Under the pieces are notes generated by a model. It searched no databases. It was not told the DNA's origin and saw only the letters and a program-made list of their open reading frames with translations. The position numbers and the translations under genes were made by a program. Positions 1 to 64,000 of a DNA stretch of 64,000 nucleotides are shown here, in pieces (position 1 is the first letter of the stretch; each line of letters opens with the position of its first letter). Source of the stretch: Bergeyella cardium (lineage in GTDB: Bacteria > Bacteroidota > Bacteroidia > Flavobacteriales > Weeksellaceae); the NCBI RefSeq assembly GCF_003614945.1, contig NZ_QYCZ01000001.1, positions 204,001 to 268,000 on the forward strand, written 5' to 3'.

Positions 1-1058
1 TTTTTGTTTCCTCACCCCTTCGCGAGGGCGTTAATCAAGGTAAGGGCAATTTTATCCCCGCATTCCTTAGCGAGATACCGCTTATTTTCCAGAATGTAAT
101 GCCTCTGGATGTGGCGGTAGTTACCGTTTCCCCGCCAGATAAGCACGGCTATTGTACTTTGGGAACTTCGGTAGATGTTACCAGAAGTGCAGTAGATCTT
201 GCCAAAAAGATTATCGCAGTGGTCAATCCTAAAATGCCGAAGACCCACGGTCAGGGCTTGATTCATTATACAAAATTTACTAAGGCTGTCCTCCACGAAT
301 CCGAGCTTCTCACCATAGACTATCGCTCAAAAATCACCGATATAGAAATGAAAATTGGGCAAAATATTGCGGGGCTTATAGACGACAGGGCTACCCTACA
401 AATGGGTATCGGTACTATTCCAGACGCTACTTTGCTCTATTTAAACAACCATAAAGACCTCGGGATACATACAGAGATGCTCAGCAATGGGGCGATAGAT
501 CTCATTAAAAACGATATCGTAAATAATAAGTATAAGGGGCTTCATAATAACCGTACGGTAACCTCATTCTGCTTTGGCGAGAGGGAGCTCTACGATTATG
601 TGGATGATAACCCAGCCGTAGTATTTATGGATGTAAGGCATACCAATGACCCTATCCAAATTATGAAAAATAAGAAGCTCCACGCCATTAATTCTGCGAT
701 AGAGATAGATATTACGGGGCAGGTATGTGCAGATTCTATTGGGACTTATCAGTACAGCGGTATCGGGGGTCAGGTAGATTTTATGCGCGGTGCAGCACTG
801 AGCGAGGGCGGTAAGCCGATTATGGCAATCACCTCCCGAACCAAAAAAGGCCTCCCAAGAATTGTCCCAACCCTCAAAGAAGGTGCAGGGGTAGTTACCA
901 CCCGAGGGCATATCCACTATGTAGTTACTGAGTATGGCGTAGCCTACCTCTATGGTAAGAATTTCAGGCAAAGGGCAAAGGCGCTTATAGACATCGCTCA
1001 CCCAGACGACAGGGAATACCTTACCGAGCAAGCCTTCAAACGATACAGAACACTTTAA
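1..1058 (+). CDS. acetyl-CoA hydrolase/transferase family protein (5' end outside window)
   Basis: This is the C-terminal part of an acetyl-CoA hydrolase / 4-hydroxybutyrate CoA-transferase-type enzyme, which moves CoA between acyl groups in the cytosol. The frame is open from the first base of the window: the residues before the Met at 99 (REGVNQGKGNF, FLSEIPLIF) continue the family sequence, so that Met is internal. Family features are LGIHTEMLSNG, whose Glu is probably the catalytic one, and a GIGGQVDFMRGA segment that fits the CoA-binding part. The C-terminus (EYGVAYLYGKNFRQRAKALI) is complete. A terminator follows. Whether it acts as acetate:succinate CoA-transferase or as a hydrolase cannot be told from this fragment. 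Confidence 0.9.
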   Translation, partial: FVSSPLREGVNQGKGNFIPAFLSEIPLIFQNVMPLDVAVVTVSPPDKHGYCTLGTSVDVTRSAVDLAKKIIAVVNPKMPKTHGQGLIHYTKFTKAVLHESELLTIDYRSKITDIEMKIGQNIAGLIDDRATLQMGIGTIPDATLLYLNNHKDLGIHTEMLSNGAIDLIKNDIVNNKYKGLHNNRTVTSFCFGERELYDYVDDNPAVVFMDVRHTNDPIQIMKNKKLHAINSAIEIDITGQVCADSIGTYQYSGIGGQVDFMRGAALSEGGKPIMAITSRTKKGLPRIVPTLKEGAGVVTTRGHIHYVVTEYGVAYLYGKNFRQRAKALIDIAHPDDREYLTEQAFKRYRTL

Positions 1059-1090
1059 GCTATCATTGGTAGCACCTTTACTTCTTGATA

Positions 1091-1117
1091 AAAGCCCTCT
1101 ATGAGGGCTTTTTTTTC
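1091..1117 (+). terminator. intrinsic terminator after the CoA-transferase gene
   Basis: A GC-rich inverted repeat (AAGCCCTC, loop TAT, GAGGGCTT) is followed directly by a run of eight T, about 35 bases after the stop codon. Confidence 0.85.
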
Positions 1118-1330
1118 GGTACACCTTGCAGGTGATGCACTCGTTAGCACGAGGGGCAATTATTTTACACCTTATATATATAAGGTATAGAAATTTGAAA
1201 ATTCATTACAAGGTGAATCAACATTGTCGGAGACCTCCGATGATGTTAGCGAGGTGAATCAAGATGTTCGCAGGTCTGTGAATTACACACGCAATATGGG
1301 CAAGATTAAAAATATAAATTATTACGCTGT
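1118..1330. repeat. cluster of short perfect inverted repeats in a gene-free stretch
   Basis: This is part of the 362-bp gap between the CoA-transferase and the Mur ligase, which converge on it. It holds four consecutive small palindromes: CACCTTGCAGGTG at 1122-1134, CTCGT-TAGC-ACGAG at 1140-1153, a perfect 18-bp palindrome at 1169-1186 (ACCTTATAT/ATATAAGGT) and TCGGAG-AC-CTCCGA at 1227-1240. The word AGGTGAATCAA occurs twice, near 1211 and 1251. No credible ORF is present. It looks like a nest of small repeat elements rather than one operator; function unknown. Confidence 0.6.
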
Positions 1331-1410
1331 TTCAGCTTGTTTTATTATTAATTTCGCAAAAAATTGATGAAAAACTTGATGATTTGAGCGGTTGAAAACA
1401 CGCATTTTTT

Positions 1411-1443
1411 TAGCCAAAAGCTAAAAGCTATTAGCCAGAAGCC
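1411..1443. repeat. dispersed repeat, type A (TAGCTATTAGCC-like), overlapping a stop codon
   Basis: The sequence is built from TAGCC, AGCTAAAAGC and TATTAGCCAGAAGCC words. Closely related words recur at 20236-20270, 30358-30380, 51447-51482 and 53720-53748. Here the repeat covers the last residues and the TAG stop of the Mur ligase on the minus strand (its terminal LLANSF is repeat sequence). Confidence 0.7.
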
Positions 1444-2818
1444 CATTAAAAACCTCTTTTGCAAAATCTTCTAAGCTCGGGTCTCTGGCACCCATTAGGA
1501 GGAGGATGTCGCCACTGTGTAGGTGCTGGGAAAGGTAAGGGATAATCTCTGCTCTGTGCTCTATAAAGCATGCTTTTTTTCCTTTTTCTTTAATGCCTAA
1601 GATGAGGTCATTGGCAGAAATATCTTTTACGGCAGTGCCGCCAGCGTAGAATATTTCACTCATCAGGATTTCATCTTGTGGGCGGAGGGCTGCGGATATT
1701 TCATCTATAAAATCCTGTTTTAGGAATCGGGTAGGTTTGTAGCCGTGTGGCTGAAACCAAGTGATAAGCCTGCCCTCACCAGCAACGAGCTGGCAAGCCT
1801 TAATGCTGGAAGCGCATTTTGCAGGATTATGGGCATAGTCATCAATTACCCAAACGCCATTCTTCTGCCCCAGAATCTGATGTCTGCGGTAGATACCCTC
1901 GTACTGGGCAAGGCTTTGGGCACAGACCTCCAAACTCACACCTACGCTGTGGGCAACGGCTATGGCTGCAGCAGCATTTTCCGCCGAGTGCCTACCGATA
2001 GCATTCATTTCAAAGACTTGGTTTTGGATTCTAAAGCTGAGATGAAAACCCTCTTGATGAAAATCGGTGATGCAATAGCCCGCTTCTGGAGTTTCAAAAC
2101 CGAAATCAGAGGATTTATCCGAAGACAAGTCCTTAGCTAATAAATTGGACTGATTTACAATAAAACGATGATGGGTATTCCCTTTAAAAATCGTGAAAAG
2201 CTGGATGAGCTCATCAATCTCTTGGTGGTCTTTATCAATATTCAGGAGGAGCCCAATCTCTGGTTTGTACTGCACTACGGAGCCATCGCTTTCATCGGCT
2301 TCTATAATGAGCCATTCGCCTTTTCCTACGGCAGCATTGCCTATTTTTCCTTGCTTGATAAGACTCGTAAGCCCTGCACCAGAGATAATACTCGGTGATA
2401 AACCTGCATCGTTCAAAATCTGATAGAGCATAGCAGAAGTGGTACTCTTACCCGAAGTGCCTGCTACGGCAATCGTTTTCTTGCTTTGTGCAATGATAGC
2501 GAGGAGCTCACTCCGCTTGATAATAGGAATGCTGAGTGCTTTTGCTTTCTGAACTTCAAAGACGGTATCTTCTATCGCGGTGGAAACTACGACTAAGTCC
2601 GTATCCTCGGAGATGCCACTGCCATCTTGCAGGAAGCACTGGATACCTTCGGCTTCCAGTAGGTTTTTGGTAGGATTAAACTCATCGGGGTGGAAATATC
2701 GGTCACTCCCCGAAACATCCTTACCAATACCTTTTAGGTACTGGGCTATGGCGCTCATACCGACACCTGCAATCCCAATAAAAAACACATTCTGGAAGTT
2801 GGAAATATCCTTTATCAT
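1421..2818 (-). CDS. Mur ligase family protein, MurC-like
   Basis: An ATP-dependent ligase of 465 aa that probably joins an amino acid or peptide to a UDP-MurNAc substrate in peptidoglycan synthesis or recycling. The N-terminal Rossmann domain carries FFIGIAGVGMSAIA (residues 12-25), typical of MurC. The P-loop is GTSGKST (about 120-126) and the central-domain motif is EADESDGS. The C-terminal domain has DDYAHNPAK where MurC normally has DDYGHHPTE. The gene stands alone rather than in a dcw (murG/ftsQ) cluster, so it may be a paralogue of the cell-division MurC; the substrate is uncertain. Its last residues and stop codon lie in a dispersed repeat. The upstream gene on the same strand is 21 bp away. 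Confidence 0.8.
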   Translation of the reverse strand: MIKDISNFQNVFFIGIAGVGMSAIAQYLKGIGKDVSGSDRYFHPDEFNPTKNLLEAEGIQCFLQDGSGISEDTDLVVVSTAIEDTVFEVQKAKALSIPIIKRSELLAIIAQSKKTIAVAGTSGKSTTSAMLYQILNDAGLSPSIISGAGLTSLIKQGKIGNAAVGKGEWLIIEADESDGSVVQYKPEIGLLLNIDKDHQEIDELIQLFTIFKGNTHHRFIVNQSNLLAKDLSSDKSSDFGFETPEAGYCITDFHQEGFHLSFRIQNQVFEMNAIGRHSAENAAAAIAVAHSVGVSLEVCAQSLAQYEGIYRRHQILGQKNGVWVIDDYAHNPAKCASSIKACQLVAGEGRLITWFQPHGYKPTRFLKQDFIDEISAALRPQDEILMSEIFYAGGTAVKDISANDLILGIKEKGKKACFIEHRAEIIPYLSQHLHSGDILLLMGARDPSLEDFAKEVFNGLLANSF

Positions 2819-2839
2819 CTCGATTTATTCGTTCTAAGG

Positions 2840-3808
2840 TTATATAAATTTATCTTCTACAAGATACCAAAGTCTTTGTGCTATTTCATCTACTTTATCC
2901 CAGTTTTTTTCGTAGTACATATCGCTGAGAAACTCTTTTGCACTGTCTATATCGTCAAAGGAATTGAGTTTTTTTACCACTTCATTCAGCTCTACTTGGC
3001 TACCATCGAAGAGGTGTTTAGAAAAGGCAATCCTGTCATTTAGGTCTAAGGCAAATTCTCTCCTTGCTTTTTTATTTTGATGCTGTTCTGCTTTTTGCTC
3101 GGTGATTTCTTCTAATGTCTCTTCATTAAAGAGAGGCTCAATATGGCTTAGGGGTTTTATTTTCGCGAGTTTTATTTTCTTCTCGGTAGGATACTCGCTT
3201 TCATTTTCCTCTATGTTTTCTTCAGTCGACTCTTCTATATTTTCTATTGCTTCCTCTATTTCTTTTTGGAGCGTCTCTTCATTTTTGTGTTGAGGCTCTG
3301 AGGTCTCTTCTGCTGTATGAGCTATAGGCTTTTCATCCTCCAGCTGAGGGGTTACTTCCTCTATTTCTTGGGGAGTTTCTGTCTCAATTAATACTTCTTC
3401 CTCTACATTCTGAGTTTCTTCAGGGTTGAGGAATTGAATATCGATAGAGGGTGTCTCTTCAATGCTGATTTCGTTGAGTTCATTATTAAAAATAACCTCT
3501 TCTTCCAGTTCGGGTTTGTTGTCTGGTTCTTCGGGGTATTCTTCAGGGGAAGGGAGGTGGGTGTTTAGGATTTCATTGCTTTCTACATTGGGAGTGAGGT
3601 CGGCTTCATTCTTCTCAATGAATTTTAATACGGTGATTCTATTGGTGAGTTCCAGAAATAAATCGTGCTTTATCAGGAGCTCTTCTTTTGTTGAAATTTT
3701 GGAGATACTGTCTAATATATTCTTACATTCGAAGAAGAGTTTGTCCTGTAAATCCTGTATCTTTTGCATATAAAATTGAAAATTAAATTTAGTATTTTTG
3801 AGGCTCAA
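2840..3808 (-). CDS. hypothetical acidic protein with Glu-rich middle
   Basis: No family recognised. The 322-residue protein has an N-terminal helical region (about 1-75), a long low-complexity Glu/Pro/Thr stretch (about 75-225) that is probably disordered, and an ordered C-terminal segment of about 75 residues (FALDLNDRIAFSKHLF to VEDKFI) that looks like the functional part. No signal peptide or membrane segment is seen. A Met 13 codons in (3767-3769, MQKIQDLQ) is an alternative and perhaps better start, because the longer start crowds the divergent tdk gene. It shares strand and spacing with the Mur ligase, which suggests co-transcription. Confidence 0.7.
   Translation of the reverse strand: MSLKNTKFNFQFYMQKIQDLQDKLFFECKNILDSISKISTKEELLIKHDLFLELTNRITVLKFIEKNEADLTPNVESNEILNTHLPSPEEYPEEPDNKPELEEEVIFNNELNEISIEETPSIDIQFLNPEETQNVEEEVLIETETPQEIEEVTPQLEDEKPIAHTAEETSEPQHKNEETLQKEIEEAIENIEESTEENIEENESEYPTEKKIKLAKIKPLSHIEPLFNEETLEEITEQKAEQHQNKKARREFALDLNDRIAFSKHLFDGSQVELNEVVKKLNSFDDIDSAKEFLSDMYYEKNWDKVDEIAQRLWYLVEDKFI
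3793..3800 (+). promoter_or_regulatory. Bacteroidota -7 box (TATTTTTG) for tdk
   Basis: TATTTTTG matches TAnnTTTG and ends 29 bases before the tdk ATG. No well-spaced -33 TTG was found, so only the -7 element is supported. Confidence 0.5.
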
Positions 3809-3829
3809 AAATCACGGCTAAAATAAAAA

Positions 3830-4417
3830 ATGTTTTTAGAAAATACAATTAATCATGCCAAACAAAGTGGGTGGATGGAAGTCATCTGTGGGTCTATGTT
3901 TTCTGGGAAAACGGAGGAGCTCATCCGTAGGCTCCGCAGGGCAGAAATGGCAGGGCAAAGCGTGGAAATCTTTAAACCCAAAATAGACACCCGATATTCT
4001 GAGGAAGATGTGGTTTCTCATAACCAAAACAAAATCCGAAGTACTGCGGTAGAAAGCCCAAGTGAAATCCTCCTGCTGGGCTCTGGCTGTGATGTAATCG
4101 CCATAGATGAAGCTCAGTTTTTTGATGACAGTATCGTAGAAATTGCCAATCAGCTTGCCAATAATGGCGTGCGTGTCGTGATTGCAGGACTGGATATGGA
4201 CTTCCTCGGTAGGCCCTTTGGACCTATGCCCGCACTGATGGCCACTGCTGAATATGTGACCAAAGTACACGCCATCTGTAAGCGAACGGGCAACCTTGCC
4301 AACTACTCTATGCGTACCAGCCAAAGCAAAGATTTGGTAGAGCTGGGCGAGACCGAAAGCTACGAAGCCGTAAGCCGTAGGGTTTTTGTAGATGAGGTAT
4401 TAAACCGTAAATTTTAA
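3830..4417 (+). CDS. tdk: thymidine kinase (type II)
   Basis: Phosphorylates thymidine to dTMP in the pyrimidine salvage pathway. Visible features of the 195-aa protein are the Walker A GSMFSGKTEEL (about residues 21-31), the Walker B-like VIAIDEAQFF with the catalytic Glu, GLDMDFLGRPFGPM, and the lasso segment around YEAVSRR. Type II kinases usually hold a structural zinc with four Cys. Here only the first remains (AICKRTGN); the partner positions read Thr, Ser and Val, so the zinc site appears lost. The gene is monocistronic between two minus-strand genes. The assignment is firm. Confidence 0.95.
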   Translation: MFLENTINHAKQSGWMEVICGSMFSGKTEELIRRLRRAEMAGQSVEIFKPKIDTRYSEEDVVSHNQNKIRSTAVESPSEILLLGSGCDVIAIDEAQFFDDSIVEIANQLANNGVRVVIAGLDMDFLGRPFGPMPALMATAEYVTKVHAICKRTGNLANYSMRTSQSKDLVELGETESYEAVSRRVFVDEVLNRKF

Positions 4418-4440
4418 GCTATTAAAGCAAAAATCTCCCC

Positions 4441-5547
4441 TTATTTTCTAATAATATCAGGATTTTCTTCAAAATGGAGAACATTTTCTGGGAAGTCGGC
4501 AAGGGTGAGCGATTTTATCTGCTGGAAAGCCCCTGCATTGGGGTCTAATTGTACGCCCTCTTCATCGGTCTGTTTTATGGAAACCACCTTTGCATAGAGG
4601 AAATCGCCTTTGGCATTCAGCTTAATATCCAATAGCGGTGCAATACCATTAACTCCTTTCAGATTAAATCTTCCATAGGTATTGAAGTTCCCAAGACTGT
4701 ATGCGATAAATTTATTTTTATACAGCTCTACGGCGCGGGTTATATGTGGACCGTGCCCAAGCACGATATCAGCCCCTGCATCAATGACTGAGTGGGCAAA
4801 TTCATAGACATTGCCTCGGTTTTCTCCGAAGAAAATCTCATTTCTACGGGGCACACGGGTATGCGTAGCGCCTTCGGCACCCCCGTGGAAGGATACGATG
4901 ACGATGTCGGACTTAGATTTCAGCTCTCGGACGATTTGCTGAGCTTCCTTGATGTTTAAAATAGATACCATATTTCGGTTCGGAGCAAAGGCACAGAAGC
5001 CGTACTTTACGCCGTCTTTCTCAAAGGTGATGTAGGGCTTCTCAATCTGTCCTGCGTAGAGTATTCCGTTTTCGTCTAACACCTCTGCGGTTCGTTTTCT
5101 GCCTGCTTCTCCGAAATCTCCGGCGTGGTTATTAGCAATACTCATCAGCATAAAACCTGCATCTTTTATAATCTTGCCGTAGCGCTCAGGCATTTGGAAA
5201 GCATAGCAGTTGGACGAGTTTTTCCCACACTTTTGGGTATAGCCATTGTCTATAAGCGTGCCTTCCAAATTTCCGAAGACGATGTCTCCTTTTAAATAGT
5301 CTTTTACAGCATTAAAACTCCCTACGGCATCATCTTTCGGCAGGTAGCTGATGGAGGGATATTTACTCCCAATCATTATATCCCCTACAGCAACGATGCT
5401 TATCGTGTCTTTGAGAGGAGTTTGAGGAGAATCTGCCACCGCTTTCTCGGTTTGAGAAGCATTATGAGTAGAAGCAGAGCTTTCTTCCTTTTTGGATTGG
5501 CAGAAAACGAGCATTGATGCAGCTAAAAAAGTCAATAGTTTATTCAT
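4441..5547 (-). CDS. CapA family lipoprotein (poly-gamma-glutamate capsule type metallophosphatase fold)
   Basis: A 368-aa protein of the PGA_cap/CapA family, a calcineurin-like metallophosphoesterase fold linked to capsule or cell-envelope polymers. A signal peptide ends at Cys16 (MLVFC), so it is probably a lipoprotein. Motifs seen are VGDIMIGS, FGNLEGTL, SIANNHAGDFG, VSFHGGAEG and VLGHGPHITRAVELY, the metal-ligand motifs of the family, all intact. It lies 21 bp downstream of the sugar-phosphate transferase on the same strand, supporting a role in surface polysaccharide biology. The substrate is unknown. Confidence 0.85.
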   Translation of the reverse strand: MNKLLTFLAASMLVFCQSKKEESSASTHNASQTEKAVADSPQTPLKDTISIVAVGDIMIGSKYPSISYLPKDDAVGSFNAVKDYLKGDIVFGNLEGTLIDNGYTQKCGKNSSNCYAFQMPERYGKIIKDAGFMLMSIANNHAGDFGEAGRKRTAEVLDENGILYAGQIEKPYITFEKDGVKYGFCAFAPNRNMVSILNIKEAQQIVRELKSKSDIVIVSFHGGAEGATHTRVPRRNEIFFGENRGNVYEFAHSVIDAGADIVLGHGPHITRAVELYKNKFIAYSLGNFNTYGRFNLKGVNGIAPLLDIKLNAKGDFLYAKVVSIKQTDEEGVQLDPNAGAFQQIKSLTLADFPENVLHFEENPDIIRK

Positions 5548-5568
5548 CTTTATAATTTTTAGTTAATA

Positions 5569-6936
5569 TTATCTGGCATTTTTATCTCCTTTAATCATCA
5601 GGATAAGGGTTTTTAGAATGATGATAAGGTCTAAGCTGAAACTCCAATTTTTTACATAGAAAGAATCGGCAATTACCCTTTTTCTCATCTGAATATTTCG
5701 GTCTCCTTTATCGCCTCGGAGCCCATTTACCTGTGCGAGCCCCGTAATTCCTGGTTTTACCAAACTACGAATTGAGTATCTTCCGATTTTGGGTTTAAAT
5801 TCCTCATCTACGGCGAGCATATGTGGGCGAGGACCTACAACGGACATCTCCCCAAGCAGTACATTGATGAACTGAGGGAGCTCATCAAGGCTGGTTTTCC
5901 TGAGAAATCTACCGATAGGCGTTATTCTGCTGTCGTTCTCCTCCGTTATCTTAGAAGTGGAGCTTTCATCCTCTTTCATCGTTCGGAATTTATAGCAATT
6001 AAATACCTCCTCTCGGTAACCATATCTTTTTTGTTTGAAGATGATATTCCCCTTACCGCTGAGCCTGATCAGCAGAGCGATGATGGGAAAGAGCCACGAG
6101 CATACTCCTATTAGGATAATGAGGGAGAAGAGGATATCAAATGTGCGTTTAATGGTATAATTGGCAAAATAATTTAATGGAAATTTTGCTGGGTATAATA
6201 CGGGGAGAGACTCTATATATCTCAGTTCGTAGGTGAAAAATCGGGTTTGGATAATGTTGGGCAGGAGGATGATTTCCACTTTATCTTTTTCTGCTTCTAT
6301 GAAAATTTGTTTTTCCAGTTCGGTGGGCAGTGCTTTCTGAGACGGTATATAGATACTGTGGATGCCGTGTGTTTTCCAGAAGTTTTTTAAGTCTTGAATC
6401 TTTATTTCTCCCTTTGGGAAGTTGAAAATTCGATAGCCGTAGTCCTTCCTTTTAATAAAAATTTCTCTTAAAATTTCGGTAGTGGGTGTCTCTATGATAA
6501 ACATTACATTCCTATGGTTGATACCTTTGGAGCGAATATATTTCAGGAAGAGAAAAATGCCCGATTTCTGTACAAAAAAGATAAGCAGCAAGCTCAGACA
6601 GAGGTAGAGCCTCTCGCTTTTGAAGATACTGCTGTCGGATATATTGGTAAGGAGTACTACCCCTCCAGAGAAGAACAAAATATGTATAGCGAGCCTTTCC
6701 AAATAGTTGGTATAGGTAAGGCTTCGGGAGATGGAGTAGAGCTTGGTACGCCCACTGATGAGAAACCAGAAAATAAGTAGCAAACATACAGTAGTAATAT
6801 TCTTTTCGGTGAAGATATCACTGATGCTAATACCTCTCTTCCACCAATAAAAAAACAGGAATGTGCAGGCGATAATAACAGCATCTATTCCTATGATAAT
6901 AACCTTTGTATATTTAGAGTACCGCAGCCTTTGCAT
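5569..6936 (-). CDS. polyprenyl glycosylphosphotransferase (initiating sugar-phosphate transferase, WcaJ-like)
   Basis: Transfers a sugar-1-phosphate from a UDP-sugar to undecaprenyl phosphate, the first step of exopolysaccharide, capsule or O-antigen units. The 455-aa protein has four N-terminal membrane segments (about 10-130), a middle CoA-binding-like Rossmann domain, a fifth membrane segment (about 265-290), and the C-terminal bacterial sugar transferase domain with QKRYGYREEVFNCYKFRTM, KTSLDELPQFINVLLGEMS and VVGPRPH. It is probably in one transcription unit with the CapA-like gene. The sugar (glucose or galactose type) cannot be read from sequence. Confidence 0.9.
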   Translation of the reverse strand: MQRLRYSKYTKVIIIGIDAVIIACTFLFFYWWKRGISISDIFTEKNITTVCLLLIFWFLISGRTKLYSISRSLTYTNYLERLAIHILFFSGGVVLLTNISDSSIFKSERLYLCLSLLLIFFVQKSGIFLFLKYIRSKGINHRNVMFIIETPTTEILREIFIKRKDYGYRIFNFPKGEIKIQDLKNFWKTHGIHSIYIPSQKALPTELEKQIFIEAEKDKVEIILLPNIIQTRFFTYELRYIESLPVLYPAKFPLNYFANYTIKRTFDILFSLIILIGVCSWLFPIIALLIRLSGKGNIIFKQKRYGYREEVFNCYKFRTMKEDESSTSKITEENDSRITPIGRFLRKTSLDELPQFINVLLGEMSVVGPRPHMLAVDEEFKPKIGRYSIRSLVKPGITGLAQVNGLRGDKGDRNIQMRKRVIADSFYVKNWSFSLDLIIILKTLILMIKGDKNAR

Positions 6937-7018
6937 TCCTTTTTCTCAATTTGTATTCACGAAAATACTACTTTTTTATAAATTAAGTCTTCAGAAAGCC
7001 CTTCACAAATCTATTTCT

Positions 7019-7026
7019 TACCTTTG
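7019..7026 (+). promoter_or_regulatory. -7 box (TACCTTTG) for the hydrolase operon
   Basis: TACCTTTG matches TAnnTTTG and ends 27 bases before the ATG at 7054. The -33 element is not obvious. Confidence 0.5.
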
Positions 7027-7053
7027 CGACCATAGTTTTTTTAACAGTATCTA

Positions 7054-7815
7054 ATGCTTCATTATAATATTTCAGGAAGAGGGAAGGAGGTTTTGGTGCT
7101 CCTGCACGGTTTTATGGAGAACAGCAGTATCTGGGCAGATATGGAAGGCTTTCTCTCTAAAGATTTCAAATTGATAAAGGTAGATTTGCCTGGGCACGGG
7201 CTTTCGGAGGTAAAGTCCTCTCCACAAACAATGGAAATGATGGCCGATGAGGTAAAAGCTACACTCGATTCCCTTAATCTTAGAGCGGTTCATCTCCTTG
7301 GGCATTCTATGGGGGGCTATGTTTCTCTTGCTTTTGCAGAGAAATATCCGGAAATGCTGCGTTCGCTTACGCTTTTCTTCTCCACAGCATTGGAAGATGA
7401 TGAGGAGAAGAAAAAAATCCGTACCCGAAGCATTGAAATCATAGACAAATATTTCTCAATGTTCGTCAATAACAGTATTCCCAACCTCTTTAACCCTAAT
7501 GAGAAGGATAGGCTGGAAACAAAAATCAACCTTGCGAGGGAAATTGCACACTCAACAGATGTAGAGGGTGTAAAAGTTGCTCAGCTCGGTATGGTAGAAC
7601 GCCCCAACCGTCTTTCTGTGCTTAAAGATTTAGAGGCAAAGGTGCTCATCATCACTGGGAGGTATGATGGTGCAGTGAAGAATGAATTATTCATCTCCTC
7701 ACTTCCAGAGCGAAGCAATATTAAGGTCTATACCCTCGATTGCGGGCATTGTGGGCATTGGGAAAAGCCCGAAGTATGCTCGGCAATTATCAATCAAGAA
7801 CTTTTAAACCCCTAA
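7054..7815 (+). CDS. alpha/beta hydrolase
   Basis: A 253-aa soluble hydrolase of the alpha/beta fold. The oxyanion-hole motif is LLHGFMENSSIW (about 17-28), the nucleophile elbow is LLGHSMGGYVSL with Ser96, the acid is in ITGRYDGAV and the base His is in the terminal CGHCGHWEKPE. It resembles the MenH/BioH-like group, but menaquinone context is lacking and the substrate is unknown. It is the first gene of a three-gene plus-strand operon (gaps of 33 and 15 bp) with an O-methyltransferase and an NlpC/P60-fold protein. Confidence 0.85.
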   Translation: MLHYNISGRGKEVLVLLHGFMENSSIWADMEGFLSKDFKLIKVDLPGHGLSEVKSSPQTMEMMADEVKATLDSLNLRAVHLLGHSMGGYVSLAFAEKYPEMLRSLTLFFSTALEDDEEKKKIRTRSIEIIDKYFSMFVNNSIPNLFNPNEKDRLETKINLAREIAHSTDVEGVKVAQLGMVERPNRLSVLKDLEAKVLIITGRYDGAVKNELFISSLPERSNIKVYTLDCGHCGHWEKPEVCSAIINQELLNP

Positions 7816-7848
7816 CTCCCATTAATCATCATTTTAACTATCATTACT

Positions 7849-8496
7849 ATGAGCTATTTTGAAGAATTGCATTCGGAGATGGACAGGTATTTGGAATCTC
7901 ACGCATCCCAAGAGCCTGCTATCCTTAGGCGATTGAGGAGGGAGACTTATCAGAAGACTACTCAGCCTCATATGATTTCGGGTTATCAGCAGGGGAGGCT
8001 ACTTTCCATTATCTCTCAACTCATCCAGCCTAAAAACATCCTTGAAATCGGCACTTTTACAGGCTATGCTACCCTTTGCCTCGCCGAAGGGCTTGCGAAA
8101 GACGGTACACTTACGACGATTGATACTAATGAAGACCTCGCGTACCTTCCTAAGAAATATTTTGAGGAAAGTGCTTATGCTCATCAGATTAATTTTCTGC
8201 TTCAAGATGCAAAAGACCATCTAAAAAACACTTCAGAGCGATATGATTTGGTCTTTATTGATGCTGATAAGGAGAATTATCCAGATTATTTCCGATTGAT
8301 TAAGCCAAAATTGGAAGCTGGGGCAGTTCTGATGTTTGATAATGTACTTTGGTATGGTAAAGTTCTTGAGGAAAACCCAACACAGAGAGCTACGCAAAGC
8401 ATCAAGGCATTGAATGACTTAGCGGCTCAAGACCCGGACTTTGAAAATCTAATCCTACCTTTGCGCGACGGTCTTAACCTGATGCGAAGGAAATAA
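7849..8496 (+). CDS. O-methyltransferase (class I, SAM-dependent)
   Basis: A 215-aa member of the cation-dependent O-methyltransferase family (Methyltransf_3 type). The SAM-binding motif is ILEIGTFTGYATLCLAEGL (about 64-82). A second acidic site is in LVFIDADKENYPDYF, and a metal-binding region FDNVLWYGKV follows, all typical of the catechol/caffeoyl-CoA type. The substrate is unknown; bacterial members methylate small hydroxylated aromatics. It is the middle gene of an operon. Confidence 0.88.
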   Translation: MSYFEELHSEMDRYLESHASQEPAILRRLRRETYQKTTQPHMISGYQQGRLLSIISQLIQPKNILEIGTFTGYATLCLAEGLAKDGTLTTIDTNEDLAYLPKKYFEESAYAHQINFLLQDAKDHLKNTSERYDLVFIDADKENYPDYFRLIKPKLEAGAVLMFDNVLWYGKVLEENPTQRATQSIKALNDLAAQDPDFENLILPLRDGLNLMRRK

Positions 8497-8511
8497 ACAC
8501 TACCCTCATTT

Positions 8512-9213
8512 ATGGAAAAAATAAGTTGCAAACTTCCTCTAATCTGCATTCGTAGGCATCCTAATGAAACATCTGAGCTTATTTCGCAGATGCTTTATGG
8601 AGAAAGCTGTACGGTTTTAGAAACAGAGAAAGATTATGCTAGAATCTCGATGGATTTTGATGCTACAGAAGGCTGGGTAGTTTCTTCCTCACTTAAAAAG
8701 GAGGGAAATAGCGTTCGTAGTGTTATACAAACTCCCTTTTCTTTTGTGCAGACGAAGGAGGGGCGGTATCTGCTCTCGATGGGTGCAGAAATTGGTGCGG
8801 GAAGCCCTGTGCCGCCTCTGCCTGCCACACCAGAAAGCGTAGTAGAGACAGCGAAGAGCTTCCTTAATGCTCCTTACCTCTATGGTGGGCGGAGTTTTTT
8901 TGGGATTGATGCCCCTGCGCTTGCTCAATTGGTATATAAAATACACGGAATTGCCCTTCCGAGGTTTGCAGAGGGGCAGTCAGAGTGTGGAGAGGCTCTC
9001 AATTTCCTTGAAGAATGTGTTGGCGGCGAAGTAGCCTTCTTTGAAAACGAGAATGGCGATATTATCCACGCGGGAATAATGCTTGGAGGGCAGAAAATCA
9101 TTCATTCTTTTGGGAAAGTTCGGATTGATGATATTGATACGATAGGTATTTTTAATGGCGAGCTGAATAAACACACGCACAGGCTTAGATTTATCAAATC
9201 AATTCTATTGTAG
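8512..9213 (+). CDS. NlpC/P60-fold (C40-like) protein without the catalytic Cys
   Basis: A 233-aa protein built like flavobacterial C40 cell-wall peptidases: N-terminal SH3-like region (about 1-75, ending in GWVVSSSLKK), then the NlpC/P60 domain (about 105-230). Active family members have D-C-S-G at the nucleophile; here GGRSFFGIDAPALAQ gives D-A-P-A, with GCC (Ala) replacing Cys. The His region is kept (IIHAGIMLGGQKIIHSFGKVRIDD), so fold and His survive while the nucleophile does not. It is therefore probably not a peptidase, and may bind peptidoglycan or a partner. No signal peptide is visible. Last gene of the operon; a terminator follows. Confidence 0.8.
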   Translation: MEKISCKLPLICIRRHPNETSELISQMLYGESCTVLETEKDYARISMDFDATEGWVVSSSLKKEGNSVRSVIQTPFSFVQTKEGRYLLSMGAEIGAGSPVPPLPATPESVVETAKSFLNAPYLYGGRSFFGIDAPALAQLVYKIHGIALPRFAEGQSECGEALNFLEECVGGEVAFFENENGDIIHAGIMLGGQKIIHSFGKVRIDDIDTIGIFNGELNKHTHRLRFIKSILL

Positions 9214-9256
9214 AGGAGCTTTGGGGGTGAGATGGGAGGTGATTTGGGACAAAAAA

Positions 9257-9287
9257 ACCTGCTTTAGGGATTTCTAAGGCAGGTTTT
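9257..9287. terminator. bidirectional terminator
   Basis: An imperfect hairpin of AACCTGCTTTAG and CTAAGGCAGGTT arms is flanked by an A-run on the left and a T-run on the right. It lies between the convergent NlpC/P60-fold gene and the thioredoxin-fold gene. Confidence 0.85.
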
Positions 9288-9312
9288 TTCAATATTTAAA
9301 ATAACTGTAAGT

Positions 9313-10818
9313 CTATTTTGCTTGCTCGGGCTGTTGCGAAGGGGCTTTTTCGGTTGGGAGAGGGGAGATTTCAGCTGGCGGAGCTTGTGAAGGGGCTTTT
9401 ATGCCAGTGAGTTTCTCTAATTGGTTAGTGAAATTCTCATCTATGCCGAAGTAAGGCCTTCCTGAGAGCTTACCATCTTTATCTATCAGGATAATGCTCG
9501 GTATTTTGAAGGCGTAGAGACCGAATTTTTTAGCTTCGGGGGAGTTTATGCCGTCTTTAATGTAGAAATGTGCGCCTGAGAGCCCTTTCAGGAGGGAGGA
9601 GCTGGTCTTTTTGAACTGGTCTTGGGTATCATCGAGGTTGATGTAGGCGAAATTGAGCTTGGATTTGTAGGTATCGTCGAGCTCTTTGAGCTGCGGAACG
9701 AGGGTGAAGGCTATATTTGGGTTGTAGGAGGCATAAAATACGACGAGGGTAGGCTTTCCTTTGAGGTCTTTGAGGTTTGTATTGCTACCGTCTTCGTTTT
9801 GAAGGGCGAGGTCTGGCGCTGTGCCTTCTTTGAAGCCCATCAGTACCTTTTGGAGCTCTTTCAGATTGTCTTTTATGGTATTATCTTTTATGTTTTCGTC
9901 TATCAGCTTGGTGATTTTGTCGTATTTTTTGATGTTTTCGTAGTTAATATCATTGGCGATGATGAACGAGAAGAGGTAATCTTTGACCGTTTGGGAGAAT
10001 TCTTTTTTCTCTTTCATAAAATCGGTGAAAAGCTCGGAGGTGAGGGGTGTTTGTTGGCTGCTGAGCATTTTCGGTTGGGCGAATTTTTGGAAATCATTAT
10101 TGAGGGTGCCGAGCAGGAACTGGCGATAGGCAGGAATTTCTTTGACCATCTTTTCCTCATCGTTTATGAGGGCTTTTTTTAGCTCGGTGAACTTTGCCGA
10201 AGGCTTGTAGCTTTTGTTTTTTGTGGTGAGGGCGTGAGATTTTTCGTATAAATCGATTAGCCCGATGAGTTTGGCGTTGGTATCCATCTTTTTGTAGGTG
10301 ATAACCTCGCTGTCGGCCTTGTATTTTGCGCCGAAATCATCGATTTGCTTGGTGAGATCGGTTAGAATTTTATTGAAATCCTTAATAAATTTGGGTTCAT
10401 CGGTTTCTATGAGCTTCTGGACATCAATTTTATTGGCGTAATTCTGGAAACTTTCATCGGATTTCTTAAGAAAATCATTGTTGGCCTTTGTTTCGCCCTT
10501 GATTTGGTTTGTTTCTGGGAAGGATGAGGCGTCTCCAGAGAGCTCGAGGCTTTGTCCTTTCTTCAGATAGAGCATTGTGGCTTTACCGGCGTATGCAAAG
10601 AGGTACATTCCGTTCTTCGGGGCGTCAAAAGAGGCGTTGAAGTGTCCCTTTTCATCTACGGGGATGTTGATGAGGGGTAAAGTGGCTACGCCAGAGGCTT
10701 CGATGACCTCAATTCTGTCTAATGGGTTAGCATTCTTTATATTTCCTTTTACTTCTATTTTTTTATTACAAGAAATGAGTAGGAAAAAGGCTACAATTAA
10801 TGATAAATAGGATTTCAT
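9313..10818 (-). CDS. thioredoxin-fold (TlpA/AhpC-like) lipoprotein lacking CxxC
   Basis: A 501-aa lipoprotein: signal peptide with lipobox LLISCNKK (Cys17), an N-terminal domain resembling DUF4369 (about 20-115), a helical middle, and a C-terminal thioredoxin-like domain (about 340-475). In TlpA-type proteins the loop after the first strand reads WATWCPPC; here it is [13 protein letters not shown], with no Cys, so disulphide reductase activity is not expected. The cis-Pro loop is present ([12 protein letters not shown]). The tail after about 475 is Pro/Gln-rich. Probably periplasmic or outer-membrane anchored; role unknown. Confidence 0.8.
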
Positions 10819-10872
10819 TGTATATAAATTTAGATTTTTTGGTTTAATGAGGGCAAAAATAAGTAATTTTTG

Positions 10873-10880
10873 TACTTTTG
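10873..10880 (+). promoter_or_regulatory. -7 box (TACTTTTG) for pyrD; decides the start codon
   Basis: TACTTTTG matches TAnnTTTG and ends 17 bases before the ATG at 10898. The longer ORF beginning at 10847 would start upstream of this promoter, which argues for 10898. Confidence 0.6.
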
Positions 10881-10897
10881 GGAAACATTTTTTTGAT

Positions 10898-11914
10898 ATG
10901 TATAAGCGTTTTATAAGACCTTTTCTCTTTAAATTAGACCCAGAGAGGGCTCACAATCTCACATTTTCATTACTTAAAGTTTTTGGCAAGTGCCCGTTTA
11001 TGTTTAGGGCATTTCTTCGTCCGATTTTTGATAAAAAACTTGAGCGCGAGGTATTCGGGCTGAAGTTTAGGAACCCTATTGGTCTGGCGGCCGGTCTTGA
11101 TAAGGATGCGAAGCTGTATAAAGAGCTGTGGGCGCTTGGTTTTGGCTTTATCGAGATAGGAACAGTAACGCCAAAGGCACAACCAGGGAATGAGAAGAAG
11201 CGTTTGTTTAGGTTGATTGAGGATTCTGGGATTGTAAACCGTATGGGATTTAATAATGAGGGGGTTCGGGCGACTGTAAAGCGGCTAAAAAAGAACACAA
11301 ATGTGCTGATTGGCGGGAATATCGGGAAGAATAAACTGACACTGAATGAAAATGCTGTGGAGGATTATAAAATTTGTTTTGAAGCGCTGTTTCCGTATGT
11401 GGATTACTTTGTTGTAAATGTGAGCTCGCCCAACACGCCGAATCTGAGGGCTCTCCAAGACAAGGAACCGCTAAAATACTTGCTGACAACGCTACAAAAA
11501 TTGAATGAAGCTATGCCTAAAGCTAAGCCAATCCTCCTAAAAATAGCTCCAGACCTGAGCGATGAGCAACTTTTGGATATTATTGAAATTGTGAAGGATA
11601 CTCAAATAGCGGGGGTGATTGCTACGAATACGACGCTGTCCCGCGAAGGGCTACAATCGCCCAACCGAGTGGAGGCAGGAGGCTTATCTGGCAAGCCATT
11701 GGCTGCCAGATCAACGGAAGTGATTCGTTTTATGCATCAGAAGAGTGGCGGAGCGTTTCCGATTATCGGTGTAGGAGGGATACATTCTGCTCAAGATGCG
11801 ATAGAGAAGTTTGAGGCAGGGGCATCGCTTATCCAACTTTATACGGGGTTTATTTATGAAGGCGCAGGGCTTATAAAGGAGATTAACAAGGCGCTTTTAA
11901 GAGAGCAGGTGTAA
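10898..11914 (+). CDS. pyrD: dihydroorotate dehydrogenase (quinone), class 2
   Basis: Oxidises dihydroorotate to orotate in UMP synthesis, passing electrons to quinone at the inner membrane. The start at 10898 ([19 protein letters not shown]) gives 338 aa and the amphipathic N-terminal helix typical of class 2 enzymes. Motifs are [51 protein letters not shown] (with the class 2 catalytic Ser), [20 protein letters not shown] and the FMN-phosphate loop [12 protein letters not shown]. Monocistronic. Confident. Confidence 0.95.
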
Positions 11915-11981
11915 TTATTAAGAAAACAAGGGTATTATTAATCCGAACCGATGATGTATTGGTTTGGATTTTTTTTTGTTT

Positions 11982-12164
11982 ATGGATGGCAAGTGGGTGT
12001 TGGAATGGCGCAAGTGGGTGTCGGGATTGTGCGGATGTTTGTCGGAATGATACAGACGCTTGTCGGAATAGTGCAAATGGTTGTCGGAGCAATGCTGGGG
12101 TTTGTCGGGATAGCGCAATAGGTTGTCGGAATGATGCAGATGCTTGTCGGAAAGATGCAGACGC
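11982..12164. repeat. 21-bp minisatellite, about 8.7 copies
   Basis: Eight consecutive 21-bp units run from 11997 to 12164 (consensus TTGTCGGAATGATGCAGACG plus C), with a partial unit before. Units differ at several positions but keep the TTGTCGG core and exact period. Because 21 is divisible by 3 and units lack in-frame stops, ORFs are open through it in several frames; the plus frame reads as a heptapeptide C-R-N-D-A-D-A. This is the main content of the 492-bp gap between convergent pyrD and topA; the rest holds only the topA terminator and AT-rich sequence. Confidence 0.85.
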
Positions 12165-12352
12165 TATCCCTTTTAATACAATCGTATGTTTTTTGATTGC
12201 AATAAGGTGTAAATAGAATGCTTGTTGTTGTTTTAATAATGAAATAGGGTTTTATTTATGATTTATTGATTTTTTTGCTCAATCAAATTTTAACATTTGG
12301 AAGGGGTGGAGTGGTTTTTGGTATAAAGGGGATTGAATTGTATTTGCAGGAA

Positions 12353-12380
12353 AGAAAAACCCTCCTGAAATAAGGAGGGC
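12353..12380 (-). terminator. terminator of topA
   Basis: On the minus strand the arms CCCTCCT and AGGAGGG are followed by GTTTTTCTTT, 27 bp after the topA stop codon. Confidence 0.85.
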
Positions 12381-12406
12381 AAGCGAATAAAATATATGCT
12401 AAAAAA

Positions 12407-14923
12407 TTAATCTTTCTTTTTTGTGGATTTCTTTGCGGTTTTTTTAGTTTCCTTAAAGGCGGTTTTATCCTCCGCTTGTATCCATTTTTTCACCTCATCA
12501 AAGGAAATGGTGGAAAGTTCTTCCGCAGTGTATTTCTCGCCATTGGACTTTTTAGGAATCTTGATGTTTGCCTTTTTATATCTGATGAAAGCACCCCAAC
12601 GACCGTTTTCTATGGAGACCTTTTCGCTTTCCCATTGCTGAATGTATCGGTTGGCTTCTTTCTCGAGTTTGGCTTCTATCAGCTCATTGATGTCGGAAGG
12701 AGAAAGGTTGTCGAAATCGTACTTCTTAGGGACATTGATGAAGAGCGACTGGTACTTGATGAACGCCCCAAATCTGCCCACACCCTTAGTAACGGGTTCG
12801 CCTTTATACAGGGCGATTGGAGCATTTGCCTTTTGTTTTTCGCGGATGATTTCTTCGGCTCTTTCTTGATTCACAGAGAAAGGATCTTCGCCCTTTGGAA
12901 GGGATATGAAGGACTCGCCAAACTTTACATAAGGACCAAAGCGCCCTACGCCTACCGAGACGGATTTACCTTCATAATCTTGAAGGTTAAACGGTATCTT
13001 GAAGAGCTCGAGAGCCTCCTCTAAGCTGATCGTAGCGATATTTTGGTTGTGGAGAAGCGACGCATAAGTAGGTTTCTCTGTATCACTGCTCTCGCCGATT
13101 TGAATCATTGCTCCGAAGCGACCGATTCGGGCATAAACATTCTTACCCGTCTTGGGATCTTTACCCAGAAGGCGCTCGCCATTGGCACGGTCGGCATTTT
13201 CTTCTACATCTTCTATCTTTGGATGAAACTGGGTGTAGAAATGGGTCATCATTTCTTTCCATTCTTCATTTCCTTCGGCAATTTTGTCGAAATCGGCTTC
13301 AACTTTTGCGGTAAAGCCATAGTCTAAAATCTCCCCAAAGTTGTTGATAAGAAACTCATTGACCACTTCGCCAATATCTGTTGGTACGAATTTGTTTTTA
13401 TCTCCTCCGAATTTTTCAGTGAGGATTTCTTTTTTAACAGAGGTTTTTCCCAGCGTCATTTTCAGGATTTCCCTTTCTTGCGGGAGGATTTCTCTTTTAT
13501 CTACATAGTCTCTGTTTTGGATGGTTTGTATCGTAGGAGCGTAGGTAGATGGGCGGCCGATGCCGAGCTCTTCGAGTTTTCTTACAAGGGCAGCTTCGGT
13601 ATAGCGAGGCGCAGGTTTTGTGAATCTTTCTACGGCTATTATTTTTTTATATGAGAGTTTTTCGCCGATCTCTACTTTTGGCAGGCTACGCTCATTGTTT
13701 TCATCGTCTTCATTTCTGGTTGTTTCATATACCTTTAAGAAACCATCGAAGATGATGACCTCTCCTTGTGCTTCAAAGTGGGTCGGGAGGCTAGAATTGC
13801 CGATTTCAATAATGGTTTTTTCGATTTTGGCATTTGCCATCTGGGAAGCAAGCGTTCTCTTATAAATTAGCTGATATAATTTATTGAGCTGAGCATCTCC
13901 AATGGTTTTTACTGAGAAATCGGTTGGACGAATTGCTTCGTGCGCCTCCTGTGCGGAAGAGGATTTTGTGGTATAATTTCTCGGTTTGGAATATTCCTCT
14001 CCGAACTCGTGTATGATATGGCTTTTCGCTGAATTAATCGCCTCTTGAGAGAGGTTTACAGAGTCGGTTCTCATATAAGTGATGTAACCTTCTTCGTATA
14101 GCCTTTGAGCAACTCTCATTGTGGTGGTTACACCATAGCCTAACTTATTTGATGCCTCTTGCTGAAGCGTAGAAGTGGTAAATGGTGCAGATGCAGAGCG
14201 AGTGCCAGGTTTTACTTCTACATTTAAAACGCTGAAGTCTGTGTTTTTTGCCTGTTCTAAGAATTTCTCGGCTTCGGCTTCTTCGGTGAAATCTCTTTTC
14301 AGCTTGGTAGGAATCTCCTGCTGAGCAGAATTTTGGAACATACCCTCTACCTTATAGCTGGAAGTAGGTTTGAAATCTCGGATTTCTTGTTCTCTTTCTA
14401 CGATAAGCCTTACTGCTACCGACTGTACCCTGCCTGCGGAGAGCCCTGTCTTTACTTTTTTCCACAGGATAGGAGACATCTCAAAGCCCACGATTCTGTC
14501 TAAAACTCTCCTTGCCTGCTGTGCATTTACCAGGTTTTTGTCTATCTTCCTCGGGTTTTCTACCGCTTTTAGTATGGCGTTTTTTGTAATCTCGTGGAAA
14601 ACGATTCGTTTTGTATTCTCGTCTTTAAGGTTTAGTTCCTGAGCGAGGTGCCAAGCGATAGCCTCCCCTTCGCGATCTTCATCGGAAGCCAGCCATACAG
14701 TGTCGGCTTTTTTCACGGCTTCTTTTAGCTCGCTTACAAGTTTCTTTTTATCGGAGGAAACTTGGTAGTCAGGTGTAAAAGTCTGCAAATCTATCCCCAT
14801 TCCCTTTTTGGGTAAATCGCGTATATGCCCGAAACTGGATTTTACCTCGAAATCTTTTCCCAAATACTTCTGAATGGTTTTAGCCTTTGCTGGAGACTCT
14901 ACAATAACTAAGTTTTTAGACAT
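12407..14923 (-). CDS. topA: DNA topoisomerase I (type IA)
   Basis: Relaxes negative supercoils by single-strand passage. The start at 14923 (MSKNLVIVESPAKAKTI) is preferred over a Met three codons upstream because it matches the family N-terminus; 838 aa. The Toprim domain has VESPAKAKTIQKYLG and SDEDREGEAIAWH. The catalytic Tyr is in GYITYMRTDSVNLS. The C-terminus has several GRFGPYVKFG-type repeats (about 600-810) and a Lys-rich tail instead of zinc ribbons, as in other Flavobacteriia. It is divergent from pabB. Confidence 0.97.
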   Translation of the reverse strand: MSKNLVIVESPAKAKTIQKYLGKDFEVKSSFGHIRDLPKKGMGIDLQTFTPDYQVSSDKKKLVSELKEAVKKADTVWLASDEDREGEAIAWHLAQELNLKDENTKRIVFHEITKNAILKAVENPRKIDKNLVNAQQARRVLDRIVGFEMSPILWKKVKTGLSAGRVQSVAVRLIVEREQEIRDFKPTSSYKVEGMFQNSAQQEIPTKLKRDFTEEAEAEKFLEQAKNTDFSVLNVEVKPGTRSASAPFTTSTLQQEASNKLGYGVTTTMRVAQRLYEEGYITYMRTDSVNLSQEAINSAKSHIIHEFGEEYSKPRNYTTKSSSAQEAHEAIRPTDFSVKTIGDAQLNKLYQLIYKRTLASQMANAKIEKTIIEIGNSSLPTHFEAQGEVIIFDGFLKVYETTRNEDDENNERSLPKVEIGEKLSYKKIIAVERFTKPAPRYTEAALVRKLEELGIGRPSTYAPTIQTIQNRDYVDKREILPQEREILKMTLGKTSVKKEILTEKFGGDKNKFVPTDIGEVVNEFLINNFGEILDYGFTAKVEADFDKIAEGNEEWKEMMTHFYTQFHPKIEDVEENADRANGERLLGKDPKTGKNVYARIGRFGAMIQIGESSDTEKPTYASLLHNQNIATISLEEALELFKIPFNLQDYEGKSVSVGVGRFGPYVKFGESFISLPKGEDPFSVNQERAEEIIREKQKANAPIALYKGEPVTKGVGRFGAFIKYQSLFINVPKKYDFDNLSPSDINELIEAKLEKEANRYIQQWESEKVSIENGRWGAFIRYKKANIKIPKKSNGEKYTAEELSTISFDEVKKWIQAEDKTAFKETKKTAKKSTKKKD

Positions 14924-14939
14924 TGAATTCAATTTTGTG

Positions 14940-14947
14940 CAAAAGTA
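14940..14947 (-). promoter_or_regulatory. -7 box (TACTTTTG) for topA
   Basis: On the minus strand TACTTTTG ends 16 bases before the topA ATG at 14923. Confidence 0.55.
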
Positions 14948-15000
14948 TAATTATTTCTAATATAAGAAAGACTAATGCCACAATATCTTATTTTTGTAAA

Positions 15001-15975
15001 ATGATATTGAGTATTCAGCAGAAGTTTGAGCAGATGGACAGCTTTTCCACTCGAGGAGAGCCGTTCTTTTTTATGGTAGATTTCCTTCTGGAGAATTTGG
15101 AAATCTATACTGTGGAAGACTTACAGAAGTCTGATATCCTCATAGAATTTCAGGGATTTAAAAACTTTAAACCAAAGGAATTTCAAGCCAATATAGAATG
15201 GAAAACCTTTCCAGAAGTAAAAGAAATCTATAAAAAGGGATTTGATATTGTTCAGAAAAACCTAAGGCTTGGAAATTCATATCTTATCAACTATACACAG
15301 CGGAGTCTTGTGGAAACCAATAGGAGTTTGGAGGAGATTTTCTACCTCTCCAAGGCACAGTATAAGGTTTGTGTCCCTAGTCGCTTTGTATTCTTCTCGC
15401 CTGAAACTTTTATTAAAATTACAGATGGAAAAATCTCTACTTATCCGATGAAAGGGACGATTGATGCTTCAATCCCTGAGGCAGAGGAACAACTTAGAAA
15501 TGATGAAAAGGAAAAAGCAGAGCACTATACCGTAGTAGATTTACTTAGAAATGACCTTAGTATGGTTGCTGATCATGTGAGAGTGGAAGATTTTCAGCGT
15601 ATAGATTTCATCAGGACAAGACAGAAAAATCTCTTTGCAATGAGCTCTGAAATCTCGGGAGAGCTAAAACCTCGCTTTCAAAATAAAGTGGGAAGCATTA
15701 TTAATACGCTATTGCCTGCGGGCTCTATCTTAGGTGCTCCCAAACCTAAAACCCTTGAAGTTACTTTACAGGCAGAAAAGAATCCTCGAGGTTGGTATAC
15801 GGGGGTCTGTGGCTGGTTTGATGGTAAAAACCTCGACAGCTGTGTGATGATACGAATGATACAGAAAGAAGGAGATAAGCTCTACTTCCATAGTGGTGGA
15901 GGCATTACCCATAAAAGTCGTTTGGATGATGAATATGAGGAAATGAAAAATAAAATCTATGTACCTATTTATTGA
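15001..15975 (+). CDS. pabB: anthranilate/aminodeoxychorismate synthase component I family protein
   Basis: Chorismate-binding enzyme (324 aa from 15001) that with an amidotransferase makes 4-amino-4-deoxychorismate for folate. Family motifs are LIEFQGFKNF, NLRLGNSYLINYTQRS, SPETFIKI, YPMKGTIDA, EKAEHYTVVDLLRNDLS, LPAGSILGAPKPKTLEV and RGWYTGVCGWFDG. The ORF extends upstream to 14923, but a TATTTTTG box ends four bases before 15001, so the upstream Met cannot be used from it. It overlaps the next gene by 17 bp; that gene is an aminotransferase IV, which fixes the assignment to p-aminobenzoate synthesis. Confidence 0.9.
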   Translation: MILSIQQKFEQMDSFSTRGEPFFFMVDFLLENLEIYTVEDLQKSDILIEFQGFKNFKPKEFQANIEWKTFPEVKEIYKKGFDIVQKNLRLGNSYLINYTQRSLVETNRSLEEIFYLSKAQYKVCVPSRFVFFSPETFIKITDGKISTYPMKGTIDASIPEAEEQLRNDEKEKAEHYTVVDLLRNDLSMVADHVRVEDFQRIDFIRTRQKNLFAMSSEISGELKPRFQNKVGSIINTLLPAGSILGAPKPKTLEVTLQAEKNPRGWYTGVCGWFDGKNLDSCVMIRMIQKEGDKLYFHSGGGITHKSRLDDEYEEMKNKIYVPIY

Positions 15976-16564
15976 GAGTATTAAGATAGAGCACTTCCGC
16001 CCTTGTCTTTTGGATTACCATCAAAAGAGGGTAAATGAAACTTTTCATCATTGGAAAGGCAAGGGGAGGATTCCCAATTTAATGGAGATTGCTTCTTCAA
16101 TAAAAATTCCCAGCAGGGAGGTATATAAGCTCCGAATCCTATATAATTTAGATGGAAATTTCAAAACAGAAATTATTAAGTATTCTTACCCTGAAATTAA
16201 AACTTTTGAGCTTGTGGAGGCATCTGAGCTGGATTATCGTTTTAAATATGCCAATAGAGCAGCTATTACCCAACTGAAAAAGGAATCCTCTGCCGATGAA
16301 ATTATCATTACCCAAAATGGTAAGATTACAGATACTTCATTTTCCAATCTTATATTTTTTAATCCTGATAAAGGTTGGGCTACACCTAAAACATATCTCC
16401 TCAATGGAGTACAGAGGCGGTTTCTCCTGCAGCAAAAGCTCATCTATGAAGCTGATATTACCGTAGAAAATTTTAAAGATTACTCTGCTTTTAAACTTAT
16501 TAATGCCCTTCTACCCATCAGTATGGGAGAAACTCACAGTACGAGCACAGTAGGCTTTAGGTAG
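15959..16564 (+). CDS. pabC: aminotransferase class IV, probable aminodeoxychorismate lyase
   Basis: A PLP enzyme of 201 aa that probably converts aminodeoxychorismate to p-aminobenzoate plus pyruvate. Family signatures are FRPCLLDYHQKRVNETF, the PLP Lys in YRFKYANRAAI, ITQNGKITDTSFSNLIFF and the late segment YLLNGVQRRFLL. It is shorter than many class IV enzymes (about 270 aa) but normal for flavobacterial PabC partners. Translationally coupled to pabB by a 17-bp overlap. Its last residues (VGFR) and stop lie in a dispersed repeat. Confidence 0.88.
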   Translation: MYLFIESIKIEHFRPCLLDYHQKRVNETFHHWKGKGRIPNLMEIASSIKIPSREVYKLRILYNLDGNFKTEIIKYSYPEIKTFELVEASELDYRFKYANRAAITQLKKESSADEIIITQNGKITDTSFSNLIFFNPDKGWATPKTYLLNGVQRRFLLQQKLIYEADITVENFKDYSAFKLINALLPISMGETHSTSTVGFR

Positions 16565-16576
16565 TAAGCCTCAGAT
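16548..16576. repeat. dispersed repeat, type B, over the pabC stop codon
   Basis: AGTAGGCTTTAGGTAGTAAGCC is made of the same words as repeats at 20262-20290, 30251-30290 and 43680-43725. It encodes the end and stop of pabC. Confidence 0.6.
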
Positions 16577-16625
16577 GATGTACGATTGGATTAAGGTTAT
16601 AGCTAACCACTCCCCGCTCTGTGGC

Positions 16626-17276
16626 TTAGAATTGGTAGGCGATACTCCAAGAGAAGCCCATATTGAAGTTGGAGGAGGCTCTTCCGAAGCCTGAGATTAT
16701 CATTGGCTTTATGCCTTCCTGTTTTGTAGAGTAAAGGAGGTATCGAGGTTGTACTTGTACATCTATCAGAAATCTGGAATTGAAAAGCTGTACTCTGCCT
16801 CCTGCCACAGCTTCCAGCCAGTAGGAAGACTGACTACTTTGTGGGTAGGTGACGAAGGAATCACCACTGTTTAGCCCTTGTATAGGGATTTTTCTGTATT
16901 CCTGTTGGTAGAATGATGCAGAGGCTTTTCCACCGATATAGAAGCCATTGAATGGATTTTCGTAATCTTTAATCAGCATATACTGGGCACCTGCTTTTAT
17001 GAAAAAACCGTTGGTAGAGGCATCATAGCCATTCTTTTCGTAGGTATTTTGAGCATATCCGAGGTCAGCAACTATATCGGTATGTTTTTTTAGCTGGGTA
17101 GAGATATAACCTTGGTATAATTTATTATCTGAGAAAACAGATATGCTGGCATTCATCACATCAAAGCCGAGGATAAAAGCTCTTTTACTGGCTGATGAAT
17201 CGGGCTTGATACTCTGCGCAAGGAGGCAGTTAGTCATTAGCATCAAAAATAAAGTGATAATGGGTAAGGTTCTCAT
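16626..17276 (-). CDS. DUF6048-type outer-membrane protein
   Basis: A 216-aa protein with signal peptide (MRTLPIITLFLMLMTNCLLAQ) and alternating strands ending in an aromatic residue (IAYQF), as in small outer-membrane barrels. It resembles the flavobacterial DUF6048 family, usually paired with DUF6452, as here. Its start overlaps the upstream DUF6452 gene by 47 bp. Function unknown; probably an envelope protein. Confidence 0.75.
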   Translation of the reverse strand: MRTLPIITLFLMLMTNCLLAQSIKPDSSASKRAFILGFDVMNASISVFSDNKLYQGYISTQLKKHTDIVADLGYAQNTYEKNGYDASTNGFFIKAGAQYMLIKDYENPFNGFYIGGKASASFYQQEYRKIPIQGLNSGDSFVTYPQSSQSSYWLEAVAGGRVQLFNSRFLIDVQVQPRYLLYSTKQEGIKPMIISGFGRASSNFNMGFSWSIAYQF

Positions 17277-17709
17277 CGTTGATTTCTGTTTGCTGATTTT
17301 GTATTGATTTTATAAGGTTTCCGCTCTCTATTTTACCGCTGAGGTTATTATAGAGGAGTTTCATGCCACAGGCTGGTGATACATATTGGGTACTTGTGCC
17401 ATAATAAAATTGGAGTACGCTCCCTATGGTATCCTTATCTGTACGAACCCTTATTAGGGTGCTCTCACTTCTGTCTACACGGAGGGGGATGAGGACAGAA
17501 TCTACATTACTCGTATTGATAACATTTTTGAGCCCGTTTCCATAATCTACATCTACGAAGATTTTAGGGATTTTATAGGCGTTATTCTCTGTGTTGAGGA
17601 ATTTTATTTTCATTCTGGGGGTGCCTTCTCCACTGAGGCAGATATCATCGTCGCTTCCGCAGGAAGCGAGAATCAACCCGAAGATTATACCGAATACATA
17701 CTTTTTCAT
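17230..17709 (-). CDS. DUF6452-type lipoprotein
   Basis: A 159-aa lipoprotein: signal peptide with lipobox LILASCGSDDD, then an all-beta domain (CLSGEGTPRMKIKFLN and later). It belongs to the flavobacterial DUF6452 group and is paired with the overlapping DUF6048 gene. The start at 17709 (MKKYVFGIIFG) is chosen over a Met five codons upstream for its canonical signal peptide. A TATTTTTG box ends just four bases before this ATG, suggesting a very short or absent leader. Function unknown. Confidence 0.75.
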   Translation of the reverse strand: MKKYVFGIIFGLILASCGSDDDICLSGEGTPRMKIKFLNTENNAYKIPKIFVDVDYGNGLKNVINTSNVDSVLIPLRVDRSESTLIRVRTDKDTIGSVLQFYYGTSTQYVSPACGMKLLYNNLSGKIESGNLIKSIQNQQTEINDENLTHYHFIFDAND

Positions 17710-17794
17710 AGGACAAAAATACACATTAGTGTGGATTAAAATAATTGCTTGCCATACTATGGCTGAGGCATTTATTTTTTTGCAGAAGATTACT

Positions 17795-17802
17795 TACTTT
17801 TG
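17795..17802 (+). promoter_or_regulatory. -7 box (TACTTTTG) for the metalloprotease
   Basis: TACTTTTG ends 21 bases before the ATG at 17824. No -33 TTG at the usual spacing. Confidence 0.5.
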
Positions 17803-17823
17803 CACTCCTTAAATTAAAAGATA

Positions 17824-19716
17824 ATGAAAAAACTTGCCTTTATACTATTAGCTCTTCAATGGGGTATCGGTTTTTCGCAAGCAAAGAAAACAAAAAAGGT
17901 AGAAATACTAAAAATTACTAAAAAAGATAGCATTGATAAAAAAGATGCACTATCTACTTATTCCGACCTGCTGAAAGGGGCTCAAACTAAGAAAGGGCTC
18001 TTCACCATTCATAAGGTAAAGGAGAAAATCTATTTTGAAATTCCTAATGAAGTTTTGAGTAAGGACTTGCTCCTTGTGAATAAAATCTCGTCTGTACCTG
18101 CACAAATTAATAATGCAGGAGTAAATAAGGGAATTAATTATGAAAATAAGCTCATTAGGCTTTATAAAGACACTAAGAATAAAAAGATTTGGGCAAAGAC
18201 TTTTGACCCAGAAATCAGCGTAAATGAAAAGGATAATATTGCTAAATCTGTAAGAGATAATTACAGCGAATCTATTATAGAAGGCTTTGAGATAAAGGCT
18301 TTTGGGAAAGATTCTACAGTAGTGATTCAGGTGAATGATGTCTTTAATGGCACTTCCAAAAGTTTTAATAACCTTTTTGATAATATAGGAATGGGGGGCT
18401 CCGTGCGTACCAAAGATTCTTTTATCAGTGAGGTGAAGAGCTTTCCACAGAATATTATTATTAAAGCCAACCTTACTACTCAGGTAAGTGAGGGAAAGAC
18501 TACCGCTGAGAAGGCAGACCTCACTGTGGGGACTACTACAAATATTGTCTTACTTCCAGAGCCTATGGTTGCCCGCTTTTCAGATGACCGAATTGGGTAT
18601 TTTACTACACCTAAAACTTATTTCTCAGACAAGCAGCAAAAGGTAGAGAAGAAAGAGCTCATTACCCGATGGCGTCTTGAACCGAAAGATGAAGATATTA
18701 ATAAATATCTCGCAGGTGAGCTCGTAGAGCCTAAGAAGCCTATTTTATACTATATAGACCCTGCTACTCCTAAGCAGTGGCAGCAGGCGATTATAGACGG
18801 AGTTTCGGATTGGAATGAGGCCTTTAAAGAAGCCGGGTTTAAAAATGTAATCTCTGCAAAGCTCCCAGACCCGGATGATAAAGACTTTGATGTAGATGAT
18901 GTACGCTATTCCGTAATTACTTATGCCGCTTCTTCTATGGCAAATGCCCTTGGACCTTCTGTGGTAGACCCTCGTACAGGTGAAATACTGGAAGCTGATA
19001 TTATCTGGTGGCACAATGTAATGACTCTACTCCAATCTTGGATGAGGGTTCAGACGGGTATTATCGATCCTCAGGTTAGGAATAACACTTTTCCAGATGC
19101 TAAAATGGCAAATGCTATTCGCTTTGTTTCCTCTCACGAGGTAGGGCATACTTTCGGCTTGAAGCACAATATGGGTGCTTCCTTTGCCTATTCCGTGGAG
19201 GCTCTTCGTTCACCTGGGTTTACAGAGAGAATGGGAGGTACTGCACCCTCTATTATGGATTATGCACGGTTTAATTATGTAGCTCAGGAGGGAGATGGTG
19301 TAAAGCAAATCACCCCTAAAATCGGTGCGTATGATAAATTTGCTATCGGCTGGGGGTATAGATGGACGGGGAAGGCCTCTCCACAAGAGGAGCTCACCAT
19401 TACCCGCTCTTGGTTAGATGCACATCAGGGAGACCCTCTCTATTTCTACGGCGAGCAGCAGTCCGAAACTATAGACCCTCGCTCCCAAGCCGAAGATTTA
19501 GGAGACAATGCAATGAAAGCAGGGGCATATGGCATTATCAACCTTAAAAAGACCATCCCTCACATCATAGAATGGAGCACCAAAAAAGGCGAAGATTATG
19601 AGCAAGCAAAGGCTTTTTATAATCAAGTAATCAACCAATGGTATGTTTATAACAATCATACCCTTGCCAATATTGGGGGCATTTATCTCACTCCAAGCGT
19701 AAAGGGTGATATTTGA
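17824..19716 (+). CDS. zinc-dependent metalloprotease (DUF5117/DUF4953 type), C-terminally truncated
   Basis: A secreted or envelope metalloprotease of Bacteroidota. Signal peptide (MKKLAFILLALQWGIGFSQ), a DUF5117-like N-terminal region, then the catalytic domain with the metzincin motif HEVGHTFGLKH (about 439-449), preceded by WWHNVMTLLQSW. The 630 residues stop abruptly at SVKGDI; relatives run about 800 or more. Right at the stop the sequence becomes a SusD-family tail in another frame, so a deletion has fused the two genes. The catalytic domain is intact but stability is doubtful. The frame is otherwise free of lesions. Confidence 0.8.
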   Translation: MKKLAFILLALQWGIGFSQAKKTKKVEILKITKKDSIDKKDALSTYSDLLKGAQTKKGLFTIHKVKEKIYFEIPNEVLSKDLLLVNKISSVPAQINNAGVNKGINYENKLIRLYKDTKNKKIWAKTFDPEISVNEKDNIAKSVRDNYSESIIEGFEIKAFGKDSTVVIQVNDVFNGTSKSFNNLFDNIGMGGSVRTKDSFISEVKSFPQNIIIKANLTTQVSEGKTTAEKADLTVGTTTNIVLLPEPMVARFSDDRIGYFTTPKTYFSDKQQKVEKKELITRWRLEPKDEDINKYLAGELVEPKKPILYYIDPATPKQWQQAIIDGVSDWNEAFKEAGFKNVISAKLPDPDDKDFDVDDVRYSVITYAASSMANALGPSVVDPRTGEILEADIIWWHNVMTLLQSWMRVQTGIIDPQVRNNTFPDAKMANAIRFVSSHEVGHTFGLKHNMGASFAYSVEALRSPGFTERMGGTAPSIMDYARFNYVAQEGDGVKQITPKIGAYDKFAIGWGYRWTGKASPQEELTITRSWLDAHQGDPLYFYGEQQSETIDPRSQAEDLGDNAMKAGAYGIINLKKTIPHIIEWSTKKGEDYEQAKAFYNQVINQWYVYNNHTLANIGGIYLTPSVKGDI

Positions 19717-20170
19717 CCAAGTAAATGACCTCCGTTTTGCTAAATATTTTGTGAAAAATGGGGCAAACTGGCAAACGACCAAGTATAATAGCAACAACAG
19801 CTTGAAATGCTCTTTCCGAGTAGGGGAAATCGTATTAATAAAAGCAGAAGCACAAGCGAAATTAGGAGATGAAGCAGCTTCAAAAGCTACACTTTTAGAT
19901 TTGGCAACGAAGCGATATAATAGTACTGGGCTTTCCAACTTTACCGCAAGGATAAATGCCCTCTCGGGAGCAAATTATTATACCGAACTCCTCAATGAAA
20001 GAGCAAGAGAAACCTCTTTTGAGGGGCTTAGGTGGTTTGATTTAAGGCGTACTACCCAACCTGAGATTATCCATACATTTGATGGTAAAGAGTATAAGCT
20101 CAATTCAAAAGACCCTCGCTATACCCTGCCTTTCCCACAGGATGCGAGACTAAAAAATCCAGCGCTTTAA
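19709..20170 (+). pseudogene. C-terminal fragment of a RagB/SusD family lipoprotein gene
   Basis: About 150 codons match the C-terminal part of SusD-family glycan-binding lipoproteins: DLRFAKYFV, VGEIVLIKAEAQAKLGD with the helical repeat, LLNERARETSFEGLRWFDLRRT and the terminal YTLPFPQDARLKNPAL. The signal peptide and first two thirds are missing, as is the partner SusC gene. It begins directly at the broken end of the metalloprotease in a different frame. Best read as a deletion remnant of a SusCD locus. Confidence 0.85.
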
Positions 20171-20191
20171 GTATACCAATTGCTTTGTTAG

Positions 20192-20231
20192 AAAACCAAA
20201 ATCAGGAGTTTATACTCCTGATTTTGGTTTT
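20192..20231 (+). terminator. terminator after the SusD remnant
   Basis: Perfect long hairpin: 18-base arms (AAAACCAAAATCAGGAGT and its complement) around TTAT, followed by CTATTT. The stem also carries terminal A/T runs, so it could act in both directions. Confidence 0.8.
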
Positions 20232-20235
20232 CTAT

Positions 20236-20345
20236 TTCACAATAGCTGACAGCTTCTGGCTTTTAGCTTTAGGCAGTAGGCAGTAAGCAGTGCGTGGTTA
20301 GCTTGTCCTATGTGCTCCCCACGCAGTGGGTGCCTGCCGTGCTAC
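20236..20345. repeat. composite dispersed repeat over the aminotransferase stop codon
   Basis: Type A words (AGCTTCTGGCTTTTAGCTT) are followed by type B words (AGGCAGTAGGCAGTAAGCAGT) and then a palindromic block GTGCTCCCCACGCAGTGGGTG. The reverse complement of that block matches 20 of 21 bases at 53680-53700. The block encodes the last residues of the minus-strand aminotransferase. Confidence 0.7.
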
Positions 20346-21527
20346 GGCTGCCTCATCGGTTATGGTGTTGAGGATGATTTCACAGCCGTGTTTTATTTCA
20401 TCATCGGTGATGTTGAGTGGTGGGGAGATTCTGAGGAATTCGTTTCGGTAGAGCTGCCAGAAGACGATAAGCCCTTGCTCCATACAGCGTTTGGCTACGG
20501 AGAGGGTATATTCTGGGCTACCGAGATTTATGGCGAGCATTAGTCCTTTTCCATTTATGGACTTTATTTTAGGGTGTACGAGGAGCTCGCGGAAGAGCTT
20601 TTCTTTTCTGTCGATTTCGCTCATTAGGTTGCTTTCTAAGAGCTCTTTAAGTGTGGCGTAGCAAGCTGCAGCGATAAGCGGATTACCTCCAAAAGTGGTG
20701 ATATGCCCCAGCTTTGGAGAGTGGGAGAGGCTCTGCATTATCTCCCGAGAAGCCATAAAAGCCCCTACGGGTACGCCACCGCCCATACCTTTGCCTATCA
20801 CAAGGATATCAGGTACGATGCCATAATGCTCGAAGGCGAAGAGCTTGCCTGTACGCCCGAAGCCAGGCTGTATTTCGTCTAAGATGAGGAGTGCGCCTAC
20901 CTCTTCGCATCTTTGTTTTAGCTTTTTGAAATAATCGGGGGCGGGCACCAGGAATCCTGCTGCTCCCTGTATGGTTTCAGCAATAACGCAGGCGGTTTTT
21001 TCAGTGATTTTATCAAAGTCTTCAGGATTATTAAATTCAATGAAATTAACCATAGGAAGGAGAGGTCTGAACTCGCGCTTATGCACTTCATTGCCCGCTA
21101 CGGAGAGGGCACCGTGAGTATTTCCGTGGTAGGCATTCTTCATCGAGATAATCTCCTCTCTGCCTGTGTATCTCTTAGCGAGTTTTAGGGCACCGTCTAT
21201 ACCCTCTGCACCAGAATTAACGAGGTAGGTTACTTCCAAAGGCTCTGGTGTAGCTTCTGCCAGTAGCTTGCAGAGTGCTACGGGTTTCTCTTGGGCATAT
21301 TCGCCATAGACCATTGTGTGGAGGTATTTATCTGCCTGCTCCTTTATGGCATTGATGATTTTTGGGTGAGAATGCCCGAGTGTATTGGCAGAAACCCCCG
21401 CCACGAAGTCTAAATATTTCCGTCCATCTTTACCGTAGATATAGCTGCCCTCTGCTCGCTCTACTTCAAAGCCCGAAGCGAAAGGAGTGGTCTGTGCCTG
21501 GTAGGTAAAAAAATCTTTGCTAAGCAT
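20298..21527 (-). CDS. class III aminotransferase (aspartate aminotransferase family protein)
   Basis: A PLP-dependent omega-amino-group transaminase of 409 aa, acetylornithine/ornithine/GABA aminotransferase fold. Motifs are VNSGAEGIDGALKLAKRYTGR, AYHGNTHGALSVAG, LILDEIQPGFGRTGKLFAFEH and VIGKGMGGGVPVGAF, with the PLP Lys in the last. The substrate is not identifiable; no arginine genes are adjacent. The C-terminal extension after about residue 390 (ARQAPTAWGAHRTS) is encoded by a dispersed repeat and is unlikely to be ancestral. Confidence 0.88.
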   Translation of the reverse strand: MLSKDFFTYQAQTTPFASGFEVERAEGSYIYGKDGRKYLDFVAGVSANTLGHSHPKIINAIKEQADKYLHTMVYGEYAQEKPVALCKLLAEATPEPLEVTYLVNSGAEGIDGALKLAKRYTGREEIISMKNAYHGNTHGALSVAGNEVHKREFRPLLPMVNFIEFNNPEDFDKITEKTACVIAETIQGAAGFLVPAPDYFKKLKQRCEEVGALLILDEIQPGFGRTGKLFAFEHYGIVPDILVIGKGMGGGVPVGAFMASREIMQSLSHSPKLGHITTFGGNPLIAAACYATLKELLESNLMSEIDRKEKLFRELLVHPKIKSINGKGLMLAINLGSPEYTLSVAKRCMEQGLIVFWQLYRNEFLRISPPLNITDDEIKHGCEIILNTITDEAAVARQAPTAWGAHRTS

Positions 21528-21571
21528 CGTTCATAAATTTTAGGGGGCAAATTTCAGAAAATATAAATAAA

Positions 21572-21598
21572 AAAACCGCTCTTGCGAACGGTTTTTTG
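21572..21598. terminator. terminator of the rplKAJL cluster
   Basis: ACCGCTC and GAACGGT arms with a TTGC loop, flanked by A and T runs, 17 bp after the rplL stop. It separates rplL from the next gene, which is not rpoB. Confidence 0.85.
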
Positions 21599-21614
21599 TT
21601 ATGATGAATGAGAA

Positions 21615-21986
21615 TTATTTTAATTCTACTTCAGCACCAGCTTCTTCAAGTTGTTTTTTAAGAGCTTCTGCTTCATCTTTTGGAACTCCTTGCTTGATTG
21701 GAGCAGGAGCGCCATCTACGATGTCTTTAGCTTCTTTAAGACCAGCACCTGTTAAATCTTTAACTAATTTAACGATAGCTAATTTAGAAGCACCTGCTGA
21801 TTTAAGGATTACATCGAATTCTGATTTTTCTTCAGCAGCGTCTCCACCTGCTGCACCACCTGCAACTACAACAGCAGCAGCAGCTGGTTCGATTCCGTAC
21901 TCATCCTTAAGGATAGCAGCTAATTCATTTACTTCTTTTACTGATAGGTTTACAAGCGTTTCCGCTAAATTTTTTAAATCTGACAT
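21615..21986 (-). CDS. rplL: 50S ribosomal protein L7/L12
   Basis: The stalk protein that recruits translation GTPases. 123 aa: N-terminal dimerisation helices ([16 protein letters not shown]), an Ala/Gly-rich hinge (about 33-50) and the conserved C-terminal domain ([25 protein letters not shown]). It is the last gene of the ribosomal cluster, followed by a strong terminator and an aminotransferase instead of rpoB. Confidence 0.98.
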
Positions 21987-22037
21987 TTTTGTAATGTTTT
22001 TTGTTGTTGAACGATTATATTATTTTTTGAGTATCTA

Positions 22038-22607
22038 TTATTCTGCATCGGTTGCAGGAGTTTCTTCTGCTGGAGCACTTTCTTCTGTTGGGGCAGCTTC
22101 TTCAGCTTTAGCTTCTGGAGCGGCAGCATCGGCTTTATTTTCCAAAGCGGAAAGTAATCTCTTGATAGGAGATTGAAGTAATCCGATGATTTCTCCAAGC
22201 ATTTCTTCTTTAGATTTAATGTTGGATAGAGCGTCGAGGTTTTCATCTCCAATGTAGAATGTCTCTTGCAAGTATGCGGATTTCAAAGCCGGTCTCTCAG
22301 CAGCTTTTCTGAATCCTTTGATGAGCTTTGCTGGCGCATTAGCTGTTTCAGAAATCATTAAAGCGGAGTTTCCTTTGAAAGTAGGGAACATTTCGGAGTA
22401 GTCTACTCCTTCGATTTGCTCCATTGCTTTTTGAAGGAGCGTATTTTTAACTACTTTTACTTTGATGTTGTTTTTGAAAGCCTGTCTTCTAAAGTCTGAA
22501 GTCTGAGAAGCGTTCAATCCTTCAAGGTCTGCTACATATACTACTTTAGCATCTTGTAACAAATCTTTTATTTCCTGTATTACTACTACTTTTTCTTCTT
22601 TTGTCAT
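22038..22607 (-). CDS. rplJ: 50S ribosomal protein L10
   Basis: Anchors the L7/L12 stalk on 23S rRNA and is usually the autoregulator of rplJL. 189 aa with the family N-terminus (EEKVVVIQEIKDLLQDA) and YVADLEGLNASQTSDFR. The last 35 or so residues are an Ala/Glu/Pro-rich tail (KADAAAPEAKAEEAAPTEE and on), longer than the classical L10 end. 51 bp separate it from rplL. Confidence 0.97.
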   Translation of the reverse strand: MTKEEKVVVIQEIKDLLQDAKVVYVADLEGLNASQTSDFRRQAFKNNIKVKVVKNTLLQKAMEQIEGVDYSEMFPTFKGNSALMISETANAPAKLIKGFRKAAERPALKSAYLQETFYIGDENLDALSNIKSKEEMLGEIIGLLQSPIKRLLSALENKADAAAPEAKAEEAAPTEESAPAEETPATDAE

Positions 22608-22620
22608 TGTCTTTCAGATT

Positions 22621-23313
22621 TTAGTTTACAGATTTAGTATCAATTGCAATACCTGGACTCATAGTAGAAGATAGGTAGATGCTTTTTACATAAGTTCCTT
22701 TTGCAGCAGTTGGTTTCAACTTGATAAGCGTTTGGATAAGCTCCTGAGCATTTTCTTTAAGTTTGTCTGCCTCAAAAGATACTTTACCGATAGCAGCGTG
22801 TACGATACCGTATTTATCAACTTTGAAGTCAATTTTACCAGATTTTACTTCTGCTACGGCTTTACCAACTTCCATAGTTACAGTACCTGATTTAGGGTTT
22901 GGCATTAAGCCTCTTGGTCCGAGTACTCTACCGAGTGGCCCAAGTTTACCCATTACTGCTGGCATAGTAACGATAACATCTACATCTGTCCAGCCGTTTT
23001 TAATTTTATCAAGGTATTCATCAAGACCTACATAATCAGCACCTGCTTCTTTTGCTTCTGCTTCTTTATCAGGAGTTACAAGAGCGAGTACTTTTACATC
23101 TTTACCGGTACCGTGAGGTAGAGATACTACACCTCTCACCATTTGGTTGGCTTTTCTTGGGTCTACCCCTAATCTTACAGCGATATCTACAGAAGCGTCG
23201 AATTTTGCGATATTAACTTCTTTTACAAGAGCAGAACCTTCTTGAAGATTGTATAATCTTCCTTTTTCTACTTTGCTTAAAGCTTCTTTTTGTTTCTTAG
23301 TCAATTTTGCCAT
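22621..23313 (-). CDS. rplA: 50S ribosomal protein L1
   Basis: Forms the mobile L1 stalk near the E site. 230 aa. Signature segments: [31 protein letters not shown] and [18 protein letters not shown]. It lies 13 bp from both neighbours in the rplK-rplA-rplJ order. Confidence 0.98.
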
Positions 23314-23326
23314 TTCTCAATAAGTT

Positions 23327-23773
23327 TTAAGCGTTAGTTTCTGGTTTAGTTCCTGTTACTTTTAATCCCATAGAACGAGCTGTTCCTGCTACCATAGACA
23401 AAGCAGAATCGAGGGTAAAGCAGTTAAGGTCTGACATTTTATCCTCAGCGATTTTTTGTACTTGTTCCCAAGTTACAGAACCTACTTTGTTTCTGTTTGG
23501 TTCACCAGATCCACTCTTGACTTTAGCCGCTTCCATAAGCTGAATAGCTGCAGGAGGAGTTTTGATAACAAATTCAAAAGATTTGTCTTCATACACAGTA
23601 ATTACTACTGGTAGTACTTGTCCCGGCTTATCTTGAGTTCTTCCGTTAAATTGCTTACAAAACTCCATAATGTTCACACCCGCAGAACCCAAAGCTGGAC
23701 CTACTGGTGGGGAAGGGTTAGCAGCACCTCCTTTCACCTGAAGTTTTACCATTTTAAAGACTTTCTTAGCCAT
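23327..23773 (-). CDS. rplK: 50S ribosomal protein L11
   Basis: Binds the GTPase-associated region of 23S rRNA. 148 aa with the family's [36 protein letters not shown]-terminal region and the C-terminal RNA-binding part ([10 protein letters not shown]). It is the first gene of the cluster; nusG and secE, its usual upstream partners, are absent, and the next gene upstream is the divergent ctlX. Confidence 0.98.
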
Positions 23774-23872
23774 TTCTTTTGTTTAAAAATTAATTAAATA
23801 ATGAATGTGGAAGCATTTATTATTCAAATAATTATACTCTACTCACAAATCGTATAATTACTTTTCGGTCTG

Positions 23873-23902
23873 CAAAAGTATAAATTATTTTTGAATACAC
23901 AA
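23873..23902 (-). promoter_or_regulatory. promoter of rplK-rplA-rplJ-rplL
   Basis: On the minus strand TTG at 23902-23900, a 19-base spacer and TACTTTTG at 23880-23873 give the best -33/-7 match in the window. The leader to the rplK ATG is about 95 bases, unusually long here and with room for regulation. No L1-binding structure could be confirmed by eye. Confidence 0.7.
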
Positions 23903-23946
23903 GTAAACCTGTTGATTTTTAGTTTTATTATTTTGATTTTCTTTTC

Positions 23947-23954
23947 TACTTTTG
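23947..23954 (+). promoter_or_regulatory. -7 box (TACTTTTG) for ctlX; decides the start
   Basis: TACTTTTG ends 20 bases before the ATG at 23975, so the upstream in-frame ATG at 23891 lies before the promoter and should not be the start. Confidence 0.6.
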
Positions 23955-23974
23955 CCGAAAATCGTTTAAAAACT

Positions 23975-24901
23975 ATGCAGACAACAGATACTGTACTGAT
24001 GGTAGAGCCCATTGCATTTGGCTATAATGCTGAGACCGCTAAAAACAATTACTTTCAGGTAAATTCCGAAAATGATAAAACCCAAGAAAAAGCATTGGTT
24101 GAATTTCAAAATTTTGTTTCCAAACTCAGGAGTAGGGGAGTAAATGTAGTGGTGATAAAGGATACCCTAAAACCTCATACGCCAGACTCCATCTTCCCGA
24201 ATAATTGGGTGAGCTTTAATAAAGAGGGTAAAGTATTCCTCTACCCAATGTATGCTCAAAACAGGAGAGATGAGAGGCGAAACGATATCTTTGAACTCTT
24301 GAAAAATGAGGGCTTTCAGATTAATTCTATAGAAGACTGGTCTACCTACGAAGCAGAAAATATATTTCTGGAAGGCACGGGAAGTATGATTTTTGACCAC
24401 GATTATAAAATCGCTTACGGTTCTGTCTCCCTCAGGCTTGATGAGGCTTTATTCAGAAAATACTGCGAGAGTATCGGGTATAAGCCCATAGTTTTCCATT
24501 CTTTTCAAACGGCAAATAACGAGAGGCTCCCTATCTATCATACCAATGTAATGATGTGCGTGGCGGATAAATATGTAGTGATTTGCTTAGACTGCATAGA
24601 TGATGAAGCAGAAAGAAAGCAAGTGGCAGACACCATTCTCTCCACCCATAAAGAGATTATTGAGATAACGGAAGCTCAATTGCAGCAGTTTGCTGGGAAT
24701 ATGCTCCAAGTGCAGAATACTGCAGGAGAAAAGTTTTTGGTGATGAGCCAGTCTGCTTATCGGTCTCTCTCGCAAGAGCAAATTCAGAATATTGAAAAGT
24801 ATAACGAGATTATCTACTCCGACCTTAATACCATAGAAACTAATGGCGGAGGGAGTGCAAGGTGTATGCTCGCAGAAGTCTTTTTACCTAAATCATTATA
24901 A
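23975..24901 (+). CDS. ctlX: citrulline hydrolase-type amidinohydrolase (CtlX family)
   Basis: A guanidino-group-modifying enzyme fold of 308 aa, like arginine deiminase, reported in this family to hydrolyse citrulline. Seen: MVEPIAFGYNAETAKNNYFQ, the substrate-binding DSIFPNNWVSF, GTGSMIFD, the catalytic His region LPIYHTNVMMCVAD and the terminal catalytic Cys in GGSARCMLAEVFLP. The start at 23975 gives a cytosolic protein; the extended ORF would add a hydrophobic leader encoded by promoter DNA. Followed two bases later by a membrane-protein gene. Confidence 0.88.
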   Translation: MQTTDTVLMVEPIAFGYNAETAKNNYFQVNSENDKTQEKALVEFQNFVSKLRSRGVNVVVIKDTLKPHTPDSIFPNNWVSFNKEGKVFLYPMYAQNRRDERRNDIFELLKNEGFQINSIEDWSTYEAENIFLEGTGSMIFDHDYKIAYGSVSLRLDEALFRKYCESIGYKPIVFHSFQTANNERLPIYHTNVMMCVADKYVVICLDCIDDEAERKQVADTILSTHKEIIEITEAQLQQFAGNMLQVQNTAGEKFLVMSQSAYRSLSQEQIQNIEKYNEIIYSDLNTIETNGGGSARCMLAEVFLPKSL

Positions 24902-24903
24902 CG

Positions 24904-25623
24904 ATGTCTAAATCTATTCAGGTAGGGATAGACCATATCCTATCAAGGGCGTTTTATTATTGGAGGAAAACCTTGCTGTATCAGTTTCTTTCATCGGTTA
25001 TTTATTTTTCTATACTTTTAATTGTCATTCTTTTCTTTGCCGAGAAGTATGGCGTCCTCGATGAGTACATCAGGATTATTAATACTTATACTAATGACAG
25101 GGAGCAGCTGCAGGAAGATTTAATAAAACTCTCTCAAACTTCGAGCTACCTCCATCTTGCGCTTATTATAGTGGGGGTAAAGGCTTTCCTCTTTCCGCTA
25201 CAGATAGGTCTCCTTCATATATATAGGAAGATAGATTTAAATGAGAGCCCCACCATTTCGGATTTATTTATCGGCTATTCAGGGGCTAATTTCTTTATAT
25301 TCGTGGGCTATTATTTATTTTGGTATATGCTCTTCTCTTATGGTGCTCCGTTTGTGTTTTTATCGGTGCTTTGGGTATTGCTTACGCTGTTTTCGGCGCC
25401 GCTTATCTTCTTTATGAAGCAGCCTTTGTTTAGAACTATAGGAATTAATCTTAAAGTGATGAAGGTATATTTCATCCCTATTATCGTATGCCTCTTGTTG
25501 TCATTGGTGTTCAGGTATTCTGGTGCGCTGGTATTCGGTGTGGGGATATTGCTCACTTATTTCTTTTCCACTGCTGTCGTCTATAGCTTGTACCAAACCT
25601 TATTTAAGGAAGTGAGAGAATAA
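24904..25623 (+). CDS. hypothetical integral membrane protein
   Basis: No family recognised with confidence. The 239 residues hold about six hydrophobic segments (near 25-45, 80-100, 130-150, 150-175, 190-210, 212-235) and no catalytic motif. The start lies two bases after the ctlX stop, so the two are co-transcribed. It could be an accessory membrane protein of the DUF4013 kind, but that is a guess. Confidence 0.75.
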   Translation: MSKSIQVGIDHILSRAFYYWRKTLLYQFLSSVIYFSILLIVILFFAEKYGVLDEYIRIINTYTNDREQLQEDLIKLSQTSSYLHLALIIVGVKAFLFPLQIGLLHIYRKIDLNESPTISDLFIGYSGANFFIFVGYYLFWYMLFSYGAPFVFLSVLWVLLTLFSAPLIFFMKQPLFRTIGINLKVMKVYFIPIIVCLLLSLVFRYSGALVFGVGILLTYFFSTAVVYSLYQTLFKEVRE

Positions 25624-25630
25624 AAAAAAT

Positions 25631-25659
25631 AAAAGACAATTGCTACGATTGTCTTTTTT
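25631..25659. terminator. bidirectional terminator
   Basis: AAAGACAAT and ATTGTCTTT arms around TGCTACG with A/T runs on both sides, between the convergent membrane-protein and DUF2797 genes. The T-run overlaps the end of the DUF2797 gene. Confidence 0.8.
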
Positions 25660-26452
25660 AATGGATGTCTATTTCTATAACAAAACCTTCGTGATTGCGG
25701 ATATTGATAACTCCTCCACCTTCAAAAATGAGATATTGGCCTTTTATTCCTTTTAAAATGCCACCGAACTCCCCTTGTTTCTCGAGGCTGATGGTCGTAA
25801 CTTTCTCCACAGGCTGATGCGGGAAATGAATGCTTAGCACTTCGTTATTGGCTAAATAGAACTTTTGAGAATCCTTCGGGAGCAGGTCTTTTATCTTCTC
25901 TCGCACGGCGTATAGGTCGGTTTCGTCATTGTTTCCCTCGGCGAGCATTTTTCGGTAATTGGTTTTGTCGCTCAGGTGTTTTTTTAGTTCTACTTCTATT
26001 ATTCCTGCTTCGTAGCGGTTGTTTGTGCGGGCTATGGGCAGGGCGAGTGTAGCGCCTTGGTCTATCCATCGGGTGGGGGTTTGGCTTTCTCGGGTTACGC
26101 CTACTTTTACTCCCCCCGTGTGGGCGAGATATACGATGTGTGGCTGCAGCTGTATCTCTTTTTCTACTGCTAAATCTCTGTCCTCAATCCCCAAATGTGC
26201 GGTAGATAGCTCTGGGCGAATGATGCTCTCGCCTGCATAAGGGCTCTCGAAAAAGCACTGCTTGCAGAACCCCATACTGAATATTTCTTTGCTCTCCCCA
26301 CAGTTTAGGCATTGGTAGCCTGTATGTTTTATTAGGATTTCTCTCTCGAGGAGCTGATTGATGCAGAGGAGATTTCCGGATAGGTTGAGGTAATACTGCA
26401 CAGGCTCTGCGAGTACCGTGCTCATTTTCTTGACTTGTCCCGATAGTTTCAT
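25658..26452 (-). CDS. DUF2797 domain protein
   Basis: A 264-aa cytosolic protein of the DUF2797 family. A four-Cys zinc ribbon, CLNC and CKQC (about residues 46-72), is followed by HIVYLAHTGGVKVGVTRESQTPTRWIDQGA, which resembles a GIY-YIG-like nuclease core, with Tyr and the KVGVTR segment; family relatives have been compared to that fold. Molecular role not established. A TATCTTTG -7 box lies at 26477-26470 on the minus strand, 17 bases before the ATG. Confidence 0.85.
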   Translation of the reverse strand: MKLSGQVKKMSTVLAEPVQYYLNLSGNLLCINQLLEREILIKHTGYQCLNCGESKEIFSMGFCKQCFFESPYAGESIIRPELSTAHLGIEDRDLAVEKEIQLQPHIVYLAHTGGVKVGVTRESQTPTRWIDQGATLALPIARTNNRYEAGIIEVELKKHLSDKTNYRKMLAEGNNDETDLYAVREKIKDLLPKDSQKFYLANNEVLSIHFPHQPVEKVTTISLEKQGEFGGILKGIKGQYLIFEGGGVINIRNHEGFVIEIDIH

Positions 26453-26556
26453 TTTCTTCTATTGAAAAGCAAAGATAAGTGAAATGGTGAAAATTTTTTA
26501 GTTGCAAGTATCTATTAAGGTACTATGTTGTGGATTGAAAAACCAGTAGAAATTAA

Positions 26557-27312
26557 TTATTTATTGTTCATTACCAGAATAGATTGCGAGAGGGTTTCGT
26601 AGAGGAGGAGATGGCTGGGAAGGGAAGCGAGGAGCTGCTTTTGGAGGCTAAGGGTAGGAATATCATTTCTAATCGCAGGGCCTGTCTGTGCTTGTTTAGG
26701 TTCTAAGATGTGGATTTTCTGCACCGTCTCGTCTATAAGCGGCAGGAAGTATGAAAAGGGTATGCTTTGGCTGTCTGAAATCTCTTTGGCTTTGGTAAAA
26801 AGATGATTGGTAAAGTTGCAGGCAAAAACCGCCGTAAGGTGGATGTATTTCCTCTTTTGGTAATCGGCAACAGCTGCTTTATCCGAGATTTTAAGGGCGA
26901 GGCTTTTGAGTATTTCTTCATCGCTTTTATGCTCGGCTTCGATGAAAAAAGGAATCTGAGAATAGTCTAAAGCTCGGCTTTTGGAGAAGGTTTGGAGGGG
27001 GTAGAATACACCTTTCCTGTAATTGCCTTGTAGGCTCTCAAGAGGGAGCGAGCCCGCAGTATGGACGACAAGCGCATTGGGATTCTTGGGAAGTTTTGAG
27101 ACCTCAGTTACTGAACTGTCGGAAACCGAAATAATATACAGATCTGCATCCGCAAGGGTGGTAGTACTGGTTGGGATACCGAGCTCGGAGGAGATTTGCG
27201 CCAAGCACTCAGCATTTCTCCCAAAGATTTGGATGATATCAGCGCTGGACTGTTTTAGTGCCTTTGCCAAGTGATAGGCTACATTGCCCGAGCCTAAAAT
27301 AACGATTTTCAT
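26557..27312 (-). CDS. Rossmann-like and DUF2520 domain protein
   Basis: A 251-aa predicted NADP-binding oxidoreductase-like protein. N-terminal Rossmann motif MKIVILGSGNVAYHLAKAL, then VVHTAGSLPLESL and FYPLQTFSKSRALDY, and the C-terminal helical DUF2520 domain (AVFACNFTNHLF). The fold resembles ketopantoate/pyrroline-5-carboxylate reductases, but its substrate is unknown. It follows pepT, with a terminator between. Confidence 0.88.
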   Translation of the reverse strand: MKIVILGSGNVAYHLAKALKQSSADIIQIFGRNAECLAQISSELGIPTSTTTLADADLYIISVSDSSVTEVSKLPKNPNALVVHTAGSLPLESLQGNYRKGVFYPLQTFSKSRALDYSQIPFFIEAEHKSDEEILKSLALKISDKAAVADYQKRKYIHLTAVFACNFTNHLFTKAKEISDSQSIPFSYFLPLIDETVQKIHILEPKQAQTGPAIRNDIPTLSLQKQLLASLPSHLLLYETLSQSILVMNNK

Positions 27313-27337
27313 AAGAGTATTTATTTTAAATGATGTG

Positions 27338-27369
27338 AAAAAACTCCCCTTCTATGAGAGGAGTTTTCT
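27338..27369 (-). terminator. terminator of pepT
   Basis: AAAACTCC and GGAGTTTT arms in a short hairpin; on the minus strand the sequence after it is T-rich. It lies 10 bases after the pepT stop codon. Confidence 0.7.
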
Positions 27370-27378
27370 TAGGTTGGC

Positions 27379-28638
27379 TTATCTTTTCTTAACCGCTTTA
27401 GCAATATTTACGATGACTTTTACCGCTTTCTCCATACTTTCTAATGGAACATATTCATAAGGTCCGTGGAAGTTTAGCCCTCCAGCAAAGATATTTGGGC
27501 AAGGGAGCCCCATATAGGAGAGTGTAGCTCCATCGGTTCCACCTCTTATGGCTTTTATCTTAGTCTCTATATTGGCATCTTTCATCGCTTGCTCGGCAAT
27601 GTCTATAATGTGCATTTTGCCCTCAAACTGCTGCTTCATATTTCGGTACTGGTCTTTTATTTCGAGCTCTACTGTGCCTTCGCCGTATTTCTTATTAAAT
27701 TCTTCTACTTTTTGTGTGAGGAATTGTTTTCTCTGTTCAAACTTCTCTGCATCGTGGTCGCGGATGATGTATTGAAGCTTGGCAACCGAAGTCTCAGAGG
27801 TCATTCCCGTAAGGTGGTAGAAGCCCTCGTAGCCTTTTGTGGTGGCAGGAGTTTCATTCGCTGGGAGAAGCTGGATAAATTCTGCTGCGAGTAGGGAAGC
27901 ATTTAGCATTTTACCGAAAGCATAACCTGGGTGCACGCTCAGCCCGTTGATTTTTACCACAGCACCTGCAGCATTAAAGTTCTCATACTCGAGCTCGCCT
28001 ACTTCGCCTCCATCCATAGTATACGCCCATTCGGCACCGAATTTCTCAACATTGAAAAGATGCGCTCCTCTGCCGATTTCCTCATCGGGATTAAAGCCTA
28101 CGGCAATTCTTCCGTGCTTGATTTCGGGGTGGGCAAGGAGATACTCTGCTGCAGTTACAATCTCTGCTATCCCTGCTTTATCATCTGCGGAGAGCAGGGA
28201 AGTGCCATCTGTGGTGATGAGCGTTTGCCCTACATAGTCTTTAAGACTTTCAAACTTTGAAGGAGAGAGGGTAAAGCCCGTTTCTTTATTAAGGAGGAGG
28301 TCTTGTCCATTATAATCATTCCAGATGAGAGGGTTTACTCCTTTTCCATTGAAGTCTGGTGAGCTGTCATAATGTGCAATAAAACCTACCGTAGGCTCAT
28401 CATCATTATCTAAATTAGAAGGTACAAAGCCAAAGACATAGCCGTGCTCATCAATAGATACATCGGATAGCCCGAGCTGTTTCAGTTCTTCGTAGAGGAG
28501 GTGAGCCATATCCCACTGCTGAGGGGTAGATGGGCAGGCTTCATTCTCTGGGTCTGAGGTAGAATATACTTTTACATAAGTGAGGAAGCGGTTTAGGAGC
28601 TTCGTTTTCCATTCGTGATTGAATTCTATTGTCTGCAT
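27379..28638 (-). CDS. pepT: peptidase T (tripeptide aminopeptidase)
   Basis: A dinuclear zinc aminopeptidase of the M20 family that removes the N-terminal residue of tripeptides in the cytosol. 419 aa, usual for PepT. Metal ligands and catalytic residues: GFIAHYDSSPDF, LSADDKAGIAEI, GFNPDEEIGRGA, YTMDGGEVGELE and the final LNFHGPYEYVPLES; RGGTDGATLSYMGLPCPN is also typical. Monocistronic. Confidence 0.96.
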   Translation of the reverse strand: MQTIEFNHEWKTKLLNRFLTYVKVYSTSDPENEACPSTPQQWDMAHLLYEELKQLGLSDVSIDEHGYVFGFVPSNLDNDDEPTVGFIAHYDSSPDFNGKGVNPLIWNDYNGQDLLLNKETGFTLSPSKFESLKDYVGQTLITTDGTSLLSADDKAGIAEIVTAAEYLLAHPEIKHGRIAVGFNPDEEIGRGAHLFNVEKFGAEWAYTMDGGEVGELEYENFNAAGAVVKINGLSVHPGYAFGKMLNASLLAAEFIQLLPANETPATTKGYEGFYHLTGMTSETSVAKLQYIIRDHDAEKFEQRKQFLTQKVEEFNKKYGEGTVELEIKDQYRNMKQQFEGKMHIIDIAEQAMKDANIETKIKAIRGGTDGATLSYMGLPCPNIFAGGLNFHGPYEYVPLESMEKAVKVIVNIAKAVKKR

Positions 28639-28762
28639 ATTGTTAATTATTGAAATTATTTAGCGTTGATAACTGAATTGAGGTAACAAAATTAATGTTT
28701 TTAAGCCATTATTAGGGTATTGGGAAAAAAGTTTTATATTTAGACGGCTAAAATTAGAGGAG

Positions 28763-29611
28763 ATGCTACTAACGGAATGCCCGAGAGATGCTATGCAAGG
28801 CTGGAGAGAGTTTATCCCCACCCAGCAGAAAATAGACTACCTGAATGCACTGATGCAGGTAGGCTTTGATGTATTGGACTGCGGCAGCTTTGTATCCCCG
28901 AAGCTTATCCCTCAAATGGCGGATACCTCTACCGTTTTGGAGAATATAGATAAGTCTGCAGCTAAGACCAAAGTATCGGTTATCATTGCCAATCTTAAAG
29001 GTGCAGAGCGGGCATTAGAACACTCAAAAGTAGATGTCTTGGGTTTTCCTTTTTCCATTTCAGAAACCTTCCAGTTTAGAAATACAAACAAGAGGCAGGA
29101 GGAGGCATTTAGCCAGATTATACAAATACTCCAAGATACTCAGAGGGCAGGGAAGGGGCTGAGGGTTTATCTCTCTATGGCGTTTGGAAACCCCTATGGA
29201 GAGCTGTGGAAGTCAGAAGATATTTATTTTTGGGTAGAGCGGTTGAGCGAGATTGGAGTTCAGGAAATCCTCCTCTCTGATACCATAGGGGTAGCAACGA
29301 ATGAGAGTATTAGATTGGTATTCTCAAGGATTATCAATGCTTTCCCTTCTATAGTCTTTGGGGCGCATTTTCATACCAAATACGAAGAATCTTATACTAA
29401 GCTCAAAGCAGCCTATAACCAAGGTTGCCGAAGTTTTGATACGGCGATTAAAGGCTTTGGAGGTTGCCCAATGGCAAAAGACCAGCTGGTAGGCAATATG
29501 CCCACAGAGCAAATGATTAACTTCCTGATGCGCGAAAAGATAGAGCATAAGCTCAATCTCCTCAACTTTGAAGCTGCTTATAACAAAGCAAAAGATATTT
29601 TTCACTTTTAA
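28763..29611 (+). CDS. hydroxymethylglutaryl-CoA lyase
   Basis: Cleaves HMG-CoA to acetoacetate and acetyl-CoA in leucine degradation. 282 aa, TIM barrel. Motifs: ECPRDAMQGW (catalytic Arg, metal Asp), VLDCGSFVSPKLIPQMADT, FGNPYGELW, LLSDTIGVA, GAHFHTKY and the signature GGCPMAKDQLVGN with catalytic Cys. The TetR gene starts 22 bases after its stop, so the two are probably one transcript. Confidence 0.92.
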   Translation: MLLTECPRDAMQGWREFIPTQQKIDYLNALMQVGFDVLDCGSFVSPKLIPQMADTSTVLENIDKSAAKTKVSVIIANLKGAERALEHSKVDVLGFPFSISETFQFRNTNKRQEEAFSQIIQILQDTQRAGKGLRVYLSMAFGNPYGELWKSEDIYFWVERLSEIGVQEILLSDTIGVATNESIRLVFSRIINAFPSIVFGAHFHTKYEESYTKLKAAYNQGCRSFDTAIKGFGGCPMAKDQLVGNMPTEQMINFLMREKIEHKLNLLNFEAAYNKAKDIFHF

Positions 29612-29633
29612 ATATATCCGAGATTTAATAGCA

Positions 29634-30260
29634 ATGCAGATGACATTTACAGATAAGCAAATAAAAATATTGGAAGCCGCCGAAGAGCTTATTGCCGAGA
29701 AAGGCTTTGAAGAAACCACCGTTAGAAACATTTGCCAGAAAGCGAACATCAATGTAGCAATGATTTCCTATTACTTCGGTTCTAAGGAGAAGATGCTCAC
29801 CTACCTCTACCAGTATAGGGTTCAGAGAGCTAAAGAAACCTTTGCGGAATTTGCTCATACCATTAAAGATGGTACGCCCCAAATGCAAGTAAAGGAAGTG
29901 ATAAAGTTTATTATCGGGCAGATGTTTAAATACAAATACTTCCACGGTTTTGTAAAGCAGGAATTCCGAAATACAGAGCTGATGGATGAGGAGCTGCAGG
30001 ACTTTTATACGATAGTAGTAGAGAAATTAAACCAAATCATAAAGCAAGGTATAAGCACTGGTGTTTTCCTCTACGCGCCAAATGCAGAAGACCTCCTCAC
30101 GATACTTATAGGCAGTGTGCTTTTTGTCATTAGGAATAAAAGGTTTTATGAGCAATACATCCCACAAGCCACCGAAGAGAATTTCCTCTCCGAAGCAGAA
30201 ATCAAAATACGACAGAGCCTCTACCAAACCATCTTCTTGCAGTTGGGGTATAAGCAGTAG
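29634..30260 (+). CDS. TetR/AcrR family transcriptional regulator
   Basis: A 208-aa repressor-type protein. N-terminal helix-turn-helix: ILEAAEELIAEKGFEETTVRNI then INVAMISYYFGSKEKML (about 10-50). The ligand-binding C-terminus is typical of the flavobacterial members. The start at 29634 (or 29640) is chosen because the longer ORF runs back into the HMG-CoA lyase gene. Target unknown; being co-transcribed with HMG-CoA lyase it may act on acyl-CoA metabolism. Its final codons lie in a dispersed repeat. Confidence 0.88.
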   Translation: MQMTFTDKQIKILEAAEELIAEKGFEETTVRNICQKANINVAMISYYFGSKEKMLTYLYQYRVQRAKETFAEFAHTIKDGTPQMQVKEVIKFIIGQMFKYKYFHGFVKQEFRNTELMDEELQDFYTIVVEKLNQIIKQGISTGVFLYAPNAEDLLTILIGSVLFVIRNKRFYEQYIPQATEENFLSEAEIKIRQSLYQTIFLQLGYKQ

Positions 30261-30420
30261 GTAATAAGCCTTAGGCAGTAGGCTTTAAGTTGTATGCGTT
30301 ATAAACAGTCTATAGCTAGAGATGTAATCACAGCGCGGCAGGTACTTACTACGAACTATCGCACACTGCTAATAGCTAATAGCCAGCCACTGCTTACCCC
30401 CTAAAGCCTATGGCTATATA
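30250..30420. repeat. dispersed repeat cluster (types B and A) after the TetR gene
   Basis: TAAGCAGTAGGTAATAAGCC and TTAGGCAGTAGGCTTTAAG occur at the TetR stop. Further on are CTGCTAATAGCTAATAGCCAGCC and CTAAAGCCTATGGC in mixed orientation. The rest of the 213-bp gap holds nothing else recognisable apart from the bamD promoter. Confidence 0.65.
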
Positions 30421-30432
30421 ATAAAAAAATCA

Positions 30433-30440
30433 TATTTTTG
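30433..30440 (+). promoter_or_regulatory. -7 box (TATTTTTG) for bamD
   Basis: TATTTTTG ends 33 bases before the bamD ATG; no clear -33. Confidence 0.45.
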
Positions 30441-30473
30441 CATCTTATTAAAACAATTTTGTATTACTGATAT

Positions 30474-31436
30474 ATGAAGAAGTTCAGTATAATACTTCTC
30501 GTAGCCTTAGGGCTTTCGTCTTGTAATAACAGGATGAACCAAGCAATGAAAAGCGCTGATAAGGATTTTATTCTTGAAACGGCGAATGAGTATTTTGCTA
30601 AGAAGAAATGGGGCAAGGCGCTCTCGCTCTACGATAGATTGCCAAATTTAGTAGCAGGTACAGATGATGCGCCTAATGTGGTGTATAATTCTGCGTATGC
30701 GAATTATTATCAAAAGAATTACAGGTTAGCAGGGCATCAGTTTAAGAATTTTTCAGCCTCTTATCCAGATGATGCAAGGCGTGAGGAAGCCTCTTATATG
30801 GCAGCACTCTGCTATTATGAAGGCTCTTTGGATTATAATTTAGACCAGACGAATACAGATTTGGCGATTAATGAGCTTCAAGACTTTATTAATAAATATC
30901 CTAATTCTGAGCGCTCAAAAAATATCAATCAGCTAATAGAAGAGCTAATGTATAAGCAGGAGTTTAAAGCCTATGAAAATGCAAAGCAGTATTTTAAAAT
31001 GGGGCTTTATAAATCTTCTGATATCGCTTTTGAGAATATATTGGAGGATTTCCCCGCTACGAAACTCCGCCCTAAGATTTATGACTATATCTTAAAGTCT
31101 AAATATGAACTGGCAGTAAATTCTAAATTTGATTTAAAGAAAGAAAGATTAAATAATGCAGAGGCCTATACCAAGTTTATTGAAAAAGAACTCCCAAATA
31201 CTGAATATTCAAAAACGGCAGTGGCTTTAAGAGAGAAGTTAGAAAGAGAAAAAGAAAAGTTTATAAAACTCGAAGCAGAGGTAGAAGCTCATAAAGCAAC
31301 GGTTTTAGAAAAACAAAAAGCCGAACAGAAGAAGCAGGAAGAGAAAAAAGCCGAGAAAGAGCAGAAGAATCTAAGCACTAAAGAAGAAGTGAGTACGGAG
31401 ACTAAAAGCTCAACAACTTTCAAGATTAGAAGATAA
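30474..31436 (+). CDS. bamD: outer membrane protein assembly factor BamD
   Basis: A lipoprotein of the BAM machine that folds outer-membrane barrels. 320 aa: lipobox LGLSSCNNR, TPR helices (NEYFAKKKWGKALSLYDRL, YQKNYRLAGHQFKNF, ASYMAALCYYEGS), and a C-terminal charged helix after about 255, very Lys/Glu-rich, longer than in E. coli. It precedes rpoZ by 51 bp, the usual flavobacterial order. Confidence 0.9.
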   Translation: MKKFSIILLVALGLSSCNNRMNQAMKSADKDFILETANEYFAKKKWGKALSLYDRLPNLVAGTDDAPNVVYNSAYANYYQKNYRLAGHQFKNFSASYPDDARREEASYMAALCYYEGSLDYNLDQTNTDLAINELQDFINKYPNSERSKNINQLIEELMYKQEFKAYENAKQYFKMGLYKSSDIAFENILEDFPATKLRPKIYDYILKSKYELAVNSKFDLKKERLNNAEAYTKFIEKELPNTEYSKTAVALREKLEREKEKFIKLEAEVEAHKATVLEKQKAEQKKQEEKKAEKEQKNLSTKEEVSTETKSSTTFKIRR

Positions 31437-31440
31437 TATC

Positions 31441-31448
31441 TATCTTTG
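31441..31448 (+). promoter_or_regulatory. -7 box (TATCTTTG) for rpoZ
   Basis: TATCTTTG lies in the 51-bp bamD-rpoZ gap and ends 39 bases before the rpoZ ATG. It could give rpoZ its own transcript. Confidence 0.4.
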
Positions 31449-31487
31449 CAAAACTTTTTTATTTAAAACTTAAATAATACACTTACA

Positions 31488-31814
31488 ATGAGTGCGAAAG
31501 ATTATAAAGCAGAAATTACAACCATTACTTACGACAAGAATAAAATTGAGGAAAAGGTAGGCTCTATCTACGAGGCTATCGTGATTATGGGGAAAAGAGC
31601 AGAGCAGATTAATGCTAATATGAGAGAAGACCTTCGTAAGAAACTCGAAGAATTTGCAGACCATAATGGCTCTTTGGAAGAGGTTTTTGAAAATAGAGAG
31701 CAGATTGAGATTTCAAGACATTATGAGAAGCTCCCTAAGCCTACTTCCTTTGCTATTGAAGAGTGGCTTAATGATAAAATCTATTTCAGAAAGAGAGATG
31801 ATAAGCAATCATAA
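31488..31814 (+). CDS. rpoZ: DNA-directed RNA polymerase subunit omega (Bacteroidota type)
   Basis: Small RNA polymerase subunit helping beta-prime assembly. 108 aa. The helix GSIYEAIVIMGKRAEQINANMREDL corresponds to the conserved omega core, followed by the Bacteroidota-specific acidic C-terminal part (EVFENREQIEISRHYEKLPKP). Located after bamD as usual, but followed by a terminator instead of coaBC. Confidence 0.92.
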   Translation: MSAKDYKAEITTITYDKNKIEEKVGSIYEAIVIMGKRAEQINANMREDLRKKLEEFADHNGSLEEVFENREQIEISRHYEKLPKPTSFAIEEWLNDKIYFRKRDDKQS

Positions 31815-31836
31815 GCGAATAGAATAAAAAGATAAA

Positions 31837-31869
31837 AAGCTGGGATATAATGTATCTCAGCTTTTTTTG
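31837..31869 (+). terminator. terminator of rpoZ
   Basis: AAAGCTGGGATA and TATCTCAGCTTT arms with one G-T pair, followed by seven T. Confidence 0.88.
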
Positions 31870-31890
31870 TGGAGGAAATCATTTATCAAT

Positions 31891-31921
31891 AAAAAAAAGA
31901 AGCCTTAAAATTTAGGGCTTC
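31891..31921 (-). terminator. terminator of the tRNA-His gene
   Basis: On the minus strand GAAGCC and GGCTTC arms enclose an A/T-rich loop, then eight T, directly after the 3' end of the tRNA. Confidence 0.82.
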
Positions 31922-31929
31922 TTTTTTTG

Positions 31930-32004
31930 GGTGACTGATCGGGATCGAACCGACGACCTTCAGGACCACAATCTGACGCTCTAACCAACTGAGCTACAAT
32001 CACC
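31930..32004 (-). tRNA. tRNA-His (anticodon GTG)
   Basis: Full cloverleaf on the minus strand. The acceptor pairs GTGATTG with CAGTCAC and is extended by an encoded G at -1 opposite C73, the histidine identity pair. D-arm AGCTCAGTTGGTTAGAGC, anticodon loop with TTGTGGT, T-loop GGTTCGATCCC. The CCA end is not encoded. Confidence 0.97.
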
Positions 32005-32039
32005 GTTTTGCGAGTGCAAATATAATATTTTTTGTATAA

Positions 32040-32762
32040 CTACAAAATTATTCCATCAAAATTTTTTAATGCTAAGGTTTTTTCTACGGTAAAACCTTCG
32101 GCATAAGTTACACCCGATAGTCGCCCTAAATCCTGAGCTCTGTAAGTAAGACTTTCTAAAAAGTCTTTTGTAGCGATGGGTGTCATTGGTTCGTTTGAAG
32201 ATGGGTCGTAGAACTGCGTTTTGTAGGCAAGGCAGGCTTCTATTTTTTTATCTATGAAGTCCGAGATGTCTATTACAAAGTCAGGAGTTATGTTTTTCCA
32301 TTGGATGTAATGAAAAACCTGTTTTGGTCGCCAGAAGGTTTGTAGGTTTCCTCCGTCGTCTAAGGTTTTAATTTTAATCAATCCTGAAAGGAAGCAGGCG
32401 TCGGAAGCTAATTTTGCTGCTTTGGCGTGGTCTGGGTGCCTATCGTCTATCGCATTTGCAAAGACAATTTCGGGTTGGTATTTCCTTATCATTTTAATGA
32501 TGCGAAGCTGATATTCTTCAGAATTTTGAAGAAAGCCATCTTTCATCTTGAGGTTTTCCCTTGCAGATACCTCTAATATTTTCGCAGCATTAGCAGCTTC
32601 TTCTTTTCGGGTCTCGGCGGTACCACGAGTTCCTAATTCTCCCTCAGTAAGGTCTATAATTGCAACTTTTTTACCTTCGGAGATGAGCTTTGCAAGTGTG
32701 CCTCCACAGCCTAATTCTATATCGTCTGGATGGGCACCTATGGCTAAAATATCTACTTTCAT
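32040..32762 (-). CDS. bshB1: bacillithiol biosynthesis deacetylase BshB1
   Basis: Removes the acetyl group of GlcNAc-malate in bacillithiol synthesis; a zinc enzyme of the PIG-L/LmbE family. 240 aa. Zinc motif AIGAHPDDIELGCGGT (residues 7-22) and the second site DDRHPDHAKAA (about 126-136). Flavobacteriia commonly carry this pathway. Situated between the tRNA-His gene and a terminator; other bsh genes are not in the window. Confidence 0.93.
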   Translation of the reverse strand: MKVDILAIGAHPDDIELGCGGTLAKLISEGKKVAIIDLTEGELGTRGTAETRKEEAANAAKILEVSARENLKMKDGFLQNSEEYQLRIIKMIRKYQPEIVFANAIDDRHPDHAKAAKLASDACFLSGLIKIKTLDDGGNLQTFWRPKQVFHYIQWKNITPDFVIDISDFIDKKIEACLAYKTQFYDPSSNEPMTPIATKDFLESLTYRAQDLGRLSGVTYAEGFTVEKTLALKNFDGIIL

Positions 32763-32788
32763 AAGGGTTGTTTTTTAATGAATGGATA

Positions 32789-32820
32789 AAAAAACTTCCT
32801 CACAGGGAGAAAGTTTTTTA
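32789..32820. terminator. terminator of the TPR-protein gene
   Basis: AAAACTTCCTC and GGGAGAAAGTTTT arms form an imperfect hairpin with a T-run on both strands, 12 bp past the TPR gene stop on the minus strand. Confidence 0.75.
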
Positions 32821-32831
32821 CAGTGTTTAAT

Positions 32832-34493
32832 CTATTTATTTAATTGCTTATTCGAACTATTCAATTGTTGATTCAGGTTTATAGCATCTTGATAAGTACG
32901 GTTGAGCTCAAGAGATTTATCAACATAGGCTTTTGCCTTTTGCTGATCGGAGTCTTTTACCATATATGCTACTGCAAAATAAGCGTAGGAAAGAGGCTCT
33001 TTGTTGGCAGCTACTTCCGCAGGAGTTATTTTTGAGATATAATTCTCATAGGAGAGTTTTGCCATTTCATTGTTTTTCGCTTGCTGATAAGCATAGCCCT
33101 GGCTGTAATAAGCAGGAGCCCAGTCTGGGAGCAGATTAATCATCTTCTGCCAAGTAAATGCGGCACCATTCCAGTTTTTTACATTTTGGTAAGCATTGGC
33201 AAGTTTAAATAACGCATCTGTATCCTGAGGATTGGCAGCTACTTTTTTCTTTAAGTCCTCAATCTCTGGTGAGGAAGGTCCAGCGTTGGCAGCAGCTTCA
33301 TTAGCAGCAGAAGAGCCAGAGAGTTTTATGAGCTCTTCATCCCATTTGAGGGTGGTGTCTTTTGCATTTTTAGCAATGGCAATTTTTGCTTTTGACTCGG
33401 TTAAGAGTTGCTGTTTTTTAGCTTCGTCTTTCTCGTCTTTTGCCAAGCCTGCATCTATCAGCCCTAAAAGCCCTTGGTCGCTGGGTTGTATTCTCTCTTT
33501 CTCTGCTTTGGAAATGAAGTTCTCCATATTTTGCTTTGCAGAGGCATACTCTCCATCTGCGTAGTCTAAGTAGGCTTTGAGTTTGAATTTGATTACATCA
33601 TCTACTTTGTCAAACACCTTATTGAGTGTAGCTTTGGAGTTCGTATAATCTTCATTAGTAAAGAAAAGTTTAGCGATTTCAAGTTGGGTATAAGGGTCTT
33701 CATCTGCGTATTTAGCATAGTTGATGAGGTCTTGAGTCGCCAATTGGTTCTGCTGGTATCTGATGTCATAAGCCGCTTTTACTTTGTATACAGGAGCGTA
33801 AGACGGGTCGGCAGAAATCGCTTTATCGATGTTCTGCTTTGCTTGTTGCCACTGCTGAGCTGCCATCCACAGGGAAGCCATACGGGTAAATACAGAGGCT
33901 TTGTTCCTAGCTACTGAAGCAGCATTATCATAGGCAGTCATTGCTTTTCCTGCATCTTTTTTAAGCCTGTAAGCATCACCGAGAGTGTAGTAGAAGTGAG
34001 CAGGTATGCCGTTTTTCTGAGCCTTCTCAATTGCCTTGTTGAGGTAGTCTATCGCTAAGTCAGGCGCATTGTTTTTCTCATACATTGTAAGGGCTTCGGC
34101 AGCTCTGTAGAGCACTTCGGTGTCTTTTTCGCGAGAGTCTTTTACGATGTTTTGTATTTCTGTAATGGCAGATTTATCTCCTTTCCCGAGTTTGATGCTC
34201 GCAAGACCGATTTTATTCAGATAGTTTTTGGAGTTGATTTCCAGACCTTTTTTGAAGTATTCTTCGGCTTTAGAAAAATTGGGTTCAAACTGTGTGATGT
34301 AGGTATTACCAAGGTAGAAATAGTTATCTGCATCTTTTGGGGAAGAGGAAATCATTGTATTATAAATTTCTCTTGCTTTCCCGAATTTGTGGCTATCCAC
34401 ATTTTGAATTCCTTCTTGTACGCTCTGAGCAAAACCGAGGTGGAATAAGAATCCTGCGGCTGCTGTAAGGGCAATTTTCTTTGGTAATTTCAT
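32832..34493 (-). CDS. secreted tetratricopeptide repeat protein
   Basis: A 553-aa periplasmic protein: signal peptide MKLPKKIALTAAAGFLFHLGFAQ, then TPR units over nearly the whole length (for example DADNYFYLGNTYITQFEPNFSKAEEYFKKGLEI at about 55-87, and YYSQGYAYQQAKNNEMAKLSYENYI near 475). TPRs mediate protein-protein contacts; no enzymatic domain is seen. It is monocistronic with its own terminator. Role unknown, probably a scaffold in the envelope. Confidence 0.85.
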   Translation of the reverse strand: MKLPKKIALTAAAGFLFHLGFAQSVQEGIQNVDSHKFGKAREIYNTMISSSPKDADNYFYLGNTYITQFEPNFSKAEEYFKKGLEINSKNYLNKIGLASIKLGKGDKSAITEIQNIVKDSREKDTEVLYRAAEALTMYEKNNAPDLAIDYLNKAIEKAQKNGIPAHFYYTLGDAYRLKKDAGKAMTAYDNAASVARNKASVFTRMASLWMAAQQWQQAKQNIDKAISADPSYAPVYKVKAAYDIRYQQNQLATQDLINYAKYADEDPYTQLEIAKLFFTNEDYTNSKATLNKVFDKVDDVIKFKLKAYLDYADGEYASAKQNMENFISKAEKERIQPSDQGLLGLIDAGLAKDEKDEAKKQQLLTESKAKIAIAKNAKDTTLKWDEELIKLSGSSAANEAAANAGPSSPEIEDLKKKVAANPQDTDALFKLANAYQNVKNWNGAAFTWQKMINLLPDWAPAYYSQGYAYQQAKNNEMAKLSYENYISKITPAEVAANKEPLSYAYFAVAYMVKDSDQQKAKAYVDKSLELNRTYQDAINLNQQLNSSNKQLNK

Positions 34494-34551
34494 TGTGAAG
34501 TTTTTTATTTAACGAGCGCGAATATATGAAAATATCATTCCAAGATAAAAA

Positions 34552-34735
34552 ATGACCATTAATAATTGTGAATTGGCCACCAAAATAAAAAGTGAGCCAA
34601 TTAATAGTTGTGAATTGGTCGCCAAAATAAAAAGTCGAGCAATTAATAGTTGTGAATTGGTCGCCAAAATAAAAAAGCGAGCAATTAATAGTTGTGAATT
34701 GGTCGCCAAAATAAAAAATCGAGTAATTAATAAAA
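34552..34735. repeat. 42-bp tandem repeat array upstream of nusB, four copies
   Basis: Four near-identical units of about 42 bp run between the TPR gene start and the nusB promoter. Each unit has the core TTAATAGTTGTGAATTGG followed by TCGCCAAAATAAAAA. The second half of each unit keeps the dyad TTGG-N3-CCAA even where the spacer changes (TCG or CCA). There are no spacers, so it is not CRISPR. ORFs are open through it on both strands only because 42 is a multiple of three; neither reading has a start context or family resemblance. Confidence 0.85.
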
Positions 34736-34794
34736 AATCATATACGAATAAAAAAGTTACTGACAGCTCGGTAAGGGAGTTTATTAAAAAATGA

Positions 34795-34802
34795 TATCTT
34801 TG
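34795..34802 (+). promoter_or_regulatory. -7 box (TATCTTTG) for nusB
   Basis: TATCTTTG ends 23 bases before the nusB ATG and lies 60 bp after the tandem repeat array. Confidence 0.5.
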
Positions 34803-34825
34803 CCGGCATTAAAAAAGTTCTTTGA

Positions 34826-35734
34826 ATGTTAGGAAGAAGACAAATTAGGGAAAAAGTAGTGATGGCAGTCTATGCCTATTTCCAAAATCCAATACAGTTT
34901 AGTACACTGGAAAAGAATATGTTTACAGAGATTGAAAAAATTTTTAATCTCTACATTTATGAGCTGAATTTTTTGGTGGGCTTAAAGCAACTGGCAGAAC
35001 AGCAATTGGAGATCGGCAGGAATAAATTCCTGAAATCTGAAACCGAGCTCAACCCCAACCGAAAATTTATAGACAACCGAGTGCTGGAACAGCTGGAAGC
35101 TAATACCGAACGCCTTGTATTTACAGGCTCTCACCAGGATTTGAAATGGGATTTGCACGACGATCTCCTCGTAAAAACTTTCCAAAAGATAGTGGCAGGC
35201 AAACGATATAACGACTATATGAAGTCTGCAGAAAACTCTTTTGAAGAGGACCAGAAATTTATCGGGAAGCTCTTCCTAAAATATGTGGCAGAGAATAGCG
35301 ATTTCCATACTTATGTAGAGGACCGGGAGCTCTCTTGGGCAGATGATATACATATCGCAAACTCTATGGTGCAGAAAACCCTTGGCTTTATGAAAGAAGA
35401 TGAGGCTTCTCATACGCTGATCAAAATGGTAAAAGACGACGAAGACCGCTCATTTGCATCAAAAATGCTGAGAGATACCCTCAACAACTTGGAAAATACG
35501 GAGAAAAAATTAGAAGAACGACTCCTCAACTGGGAGCTGGAAAGAATCTCCACAATGGATAAAGTGATACTCAGTGTAGCGATTTCGGAGATAGATTCCT
35601 TCCCGCTTACGCCGAGTAGAGTGATTATCAACGAATATATTGAAATATCAAAAGTCTTCTCCACAGACCGTTCCAATATATTTATTAATGGAATATTGGA
35701 TAAATACATAAAAGATATCAATAGAATAGTTTAA
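34826..35734 (+). CDS. nusB: transcription antitermination factor NusB (long flavobacterial form)
   Basis: Binds boxA RNA with S10 (NusE) for rRNA antitermination. At 302 aa it is about twice the E. coli length: MLGRRQIREKVVMAVYAYFQ at the N-terminus, an inserted or extra helical region, and the canonical NusB end (ERLLNWELERISTMDKVILSVAISEIDSFP ... RVIINEYIEISKVFSTDRSNIFINGILDKYIKD, about 225-300). This layout is usual in Flavobacteriia. It heads nusB-DUF1573-yajC, with gaps of 12 and 13 bp. Confidence 0.93.
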   Translation: MLGRRQIREKVVMAVYAYFQNPIQFSTLEKNMFTEIEKIFNLYIYELNFLVGLKQLAEQQLEIGRNKFLKSETELNPNRKFIDNRVLEQLEANTERLVFTGSHQDLKWDLHDDLLVKTFQKIVAGKRYNDYMKSAENSFEEDQKFIGKLFLKYVAENSDFHTYVEDRELSWADDIHIANSMVQKTLGFMKEDEASHTLIKMVKDDEDRSFASKMLRDTLNNLENTEKKLEERLLNWELERISTMDKVILSVAISEIDSFPLTPSRVIINEYIEISKVFSTDRSNIFINGILDKYIKDINRIV

Positions 35735-35746
35735 TTATTATATAAA

Positions 35747-36214
35747 ATGAAAAAATTAATTTTAACGATACTTTGTTTAGGATTGCTCAGTGCTTCCGCC
35801 TGCAAAAAGGAAGAAAAAGTAGAAATGGACAGCTCCGAACTTATAGAGCAAATGGTGCAGGAAGAAGCTGAGGTTAATGATATGGAGCAACCTTCCGAGC
35901 TTACTTCTCTTGCGCTGTCTGAAAACAGCCACGATTTCGGTGATGTGAAAAAAGGCGAGAGCGTAGAGCATACTTATGAGGTTACCAATATTGGAAATAA
36001 CCCACTTGTGATTTCTAAAGTAGTGCCAGGCTGTGGTTGTACAGCGCCAGCTTATACCCAAGAGCCCATACTCCCTGGAAAGAAAGGGCAGATTACCCTA
36101 AAATTTAATTCCTCCAATTTTGAAGGAGCACAGCAAAAACAGGCGCAGATTTTTGCCAATGTAGAGCGCTCGCCTATTATGATTAGTTTTACAGCGAATG
36201 TAATTAAACCTTAA
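35747..36214 (+). CDS. DUF1573 lipoprotein
   Basis: A 155-aa lipoprotein with lipobox LLSASACKKEE and an acidic linker (about 25-55). The DUF1573 Ig-like domain carries HDFGDVKKGESVEHTYEVTN, VPGCGCTAPAYTQEPILPGKKG and the terminal ITLKFNS region. The conserved GCGC could bind a metal or form a disulphide. Exact role is unknown; the position between nusB and yajC is typical for Flavobacteriia. Confidence 0.88.
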   Translation: MKKLILTILCLGLLSASACKKEEKVEMDSSELIEQMVQEEAEVNDMEQPSELTSLALSENSHDFGDVKKGESVEHTYEVTNIGNNPLVISKVVPGCGCTAPAYTQEPILPGKKGQITLKFNSSNFEGAQQKQAQIFANVERSPIMISFTANVIKP

Positions 36215-36227
36215 ATATTAAATAAAA

Positions 36228-36557
36228 ATGTTATCTATATTACAAGCACAGCCAGCGGGAGGCGGAGCACAGATGATTTTCCTTTTTGTAGCGTTTATCG
36301 CTTTTATGTATTTTGTGATGATTCGCCCACAGATGAAAAAGCAGAAGCAGGAGAAAACCTTCCAAGAGTCATTAAAAGTAGGGAGTAGAGTGGTTACCAC
36401 CTCAGGGCTCCACGGGAGAATAGCCCAGATACAGGAAGATGGTGTAGTGATAGAAACCCTTTCTGGAAAGCTGAAATTTGAAAAGGCTGCCATATCCAGA
36501 GAATATACACTCGCGAGATTCCCAGAAGCAGATCCAAAAGCTGAAAAGAAAAAATAA
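36228..36557 (+). CDS. yajC: preprotein translocase subunit YajC
   Basis: Accessory membrane protein of the SecDF-YajC complex. 109 aa: one membrane helix (MIFLFVAFIAFMYFVMIRPQMKKQKQ, about 12-37), then a small soluble domain (LKVGSRVVTTSGLHGRIAQIQED). Last gene of the nusB operon; a strong terminator follows. Confidence 0.95.
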   Translation: MLSILQAQPAGGGAQMIFLFVAFIAFMYFVMIRPQMKKQKQEKTFQESLKVGSRVVTTSGLHGRIAQIQEDGVVIETLSGKLKFEKAAISREYTLARFPEADPKAEKKK

Positions 36558-36562
36558 AAAAT

Positions 36563-36595
36563 AAACACCGCTTTAAATTTTAAAGCGGTGTTTTG
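36563..36595. terminator. terminator of the nusB operon
   Basis: Perfect 16-base arms AAACACCGCTTTAAAT and complement, then TTTT; active-looking on both strands, between convergent genes. Confidence 0.88.
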
Positions 36596-36617
36596 ATTTA
36601 ATGTTAAAAGTAAAAAG

Positions 36618-37091
36618 TTATTTAAAAGCATATTTAAACCCTATGCTAAATCTTCCTGCAATGAAGTTAGATTCTTGCGAAAGGTTCCACAAAGGTTTCC
36701 AGTCAAAGTGCATTGCAAGAGGAGCACTTGGGATTTTAAATTCTAAGCCCACTTGCGGTCTAAGAGCGAATAATGCATTGCCTCCACCTTTTGGAAAAGA
36801 AATATTAGGTCCGATACCCACATACCAAGCCAGACCTCTTGCACCAGGTATAGGCTCGTTATAGGTATAGTTTACTCCAATAGATGCAGAGATACCCTTA
36901 CCGAAGAGGAGCTGACCATCAAGAGCACTGTTTTTATTAAAGAAGTGTTTTACTTGTGGCCCTACATATGTACCTCCATCTCCCAAGTCTATATTAAGCC
37001 CCAAAGAAGTTCTGTAAGACTGTGCCTGTACATTAGAGATGCTTAGCATCCCGAATAGCGCGATAGCTACTGCAAAAATGTTTTTTTTCAT
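36618..37091 (-). CDS. small outer-membrane beta-barrel protein
   Basis: 157 aa with signal peptide MKKNIFAVAIALFGMLSISNVQAQ and short alternating strands separated by Gly/Asn turns (YRTSLGLNIDLGDGG, ISASIGVNYTYNEPIPGARG), ending in an aromatic/Lys tail (FSIGFKYAFK). Consistent with an eight-strand barrel; no family named. 24 bp downstream of a similar small outer-membrane gene, so likely one transcript. Confidence 0.78.
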   Translation of the reverse strand: MKKNIFAVAIALFGMLSISNVQAQSYRTSLGLNIDLGDGGTYVGPQVKHFFNKNSALDGQLLFGKGISASIGVNYTYNEPIPGARGLAWYVGIGPNISFPKGGGNALFALRPQVGLEFKIPSAPLAMHFDWKPLWNLSQESNFIAGRFSIGFKYAFK

Positions 37092-37115
37092 AATTTATAA
37101 TTTTTTAAAAATTTT

Positions 37116-37544
37116 CTATAAGTTAATGGAAACGCCTATGCTTCCGTTATTTCCTATTTCGGCAAAGGCTCCAAATTTCTCAGTGAAGTAATACCTCACG
37201 CCTAAATGTACACCTAAACCGAAAGAATTACCCAATACACCTATATCTGCACCAGGATAAATATCTAATTGGTCAGAAAGTTGGAGTGCATCTTGAAGGT
37301 GGAAATTTACTCTCCCGAAAATAAAAAAATCGTTATCTTTCTTATTATCAAAGTAGAGATTAAGACCTCCACCTACGGAAATAAGGTCGGACAAGCCATA
37401 ATCATAAGTTCCCGTAATTCCTACTCCATTACCCCAGGCACTGAAACCTGCTTGTGCTTTTTGGTCTCCTGCGCCATTCCATGCTTGGCTATGAAATAAT
37501 TGTGCCATAAAAAACATAGCAAGGCTTATCATTACCTTTTTCAT
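37116..37544 (-). CDS. small outer-membrane protein (DUF6646-like)
   Basis: 142 aa; signal peptide MKKVMISLAMFFMAQLFHSQA, then barrel-like repeats (FSAWGNGVGITGTYDYGLSD, GVHLGVRYYFTEKFGAFAEIG), ending SIGVSINL. It resembles a small flavobacterial outer-membrane family I remember as DUF6646; that name is tentative. First gene of a two-gene unit. Confidence 0.72.
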   Translation of the reverse strand: MKKVMISLAMFFMAQLFHSQAWNGAGDQKAQAGFSAWGNGVGITGTYDYGLSDLISVGGGLNLYFDNKKDNDFFIFGRVNFHLQDALQLSDQLDIYPGADIGVLGNSFGLGVHLGVRYYFTEKFGAFAEIGNNGSIGVSINL

Positions 37545-37661
37545 TATATCTGAATTTATAAATCCATTAACAGAATTTGTATAAGTTTAGTATTTTATCT
37601 GAATAATTTTTTTGTTTAAAAATAGTATTCTTTATTATCTAATGCTAAAAATAATCTTTCC

Positions 37662-37669
37662 TAAATTTG
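37662..37669 (+). promoter_or_regulatory. -7 box (TAAATTTG) for the EVE-like gene and aroQ
   Basis: TAAATTTG ends 33 bases before the ATG at 37703. Confidence 0.4.
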
Positions 37670-37702
37670 CGAGTTGAGTATGATAAATTTTTTATCGAAT
37701 AA

Positions 37703-38098
37703 ATGAATTACTGGCATATACAGCTTCATCCCAATAAGATGAATTGGGGAGTAGAGGAAATCAGGAATATACTGTCTCAAAACCTTATTGGGTGCAGTGG
37801 AAAGCCCATTGCAGAATTTTATAAAATTCAAAAAGGAGATAGGGTACTCGTGCGCCATGGAGCTAAAGTGATCGCATTGGTAGAGGTAATAGGCAGTCCT
37901 AAAACTACTCCTGAAAGCATAAAAAATGAATGGATTTGGTTTACGGACTGCTGCGAGGTAGAGGTATTAGCCTATTGCGAAAACCTCTCTGTAAAGGGAA
38001 AAGGCTGGTATTTACCAACGACCCTTCAGCAGATTAAGAAGAGCAATGAAACGGCTCATAGTTTTATAGAAAATTTGTATAACGAAATATCTAAATAA
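37703..38098 (+). CDS. EVE/PUA-like domain protein (tentative)
   Basis: A 131-aa cytosolic protein. MNYWHIQLHPNKMNWGVEEIRNILSQNLIG followed by FYKIQKGDRVLVRHGAKVIALVEVIG resembles EVE/PUA-like domains, which bind modified nucleotides or RNA; the resemblance rests on the W-x-I start, the basic GDRVLVRHG strand and the overall length. No nuclease partner is adjacent. Its stop overlaps the aroQ start by one base, so the two are translationally coupled. Function unproven. Confidence 0.65.
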   Translation: MNYWHIQLHPNKMNWGVEEIRNILSQNLIGCSGKPIAEFYKIQKGDRVLVRHGAKVIALVEVIGSPKTTPESIKNEWIWFTDCCEVEVLAYCENLSVKGKGWYLPTTLQQIKKSNETAHSFIENLYNEISK

Positions 38099-38514
38099 TG
38101 AAAATACTCATCGCAAATGGTGCAAACCTTAATCTTTTGGGTAAAAGAGAGCCCGAAATATATGGCAGTACGACTATGGAGGACTACCTCGCACAGCTGA
38201 AAGACGAGTTTCCACAGCACGAGATTCTCTATTTTCAGTCTAATGTAGAGGGGGAGCTAATCAACCGACTACAATCTGAGGATTTTGATGCTTTGGTGAT
38301 TAATGCTGGAGCTTTTACTCATTATTCTTATGCGATTGCCGATTGCCTTAAAAATATCTCTAAACCCAAAGTAGAAGTGCATATCAGTAATATCTATCAG
38401 CGAGAGGAGTTTCGGCAGAAGTCTGTAACCGCAGCTTATACCGATGCTTTGCTCTCTGGATTTGGTCTTAGGGGGTATTCACTGGCTGTGGAGTATTTGG
38501 TAGCAGAGCGATAA
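38098..38514 (+). CDS. aroQ: type II 3-dehydroquinate dehydratase
   Basis: Third step of the shikimate pathway. 138 aa, dodecameric type II fold. Motifs: NGANLNLLGKREPEIYG (catalytic Tyr), INAGAFTHYSYAIADCL, and EVHISNIYQREEFRQKS with catalytic His and Arg. Coupled to the EVE-like gene upstream. Confidence 0.96.
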   Translation: MKILIANGANLNLLGKREPEIYGSTTMEDYLAQLKDEFPQHEILYFQSNVEGELINRLQSEDFDALVINAGAFTHYSYAIADCLKNISKPKVEVHISNIYQREEFRQKSVTAAYTDALLSGFGLRGYSLAVEYLVAER

Positions 38515-38557
38515 ATTTATTTTTCGTCTTAAGACTTACCATTAAATATAAAATCAT

Positions 38558-38565
38558 TACTTTTG
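38558..38565 (+). promoter_or_regulatory. -7 box (TACTTTTG) for pdhB
   Basis: TACTTTTG ends 22 bases before the ATG at 38588. Confidence 0.5.
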
Positions 38566-38587
38566 TCCCTAAAATTTTAAGAAAATT

Positions 38588-39571
38588 ATGGCAGAATATA
38601 CTTTCCGTGAAGTGATTGCTCAAGCAATGAGCGAGGAAATGCGTAAAGATGAATCCATTTACCTTATTGGAGAAGAAGTAGCAGAGTATAACGGAGCTTA
38701 TAAGGCTTCCAAAGGTATGCTTGATGAGTTTGGACCTAAGAGAGTAATAGACTCTCCTATTGCTGAGCTCGGTTTTGCGGGTATCTCCGTAGGTGCAGCG
38801 ATGAATGGTAACAGACCTATTGTAGAGTTTATGACTTTCAACTTCTCTCTTGTGGGGATAGACCAGATTATTAATAATGCTGCGAAAATCCGCCAGATGA
38901 GCGGTGGGCAGTGGAATTGTCCAATCGTATTTAGAGGGCCTACGGCATCTGCTGGTCAGCTCGGTGCTACGCACTCACAAGCACTTGAAAGCTGGTATGC
39001 CAACTGCCCAGGTCTGAAGGTTGTAGTACCTTCTAACCCGTACGATGCAAAAGGCTTGCTTAAATCTGCTATACAGGACAATGACCCAGTAATTTTTATG
39101 GAATCTGAGCAGATGTATGGCGATAAAATGGAAATCCCAGAAGAGGAATACTACCTGCCACTTGGTAAAGCAGATGTAAAGAGAGAGGGTACGGATGTAA
39201 CCATCGTTTCTTTTGGTAAGATAATGAAACTCGCACTACAAGCAGCGGAAGATTTAGCGAAAGAAGGTATCTCTGTAGAGGTAGTAGATCTTAGAACTGT
39301 ACGCCCATTGGATTATGATACTATCCTCAACTCTGTGAAGAAAACCAATAGATTGGTTGTATTGGAAGAGGCTTGGCCTTTCGGTTCTGTGGCTTCTGAG
39401 ATTACTTATATGGTACAGCAAAAGGCATTTGACTACCTTGATGCACCTGTTAAGAGAATTACAACGCCAGATGCGCCTGCGCCTTATTCTGCAGCATTGT
39501 TCGCAGAGTGGTTCCCAAAATTGGAAACCGTGAAAGATGCCATAAAAAAGGTACTTTATGTAAAGGCATAA
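38588..39571 (+). CDS. pdhB: pyruvate dehydrogenase complex E1 component, beta subunit
   Basis: Together with the alpha subunit performs the TPP-dependent decarboxylation of pyruvate. 327 aa of normal length. Segments: YLIGEEVAEYNGAYKASKGM (TPP-contacting Glu), DSPIAELGFAGISVGAAMNG, FRGPTASAGQLGATHSQALE, VVVPSNPYDAKGL, and ITTPDAPAPYSAALFAEWFP. The alpha subunit and E2/E3 genes are not in the window, so pdhB stands alone, as is common in Flavobacteriia. Confidence 0.95.
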   Translation: MAEYTFREVIAQAMSEEMRKDESIYLIGEEVAEYNGAYKASKGMLDEFGPKRVIDSPIAELGFAGISVGAAMNGNRPIVEFMTFNFSLVGIDQIINNAAKIRQMSGGQWNCPIVFRGPTASAGQLGATHSQALESWYANCPGLKVVVPSNPYDAKGLLKSAIQDNDPVIFMESEQMYGDKMEIPEEEYYLPLGKADVKREGTDVTIVSFGKIMKLALQAAEDLAKEGISVEVVDLRTVRPLDYDTILNSVKKTNRLVVLEEAWPFGSVASEITYMVQQKAFDYLDAPVKRITTPDAPAPYSAALFAEWFPKLETVKDAIKKVLYVKA

Positions 39572-39597
39572 TAAGGATTTTAAATATTAAACAAAGG

Positions 39598-39630
39598 AAA
39601 GTCTCAGCAATTTTTGTTGAGGCTTTTTTA
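39598..39630 (+). terminator. terminator of pdhB
   Basis: AAGTCTCAGCAA and TTGTTGAGGCTT arms, with G-T pairs, followed by TTTTTA. Confidence 0.75.
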
Positions 39631-39785
39631 TGCTTTTAGCTTGGCTTAATGAAGCAAGCACTCTTTTTTATTTAACTGATAATTTATATTTATTCTACGA
39701 TGTTTTTTTGTAACAATGGGGGTGTTTAATGTACCAATTAGCCAATAATACTATTAATTCAATTTTATTTTATAAACTTATTTAT

Positions 39786-41865
39786 ATGAAGAAAACTATT
39801 GTTATTTTATCATTGCTAAGCGCAGGAATATTTTATGGGCAGGAGAAGGATAGCCTGTCCTTACCATCTAAGGAGATACAGGAAGTTCTCCTAAAAGCAC
39901 AGAGAAAGAAACAGTATGCTGATAAAGCAGTGTATTCGTTTGACCAAGACGCGATAAAAAGCGCTCGGCATTCCAAAGATTTACTCGTAACGCTTCCAGA
40001 GCTGAAGCACGACCCCGCTGTCTAACAAGATTGCCAGTATAAAAGGAGGTACCGTACTTTTTCTTATTAATGGGATAGAGGCGAGCGATGCACAGTTGCA
40101 GTCCGTACAGCCAGAGAATGTGGTAAAGGTAGAGTATTTTGATATCGTCCCTACCCGATGGGAAGGCAGAGCGGAGACCCTCGTAAATGTCATTACCCGA
40201 AATCCCGAGCAGGGGCTCAGCTATGGTGCAGATGTATTTGGGGCATTCAGTACGGGTTTCTTAAATGCAACAGCCTACTTTTCTCATACGCGTGGGAAGC
40301 ACGATTTTGGGCTGGAATATGTTATTTCCCTTAGAGATTATAACAACCGAAGATATGATAATACCTATGAATATCTGCTGCACGGAGACCGATACAAATC
40401 TACCAAAGTACTGAGAGACCACTTCGGATATACCTACCAAGATGCAGCTTTCAGATATACCTTTGTGCCTTCGGATAAGCAGACTTTTCAGGCAAAACTC
40501 ATCTTTAATAGAATGGATGCTTTTAGCAAAGGGAATGGTGACAATACTTTTGAGCAGGGGAGTATTTCTACGCAGGATAAAATCTATGATTACAGCTCTC
40601 AGCATAACCTAAAACCTACCTTAGACCTCTATTATAGCAATAAGCTAAGCAAGAAAGATGAGCTTATCTTTAACCTTGTAGGCTCTACCTATAATAATAA
40701 AACCTACCAGGACCAGAGAGAGTGGGTAGCTTCTACTGGGGTAGATATTTTTAATAACAGAATGTACCTTACCACGAATCAGTCCGCTTTTGTAGGGGAG
40801 GTAGTCCATCATCATTCCTTTCAGAAGATGAAGCTAAGCTCTGGCTATAAAGTTGCTAATAACCATATCTCTAATGACCTAAGCAATCTTGCAGGGGATA
40901 GTGAGTACAGTGTAAATTATTTCAGTCAGTATTTCCATACGGAGCTCAGTGGCTGGCTTGGGAAGAAATTCGCTTACCGATTAGGTGCGGGGCTTATGCA
41001 CATCCACAACCGAAGTGAGAAAGAAACTTTTAATGACTGGACTTTTACCCCAAGGCTCGTTCTCCACTATAAACTGAATGCTCATAAGAGCCTAAGGTTT
41101 AATTCCTCCATCTTCCCTGGTTCGCCTTCCAGTGCGCAGCTCAGCTCTAATGTTATCAATGTAGTTCCCAATATCATAAAAACAGGGAATCCTTACCTTA
41201 AATCCAAAACCACTTGGAGAAACAGCCTTACCTATTCCTATAATTCCAAGTATCTTGATGTGAATGCCTCACTCTCTCATATTTTCATCAATAATGCAAT
41301 TGAGCAGATGTATATATACGATGCTCGCTTTAATAGCTATGCGCTTACCTATCAGAATGCTGATTATCATCAAATCTTGAGTGGAGAGATTTCGGGTGCT
41401 ATCAAGCCTTTGGGCTCAAAGCTCCTTACCATCAAAACTGCTCTTAAGCCTACCTCCGAGAGCATACTGCTGGCAAATGGTAATAAAAAGACCAATGAGT
41501 TTATAGGAAACACCTTCACCCTTTCTTCTCAGTACAAGAACTTCTTTTTAAATTACGAGTTTAATATCCCTGTCTACTCCATCGGAGGGGCATTTCTCAA
41601 TACCAATGAGAACCAGAACCACCTTATTCTTGGCTATTCTCATAGAAACTGGATGTTCAAAGCTGCCCTTCTCTTCATCGGCACCCCTTCTGAATATAAA
41701 ACCAAAAGCCAAGAAGGTAGCCTTGTAGATTATATGGGACATACCCGTATTTTCAATAATAAAAATATGCTGAGCTTTGGTATAAGCTATAACTTCTCAC
41801 GAGGGAAAAAGACAGATATTGATAAAAAAGTGGAAAATGAAACCCCAGAATCTGCAAACTTCTAA
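39786..41865 (+). pseudogene. outer-membrane beta-barrel (TonB-receptor-like) protein with a 1-nt frameshift
   Basis: Read across the lesion this encodes a barrel protein of about 690 aa: signal peptide (MKKTIVILSLLSAGIFYGQ), a plug-like domain (KGGTVLFLINGIEASDAQ, VVKVEYFDIVPTRWEGRAETLVNVI), then a long barrel ending near FNNKNMLSFGISYNFSRGKK. At 40013-40016 a run of four C shifts the frame: the first part ends at a TAA at 40024 while the family sequence continues in the next frame (PLSNKIASIKGG). Removing one C restores one ORF from 39786 to 41865. All else is intact, so this is a recent mutation, a sequencing error, or slippage in a short C-run. Confidence 0.85.
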
Positions 41866-42032
41866 GAGGGAGGCATTGCCTCTTCCTTTACTGGGGTCTC
41901 TGACCCTAATAGCAGTGCTTTATTTAAGGCATTGCTTTTTTGTAGATAATTTAAGAGCGTAATCTTAATTAATAAAAGAGACAATGTCTCAAAATTTTAA
42001 GCAAAAAAGAAGGCTAAGCCCTCTAAAATGTT

Positions 42033-42040
42033 TAAATTTG
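42033..42040 (+). promoter_or_regulatory. -7 box (TAAATTTG) for eno
   Basis: TAAATTTG ends 22 bases before the ATG at 42063; the -33 is weak. Confidence 0.4.
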
Positions 42041-42050
42041 TGAGCAGTAA

Positions 42051-43355
<1,305 letters not shown>

Positions 43356-43388
43356 TTTCATTTTTTTAAATTTTTAAATTATTATTAG

Positions 43389-43417
43389 AAAGCCTCGCGT
43401 ATGAGCGAGGCTTTTTT
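43389..43417 (+). terminator. terminator of eno
   Basis: AAGCCTCGC and GCGAGGCTT arms around GTATGA, followed by TTTTT. The rest of the 361-bp gap (43356-43716) holds AT-rich sequence, the lldD terminator and a dispersed repeat; I see no gene. Confidence 0.88.
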
Positions 43418-43632
43418 AGTTGGGTTTTATAAGGGAAAATAATTGTGATTTGTTAAATGTTCTATCAAATGCTTTTATAGTTCGTTTTCTGTTTTGTAGT
43501 TAATAAGCAGTGGTTTGTGAATGTTTTTTTGAAATGTTTTTTTAGGGAATTTTAAATGTTGGAAACTTGTTTTGTTAAATGTCTCATATCCTAAGTTCCT
43601 CCCCATACAAGATTAAATTTATTCAGTAAGCA

Positions 43633-43672
43633 ATAAAAAAGTTTCCATTAAATCAATAATGGAAACTTTTTT
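43633..43672 (-). terminator. terminator of the MFS/GyrI-like/lldD operon
   Basis: GTTTCCATTA and TAATGGAAAC arms with A and T runs on either side; about 45 bp past the lldD stop on the minus strand. Confidence 0.82.
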
Positions 43673-43679
43673 GCTTAAC

Positions 43680-43725
43680 GCCTAAAACTTATTGCCTGCT
43701 GCACAAAGCCTACTGCCTATCTATA
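43680..43725. repeat. dispersed repeat, type B, over the lldD stop codon
   Basis: On the minus strand TAGGCAGTAGGCTTTGTGCAG then CAGGCAATAAGTTTTAGG: same word family as 20262-20290 and 30251-30290. The TAG stop of lldD is the first base triplet of the repeat. Confidence 0.65.
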
Positions 43726-44889
43726 AATAGGGGTAGGATAAGTACCAGGCACTAATATGCTACTATCTACATCTTGGATGTTTCTATGCCCTGCGAATGC
43801 CATAGTGGTATCCATTTCATCGTAGAGGATTTGCAGGGCACGAGTTACTCCCTCTTCGCCATACGCACCTAAGCCGTATACAGGTGCTCTACCGAGCATT
43901 ATACCTCTTGCACCCATTGCCCAGGCTTTTAGCATATCTTGCCCAGAGTAGAAGCCAGAGTCTATCCATACTTCTGTTTGGCTACCCACAGCGCTCACGA
44001 TATCTGGGAGGGCTTTTATTGTGGAAACGGTATCGTCCATTTGGCGACCACCGTGGTTAGACACGATGATGGCGTCTGCTCCGTATTTCACGGCTTGTTC
44101 GGCATCTTCTGGGAGCATAATTCCTTTTAAGATAAGTGGTCCTCCCCAGAGCTCTTTTATCTCTGCGATGTCTTCCCAGCTGAGGGATGGGTCAAACTGC
44201 TCCTTAGTCCAAGAAGAGAGAGAGGAGAGGTCGCTTACATTCTCTGCGTGCCCAGCGATGTTTCTAAATGTCCATCTTCTGTTTTTAAGATAGCGAAGTC
44301 CCCAAGGGATTTTTGTAGAAAGGTTGATGAGGTTCGGGATGGTAAATTTAGGAGGTGCAGAGAGTCCGTTTTTAATATCTCTGTGTCTGTTGCCCAGTAC
44401 TTGCAAATCTACGGTAACCATCAGTGCGGAGCATTTTGCTTCTTTTGCTCGGCGGATGAGGTCTTTCATAAACTTTCGGTCTCTCATTACATACAGCTGA
44501 AACCAGAATGGCTCTATACCTGCCTCTGCAAGGTCTTCTATGGAGCATATAGACATTGTGGAGAGGGTAAAAGGGATGCCGAATTTCTGAGCGGCTCTTG
44601 CCATATGGATTTCTCCATCAGCCCACATCATTCCCATAAAACCTACGGGAGCAGTCATTGCGGGGAATTTTACCGTTTGCCCGAGGAGTTTTGTCTCTAA
44701 GGTACGGTTGTCCATATCCACTAAAATCTTTTGGCGGAATTTTATTGGATCAAAGTCAGTAACATTTTCTCGATAAGTAGATTGAGACCAGGAACCTGTA
44801 TCTACATATTCATAGAACATTTTTGGGACATTGCTATAGCATTTTACTCGCAAGTCTTCAATGTTTGTCATTTTAGATAAATCTCTCAT
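43717..44889 (-). CDS. lldD: FMN-dependent alpha-hydroxyacid dehydrogenase (L-lactate dehydrogenase type)
   Basis: Oxidises an L-alpha-hydroxyacid, most likely L-lactate, to the keto acid. 390 aa, TIM barrel. Motifs: FPAMTAPVGFMGMMWADGEIHMARAA, FTLSTMSICSIEDLAEAG, FQLYVMRDR, LMVTVDLQVLGNR, LILKGIMLPEDA, the catalytic VSNHGGRQMDDTVS and the FMN-phosphate GARGIMLGRAPVYG. Third gene of an operon with an MFS transporter and a GyrI-like protein (gaps of 30 and 11 bp), suggesting uptake and oxidation of one hydroxyacid. The symbol is by family. Confidence 0.85.
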   Translation of the reverse strand: MRDLSKMTNIEDLRVKCYSNVPKMFYEYVDTGSWSQSTYRENVTDFDPIKFRQKILVDMDNRTLETKLLGQTVKFPAMTAPVGFMGMMWADGEIHMARAAQKFGIPFTLSTMSICSIEDLAEAGIEPFWFQLYVMRDRKFMKDLIRRAKEAKCSALMVTVDLQVLGNRHRDIKNGLSAPPKFTIPNLINLSTKIPWGLRYLKNRRWTFRNIAGHAENVSDLSSLSSWTKEQFDPSLSWEDIAEIKELWGGPLILKGIMLPEDAEQAVKYGADAIIVSNHGGRQMDDTVSTIKALPDIVSAVGSQTEVWIDSGFYSGQDMLKAWAMGARGIMLGRAPVYGLGAYGEEGVTRALQILYDEMDTTMAFAGHRNIQDVDSSILVPGTYPTPIYR

Positions 44890-44900
44890 TTGATTATAAT

Positions 44901-45341
44901 TTAATTTTCTTTTACGGATATAAATATACTCACTTCCGAAGGCTTGTCTGTATAAACCTCAAAATCGTAAGTATAAGCACGGTGGAGGTCTTTGTCTCTC
45001 TGCCAAATCTCCTCCCAGGTATTAATAATAGCCGCAGGCATTTCTCCTTTGGCTATAAATTCAGTGAAATATTCTTCTGGAAAAGCTCTTCCCACAAGCC
45101 CCTCAGGGATATGATGTAAAGAGCTTACTTCCATTCCTATTATTGCGGTATATTTTCCTCTGAAATCATTTTCGTAATCGGTGTAGATAGCATAAATCTT
45201 ATGATTTAGAGTACCGGGTATTTTTTCGGCTATCTTTTCTGTGTAGAATTTGTTCCAAAGAGCACTCAAATCCTGTGCAGATTTTCCATTTTCATTTGTG
45301 GTGGTAATGGATATTCCTATAATTTTAAGGCTCTTTTTCAT
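44901..45341 (-). CDS. GyrI-like / effector-binding domain protein
   Basis: A 146-aa protein of the GyrI-like small-molecule-binding (SHS2) group: alternating strands, PAAIINTWEEIWQRDKDLHRAYTYDFEVY near the C-terminus, and the final VSIFISVKE strand. No DNA-binding domain is attached, so it is probably a ligand-binding or esterase-like accessory protein rather than a regulator. It sits between the MFS transporter and lldD, 11 bp before the latter. Confidence 0.75.
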   Translation of the reverse strand: MKKSLKIIGISITTTNENGKSAQDLSALWNKFYTEKIAEKIPGTLNHKIYAIYTDYENDFRGKYTAIIGMEVSSLHHIPEGLVGRAFPEEYFTEFIAKGEMPAAIINTWEEIWQRDKDLHRAYTYDFEVYTDKPSEVSIFISVKEN

Positions 45342-45371
45342 TTGGAGTGATATTTTGAGAGAACAAATGTA

Positions 45372-46616
45372 CTATTTTTTCTTATTCGGTTTTGTCTCTG
45401 GGAATGTTAATATACAAATAATATAGAGGCAACTAAAGAGAATGTAGAATGCCAGAGAGGCATCCCAACCGAAATGATCCAGTACTAAGCTCCAAACAAA
45501 ATTAAGGAGGGTATATACCAGATAGCCCAATGCCCAGAAAGCTCCGAACATAATCGTAATCTTTTGTGGGTTCATATCTGGGAGCTCATACGGCAGATTG
45601 AGATATACAGAATATTGGGAAGCCATTACAAAACCCGCAAAACCAAAGAGGATATAAGACAGCAAAACAGAGCTTGGGAGAACGAGTATCCCAGAGAGTA
45701 TAGCGCTAATCATCAGTATGCCGTGGATGATGAGGTAAGGCTTTCTCGGGAAGTTCTTTTTACCCATATACATACTGAAGAGCGTACCCATAATCCCAGA
45801 TGAAGGGATGATAAACAGCATTATGGACTTGGAGAAGTCAGGGTTAAAATTCAATGCCTCTAATTTTGAAGGGAGAGACGCAAGGGAGATGACATAGAGG
45901 AAGAGGAATCCTCCAAAACCGAGAGAGAAAAGATAAACAAATTTATCTTTCAGCGCATCGGAGTAGGTATATTCTTTTGCAATCGCTTCGGAAGAGCTGT
46001 TGCTGGCATTAGGCTCAAAGTCCTTACTGAATGCCAGCCAGAGGGCAAAACTGATTAAGCTTAGAAGGCTAAAACCGAGCATTATATACTGCCAGTGGTC
46101 ATTATGAGTGAGGTAATCGGTAAGGAAGTAGAGTGAGCCACCCACAATTACCGCCCCCATATTATACGAGCCCGTTGTAAGAGCACTGGTGATGATTTTC
46201 TTATCAGCAGGGATAAACTTTGCGATCACCGTATTCATATATACCATTATCATAGAACCTCCGAGCGCCATTATCATTCTTGCAGCGATGTATATCCAGT
46301 AGTTTGGCGAGAAAATCGCAAGGAAAGAAAAGCTCAAAAAGAAAAGCGCCAGTATAGATGCTTTTTTGGGACTCAGTTTGATGAGAATATATGCCGCAAA
46401 GAAATTAGCAAAGATTCTTGCAATGGTTATTGAGTAATTTACCACTTCGGTTACTACGGAAGATACGGCTTTACCAGCGAAGAAGTGGTGGGTAATCTGC
46501 CCAGAGAGGCTGGAACCGATGAGCCAGTTAGAGGCAAATGAGATGTATGCCAATAGCAATATGATAAACATTATTACGCCCTGTGCTCTTGTAGGTTCTT
46601 TTATATTCTCGGTCAT
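45372..46616 (-). CDS. MFS transporter
   Basis: A 414-aa major facilitator with twelve hydrophobic segments. The loop after segment 2 (LIKLSPKKAS) and RMIMALGGSMIMVYMNTVIAKF in segment 4 fit the family. Substrate not identifiable; operon position upstream of an alpha-hydroxyacid dehydrogenase suggests a carboxylate such as lactate (inference). A TACTTTTA box on the minus strand near 46645-46652 may be its promoter. Confidence 0.88.
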   Translation of the reverse strand: MTENIKEPTRAQGVIMFIILLLAYISFASNWLIGSSLSGQITHHFFAGKAVSSVVTEVVNYSITIARIFANFFAAYILIKLSPKKASILALFFLSFSFLAIFSPNYWIYIAARMIMALGGSMIMVYMNTVIAKFIPADKKIITSALTTGSYNMGAVIVGGSLYFLTDYLTHNDHWQYIMLGFSLLSLISFALWLAFSKDFEPNASNSSSEAIAKEYTYSDALKDKFVYLFSLGFGGFLFLYVISLASLPSKLEALNFNPDFSKSIMLFIIPSSGIMGTLFSMYMGKKNFPRKPYLIIHGILMISAILSGILVLPSSVLLSYILFGFAGFVMASQYSVYLNLPYELPDMNPQKITIMFGAFWALGYLVYTLLNFVWSLVLDHFGWDASLAFYILFSCLYIICILTFPETKPNKKK

Positions 46617-46721
46617 AAAAATTCTATTTTATTTTTTTGGGCGGTAAAAGTAGGTATTATTCACTATACAAAAGATGAAAAATTCTAAATATATTCTATT
46701 TATGAAATTAATCATAAAATA

Positions 46722-46729
46722 TACTTTTG
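46722..46729 (+). promoter_or_regulatory. -7 box (TACTTTTG), distal candidate promoter of the cassette
   Basis: TACTTTTG lies 104 bases before the first cassette start codon. If used, it gives a leader of about 100 bases. It may instead predate the cassette insertion. Confidence 0.4.
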
Positions 46730-46804
46730 TATGCAGAAAACAGTTATTTGGAGAAGTTTTATTTCTTTTGCTATTTAGTGGAGATAGAGTTTTATATAAA
46801 TTAG

Positions 46805-46812
46805 TAATTTTG
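46805..46812 (+). promoter_or_regulatory. -7 box (TAATTTTG), proximal candidate promoter of the cassette
   Basis: TAATTTTG ends 21 bases before the GTG start at 46834, the usual spacing in this window; no clear -33. Confidence 0.5.
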
Positions 46813-46833
46813 TAAAGTGAAAATTAGTATAAA

Positions 46834-47694
46834 GTGTCAAGCCTAAGAATCTTATCTCAAATATTCTCGCCTCCTATATTTCAAAAAATAGTGAGACAGG
46901 ATGATTTTATATTATTCCAAAAGCAAATAAAAAAATATCTTAATACAGGAAATTATGATACTAATTTAGATGTAATTAAATCATTATATAAAAATCTTCA
47001 GGAGAGGTATAGATGTGAATATATCTATAAAAATAACTTATTTTTAAAATTAATTAGTGAGTATGGCCTAAGAGTAACATCGGTACTTAATGAATTAAAA
47101 ATTGGCTCTTCAAAGGCTGATTTAGTTCTGTTAAATGGGTCAGTACGAGTTTATGAAATCAAAACGGAACTAGATGATTTTTCTAAACTATCAAAACAAA
47201 TAAATGATTACCAAAAATTTGCAGATGAAGTCAGTGTTGTAACTGATGAAAATAGTGCTAAGAAATTAGAAATTGAATATGCAGATTCAAGTATTGGTAT
47301 CATTATACTTGATGCAAAACATAAGATACAAATAATTAAAGAAGCAGAGAGTAATACTTCCTACTTTAATTTTGATACTATTTTTAAAATTTTAAGAAAG
47401 CAAGAATATATTGATTTAGTTACTGAGAACTTTGGATTTGTACCTGATGTTCCAAATACTCAGATTTTTAGAACTTGTTATAATTTATTAGCGGATATAA
47501 ACATAGTAGATTTTCAAAAGCAAGTTTTAAATAAACTTAAAGAAAGAAAGTTATCAAAACCTAGCTTACTTAGATCTTCAAAAACACCAAGAGAATTGAA
47601 GTATATCTGTAACTCTTTGGATTTTAATGAACAAGAATATTATAAATTGTATGATTTTTTAAAAAATAAAAGTGTATGTACTTACCATATATAA
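46834..47694 (+). CDS. sce7726 family protein with PD-(D/E)xK nuclease signature
   Basis: A 286-aa protein beginning at a GTG codon (46834), 21 bases after a -7 box. The middle has a nuclease-like core: Glu62 in a helix (YRCEYIYKN), Asp96 in SSKADLVLLNG, Glu108-x-Lys110 in VRVYEIKTELDD, and Gln122-x3-Tyr126 in KQINDYQKF. This D, E-x-K, QxxxY order is that of PD-(D/E)xK enzymes. The rest of the sequence fits sce7726 family proteins, which occur next to sce7725 proteins, as here. The C-terminal 100 residues are helical and unassigned. Its end overlaps the next start by 19 bp. DNA cleavage is a prediction. Confidence 0.8.
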   Translation: MSSLRILSQIFSPPIFQKIVRQDDFILFQKQIKKYLNTGNYDTNLDVIKSLYKNLQERYRCEYIYKNNLFLKLISEYGLRVTSVLNELKIGSSKADLVLLNGSVRVYEIKTELDDFSKLSKQINDYQKFADEVSVVTDENSAKKLEIEYADSSIGIIILDAKHKIQIIKEAESNTSYFNFDTIFKILRKQEYIDLVTENFGFVPDVPNTQIFRTCYNLLADINIVDFQKQVLNKLKERKLSKPSLLRSSKTPRELKYICNSLDFNEQEYYKLYDFLKNKSVCTYHI

Positions 47695-48620
47695 GAGGCA
47701 AAAAGTTTGAACTAATTGGGATTAGAAATTTGATAACAGGAAAAGTGCTTAATTCAAATAAAGTATCACCTATAATAGAACCTGTAAAAAATTCATCAAC
47801 ATTAGGAGTTACTCTAAGAGAACTGATTGAAAATAATATTAATTTTACAGTTGTTGTAAATCCACAAGTTGGACAATTTACAGATACGGATACTATTTTT
47901 AATACTATTAAAGAGTTTATGAGTGGAGGTAAAAATTATCAAATAGGAATAATTTTTAATAATAAAAACAAACAAGGGCATCATGAACTGATAGCTCTTT
48001 TACAAAAATACAAAGATTATATTCCTGAATTAACTATTATACATAATGCAATTCTTGATGGGATTTCAGATATTCTTGCTCTGTATGAAGAACATTTTAA
48101 AGTTAGATATAATGTTATAAATTTATCAGCAACAAGTAAAAGATATCACCAAAATTTTAAAGAAAATACTAGGGTAGAACTTAATGATTATTTTAATGCT
48201 CAGCCTAGAAATTCTGATTATTTACAGATAGATGAAAGTGACTTTTCTGAAGAGTATCGCTATTATAAGGAAGATGGATTTATTGGTTTCTCTGATTATC
48301 TTTCTATTGGTGAAGAATACTCTGAAGCAGGTTTTCTCCCCTATGCTGTAGCAATCCATTTATCTTATGAAGATAAAAATAAAAAGAAAATAAAAATAAA
48401 ACATTTTGTTTCTGATTCTAATGATGACCCCTCTGATATTGCTGGTAAATTTGCTGAAGCATTAAAAAAGTTAATTGATTGGTGTAAGAAAACAAAATAT
48501 GAATCTATTGCTATCCCAATATTTAAAGAATATTATGAAACAAAGCATTTTCCTGGATTAGGAACATTAAAGAAACTCTCCCTAATGAATCATATTGATT
48601 TGGTTTTAAAATTAATTTAA
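47676..48620 (+). CDS. sce7725 / Beta family protein
   Basis: A 314-aa protein beginning MYLPYIRGKKFELIGIRNL, the characteristic start of sce7725/Beta-protein family members. It continues with regularly spaced hydrophobic strands and helices (ISPIIEPVKNS-like, NFTVVVNP, YQIGIIFNN, LTIIHNA, YNVINLSA, FIGFSDYLSIG, YAVAIHLSY), suggesting a TIM-barrel-like or other alpha/beta fold. No catalytic motif is evident to me. It overlaps the nuclease-like gene by 19 bp and is followed after one base by the RES gene. Biochemical function unknown; the family name derives from homologues, not from a demonstrated activity. Confidence 0.78.
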   Translation: MYLPYIRGKKFELIGIRNLITGKVLNSNKVSPIIEPVKNSSTLGVTLRELIENNINFTVVVNPQVGQFTDTDTIFNTIKEFMSGGKNYQIGIIFNNKNKQGHHELIALLQKYKDYIPELTIIHNAILDGISDILALYEEHFKVRYNVINLSATSKRYHQNFKENTRVELNDYFNAQPRNSDYLQIDESDFSEEYRYYKEDGFIGFSDYLSIGEEYSEAGFLPYAVAIHLSYEDKNKKKIKIKHFVSDSNDDPSDIAGKFAEALKKLIDWCKKTKYESIAIPIFKEYYETKHFPGLGTLKKLSLMNHIDLVLKLI

Positions 48621-48621
48621 T

Positions 48622-49692
48622 ATGAATTGCTGTATAAATTGTTTTGAAAACCAATATATAAAAACTATTATTAGAGGTAAAAATAATATAGGAAATTGTG
48701 ATTTTTGTGGAGCACAGAATATTAATATTTATAAGGCTTCCAAGTTAGATTTTTATTTTACAGACATTTTAGACTTGTTTGTTACTGATGAAAATGGTGA
48801 TAGATCAATAGGGAAACAAATAACTTCGGATTATTTTGATCATAAAATTTTTGCACAAGAATTAATTGCTAAGAATAAAGTTGAACTACTTATTTCTGAA
48901 ATTATTAAATATTATACTTGCGATTATCAACATTTACTAGATAATCCTGTAAAATTAAAATTTCAAGATGAGGAAGAAGAGAAGCAATCACTTACTCTTT
49001 CTTGGGATAAATTTTCAGAGGAAATTAAAAGTAAAAATAGATTTCATCTAGAAAATGAATTAGATTTGGATAGATTACGCGAATTATTTCAATTTTTCCA
49101 AAAGAAAATAGATAAAAAAGAAATATATTATCGTGCTAGAATTAGTGATAAAAAAGGATATGATAAGAAAGAAATGTGGAATCCTCCTAATGAATTAGCA
49201 AAGAGTGGTAGAGCAAATCCTAATGGTATTTCATATTTATATTTAGCAAAAGATTTAGAAACAACTTTGTATGAAGTAAGAGCGAGTTTGTTTGACTATG
49301 TTTCTGTAAGTAAATTTGAACTCAAACAAGATATAAAAGTAATAAACTTGAGCCATTCAACTTATGATATCTTTGAGCTTATAGGAGCAGAAAAAATACA
49401 GGCTTTAGAAGATGTAATAAAATATGATACTTTTATTAATAAGTTGGAGCAAGAACTGTCAAAACCGAGAAGGAGAAGTGATAGCGAGTTAGATTATTTG
49501 CCAACACAATATCTATCAGAGCTAATTAAATCAATGGGGTTCGATGGTATAGAATTTAAAAGCTCATTACATCAAAATGGCGTTAATCTTGTAATTTTTG
49601 ATAAACCTAAGAATAAGTTTGAAATTTTAGATGTTAGTGTTTATGATATTACAGAGATTATGCTTGATTGTGAGAGAATAGAGAATAAGTAG
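48622..49692 (+). CDS. zinc-ribbon, HEPN-like and RES domain protein
   Basis: A 356-aa three-part protein. The N-terminus has a zinc ribbon: Cys4-x2-Cys7 and Cys26-x2-Cys29. Residues about 35-155 are helical, acidic and resemble the HEPN-type domains found before some RES domains. The C-terminal RES domain (about 165-350) keeps its namesake residues: Arg171 (YYRAR), Arg197 (GRANPNG), Glu218 (TTLYEVRA) and Ser314/315 (FKSSLHQNG). RES toxins of other systems destroy NAD+ and are normally paired with an Xre antitoxin, absent here. The likely role is the toxic effector of the cassette (inference). Confidence 0.8.
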   Translation: MNCCINCFENQYIKTIIRGKNNIGNCDFCGAQNINIYKASKLDFYFTDILDLFVTDENGDRSIGKQITSDYFDHKIFAQELIAKNKVELLISEIIKYYTCDYQHLLDNPVKLKFQDEEEEKQSLTLSWDKFSEEIKSKNRFHLENELDLDRLRELFQFFQKKIDKKEIYYRARISDKKGYDKKEMWNPPNELAKSGRANPNGISYLYLAKDLETTLYEVRASLFDYVSVSKFELKQDIKVINLSHSTYDIFELIGAEKIQALEDVIKYDTFINKLEQELSKPRRRSDSELDYLPTQYLSELIKSMGFDGIEFKSSLHQNGVNLVIFDKPKNKFEILDVSVYDITEIMLDCERIENK

Positions 49693-49745
49693 CTTAATTT
49701 CCCTAAACTTTCAAGAAGTATATAATAGTCTCTAAAAAATAAACA

Positions 49746-50504
49746 ATGCAAGATTTTATTCCAAAACCGCTCATACCTTTTCTTCGCAAAGACCTTAATC
49801 CAAATTATATTTCAGAAGAGAGGGGGATCCTTAAATACCTTAATCCTGATTTTCTGCAAGGAGACAATGATAAGTATATGAAGTTCTACAACCGCCTTGC
49901 GCCTTTCTATGACTTTGGAGAGCGGTGGATTGGCTGGCTGAAATACGGCAATTCCGTTGCTGAAATGAGACGAAAAATGATGCAACTTTTGGAGTGGAAA
50001 GATAATGCTTCGGTGCTCTATGTCTCTATTGGAACGGGGAAAGATTTCAAGTATATGCCCCAAAATATCAATATCAAAACATTATCGCTTGTAGGTATAG
50101 ACATCTCCGAGGCTATGCTCCGCCGAGCGCAAAAGGTATGGAAAGATAAGCTCAACCTCTCTTTGGTAAACTGTCCGGCTGAGGATTTACCTTTCGATGA
50201 TAATAGCTTTGATATTGTTTTCCATGTGGGAGGGATTAATTTCTTCTCCGATAAACAGAGGGCGATTGATGAGATGCTCCGCGTTGCTAAGCCCAATACA
50301 TTACTGATGATTGCCGATGAAACCCAAGATTTCATTCGTGACCAATATCAAAAAAATGTCTTCTCAAAAGAGGCATATAAAGATGCGCATTTTGACCTTA
50401 CCGAAATCCAAAACAGCATCCCTAACAGCGTAACCGACAGGCAAACGCATTTCTTGTGGGACAATCGCTTCTACGCAATTACTTTCAGGAAAACGGCAGA
50501 TTGA
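49746..50504 (+). CDS. class I SAM-dependent methyltransferase
   Basis: A 252-aa methyltransferase of the UbiE/Methyltransf_11 kind. N-terminal RLAPFYDFGERWIGWLKYG, SAM motif I VLYVSIGTGKDFKYM (about 91-105), motif II LVGIDISEAMLRRAQ, motif III FDIVFHVGGINFFSDKQRAIDEMLRVAKPN. Motif I reads SIGTGKD instead of the commoner DxGxGxG. Substrate unknown. Base composition is that of the chromosome, not of the cassette 53 bp upstream. Confidence 0.85.
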   Translation: MQDFIPKPLIPFLRKDLNPNYISEERGILKYLNPDFLQGDNDKYMKFYNRLAPFYDFGERWIGWLKYGNSVAEMRRKMMQLLEWKDNASVLYVSIGTGKDFKYMPQNINIKTLSLVGIDISEAMLRRAQKVWKDKLNLSLVNCPAEDLPFDDNSFDIVFHVGGINFFSDKQRAIDEMLRVAKPNTLLMIADETQDFIRDQYQKNVFSKEAYKDAHFDLTEIQNSIPNSVTDRQTHFLWDNRFYAITFRKTAD

Positions 50505-50744
50505 GGCTTTGCTTGAAATGATATTAATAAGATTTAATGATGCTTATACAATAGTCTCAAATTTTTTGTTCGGCAGCTTCAGAGTTTGTGGGCGAAGAGG
50601 GGGGGCTGTATTTTTATGATTTTAATCAATATAAAGTAAGAAATATGTGCTGATAAAAATATAATTTAGTATCCTTGACAGAGTATAGGACGAAGCCGAA
50701 AATCCTTATAAAAAGAGTAAGTCTCAATTTAATTCTAATTTATA

Positions 50745-51390
50745 ATGAAAAAGTTTTTTTAATGGCAGTTTCAGCCGTAGTGCTGGCTGTAACAGCAGTG
50801 AATTGTTCAAGGAATGATGACCAAGATTCTGGCTCTGGATAACAACAAGAACGGTATGAACATCTAACGGGTGTATGGGAAGCAAATGCTATCGGTCAAA
50901 TACCTATACCTACCGATGGAGATGGGTATTCTTATACCTATAAAAGACTAGATGACCCGAGCGAAACAGGAAAAGGAGAGGTAACCCAAACGGGACAACA
51001 TACAGAGTATATAGAACTAGGTATGAAAAATGCAAATAAGCGGTTTGTTATCTCTATTATCCCTAAGAAGGAAAAATTTGCTTTCTTCTATGGCATTGAT
51101 GGTCTTGTTGCTGAGGAAAAAGCTCAGTTCAAAGTACTCAAGCATTGGGGAAAAAGAAAATGGGTAGGGAATTTAGCTGGTATGTTTATGGGCTGCTCAA
51201 ACCTTAAGATAGAAGCACAAGATGTCCCAAATTTCTCTAATGTAACTTCGGTAAGTAGTATGTTTAACGGATGCACTTCTCTAGAGTCTGTGCCCAATAT
51301 CAACCAATGGAATCTAAGCGCGGTTCAGGATATACACTCAATGTTTGAAGGAGCAACGAGCTTTAACCAAAGTTTAGAAGGCTTGGTAAT
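50745..51390 (+). pseudogene. broken BspA-like (DUF285) surface lipoprotein gene
   Basis: Three lesions are visible. (1) The T-run at 50754-50760 has seven T; eight would join the start MKKFF to LMAVSAVVLAVTAVNCSRNDD, a lipoprotein signal, while the present frame stops at 50760. (2) An in-frame TAA at 50840-50842 follows SGSG. (3) After about 51385 the sequence turns into dispersed repeat. Between lie a linker and DUF285/BspA-type repeats (MFMGCSNLKIEAQDVPNFSNVTSVSSMFNGC, SMFEGATSFNQS). The 240 bp upstream of it hold only AT-rich sequence and a seven-G run. Confidence 0.8.
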
Positions 51391-51399
51391 AAAGAAGGA

Positions 51400-51612
51400 A
51401 GGAGTATGGCTTTTAGCCTACAAATTAATCGTCCTACTCCCTAATAGGCGACTCTTAGCTATTAGCTTCTGGCTTTTAGCCTCCAAACTAACATTATCCC
51501 TAATTGGAAGGGGGAACATCCCCCCCTGTGGGGTCAACTTTAGACCCTGTAGGGTCAATTTTAGGGGGTATTGCCTTAAAAAAAGGGGCAATGCCCCTAC
51601 TTAATTGGAGGG
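51400..51612. repeat. dispersed repeat cluster inside the gene remnant and at a convergent stop
   Basis: Type A words (CTTAGCTATTAGCTTCTGGC then TTTTAGCC) at 51447-51472 are followed by C/G-rich hairpin blocks (CCCTGTGGGGTCAA, CCCTGTAGGGTCAA, GGGGCAATGCCCC) to 51598. AATTGGAAGGGGGAAC near 51503 recurs as AATTGGAGGGGGAAAC at 51604. The stop codon of the minus-strand gene at 51601 lies in it. Confidence 0.65.
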
Positions 51613-52275
51613 GGAAACTTCCCTATAGAAGAGGGTAAGAAAATCGGCATAGGATTTTTCTAAGGAGATGAGGTCTCCTGATTTTATAATAAGCCCTCCC
51701 GAGATATTGGAATTATCAGCGCGAATACCCGCTGGGAGCACTTGGTAATAGAGCGCAGGCTGCTCCTTTTTGTAGTGGAGATTCAGCCTGCTGCCCAAGA
51801 ATTTTTTGGTAGAGATATAGTTGTCTTCTTCGGGTTTTATCTCTTGGCATAGGTAGGTTCTGGGGCTAAGCGCTACTTTCTTTCCATTGATAATGATATT
51901 GACCGCTCGAGAAGAATTAAATACCGAAAACTGATTGTAGCTTATTGCAGGATAAGCCTGGTAGTAGAGCTTTACCTCTTTATGAAGTGAAGGCACTGGG
52001 TTGCTGTCCAAATCTAAATTAGGAGTATAGGTATAGGTATTGGCTCCTACGAGTTTTGCCTTTTTGTAAAACTTCTCAAAGGCGAGGGTTTCGTTTTCTA
52101 AAATGCCATTTATCTCAATTGTAGCAAGGGCAGTGGCAGAAGAATCTACCGCTGAGATACGGTAGAGACGAGTGTCATTATTCTCATTGGTTTTTGAGGC
52201 ATTGCTTAGATGGATTTCCTGTGCATAAATAACGCAGGAGATAAGCGAAAATATAAACCCAAAACAGATTTTCAT
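51601..52275 (-). CDS. hypothetical exported protein
   Basis: No family recognised. 224 aa with signal peptide MKICFGFIFSLISCVIYAQ, then a mostly beta pattern (TLAFEKFYKKAKLVG, AVNIIINGKKVALSPRTYLCQEI, ALYYQVLPAGIRADNSNISGG). Probably periplasmic or surface. It starts 10 bp after rfbD on the same strand, so it is the third gene of a thioesterase-rfbD unit. The final residues (REVSPSN) lie at a dispersed repeat, and may not be native. Confidence 0.65.
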   Translation of the reverse strand: MKICFGFIFSLISCVIYAQEIHLSNASKTNENNDTRLYRISAVDSSATALATIEINGILENETLAFEKFYKKAKLVGANTYTYTPNLDLDSNPVPSLHKEVKLYYQAYPAISYNQFSVFNSSRAVNIIINGKKVALSPRTYLCQEIKPEEDNYISTKKFLGSRLNLHYKKEQPALYYQVLPAGIRADNSNISGGLIIKSGDLISLEKSYADFLTLFYREVSPSN

Positions 52276-52285
52276 AGAGCGAGGT

Positions 52286-53164
52286 TTAGTTTTTAGTAAG
52301 GGTTTCTATGCATTCTTCCAAGCTGTTTTCCCAGTGCTTGAGGTCTATTTTGTAGGTCTGTTCTATCTTGTCCAGAGCCATTGTACTTCTTACGGGGCGC
52401 TGGGCTGGGGTAGGGTATTCGCTTGTGCTTATTGCATTGAGCTTGATATGAGATTTTGAAAGCTCTGCAATTTTCTTAGCGAAAAGAAACCAGGTAGTCT
52501 CTGGATAATTAGAAAAATGGAAGATTCCAAAGCTAAGGGCAGGCGTTTCTATTATCTTCATAATGGCTTCCGCGAGGTCATTGGCATTGGTCGGCTGCCC
52601 ATACTGGTCGCCTACGATATTGAGCTCATCTTTTGTCTCAAAGAGGGAGAGCATTGTTTTTACAAAGTTTTTATTAAACTCTGAATACAACCAGGATGTT
52701 CTGATGATAATGGTCTTTGGGTTTTCTTCTAATGCAGCTTCTTCGCCTGCTCTTTTGGAACGCCCATATACCCCGACAGGAGCGGTAAAATTGTCCTCAG
52801 AATACGAGATATTGGTATCCCCACTAAACACATAATCGGTAGAGATATGGATGAGCACGGTATTGTTTTTCTTAGCAGATTTTGCGAGGTTGCGCACCCC
52901 TTCGGCATTTATGGCAAAGGCTTTTTCTTCTTCGGACTCGGCTAAATCTACTGCGGTATATGCTGCTGCATTAATACAAAAGTCTGGCTTTGTATTATTA
53001 AAATATTCCTCTACGGCGGTTTCATCTGTGATGTCTAATTCCTCAGAGGAGAGAAACTCAAATTGATAATCTGTCTCGTAGCGTTCGGTGAGTTTTTTTA
53101 TGCAGTTGGCAAGCTGTCCATTACCACCCGTTACGAGTATTTTTTTTCGGAGGTCCTGTATCAT
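52286..53164 (-). CDS. rfbD: dTDP-4-dehydrorhamnose reductase
   Basis: Makes dTDP-L-rhamnose, last step, using NADPH. 292 aa SDR-like enzyme: KILVTGGNGQLANCIKKL (NADP-binding), NAAAYTAVDLAESEEEKAFAINAEG, HISTDYVFSGD, the catalytic YGRSKRAGEE (Tyr-x3-Lys), RTSWLYSEFNKNFVKTML. rfbA/B/C are not in the window; being separated from the polysaccharide genes at the right edge is notable. Starts one base after the thioesterase stop. Confidence 0.92.
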   Translation of the reverse strand: MIQDLRKKILVTGGNGQLANCIKKLTERYETDYQFEFLSSEELDITDETAVEEYFNNTKPDFCINAAAYTAVDLAESEEEKAFAINAEGVRNLAKSAKKNNTVLIHISTDYVFSGDTNISYSEDNFTAPVGVYGRSKRAGEEAALEENPKTIIIRTSWLYSEFNKNFVKTMLSLFETKDELNIVGDQYGQPTNANDLAEAIMKIIETPALSFGIFHFSNYPETTWFLFAKKIAELSKSHIKLNAISTSEYPTPAQRPVRSTMALDKIEQTYKIDLKHWENSLEECIETLTKN

Positions 53165-53165
53165 T

Positions 53166-53648
53166 TTATTGTGCTTTGTTTTCTTTTCTTAGTGCTTCTG
53201 CTCTTTCATCAAAACTCATATTCCCGAGGTCTAAGAAACTATTGTGGAAGAGGTGTTTTAAATCCTCTGGTTGTTCTTCCGTTTTCCTTGTTTTCAGATT
53301 GAAATAGATAGCGGTAATCCACAGTACAGCGTGGGTTGTTTTTCTATCCTCGCTGGTCATTAGTATTTCTACTACTGTGGTTTTCTCGTCTATATTTACC
53401 GTATGGCTGGTGATTCTTACTTTGGTATTTGCTTTTACTTCTTTCAGGTAGGCAATTTGGTTTTTAATGGTAATCCACGCACAGCCCGTTCTTTTTATAT
53501 ACTCATCATAAGAAAACCCGAAGAACTCCTCTATATGGTCTTCTCTTGCATCTTGCATATATTTTAGGTATTTCACATTGTTGAGATGCCCAATAGGGTC
53601 ACAGTCTGTAAATCGTATTTTTACAATTGAGAACATTTCTTTTTCCAT
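53166..53648 (-). CDS. acyl-CoA thioesterase, 4HBT hotdog fold
   Basis: 160 aa from 53648 (MEKEMFSIVKIRFTDCDPIGHLNN). The catalytic Asp is in the FTDCDPIGHLNNVKYLKYMQDAREDHIEEF motif of 4HBT enzymes, with VRITSHTVNIDEKTTVVEILM later. The ORF could extend to 53699, but those codons are dispersed-repeat DNA. A TACATTTG box ends four bases before the ATG, so the transcript may have no leader; Met at 53636 is an alternative. First gene of the unit with rfbD. Confidence 0.82.
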   Translation of the reverse strand: MEKEMFSIVKIRFTDCDPIGHLNNVKYLKYMQDAREDHIEEFFGFSYDEYIKRTGCAWITIKNQIAYLKEVKANTKVRITSHTVNIDEKTTVVEILMTSEDRKTTHAVLWITAIYFNLKTRKTEEQPEDLKHLFHNSFLDLGNMSFDERAEALRKENKAQ

Positions 53649-53676
53649 ATTGCAAATGTAAAGAATTAGACTTGAA

Positions 53677-53755
53677 TTCACCCACAGCGTGGGGAGCACC
53701 TACATCAAACTAACTACACACAGCTAGAAGCCAATAGCCAGAAGCTACTTGCCTT
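53677..53755. repeat. dispersed repeat in the thioesterase-mutL divergent gap
   Basis: CACCCACAGCGTGGGGAGCAC at 53680-53700 matches the reverse complement of the block at 20308-20328 in 20 of 21 bases. Type A words (CTAGAAGCCAATAGCCAGAAGC) follow at 53723-53744. Unlike the others this copy is at 5' ends of genes. Confidence 0.7.
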
Positions 53756-53778
53756 GTTCTTTTCTTTCATTAAATTTG
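53749..53778 (+). promoter_or_regulatory. promoter of mutL
   Basis: TTG at 53749-53751, 19-base spacer, TAAATTTG at 53771-53778, ending 24 bases before the ATG at 53803. The -33 element overlaps the edge of the dispersed repeat. Confidence 0.55.
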
Positions 53779-53802
53779 TCGTCTTATTTTTTTAGAGGGA
53801 TT

Positions 53803-55608
53803 ATGTCGGATATTATTCAGCTTTTACCAGATTTTGTTGCCAATCAGATCGCTGCTGGGGAGGTGGTGCAGAGGCCTGCATCTATTGTAAAGGAGCTCCT
53901 CGAGAACTCAATAGATGCTCAGGCTACCAAGATAGAGCTCATCATTCGAGAGGCAGGGAAAAACCTTATCCAAGTGGTGGATAATGGTCTGGGGATGTCT
54001 GAAATAGATGCTCGAATGGCTTTTGAGAGGCACGCGACTTCAAAAATCCGAACCACAGAAGATATTTTTAAAATTGCTACAAAGGGTTTCCGAGGAGAGG
54101 CACTTGCGTCTATTGCTGCTGTAGCACAGGTAGAGCTCAAAACAAAGCAGAAAGAGGCTCCCGTAGGTACGAATATCTATATAGAAGGAGGGAAGTTGGA
54201 GTTTCAGGAGCCGATACAAACAGCGGAAGGCTCTAATTTTTTAGTGAAAAATCTGTTCTACAATGTTCCTGCCCGTAGGAAATTTTTAAAAAGCAATACT
54301 ATAGAGTTCAGGCATATTATAGATGAATTCCAAAGGGTGGCATTGGCACATCCTGAGATAGAATTTGACCTTTTTCATAATGATGAACCCGTTTTCAGGC
54401 TTAGAAAAGGGAGCCAGATGCAGAGGATTGTGGAGATTTTTGGCCGTAAGCTACAGCCGCTTTTGGTTCCGATAAAAGAGTCGCTCGGATGGGTAGATTT
54501 CTATGGATATGTAGCCAAACCCGAAGGTGCTAAGAAGACCAGAGGCGAACAGTTTTTCTTTGCTAATCATCGTTTTTTTAAATCGCCCTATCTCAATAAA
54601 GCCGTTCAAGAGGCTTTTGATGGTTTGCTTCAGCAGGGATATGCCCCATCGTTCTTTTTGTTTCTGGACATAGACCCAGAGAAGCTCGATGTGAATATTC
54701 ACCCTCAGAAAACTGAGATTAAATTTGAAGATGAGCACCTTATTTTTGCGTTGATTCGTTCCACGATAAAGAAATCACTCGGTATTTATAATATTGCTCC
54801 GAGCCTTGATTTTGATAAGGATATTCAGCGCTTTGATGAAATGTTTGGTACACCCTCAAAGGCAAATACCGAGATGCTGCAAACAAAGAGCACGAGCAGC
54901 AGGCAAAACAGTACTGGTATAAGTGTGCCGAGAGATTTCAATCCGTTTGCAGAAGACGCCCGCCCTGCAAAGGGAGAAATTGCCAACCTCACCGAGTTCT
55001 ACACCTCAGATACCGCTCCCGCACCTTCTAAAATCAACCTCTTTGAGGATGAAGATGATGATTTCAGCGATGATATTATGAGATTGCCCAATGGCTATTG
55101 GCTGATGAACCGAGACGGCAAAACCCTGATGATAGACCCAGGCAGGATGCACAGCATTATCATTGCTGAGCAGTCAAAAACAAAGAAAAGGAATACGAAT
55201 AGCCAGCCACTGCTGTATTCATTAGAATATCATCTCAATGAAATAGAGAAAACTAAATTCCGTTCAATAAAGAAATATCTTCCAGACCTTGGCTTTGATA
55301 TGGTGATTACTCAGGAAAATGTTTTGAGGATAAATGCCGTACCCGAAGGTTTAAAAGAATCTCAAACGCTGAGCTTCATTGAGAATCTTTTTGAAATTTT
55401 GGAATATAAAACAGAGGAGCAGTTTATGGATTTCTACAACGAGCAGTGGAATAAGCTCGGTTCAAAGTCCAGATTTGACTTCCTGTATAAATATGAAATA
55501 GAAACCGTTTTGAAGGACTTCATCGCACTTGGCTTTCCACAATATACCCCTTCTGGGAAGCCCTGCTTCGTAGAAGTTCCTTTGGAGGAACTCAAAAATA
55601 AGTTTTAA
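53803..55608 (+). CDS. mutL: DNA mismatch repair protein MutL
   Basis: GHKL ATPase that links MutS to downstream repair. Start at 53803 (MSDIIQLLPDFVANQIAAGEVVQRP); 601 aa. ATP-site motifs: KELLENSIDAQATKIEL, VDNGLGMS, HATSKI and GFRGEALASIAAV. VPARRKFLKS and HPQKTEIKF lie further on. The C-terminal domain (about 420-600) is present, but the nuclease motif DQHA-x2-E is replaced by MIDPGRMHSIIIAEQ; the terminal P-x-G-K-P (YTPSGKPCF) is the Bacteroidota form. Two bases' worth of start choice is settled by family alignment: residues before 53803 are not MutL-like. Confidence 0.95.
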   Translation: MSDIIQLLPDFVANQIAAGEVVQRPASIVKELLENSIDAQATKIELIIREAGKNLIQVVDNGLGMSEIDARMAFERHATSKIRTTEDIFKIATKGFRGEALASIAAVAQVELKTKQKEAPVGTNIYIEGGKLEFQEPIQTAEGSNFLVKNLFYNVPARRKFLKSNTIEFRHIIDEFQRVALAHPEIEFDLFHNDEPVFRLRKGSQMQRIVEIFGRKLQPLLVPIKESLGWVDFYGYVAKPEGAKKTRGEQFFFANHRFFKSPYLNKAVQEAFDGLLQQGYAPSFFLFLDIDPEKLDVNIHPQKTEIKFEDEHLIFALIRSTIKKSLGIYNIAPSLDFDKDIQRFDEMFGTPSKANTEMLQTKSTSSRQNSTGISVPRDFNPFAEDARPAKGEIANLTEFYTSDTAPAPSKINLFEDEDDDFSDDIMRLPNGYWLMNRDGKTLMIDPGRMHSIIIAEQSKTKKRNTNSQPLLYSLEYHLNEIEKTKFRSIKKYLPDLGFDMVITQENVLRINAVPEGLKESQTLSFIENLFEILEYKTEEQFMDFYNEQWNKLGSKSRFDFLYKYEIETVLKDFIALGFPQYTPSGKPCFVEVPLEELKNKF

Positions 55609-55633
55609 AACCCATAAAAAAACCTTTGATATT

Positions 55634-56356
55634 ATGTTTGGAGCGCTCACCCCGATTACAAAAAATCTGATTATCCTCAATGTGGTGGTCTTTGTCCTCT
55701 CATTTTTTGTGCCTTATTTGTATCTTATTTTGCCTGCCTATTTCCCTTATTCGCCTAATTTCAGATCTTGGCAAGTGGTTACGCATATGTTTATGCACGG
55801 AGGTATTGCTCATATCGTTTTCAATATGCTTACTCTTTGGAGTTTTGGTCCTGTGCTCGAGCAGGTACTGCGAGGTAAGCGGTTTGTGATTCTCTATTTT
55901 CTGAGTGGGCTGGGAGGTTTTTTGCTTTATAACTTATGTTATGGCTTTGAGGTTTTTCAGATTACTTCGCAGATGAGTATAGAGCAGGTGCAGGAAGTCT
56001 CTGCTAATGCAGATTTGTACGCTCCTGATGGTACATTTTCGGGCTATTCCAAAGGGTCTAATGAGTATTACTTGCTGAATAGTTTAGTCAGTAGGATGCT
56101 CGGTGCTTCTGGGGCTATATTTGGTGTAGTTGCTGCTTTTTCCGCTTTATTTCCCAATTCAAAACTGATATTTATGTTTATCCCTTTCCCAATAAAAGCA
56201 AAATATCTTTTCCCGCTGATTATTTTAGGCTCAGTCTATTTGGGGATTAATGACACGGAGTCTAATATCGCTCATTTTGCACATATAGGAGGAGCCTTTG
56301 TTGGTTTCCTGCTTGCAAAGATTTGGGGCAAGCATCTCAACAGGTTTTATCAGTAA
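55634..56356 (+). CDS. rhomboid family intramembrane serine protease
   Basis: 240 aa with six hydrophobic segments. The catalytic Ser lies in MLGASGAIFGVVAAF (about 157-171), the His in IAHFAHIGGAFVGF (about 213-226), and HGGIAHIVFNMLTLW carries the Asn. The long loop between segments 3 and 4 (about 110-150) is hydrophilic. All catalytic residues are kept, so active. Starts 25 bp after mutL, and the EEP-family gene follows after 14 bp: one operon. Confidence 0.92.
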   Translation: MFGALTPITKNLIILNVVVFVLSFFVPYLYLILPAYFPYSPNFRSWQVVTHMFMHGGIAHIVFNMLTLWSFGPVLEQVLRGKRFVILYFLSGLGGFLLYNLCYGFEVFQITSQMSIEQVQEVSANADLYAPDGTFSGYSKGSNEYYLLNSLVSRMLGASGAIFGVVAAFSALFPNSKLIFMFIPFPIKAKYLFPLIILGSVYLGINDTESNIAHFAHIGGAFVGFLLAKIWGKHLNRFYQ

Positions 56357-56370
56357 AAACATTTTTGCTT

Positions 56371-57336
56371 ATGCGAAGGCTCTTGTTGGTGGGGCATATC
56401 TCTACTGCTCTTGTTTTATCAGCTACGGTGCTCAATGCCTATATTTCGCCAGTGGTAAATGCTTGGCTCAACTTTTTTTCATTGGTGTTTCCTGTGGTTT
56501 TGGTCGTTTATCTTATGTTGTGTGTGCTCTGGATTTTCATCAGGTGGAGGTATGCTGTGTTCTTTTTGTGTCTGAGCTTTGTCTTTATCAATCCCATCAA
56601 AAGATGGGTAAATTTTAGCTCGAAATCTCACCAATCGTCGGATATAAAAGTAATGTCTTTCAATGTGCATAATGGTTTTTATGGTGAGAAAGAAATTGCG
56701 GAATACATTAATACCGAAAACCCTGATTTGATCTTCCTCCAAGAGGCGAGCTTTTTAGGTGAGAAGGAATATCATTTTTCAGATTTAAAATTTAAATACC
56801 AGGCGGATTATTGCGTTATCCTCTCCAAATTTCCCATACAGTCCGAGGGGCTTCTCAATATTTCTCGGCACGGGTATATTGGCAAGGCGATCTATGCAGA
56901 TGTAGATTGCCACGGGCAGAGGCTCAGGCTGGTGAATTACTACCTTGAACCCTTTCAGTTGAGCGATTCTGAGCGCCAGGCAGAAAACATCAGTGGCAGC
57001 TACCTCGAAAAATTTCTATTTACTTTTAAGGAGCACGCGGGGCAGGCAGATGCCCTCCAAAGCTCTATAAAGGCTTCGCCCTATCCGCTCCTCGTGGCAG
57101 GGGATATGAATGCCGTGCCCAATTCCTACGAATATTATACGATTTCTCGTGGGCTTACCGATGCGTTTCAGTCCGCAGGGCGAGGGATGGGCGTTTCATT
57201 TCGAGAGGTGATAATGCCCGTGAAAATCGATTATATTTTCAGTTCTGAGGGGATAGTACCGCTGTCTTGTCATATTGCGAAGACGAGAAATTTATCCGAC
57301 CACCAGCCGATTATTGCTGAATTTTCCCTCCGATAG
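56371..57336 (+). CDS. endonuclease/exonuclease/phosphatase family membrane protein
   Basis: 321 aa from Met at 56371 (MRRLLLVGHIS); the longer ORF from 56323 overlaps the rhomboid gene. Three N-terminal hydrophobic segments (about 3-75) are followed by the EEP domain: VMSFNVHNGFYGEKE, DLIFLQEASF (catalytic Glu), VAGDMNAVPNSYEYY and the terminal SDHQPIIAEF. Metal-dependent phosphodiester hydrolase fold, anchored at the membrane; substrate unknown. Confidence 0.88.
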   Translation: MRRLLLVGHISTALVLSATVLNAYISPVVNAWLNFFSLVFPVVLVVYLMLCVLWIFIRWRYAVFFLCLSFVFINPIKRWVNFSSKSHQSSDIKVMSFNVHNGFYGEKEIAEYINTENPDLIFLQEASFLGEKEYHFSDLKFKYQADYCVILSKFPIQSEGLLNISRHGYIGKAIYADVDCHGQRLRLVNYYLEPFQLSDSERQAENISGSYLEKFLFTFKEHAGQADALQSSIKASPYPLLVAGDMNAVPNSYEYYTISRGLTDAFQSAGRGMGVSFREVIMPVKIDYIFSSEGIVPLSCHIAKTRNLSDHQPIIAEFSLR

Positions 57337-57446
57337 TTTCTGCAAATTAAAAGAGAGAATTCCACTTGTCTGGTTTAATTGTATAATATTATTATTAAAG
57401 GCTGATTTAAAATTTATTAAATCACTGCATATAGCTGTAAAATAGA

Positions 57447-57478
57447 TTGTGGCAATGCTTAAATAATATTTACTTTTG
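57447..57478 (+). promoter_or_regulatory. promoter of the aldehyde dehydrogenase gene
   Basis: TTG at 57447-57449, 21-base spacer, TACTTTTG at 57471-57478, ending 23 bases before the ATG. Confidence 0.6.
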
Positions 57479-57501
57479 CCTCTCCTAAAACCCAGTAGAT
57501 T

Positions 57502-58794
57502 ATGGAAACTTTAATACAAGAAAAACTCAATAAAGCACAAACGGCCTTTAACCAATGGCGGTTTATAGCCTTTGAAGATAAGCAGAAACTCATTGCTCGG
57601 GCATCTGAAATTTTAAAAAATAGAGCCGAAGATTTAGGGAAAATCATTACCAAGGAGATGAATAAACCCATCTCCCAAGCCATAGCAGAAGTGCAGAAAT
57701 GCGCCCTGATGATGGACTACTACGCCATAGCAGAAAACAGTCTGAAACCAGAGAAAATAGCCTCTGAGTATAGTCTTTCGGAGGTGCATTTCGTTCCCAA
57801 AGGGGTTATTTTAGGCGTGATGCCTTGGAACTTCCCTTTCTGGCAGGTGCTTCGCTTCGCTACCCCCACGCTCCTCTCGGGGAATACCGCCGTACTGAAA
57901 CACGCCTCCATTTGCTTTGAAAGTGGTAGAGCCATAGAAAACATCTTCCTCGAAGCAGGCTTCCCAGAGGGCGTATTTCAAAACCTTGAAATCGGGCATA
58001 ATGAAGTGAGGCAAATCCTTGAAAGCCCCATTATAAAAGGGGTGAGCCTTACGGGTAGCGAAAAAGCAGGCGCCGAAGTAGCAGCCCTCGCAGGGAGGAA
58101 TATCAAGAAATCTCTTTTGGAATTAGGTGGCAGCGATGCCTTTATCGTTTTAGACGATGCCGACCTTAATAAAGCCAGCCAAACAGGTGCTTTGGCGAGA
58201 TTGCAGAATTGCGGACAGACCTGCGTGGCAGCTAAAAGATTCATCATTCAAGAGAATGTCTATCACAGGTTTTTAGACCTCCTTTCGGCTGAGTTTAAAA
58301 ATTATCAGCCCGCAAATCCATTGGATAAGAATACCCTCATCAGTGGGATGGCAAGAGCTGACCTCGCCGATGAGCTGGAAAACCAATACAAAAAAGCCTT
58401 AGAGCACGGTGCAGAGGTTATCCTCCCCCTTGAAAGAATATCAGATACTGCTTTTAAGCCTTCTCTCATCGCTGTGGAAAGAGCCAATCCTATCTTGCAG
58501 GAAGAGCTCTTTGGTCCTGTGGGAATCGTCCTCCGAGCAAAAGACGATAATGAAGCCCTCGATTTGGCAAATGATATCCCATACGGACTGTCTAACTCGG
58601 TCTGGACAGCAAACCTCGAGCGGGCAGATTTTTACATCAAAAACCTTGAATCGGGTACTGTAAATATCAACCGAATGACCAGCTCAGACCCGCGCTTTCC
58701 GTTTGGGGGAACGAAACTCTCGGGCTACGGTACGGAGCTTTCACTGCTGGCATTAAAGGAGTTTGTAACGGCAAAGACGGTCATCATTCAGTAG
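57502..58794 (+). CDS. gabD: NAD(P)-dependent aldehyde dehydrogenase, succinate-semialdehyde type
   Basis: 430-aa aldehyde dehydrogenase, a little shorter than the 450-480 of most, as in the Bacteroidota branch. Motifs: MPWNFPFWQVLRFATPTLLSGN, SLTGSEKAGAEVAALAG, LELGGSDAFIVLDDADL (general base Glu), NCGQTCVAAKR (catalytic Cys), EELFGPVGIVLRA and GLSNSVWTANLERA. Substrate specificity follows family resemblance only; the symbol is provisional. Monocistronic with promoter and terminator. Confidence 0.88.
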   Translation: METLIQEKLNKAQTAFNQWRFIAFEDKQKLIARASEILKNRAEDLGKIITKEMNKPISQAIAEVQKCALMMDYYAIAENSLKPEKIASEYSLSEVHFVPKGVILGVMPWNFPFWQVLRFATPTLLSGNTAVLKHASICFESGRAIENIFLEAGFPEGVFQNLEIGHNEVRQILESPIIKGVSLTGSEKAGAEVAALAGRNIKKSLLELGGSDAFIVLDDADLNKASQTGALARLQNCGQTCVAAKRFIIQENVYHRFLDLLSAEFKNYQPANPLDKNTLISGMARADLADELENQYKKALEHGAEVILPLERISDTAFKPSLIAVERANPILQEELFGPVGIVLRAKDDNEALDLANDIPYGLSNSVWTANLERADFYIKNLESGTVNINRMTSSDPRFPFGGTKLSGYGTELSLLALKEFVTAKTVIIQ

Positions 58795-58812
58795 AGGACC
58801 CAACGCATTAAA

Positions 58813-58845
58813 AAACCTGCTTCATTTATCCGAAGCAGGTTTTTC
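58813..58845. terminator. bidirectional terminator
   Basis: AACCTGCTTC and GAAGCAGGTT arms around ATTTATCC, with A and T runs, between convergent genes. Confidence 0.88.
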
Positions 58846-58854
58846 TTTTGGTAT

Positions 58855-59619
58855 TTAGCTTGAATTTTTTCGGAGCTCGTCCAGATGTTTCCAAATATCA
58901 TCTTCTGCCTTATGGGGCATTTCTAAAAAATCTTCTGGGTGTTTTTGGATGTATTCCTGCCAAAGCCTGTCGTCCTTCTCGCTATAATAATTCGGAAATT
59001 CCCAAATAAATTTCTTTTTCTTTTCGCCTTTGTTTTTGTAAAAGAAAGCGAGGGAGCTCCCCACCAAAGCTCCTGCAGCGTGAGACTGCCAAGAGATTTG
59101 CCTTGCATCTTCCGCATTGGAAAACCACTCCTGAGGGAGTATGCCCCAAATCATACTTCCATAATAGAGAACTACCAGTAGAGAGATGGTAAGTAGCCTC
59201 GCATCTCGGCGAAATACCCCACCGAAAAAGAGGAAGAATGCCAGCATATATACAATACCACTCGCCCCGATGATGCAGACCAGCTCCTCTCCGAAAATGA
59301 TGGGAGGCATCAGCCATACCAGACCGCCCGTAATGAGCCCACCTGAGAAAAACACCCGAGAGGCAACCTCTGAATAAAACTGAAAGAGGAGGAAAAGCAG
59401 TGCAGCTATCGGGATTGAATTGCCCAGCAGATGCTCCCAGCCACTATGCAAAAAAGGGCTGGTGAATATCCCCAGCAATCCATCTAAAGCCTGAGGAATA
59501 AGCGCTCCACTGCAATACGAGAATACCCCTATAGATTGAAGAATAAACCCTGCACCCATCAGGAATACCATTCCCAAAGGGTAGAGCAGAGCCTTATGTT
59601 GTATCTCTTTTTTCCACAT
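58855..59619 (-). CDS. rhomboid family intramembrane protease (second copy)
   Basis: 254 aa from Met at 59619 (MWKKEIQHKALLYPLG); a Met 14 codons upstream is possible but gives an unusual N-terminus. Six hydrophobic segments; Ser in IIGASGIVYMLAFFLFF, His in SWQSHAAGALVGSSLAF, and HSGWEHLLGNSIPI with His and Asn. After residue 210 a hydrophilic tail rich in Lys, Glu and Trp resembles short rhomboid C-termini of Flavobacteriia. Catalytic residues intact. Not adjacent to the first rhomboid. Confidence 0.88.
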   Translation of the reverse strand: MWKKEIQHKALLYPLGMVFLMGAGFILQSIGVFSYCSGALIPQALDGLLGIFTSPFLHSGWEHLLGNSIPIAALLFLLFQFYSEVASRVFFSGGLITGGLVWLMPPIIFGEELVCIIGASGIVYMLAFFLFFGGVFRRDARLLTISLLVVLYYGSMIWGILPQEWFSNAEDARQISWQSHAAGALVGSSLAFFYKNKGEKKKKFIWEFPNYYSEKDDRLWQEYIQKHPEDFLEMPHKAEDDIWKHLDELRKNSS

Positions 59620-59754
59620 TTGAATTAAAATTTCTGCTTCATTGCACAAATAGATTGCCACAGAAAAAGGGCAAGCCTGCTGAGCGGTTTAAAGAAGTAC
59701 AATACTGATGTTTAAGGAAAGCCGAATGGGAATGACAGAATGTCAGTTGACTGT

Positions 59755-60525
59755 CTAAAAACGCCCTCTTTGCCTTAGAAATTCATAGCAGGATATGGCT
59801 ACGGCATTGCTCAAATTAAGAGAATCAATAGTCCCTGCCATTGGGATGAGGGTATTTTTGCCTTTGCCCAGCCAGAATTCACTCAGCCCCGAATGCTCCG
59901 TACCGAATAGCAATGCTGACCTCCCGCTCAGCTCCAAAGAAGGGAGCGGTAGCGCTGTTTCATCCATAAAAGTAGTGTAGATATTGTACTGATGCTTGAG
60001 AAGAAAATGGTGCAACTCCTCATTTGAGGTTTGATAAATATTCATACCGAAAAGGCAGCCTACACTCGAGCGAATCACATTGGGGTTATAGAAATCTGCC
60101 CGTGTATCTGCCAGAATAAGGGCATCTATACCGAAAGCCTCGCAACTTCTGAGAACAGCACCGAGGTTCCCTGGTTTTTCTATTCGTTCGATGATGATAA
60201 CCGATGAATTTTCCTTCGGTTGGAAGTGGTGTAATGAATGCTCAGGCGTTTTATAAATCCCGATAATCCCCTCAGAGCTGCCTCTGTACGCTATTTTATC
60301 ATAGAGCTTGTCCGATACGAAGAAAACCTTCCCTTGGGGAACTTCCTTTTTGTAGATGGCTTCGCAGATAAAGAACTCCACTGCTTCGTAACCGAAAGTC
60401 AGGGCTCTCTCGTTCTCCTGCTTGCCTTCTACTACGAAGACGCCTGCTGTTTTTCTAAATCGGTTATCGGTATTCAGCCGTGTGAGGCGTTTTATTTTAT
60501 CGTTTTGACTGCTTTCAATTATCAT
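59755..60525 (-). CDS. TrmH/SpoU family RNA 2'-O-methyltransferase
   Basis: 256 aa, SPOUT fold. N-terminal substrate-binding region (KIKRLTRLNTDNRFRKTAGVFVVEGKQE), then the three SpoU motifs: IERIEKPGNLGAVLRSCEAFG, ALLFGTEHSGLSEFW and IPMAGTIDSLNLSNAVAISCYEF. Methylates ribose in rRNA or tRNA; the exact site is unknown. Starts at the base next to the rnhB stop, hence co-transcribed. Confidence 0.92.
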   Translation of the reverse strand: MIIESSQNDKIKRLTRLNTDNRFRKTAGVFVVEGKQENERALTFGYEAVEFFICEAIYKKEVPQGKVFFVSDKLYDKIAYRGSSEGIIGIYKTPEHSLHHFQPKENSSVIIIERIEKPGNLGAVLRSCEAFGIDALILADTRADFYNPNVIRSSVGCLFGMNIYQTSNEELHHFLLKHQYNIYTTFMDETALPLPSLELSGRSALLFGTEHSGLSEFWLGKGKNTLIPMAGTIDSLNLSNAVAISCYEFLRQRGRF

Positions 60526-61116
60526 TTATTCGTCGTTATAGTCTAATCTGAAAGATTTTCGATGATACGGTGTTGCCCCATATTTTTTGAGTGCTTCTCT
60601 ATGGGTTTTTGTGGGGTAGCCCATATTTTTATTCCAGCCATATTGGGGAAATTCCTCGTGCAGCTGAATCATCAGGTTGTCCCTGTAATTCTTGGCAAGG
60701 ATAGATGCGCAGGCAATGCTCATCAATTTAGAATCTCCCTTCACGATGCACCGATGGGGAATGAAATGATAGGGGTGGAACCTATTGCCATCAACTAAAA
60801 TAAGCTCGGGTCTGGTGTGGAGCTTGTCCAGAGAGCGGTGCATCGCCTCTATGCTGGCATTAAGGATGTTGTGCTTATCGATGTACTCGGCTGGGAGTTC
60901 GGTAATGGCGTAATCAAGGGCATTTTCTCTGATGAAAAGGTCTAATTCTGCCCGCTGCTTAGCGCTGAGCTTCTTAGAATCATTGATGATATCGCTTTGG
61001 AAACCCTCTTTCAGGATAACGGCTGCAGCTACTACGGGACCGCAGAGACAGCCTCTGCCCACCTCGTCGCACCCCGCCTCTATATACGCCTCCGATAGCC
61101 TTGTGAGTAATGCCAT
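60526..61116 (-). CDS. rnhB: ribonuclease HII
   Basis: Removes ribonucleotides from RNA-DNA hybrids. 196 aa. Acidic catalytic residues: IEAGCDEVGRGCLCGPVVAAAV, INDSKKLSAKQR, ILVDGNRF and SIACASILAKNYRDN. A TACTTTTG box at 61143-61136 on the minus strand is 19 bases before the ATG. First gene of a two-gene unit. Confidence 0.96.
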   Translation of the reverse strand: MALLTRLSEAYIEAGCDEVGRGCLCGPVVAAAVILKEGFQSDIINDSKKLSAKQRAELDLFIRENALDYAITELPAEYIDKHNILNASIEAMHRSLDKLHTRPELILVDGNRFHPYHFIPHRCIVKGDSKLMSIACASILAKNYRDNLMIQLHEEFPQYGWNKNMGYPTKTHREALKKYGATPYHRKSFRLDYNDE

Positions 61117-61135
61117 AATCTTTATTTGAGCCTTG

Positions 61136-61143
61136 CAAAAGTA
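61136..61143 (-). promoter_or_regulatory. -7 box (TACTTTTG) for rnhB
   Basis: On the minus strand TACTTTTG ends 19 bases before the rnhB ATG at 61116. Confidence 0.5.
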
Positions 61144-61193
61144 AGGAAATATTCGTCTTTTGCTCGGTTTGATATTATCCTTTTTGGAAAGGT

Positions 61194-61928
61194 TTAAAGT
61201 TTCAGATAGTTTTCTAAATCCGTCATTTCAGTTTCCCAATCTCTGATGATACCTTCTTTGAGCTTTATTGCTGGTATTCCACCCAATAGATTTTGCTCAC
61301 CAAGGCTTGTATAGTCTTTATTTAATAAAGAATTTGAGGCAATGAGGGTGTGCTTAGCCGTCTTCGTGCCCATACGAATGGTAGTTCGGATTCCGATATA
61401 ATTAAAACTTCCGATTTCAATGCTTCCGCTCATAGTGATAGACTGATGAGTAGCTACATTTTTTAGCGGATGGAAGTTGGTATCTACAAACATACAGTGA
61501 GAGCCGCACTGCACCCAATTGCCAAAGTGAATCTTATTAAAGCAGATAATCTGGCTTTCACTTCCAAAAGAATTGATATGCCCCAAAGTTAAATGCCCTC
61601 CTTTGTTTATATATAATTTGGTATCAACTCCAAACTGGGTACTTCCATTGATTTCCATTGTGCCGAGTATAGATGCTTCGCCGCTTTTGTTTGACCGACT
61701 GAAAATTTCATAGGGATGCCCGAAGGACAATATTCCAAATTTTATCGGGATATTGAGTTTAATTTCTCCGCTGAATTTTTTTATTTTAAAGCCATAGAAT
61801 ACTACAATGGGAAATTTTAAAGCATCTGAAAAACCGAATGCCTTAAAGTTAATTCGCAATGTTTGCCACCAGTTGATTTTCCCGATTAAGAAAACCAATC
61901 TCCTGAGTTTATTGTCTAATTTTCCCAC
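61194..61928 (-). CDS. acyltransferase, left-handed beta-helix (hexapeptide) type
   Basis: 244 aa. A short N-terminal helical region precedes imperfect hexapeptide repeats (about 60-215: ILGTMEINGSTQFGVDTKLYINKGGHLTLG, IEIGSFNYIGIRTTIRMGTKTAKHTLIASNSLLNKD). Family enzymes acetylate sugars. No CoA-binding detail is clear. It begins about 100 bp beyond a flippase gene, so it belongs to a surface-polysaccharide cluster at the right edge. A TACTTTTG box lies at 61956-61949. Confidence 0.82.
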   Translation of the reverse strand: MGKLDNKLRRLVFLIGKINWWQTLRINFKAFGFSDALKFPIVVFYGFKIKKFSGEIKLNIPIKFGILSFGHPYEIFSRSNKSGEASILGTMEINGSTQFGVDTKLYINKGGHLTLGHINSFGSESQIICFNKIHFGNWVQCGSHCMFVDTNFHPLKNVATHQSITMSGSIEIGSFNYIGIRTTIRMGTKTAKHTLIASNSLLNKDYTSLGEQNLLGGIPAIKLKEGIIRDWETEMTDLENYLKL

Positions 61929-62029
61929 GCTGAAAAATGATAGTAAGGCAAAAGTACTAAAATATTTAGGCTTCTGCTGAGGTTTGATATTATAGGTTTT
62001 GGGCTAATGAGTATTTTATAGAAATTATT

Positions 62030-63472
62030 CTACTTTCTTTTTTGGATGATTTGTAGGAAATTCCTTATCGACCAGATGCTGCAGGCTATAAAAATACAAG
62101 AGATACTGCTGATGCTCATTAAAGAATTAAAACTAAAATATAATGCTACACAACCCATAAGCATTAGTGAAGATAATACAAATACTCGGATGTTTTGCCT
62201 ACTTATTTTTAGTCCGAAAGCCCTGTATGTAACCCAATAATTACCTATAAGATGACATAAATAATACAAACAGGAAGCTATAGCAACTCCCTTTATACCA
62301 TAGAAATAAAACCCTAAAATATGAGAGACTACGAATAGAGAATTAAAAAATAAGGCATTATTTAAGATGAGATTTCGGCTACCTTTACCTATAATTACAA
62401 AGCCTGTAACCCAGGAAAATAGCTTAAAGAATACGCCCAGTAAAGCCAGCTGTACATATAATATCGTATCTGTAAAAGATTTTTCATAAAGTACAGCCAC
62501 AATGGCAGGAGCCATCAGCAGGAGTAATATTAATACAGGGGAGAGTATAAGCGTACCGATATAGAGTTGGTTATTCACTTCGGAATTGAGTTCACAGGTA
62601 TTTTCATTTGCTCTGGAAACCCGAGGAAAATAATCCAGACTCATTACCGTAAAAAAAATTGCTACATAAACATTTAGTATCGTAAAGCCAGAGATATAAT
62701 AGCCCGTCTGCTCCAGCCCTCCAAACTTACGGATGAATATCTGAACAATATAAGCAGACAGGAGATTCAGTACATTACTGAGATTAAAATATAAGCCATT
62801 TCCTAAAATCTTTTTGGCATCTTTGGCTTTGTTAAAAGGGAGAGCTGTTTTATCATCTTTCAATTTTAACCTTCGGAAGGCGATTCTAAATACTATAAAT
62901 TCTACGATGCCTACTGCGATGAGGTTATAAACCACACCCCTCAGATGAAAATAATAATAGAGAGGCAGGGTAATCAAAATACCGATGATATTGGCAGTGA
63001 GGTTGGCATTAGCGAGCTTCTTCACTTCCATTCTACTTTGGAAGATGGAGGTATAAATCTCGGTGATCTGCTTCATTACAACCGAGAAGGAAATCAGCTG
63101 AAAAGCCCAGCGGTAATCAGCGGTATCAAAGGTAATCATCGAGAGCTGATGAGAAAATAAAAAGCAGAGAACCGCCCCTATTATCCCAATGATGATGGAT
63201 AATTTTTGAATAAGTGAGATTCGCTCTATAGATTGGAGGTTTTCATTCTCGGATAGATATCTTACGGTGCTGGCTGGCAGTCCGCAATTCGTTAAGCTGA
63301 TGATAAGATTAAATGTAGAGGTGAGTAATCCTAAAAAGCCCACCCCCTGAGCCCCCAGCCATAGCGTTGCGAGCTTTGAGCGGATGATGCTGATGAGCAA
63401 AGAGAAAATATGAACACTGCCGAAAGTCGTAATGTTCGTAATGATTTTTTTTAAGTTCTGTTGATTGCTCAT
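62030..63472 (-). CDS. O-antigen translocase (Wzx-type flippase)
   Basis: A 480-aa polysaccharide transporter of the MOP/Wzx type with about twelve hydrophobic segments. N-terminal [34 protein letters not shown] matches the flippase family start. Moves undecaprenyl-linked sugar units to the periplasmic face. Its start overlaps the stop of the aminotransferase gene (63469), so the two are coupled. Confidence 0.9.
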
Positions 63473-64000
63473 TCGTAGTCGTTGATGGCTTTAATGATGT
63501 AATCTACCTCTTCTTCTTTCAACATTTGATGGCAGGGAATGCTGATGATTTCTCTGTGGATTTGCTCGGATATGGGTAAGCTGAGGTGGGAAAATTCTTT
63601 CATCGCTTCCTGCTTGTGGGGTGGGGTAGGATAGTGGATGAGCGTTTGTATGCCTTGCCTCAGCAGATAATCTTGGAAGCTCGCTCTGTCTGCCACTCGT
63701 ACCCCGAAGATGTGGAAGATGTGATTTTTACTTCCGTTCCATTTCGGTAAAGAGATTTGGGGATTTTTTATTTCGGATAAGTACCGTTTTGCGATGCTTC
63801 TTCGCTTTTCATTATCGTTATCTAAATCTTTGAGCTTTAAGCTGAGAATACCTGCCTGCCATTCATCCAATCGGGAATTGAAACCTTTGTATTTATGCTG
63901 ATATTTCTTCTCAGAACCATAATTCCTGAGGGCTTTTATGCAGGTGGCAAGTGCTTCATCAGAAGTGGTAACCGCTCCACCATCTCCGAGTGCTCCGAGG
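63469..64000 (-). CDS. DegT/DnrJ/EryC1/StrS sugar aminotransferase (5' end outside window)
   Basis: The C-terminal 177 codons of a PLP-dependent sugar aminotransferase. The frame stays open to the window end; [24 protein letters not shown], then [21 protein letters not shown] match the family after its PLP Lys. It makes an amino sugar for surface polysaccharide (dTDP-3-amino or 4-amino deoxyhexose type). The stop overlaps the flippase start by 4 bp. Confidence 0.92.

Follow-up and report, generated by a model that had tools for sequence, protein, structure and literature searches.

The window, that is, the entire 64,000-nucleotide stretch of Bergeyella cardium DNA that was analyzed, contains an AT-rich insert with three consecutive genes on the plus strand, which encode an sce7726-family protein, an sce7725-family protein and a RES domain protein, respectively. 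The features of this locus are as follows.

46617..49745, no strand: AT-rich insert with the three-gene cassette (GC 0.25-0.29, approximately 3.1 kb)
46834..47694, plus strand: sce7726-family gene (286 aa, GTG start; NF033832)
47017..47163, plus strand: predicted nuclease motif of the sce7726 protein, E62, D96, E108-x-K110, then D114 and Q122 (invariant in 56 sequences)
47676..48620, plus strand: sce7725-family gene (314 aa; NF033831)
48622..49692, plus strand: gene for a protein with zinc ribbon, HEPN_RES_NTD1-like and RES regions (356 aa; PF08808)
48631..48708, plus strand: N-terminal zinc ribbon of the RES protein, C4, C7, C26 and C29 (conservation of these cysteines 90% or higher across 53 sequences)
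49066..49665, plus strand: RES (ADP-ribosyltransferase-type) domain, with R173, R197, Y207, E218, Y292, S314 and N322 invariant in 53 sequences

The sce7726 gene overlaps the sce7725 gene by 19 bp and the latter is separated from the RES gene by 1 bp, which confirms the tight coupling described in an earlier note made from the sequence of this DNA. The insertion between housekeeping genes claimed there holds as well, the neighbors being an MFS-type gene upstream (45372-46616, minus strand) and a methyltransferase-like gene downstream (49746-50504). The GC content is 0.25-0.29 across approximately 46.5-49.7 kb of the window and approximately 0.42 and 0.41 in the upstream and downstream flanks, so that of the contrast given in the earlier note the value of about 25% inside stands but the value of 47% just outside does not, being reached only near 44 kb. 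Searches of the window for repeats, direct or inverted, at the boundaries of the insert yielded low-complexity matches only; no tRNA was found at the insert and no empty site was found, with no close genome relative sharing the flanking genes well.

Predicted products of the three genes

The product of the first gene belongs to the sce7726 family (NCBIfam sce7726_fam NF033832, E 3.9e-44) and also matches the PADLOC model 'cll' (E 9.9e-12), which we take to be the cII gene of the gop-beta-cII system. Its conserved E, D and E-x-K residues allow us to predict that it is a PD-(D/E)xK nuclease. The resemblance to the MmcB-like PD-(D/E)xK proteins of PF06319 amounts to a borderline match (22.1 bits against a cut-off of 22), and the sce7726 protein differs from these in its gene context, its additional N- and C-terminal parts and its far better match to NF033832.

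The product of the second gene (NCBIfam sce7725_fam NF033831, E 2e-84) is modeled by AlphaFold2 as a TIM barrel (pLDDT 94.6), and a structure search with this model retrieved TIM barrels, with a best Z score of 12.4 (3.6 A over 193 residues), which indicates no particular enzyme because many unrelated barrels score alike. Five invariant polar residues, E35, N62, D207, H228 and H243, suggest the presence of a working pocket, of either an enzyme or a ligand-binding type.

The third protein contains a RES domain (PF08808, E 3.6e-15, 56.8 bits against a cut-off of 23.2) and, preceding it, a region with a weak match to HEPN_RES_NTD1 (PF18870, E 6.4e-5, under its cut-off). The model of this protein is confident (pLDDT 94.9), and its C-terminal RES domain is most similar to MbcT (Z 12.4, 3.5 A over 160 residues), followed by NatT (11.6), ParT (11.0) and RES-Xre (10.5). 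The active site of NatT consists of R23, R82, Y93, E104, Y162, S184 and N193 (PMC11535050); by order and spacing, without residue-level superposition, these correspond to the seven invariant residues of the RES domain listed above. The predicted fold thus lends support to the view of the earlier note that this protein is an NAD-consuming effector: consumption of NAD+ is likely, and we predict that the protein is an NAD+ phosphorylase, with the exact reaction not fixed because the RES proteins already characterized vary in their chemistry, including a phosphorylase and an ADP-ribosyltransferase (PMC12457610).

In the RES-Xre modules (MbcT, NatT, ParT), the RES fold, the active-site pattern and the probable NAD+ consumption are the same, and RES domains are the toxins of toxin-antitoxin pairs (PMC11535050). 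In contrast to these modules, the three-gene cassette contains no Xre/MbcA/ParS-type antitoxin: no Xre-type gene was found beside the RES gene, the genes directly upstream being sce7725, with its TIM-barrel model, and sce7726, so that the partners of the RES protein are a TIM barrel and a protein of predicted nuclease fold. Moreover, the RES protein itself carries an additional N-terminal zinc ribbon and a helical domain. A fusion of the same domain order, zinc ribbon, N-terminal domain and RES, was noted in a 2013 survey of HEPN proteins (PMC3710099); the portion of that survey dealing with the fusion covers the protein and does not describe a three-gene system. Sequence searches of the PDB with the sce7726, sce7725 and RES profiles produced nothing meaningful.

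Conservation, mobility and genomic context of the trio

A single-sequence search of genome contigs found no relatives, whereas a search with an alignment of sce7725 proteins yielded more than 500, of which the best 80 were kept with flanks of up to 10 kb. Local profile searches place sce7726 immediately 5' of sce7725 in 79 of these 80 loci, the exception lying at a contig start, and RES immediately 3' of sce7725 in 77, with one of the remaining three loci stopping at a contig edge. According to the record titles, the best 80 loci include members of Bacteroidota, Bacillota, Pseudomonadota, Chloroflexota and Cloacimonadota. Since the same three genes recur in the same order across phyla, their arrangement in the window is not due to chance.

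Because the list of the best 80 loci favors near relatives, a separate sample of one phylum was used, in which sce7725 scores above the curated cut-off in 14 of 395 Bacteroidota genomes and is directly followed by RES in 13 of the 14. Full-length matches to the RES profile (at least 290 bits) occur in exactly these 13 genomes, a count that is biased by the derivation of the profile from trio members, as the sce7725-based count is not; weaker, partial RES matches are found in two further sampled genomes (G098 and G216). DNA similar to the Salmonella trio is present in 18 of 5,426 E. coli genomes, each match covering at least 80% of the query, and all three genes are present in 15 of the 15 carriers among the matches listed. 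Furthermore, across 51 loci the pairwise amino-acid distances of the three proteins are correlated (r 0.88-0.89, permutation maximum 0.22), which speaks for joint inheritance rather than interaction, given that shared ancestry alone would raise r. Thus, the three genes form a genuine unit that has been conserved; the earlier note was right in calling sce7726 and sce7725 neighbors, and the association of the third gene with them, on which it staked its proposal, extends to other genomes.

Approximately nine sce7726/sce7725 pairs, mostly in prophages, have no RES gene nearby, and the existence of such pairs implies that the pair may act without RES. Those in prophages adjoin repressor genes; others are found in a few chromosomes.

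Several lines of evidence point to mobility of the unit. A segment of approximately 3,165 bp, beginning about 270 bp before sce7726 and stopping about 35 bp past RES, is common to five genomes labeled Avrilella, Sinomicrobium, Chryseobacterium, Kaistella and Gelidibacter at approximately 96-99% identity, and this near-identity indicates horizontal transfer of a unit of approximately 3.17 kb between genera. In 41 of 45 loci, the trio has a lower GC content than the flanking DNA (means 0.311 vs 0.390). The trio is found on plasmids, in an integrative-element setting in Salmonella and on prophage-like contigs, and in E. coli it rides mobilizable elements with an integrase and a relaxase; the cassette of the window itself gave no match to plasmids at the DNA level. 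The same genes have been reported, with no function given, on a mobilizable element of P. aeruginosa (PMC9394441) and in a Delftia island beside a NADAR gene (PMC8248536), and the sce7726/sce7725 pair alone in a Leptospira region, likewise with no function given (PMC12457778).

The trio clusters with known defense genes. In a sample of up to four neighbors per side from non-redundant loci (139 proteins), 158 PADLOC models were matched at E 1e-10, compared to five for 139 proteins taken from randomly chosen stretches of Bacteroidota genomes that carry sce7725, controls that span fewer phyla than the flank loci; these are counts of models, not of proteins, because many models describe one protein. 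At 1e-45, 47 models are matched in the flanks, whereas the best control match is 4.8e-29. Among the flanking genes are a restriction-modification pair of type III, an additional type III restriction enzyme and a helicase resembling DpdE/ZorD, with further matches to a CBASS cyclase, PsyrT, PtuA, AriA and AbiLi. Among E. coli genomes, the trio adjoins a Kiwa KwaB-like gene in MS 115-1, where it occupies 4105196-4108064 of NZ_CP146665.1; the same position in strain 300444 is occupied by caspase, TIR and cyclase genes and a reverse transcriptase; and in UTME-9 the trio is followed by AbiE and BREX. The enrichment near defense genes anticipated in the earlier note is therefore seen elsewhere; in the 64-kb window no other clear defense genes were found near the trio, which stands alone there. 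PADLOC 2.0.0 recognizes the first gene of the trio only, and the trio loci have therefore been overlooked by this library.

Relationship to gop-beta-cII and possible modes of action

The gop-beta-cII locus of the satellite phage P4 confers protection on E. coli against lambda and P1 (Rousset et al., PMC9122126). The same authors note the toxicity of gop when beta is absent, and in their paper we found no role for cII in P4 defense. The P4 record contains gop (247-648), beta (651-1718, 'beta family protein') and, on the opposite strand, cII (1746-2540), the latter annotated as an 'sce7726 family protein'. Comparison of the sequences shows that the annotation is apt: the sce7726 protein matches P4 cII in BLASTP (E 3e-9), the profiles of the two families are matched by hhalign with 99.5% probability (E 8e-23), and the cII family keeps an invariant D-E-x-K-D-Q pattern spaced as in sce7726. 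By these measures P4 cII is an sce7726-family protein.

The relationship of the middle gene is more distant. The designation of its product as 'Beta' in the earlier note fails at the level of the Pfam family, with no match to Beta (PF14350) up to E 1, but survives as a remote kinship: hhalign aligns residues 1-310 of sce7725 with a profile of 11 Beta proteins (94.5%, E 8e-8), whereas 30 column-shuffled Beta profiles give at most 1% and the RES, sce7726 and cII profiles at most 1.5%. The link is seen only with the family profile, the comparison with the single P4 Beta being non-significant (3.3%). These comparisons support a remote relationship of sce7725 to Beta that extends over the full length of the protein but lies outside the Pfam family. 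Between RES and Gop, no similarity was detectable.

Thus, the trio is best read as a remote relative of gop-beta-cII in which Gop has been replaced by an unrelated RES protein. The two share the nuclease pattern of cII and sce7726, the remote kinship of Beta and sce7725 and a toxin-like third gene, and both are mobile and reside in defense hotspots. They differ in the effector, Gop as opposed to RES, and in gene order, cII of P4 being convergent to beta whereas the genes of the trio are all co-directional with the cII-like gene first; protection against phage is reported for P4 and proposed for the trio. Because it lacks Gop and a Pfam Beta protein and has another gene order, we do not classify the trio as a member of gop-beta-cII. 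At other loci, sce7726 faces a true Beta protein in convergent orientation, and XRE/ImmA-type or SocA/Panacea genes lie close by. Thus, sce7726/cII and a partner of the Beta/sce7725 type form a recurring core with a varying third gene; this third gene may always be an effector. The earlier note knew of no described system that combines these three genes and missed the described relative gop-beta-cII, with an sce7726 protein as its cII, so that the trio belongs to a kind already known; with respect to the trio itself, our literature searches, which are weak evidence of absence given that most subscription papers and preprints were outside their scope, found no paper treating it as a defense system.

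We propose that the trio is probably a horizontally moving abortive-infection system directed against phages, related to gop-beta-cII, in which the RES protein is released upon infection. At rest, sce7725, the proposed antidote or sensor, probably in a complex with sce7726, would keep the RES protein inactive, by analogy with the suppression of Gop toxicity by P4 Beta. Infection would be sensed by sce7726 and sce7725, with the PD-(D/E)xK protein most likely responding to the DNA or a product of the phage. The released RES domain would then split NAD+, by phosphorolysis as in the case of MbcT and NatT, and the toxic loss of NAD+ would stop growth ahead of phage release.

The same parts could also be assembled differently. 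The presence of the cassette on plasmids, mobilizable elements and prophages (including PMC9394441), together with the role of RES domains as toxins of toxin-antitoxin pairs, is what one would expect of an addiction module that stabilizes mobile elements, with RES as the poison, sce7725 and sce7726 as the antidote and phage defense incidental. We consider this unlikely because such a module has no need of a predicted nuclease whose active site is fully conserved, the clustering with defense genes is strong and the relative gop-beta-cII protects against phages; the addiction and defense roles are not mutually exclusive. Alternatively, the RES protein might be a signal maker, whose product, ADP-ribose phosphate, would be bound or processed by the TIM barrel and switch on the sce7726 nuclease, resulting in cleavage of DNA. 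The invariant polar residues of the barrel and the invariant nuclease motif would fit such a scheme, and ADP-ribose derivatives act as immune signals (review, PMC9503650), but RES-less pairs exist in which the pair is intact, the characterized RES enzymes are toxins and the third gene of P4 is a toxin, which makes this scheme very unlikely. We find it least probable that the sce7726/sce7725 pair constitutes the whole defense, as nuclease and regulator, with RES as a back-up triggered only if the pair is inhibited: the RES-less pairs beside prophage repressor genes and in chromosomes could be so explained, but the retention of RES in nearly all of the best loci and its co-divergence with the pair argue against this. 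The release of a RES effector upon infection thus is the reading we prefer.

At the speculative end, and quite unlikely in our estimate, the trio might be the first immune system with a RES NAD+ enzyme, with the Beta-type TIM barrel acting as an active enzyme or ligand receptor that reads RES-made ADP-ribose phosphate to control the sce7726 nuclease, and with the Beta/cII pair serving as a general sensor-antidote core for lineage-specific effectors, such as Gop, RES and others.

The 2024 study of NatT points out that none of the RES domain toxin-antitoxin systems has been linked to immunity so far and describes the function of this large family as an unsettled question (PMC11535050). The widespread trio offers a concrete, cloneable test of the role of RES in immunity, for which the E. 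coli version is ready. Furthermore, the single P4 system gop-beta-cII takes its place as a branch of a broad superfamily that retains the core of sce7726/cII and Beta/sce7725 and exchanges the effector.

Neighbours of sce7725 and pairs lacking RES

The RES gene is missing beside the sce7726-sce7725 pair at several of the retrieved loci (L075, L077, L037, L120, L137, L139, L142, L143 and L145), and repressor-like prophage genes lie near several of the viral pairs that lack it. Such pairs may rely on a different effector or may work alone. In two records (L021:7108-8957 and L025), one from an Enterococcus plasmid and one from a Listeria phage, the upstream neighbour of sce7725 is another protein, which carries an ELK-type motif and matched neither the sce7726 profile nor Pfam.

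Boundary of the shared unit and other features of the window

The 3.17-kb unit shared between five genera opens with a stretch of ~80 bp bounded by TAGTAGC...GCTACTA (L041:8880-8965, likewise L042-L045), which could be a recombination site; this stretch is not seen in the window copy of the cassette. Three further features of the window are as follows.

11959-12216: short ORF of repeated peptides, Cys-rich, CRNDA-like
34552-34794: short ORF of repeated peptides, INSCELVAKIKS-like
51023-51604: fragment similar to leucine-rich surface proteins of the BspA type; its repeated tail is unusual

The two short ORFs are probably tandem repeats rather than genes, and the BspA-type-like fragment is possibly a degraded gene.

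RES genes and their companions

In E. coli UTME-9, the RES gene (L262:13844-14868) is annotated as frameshifted; sce7726 and sce7725 are intact there. ADP-ribose derivatives are substrates of NADAR proteins, and given this activity, the NADAR-family gene of the Delftia island may be an accessory. That gene is listed as adjoining the trio's RES gene (PMC8248536). At two loci outside the trio (L204:6531-6989 and L205:5373-5816), Zn ribbon-RES proteins have companions of ~150 aa that are alike by eye, and each protein with its companion perhaps represents a second RES-based pair.
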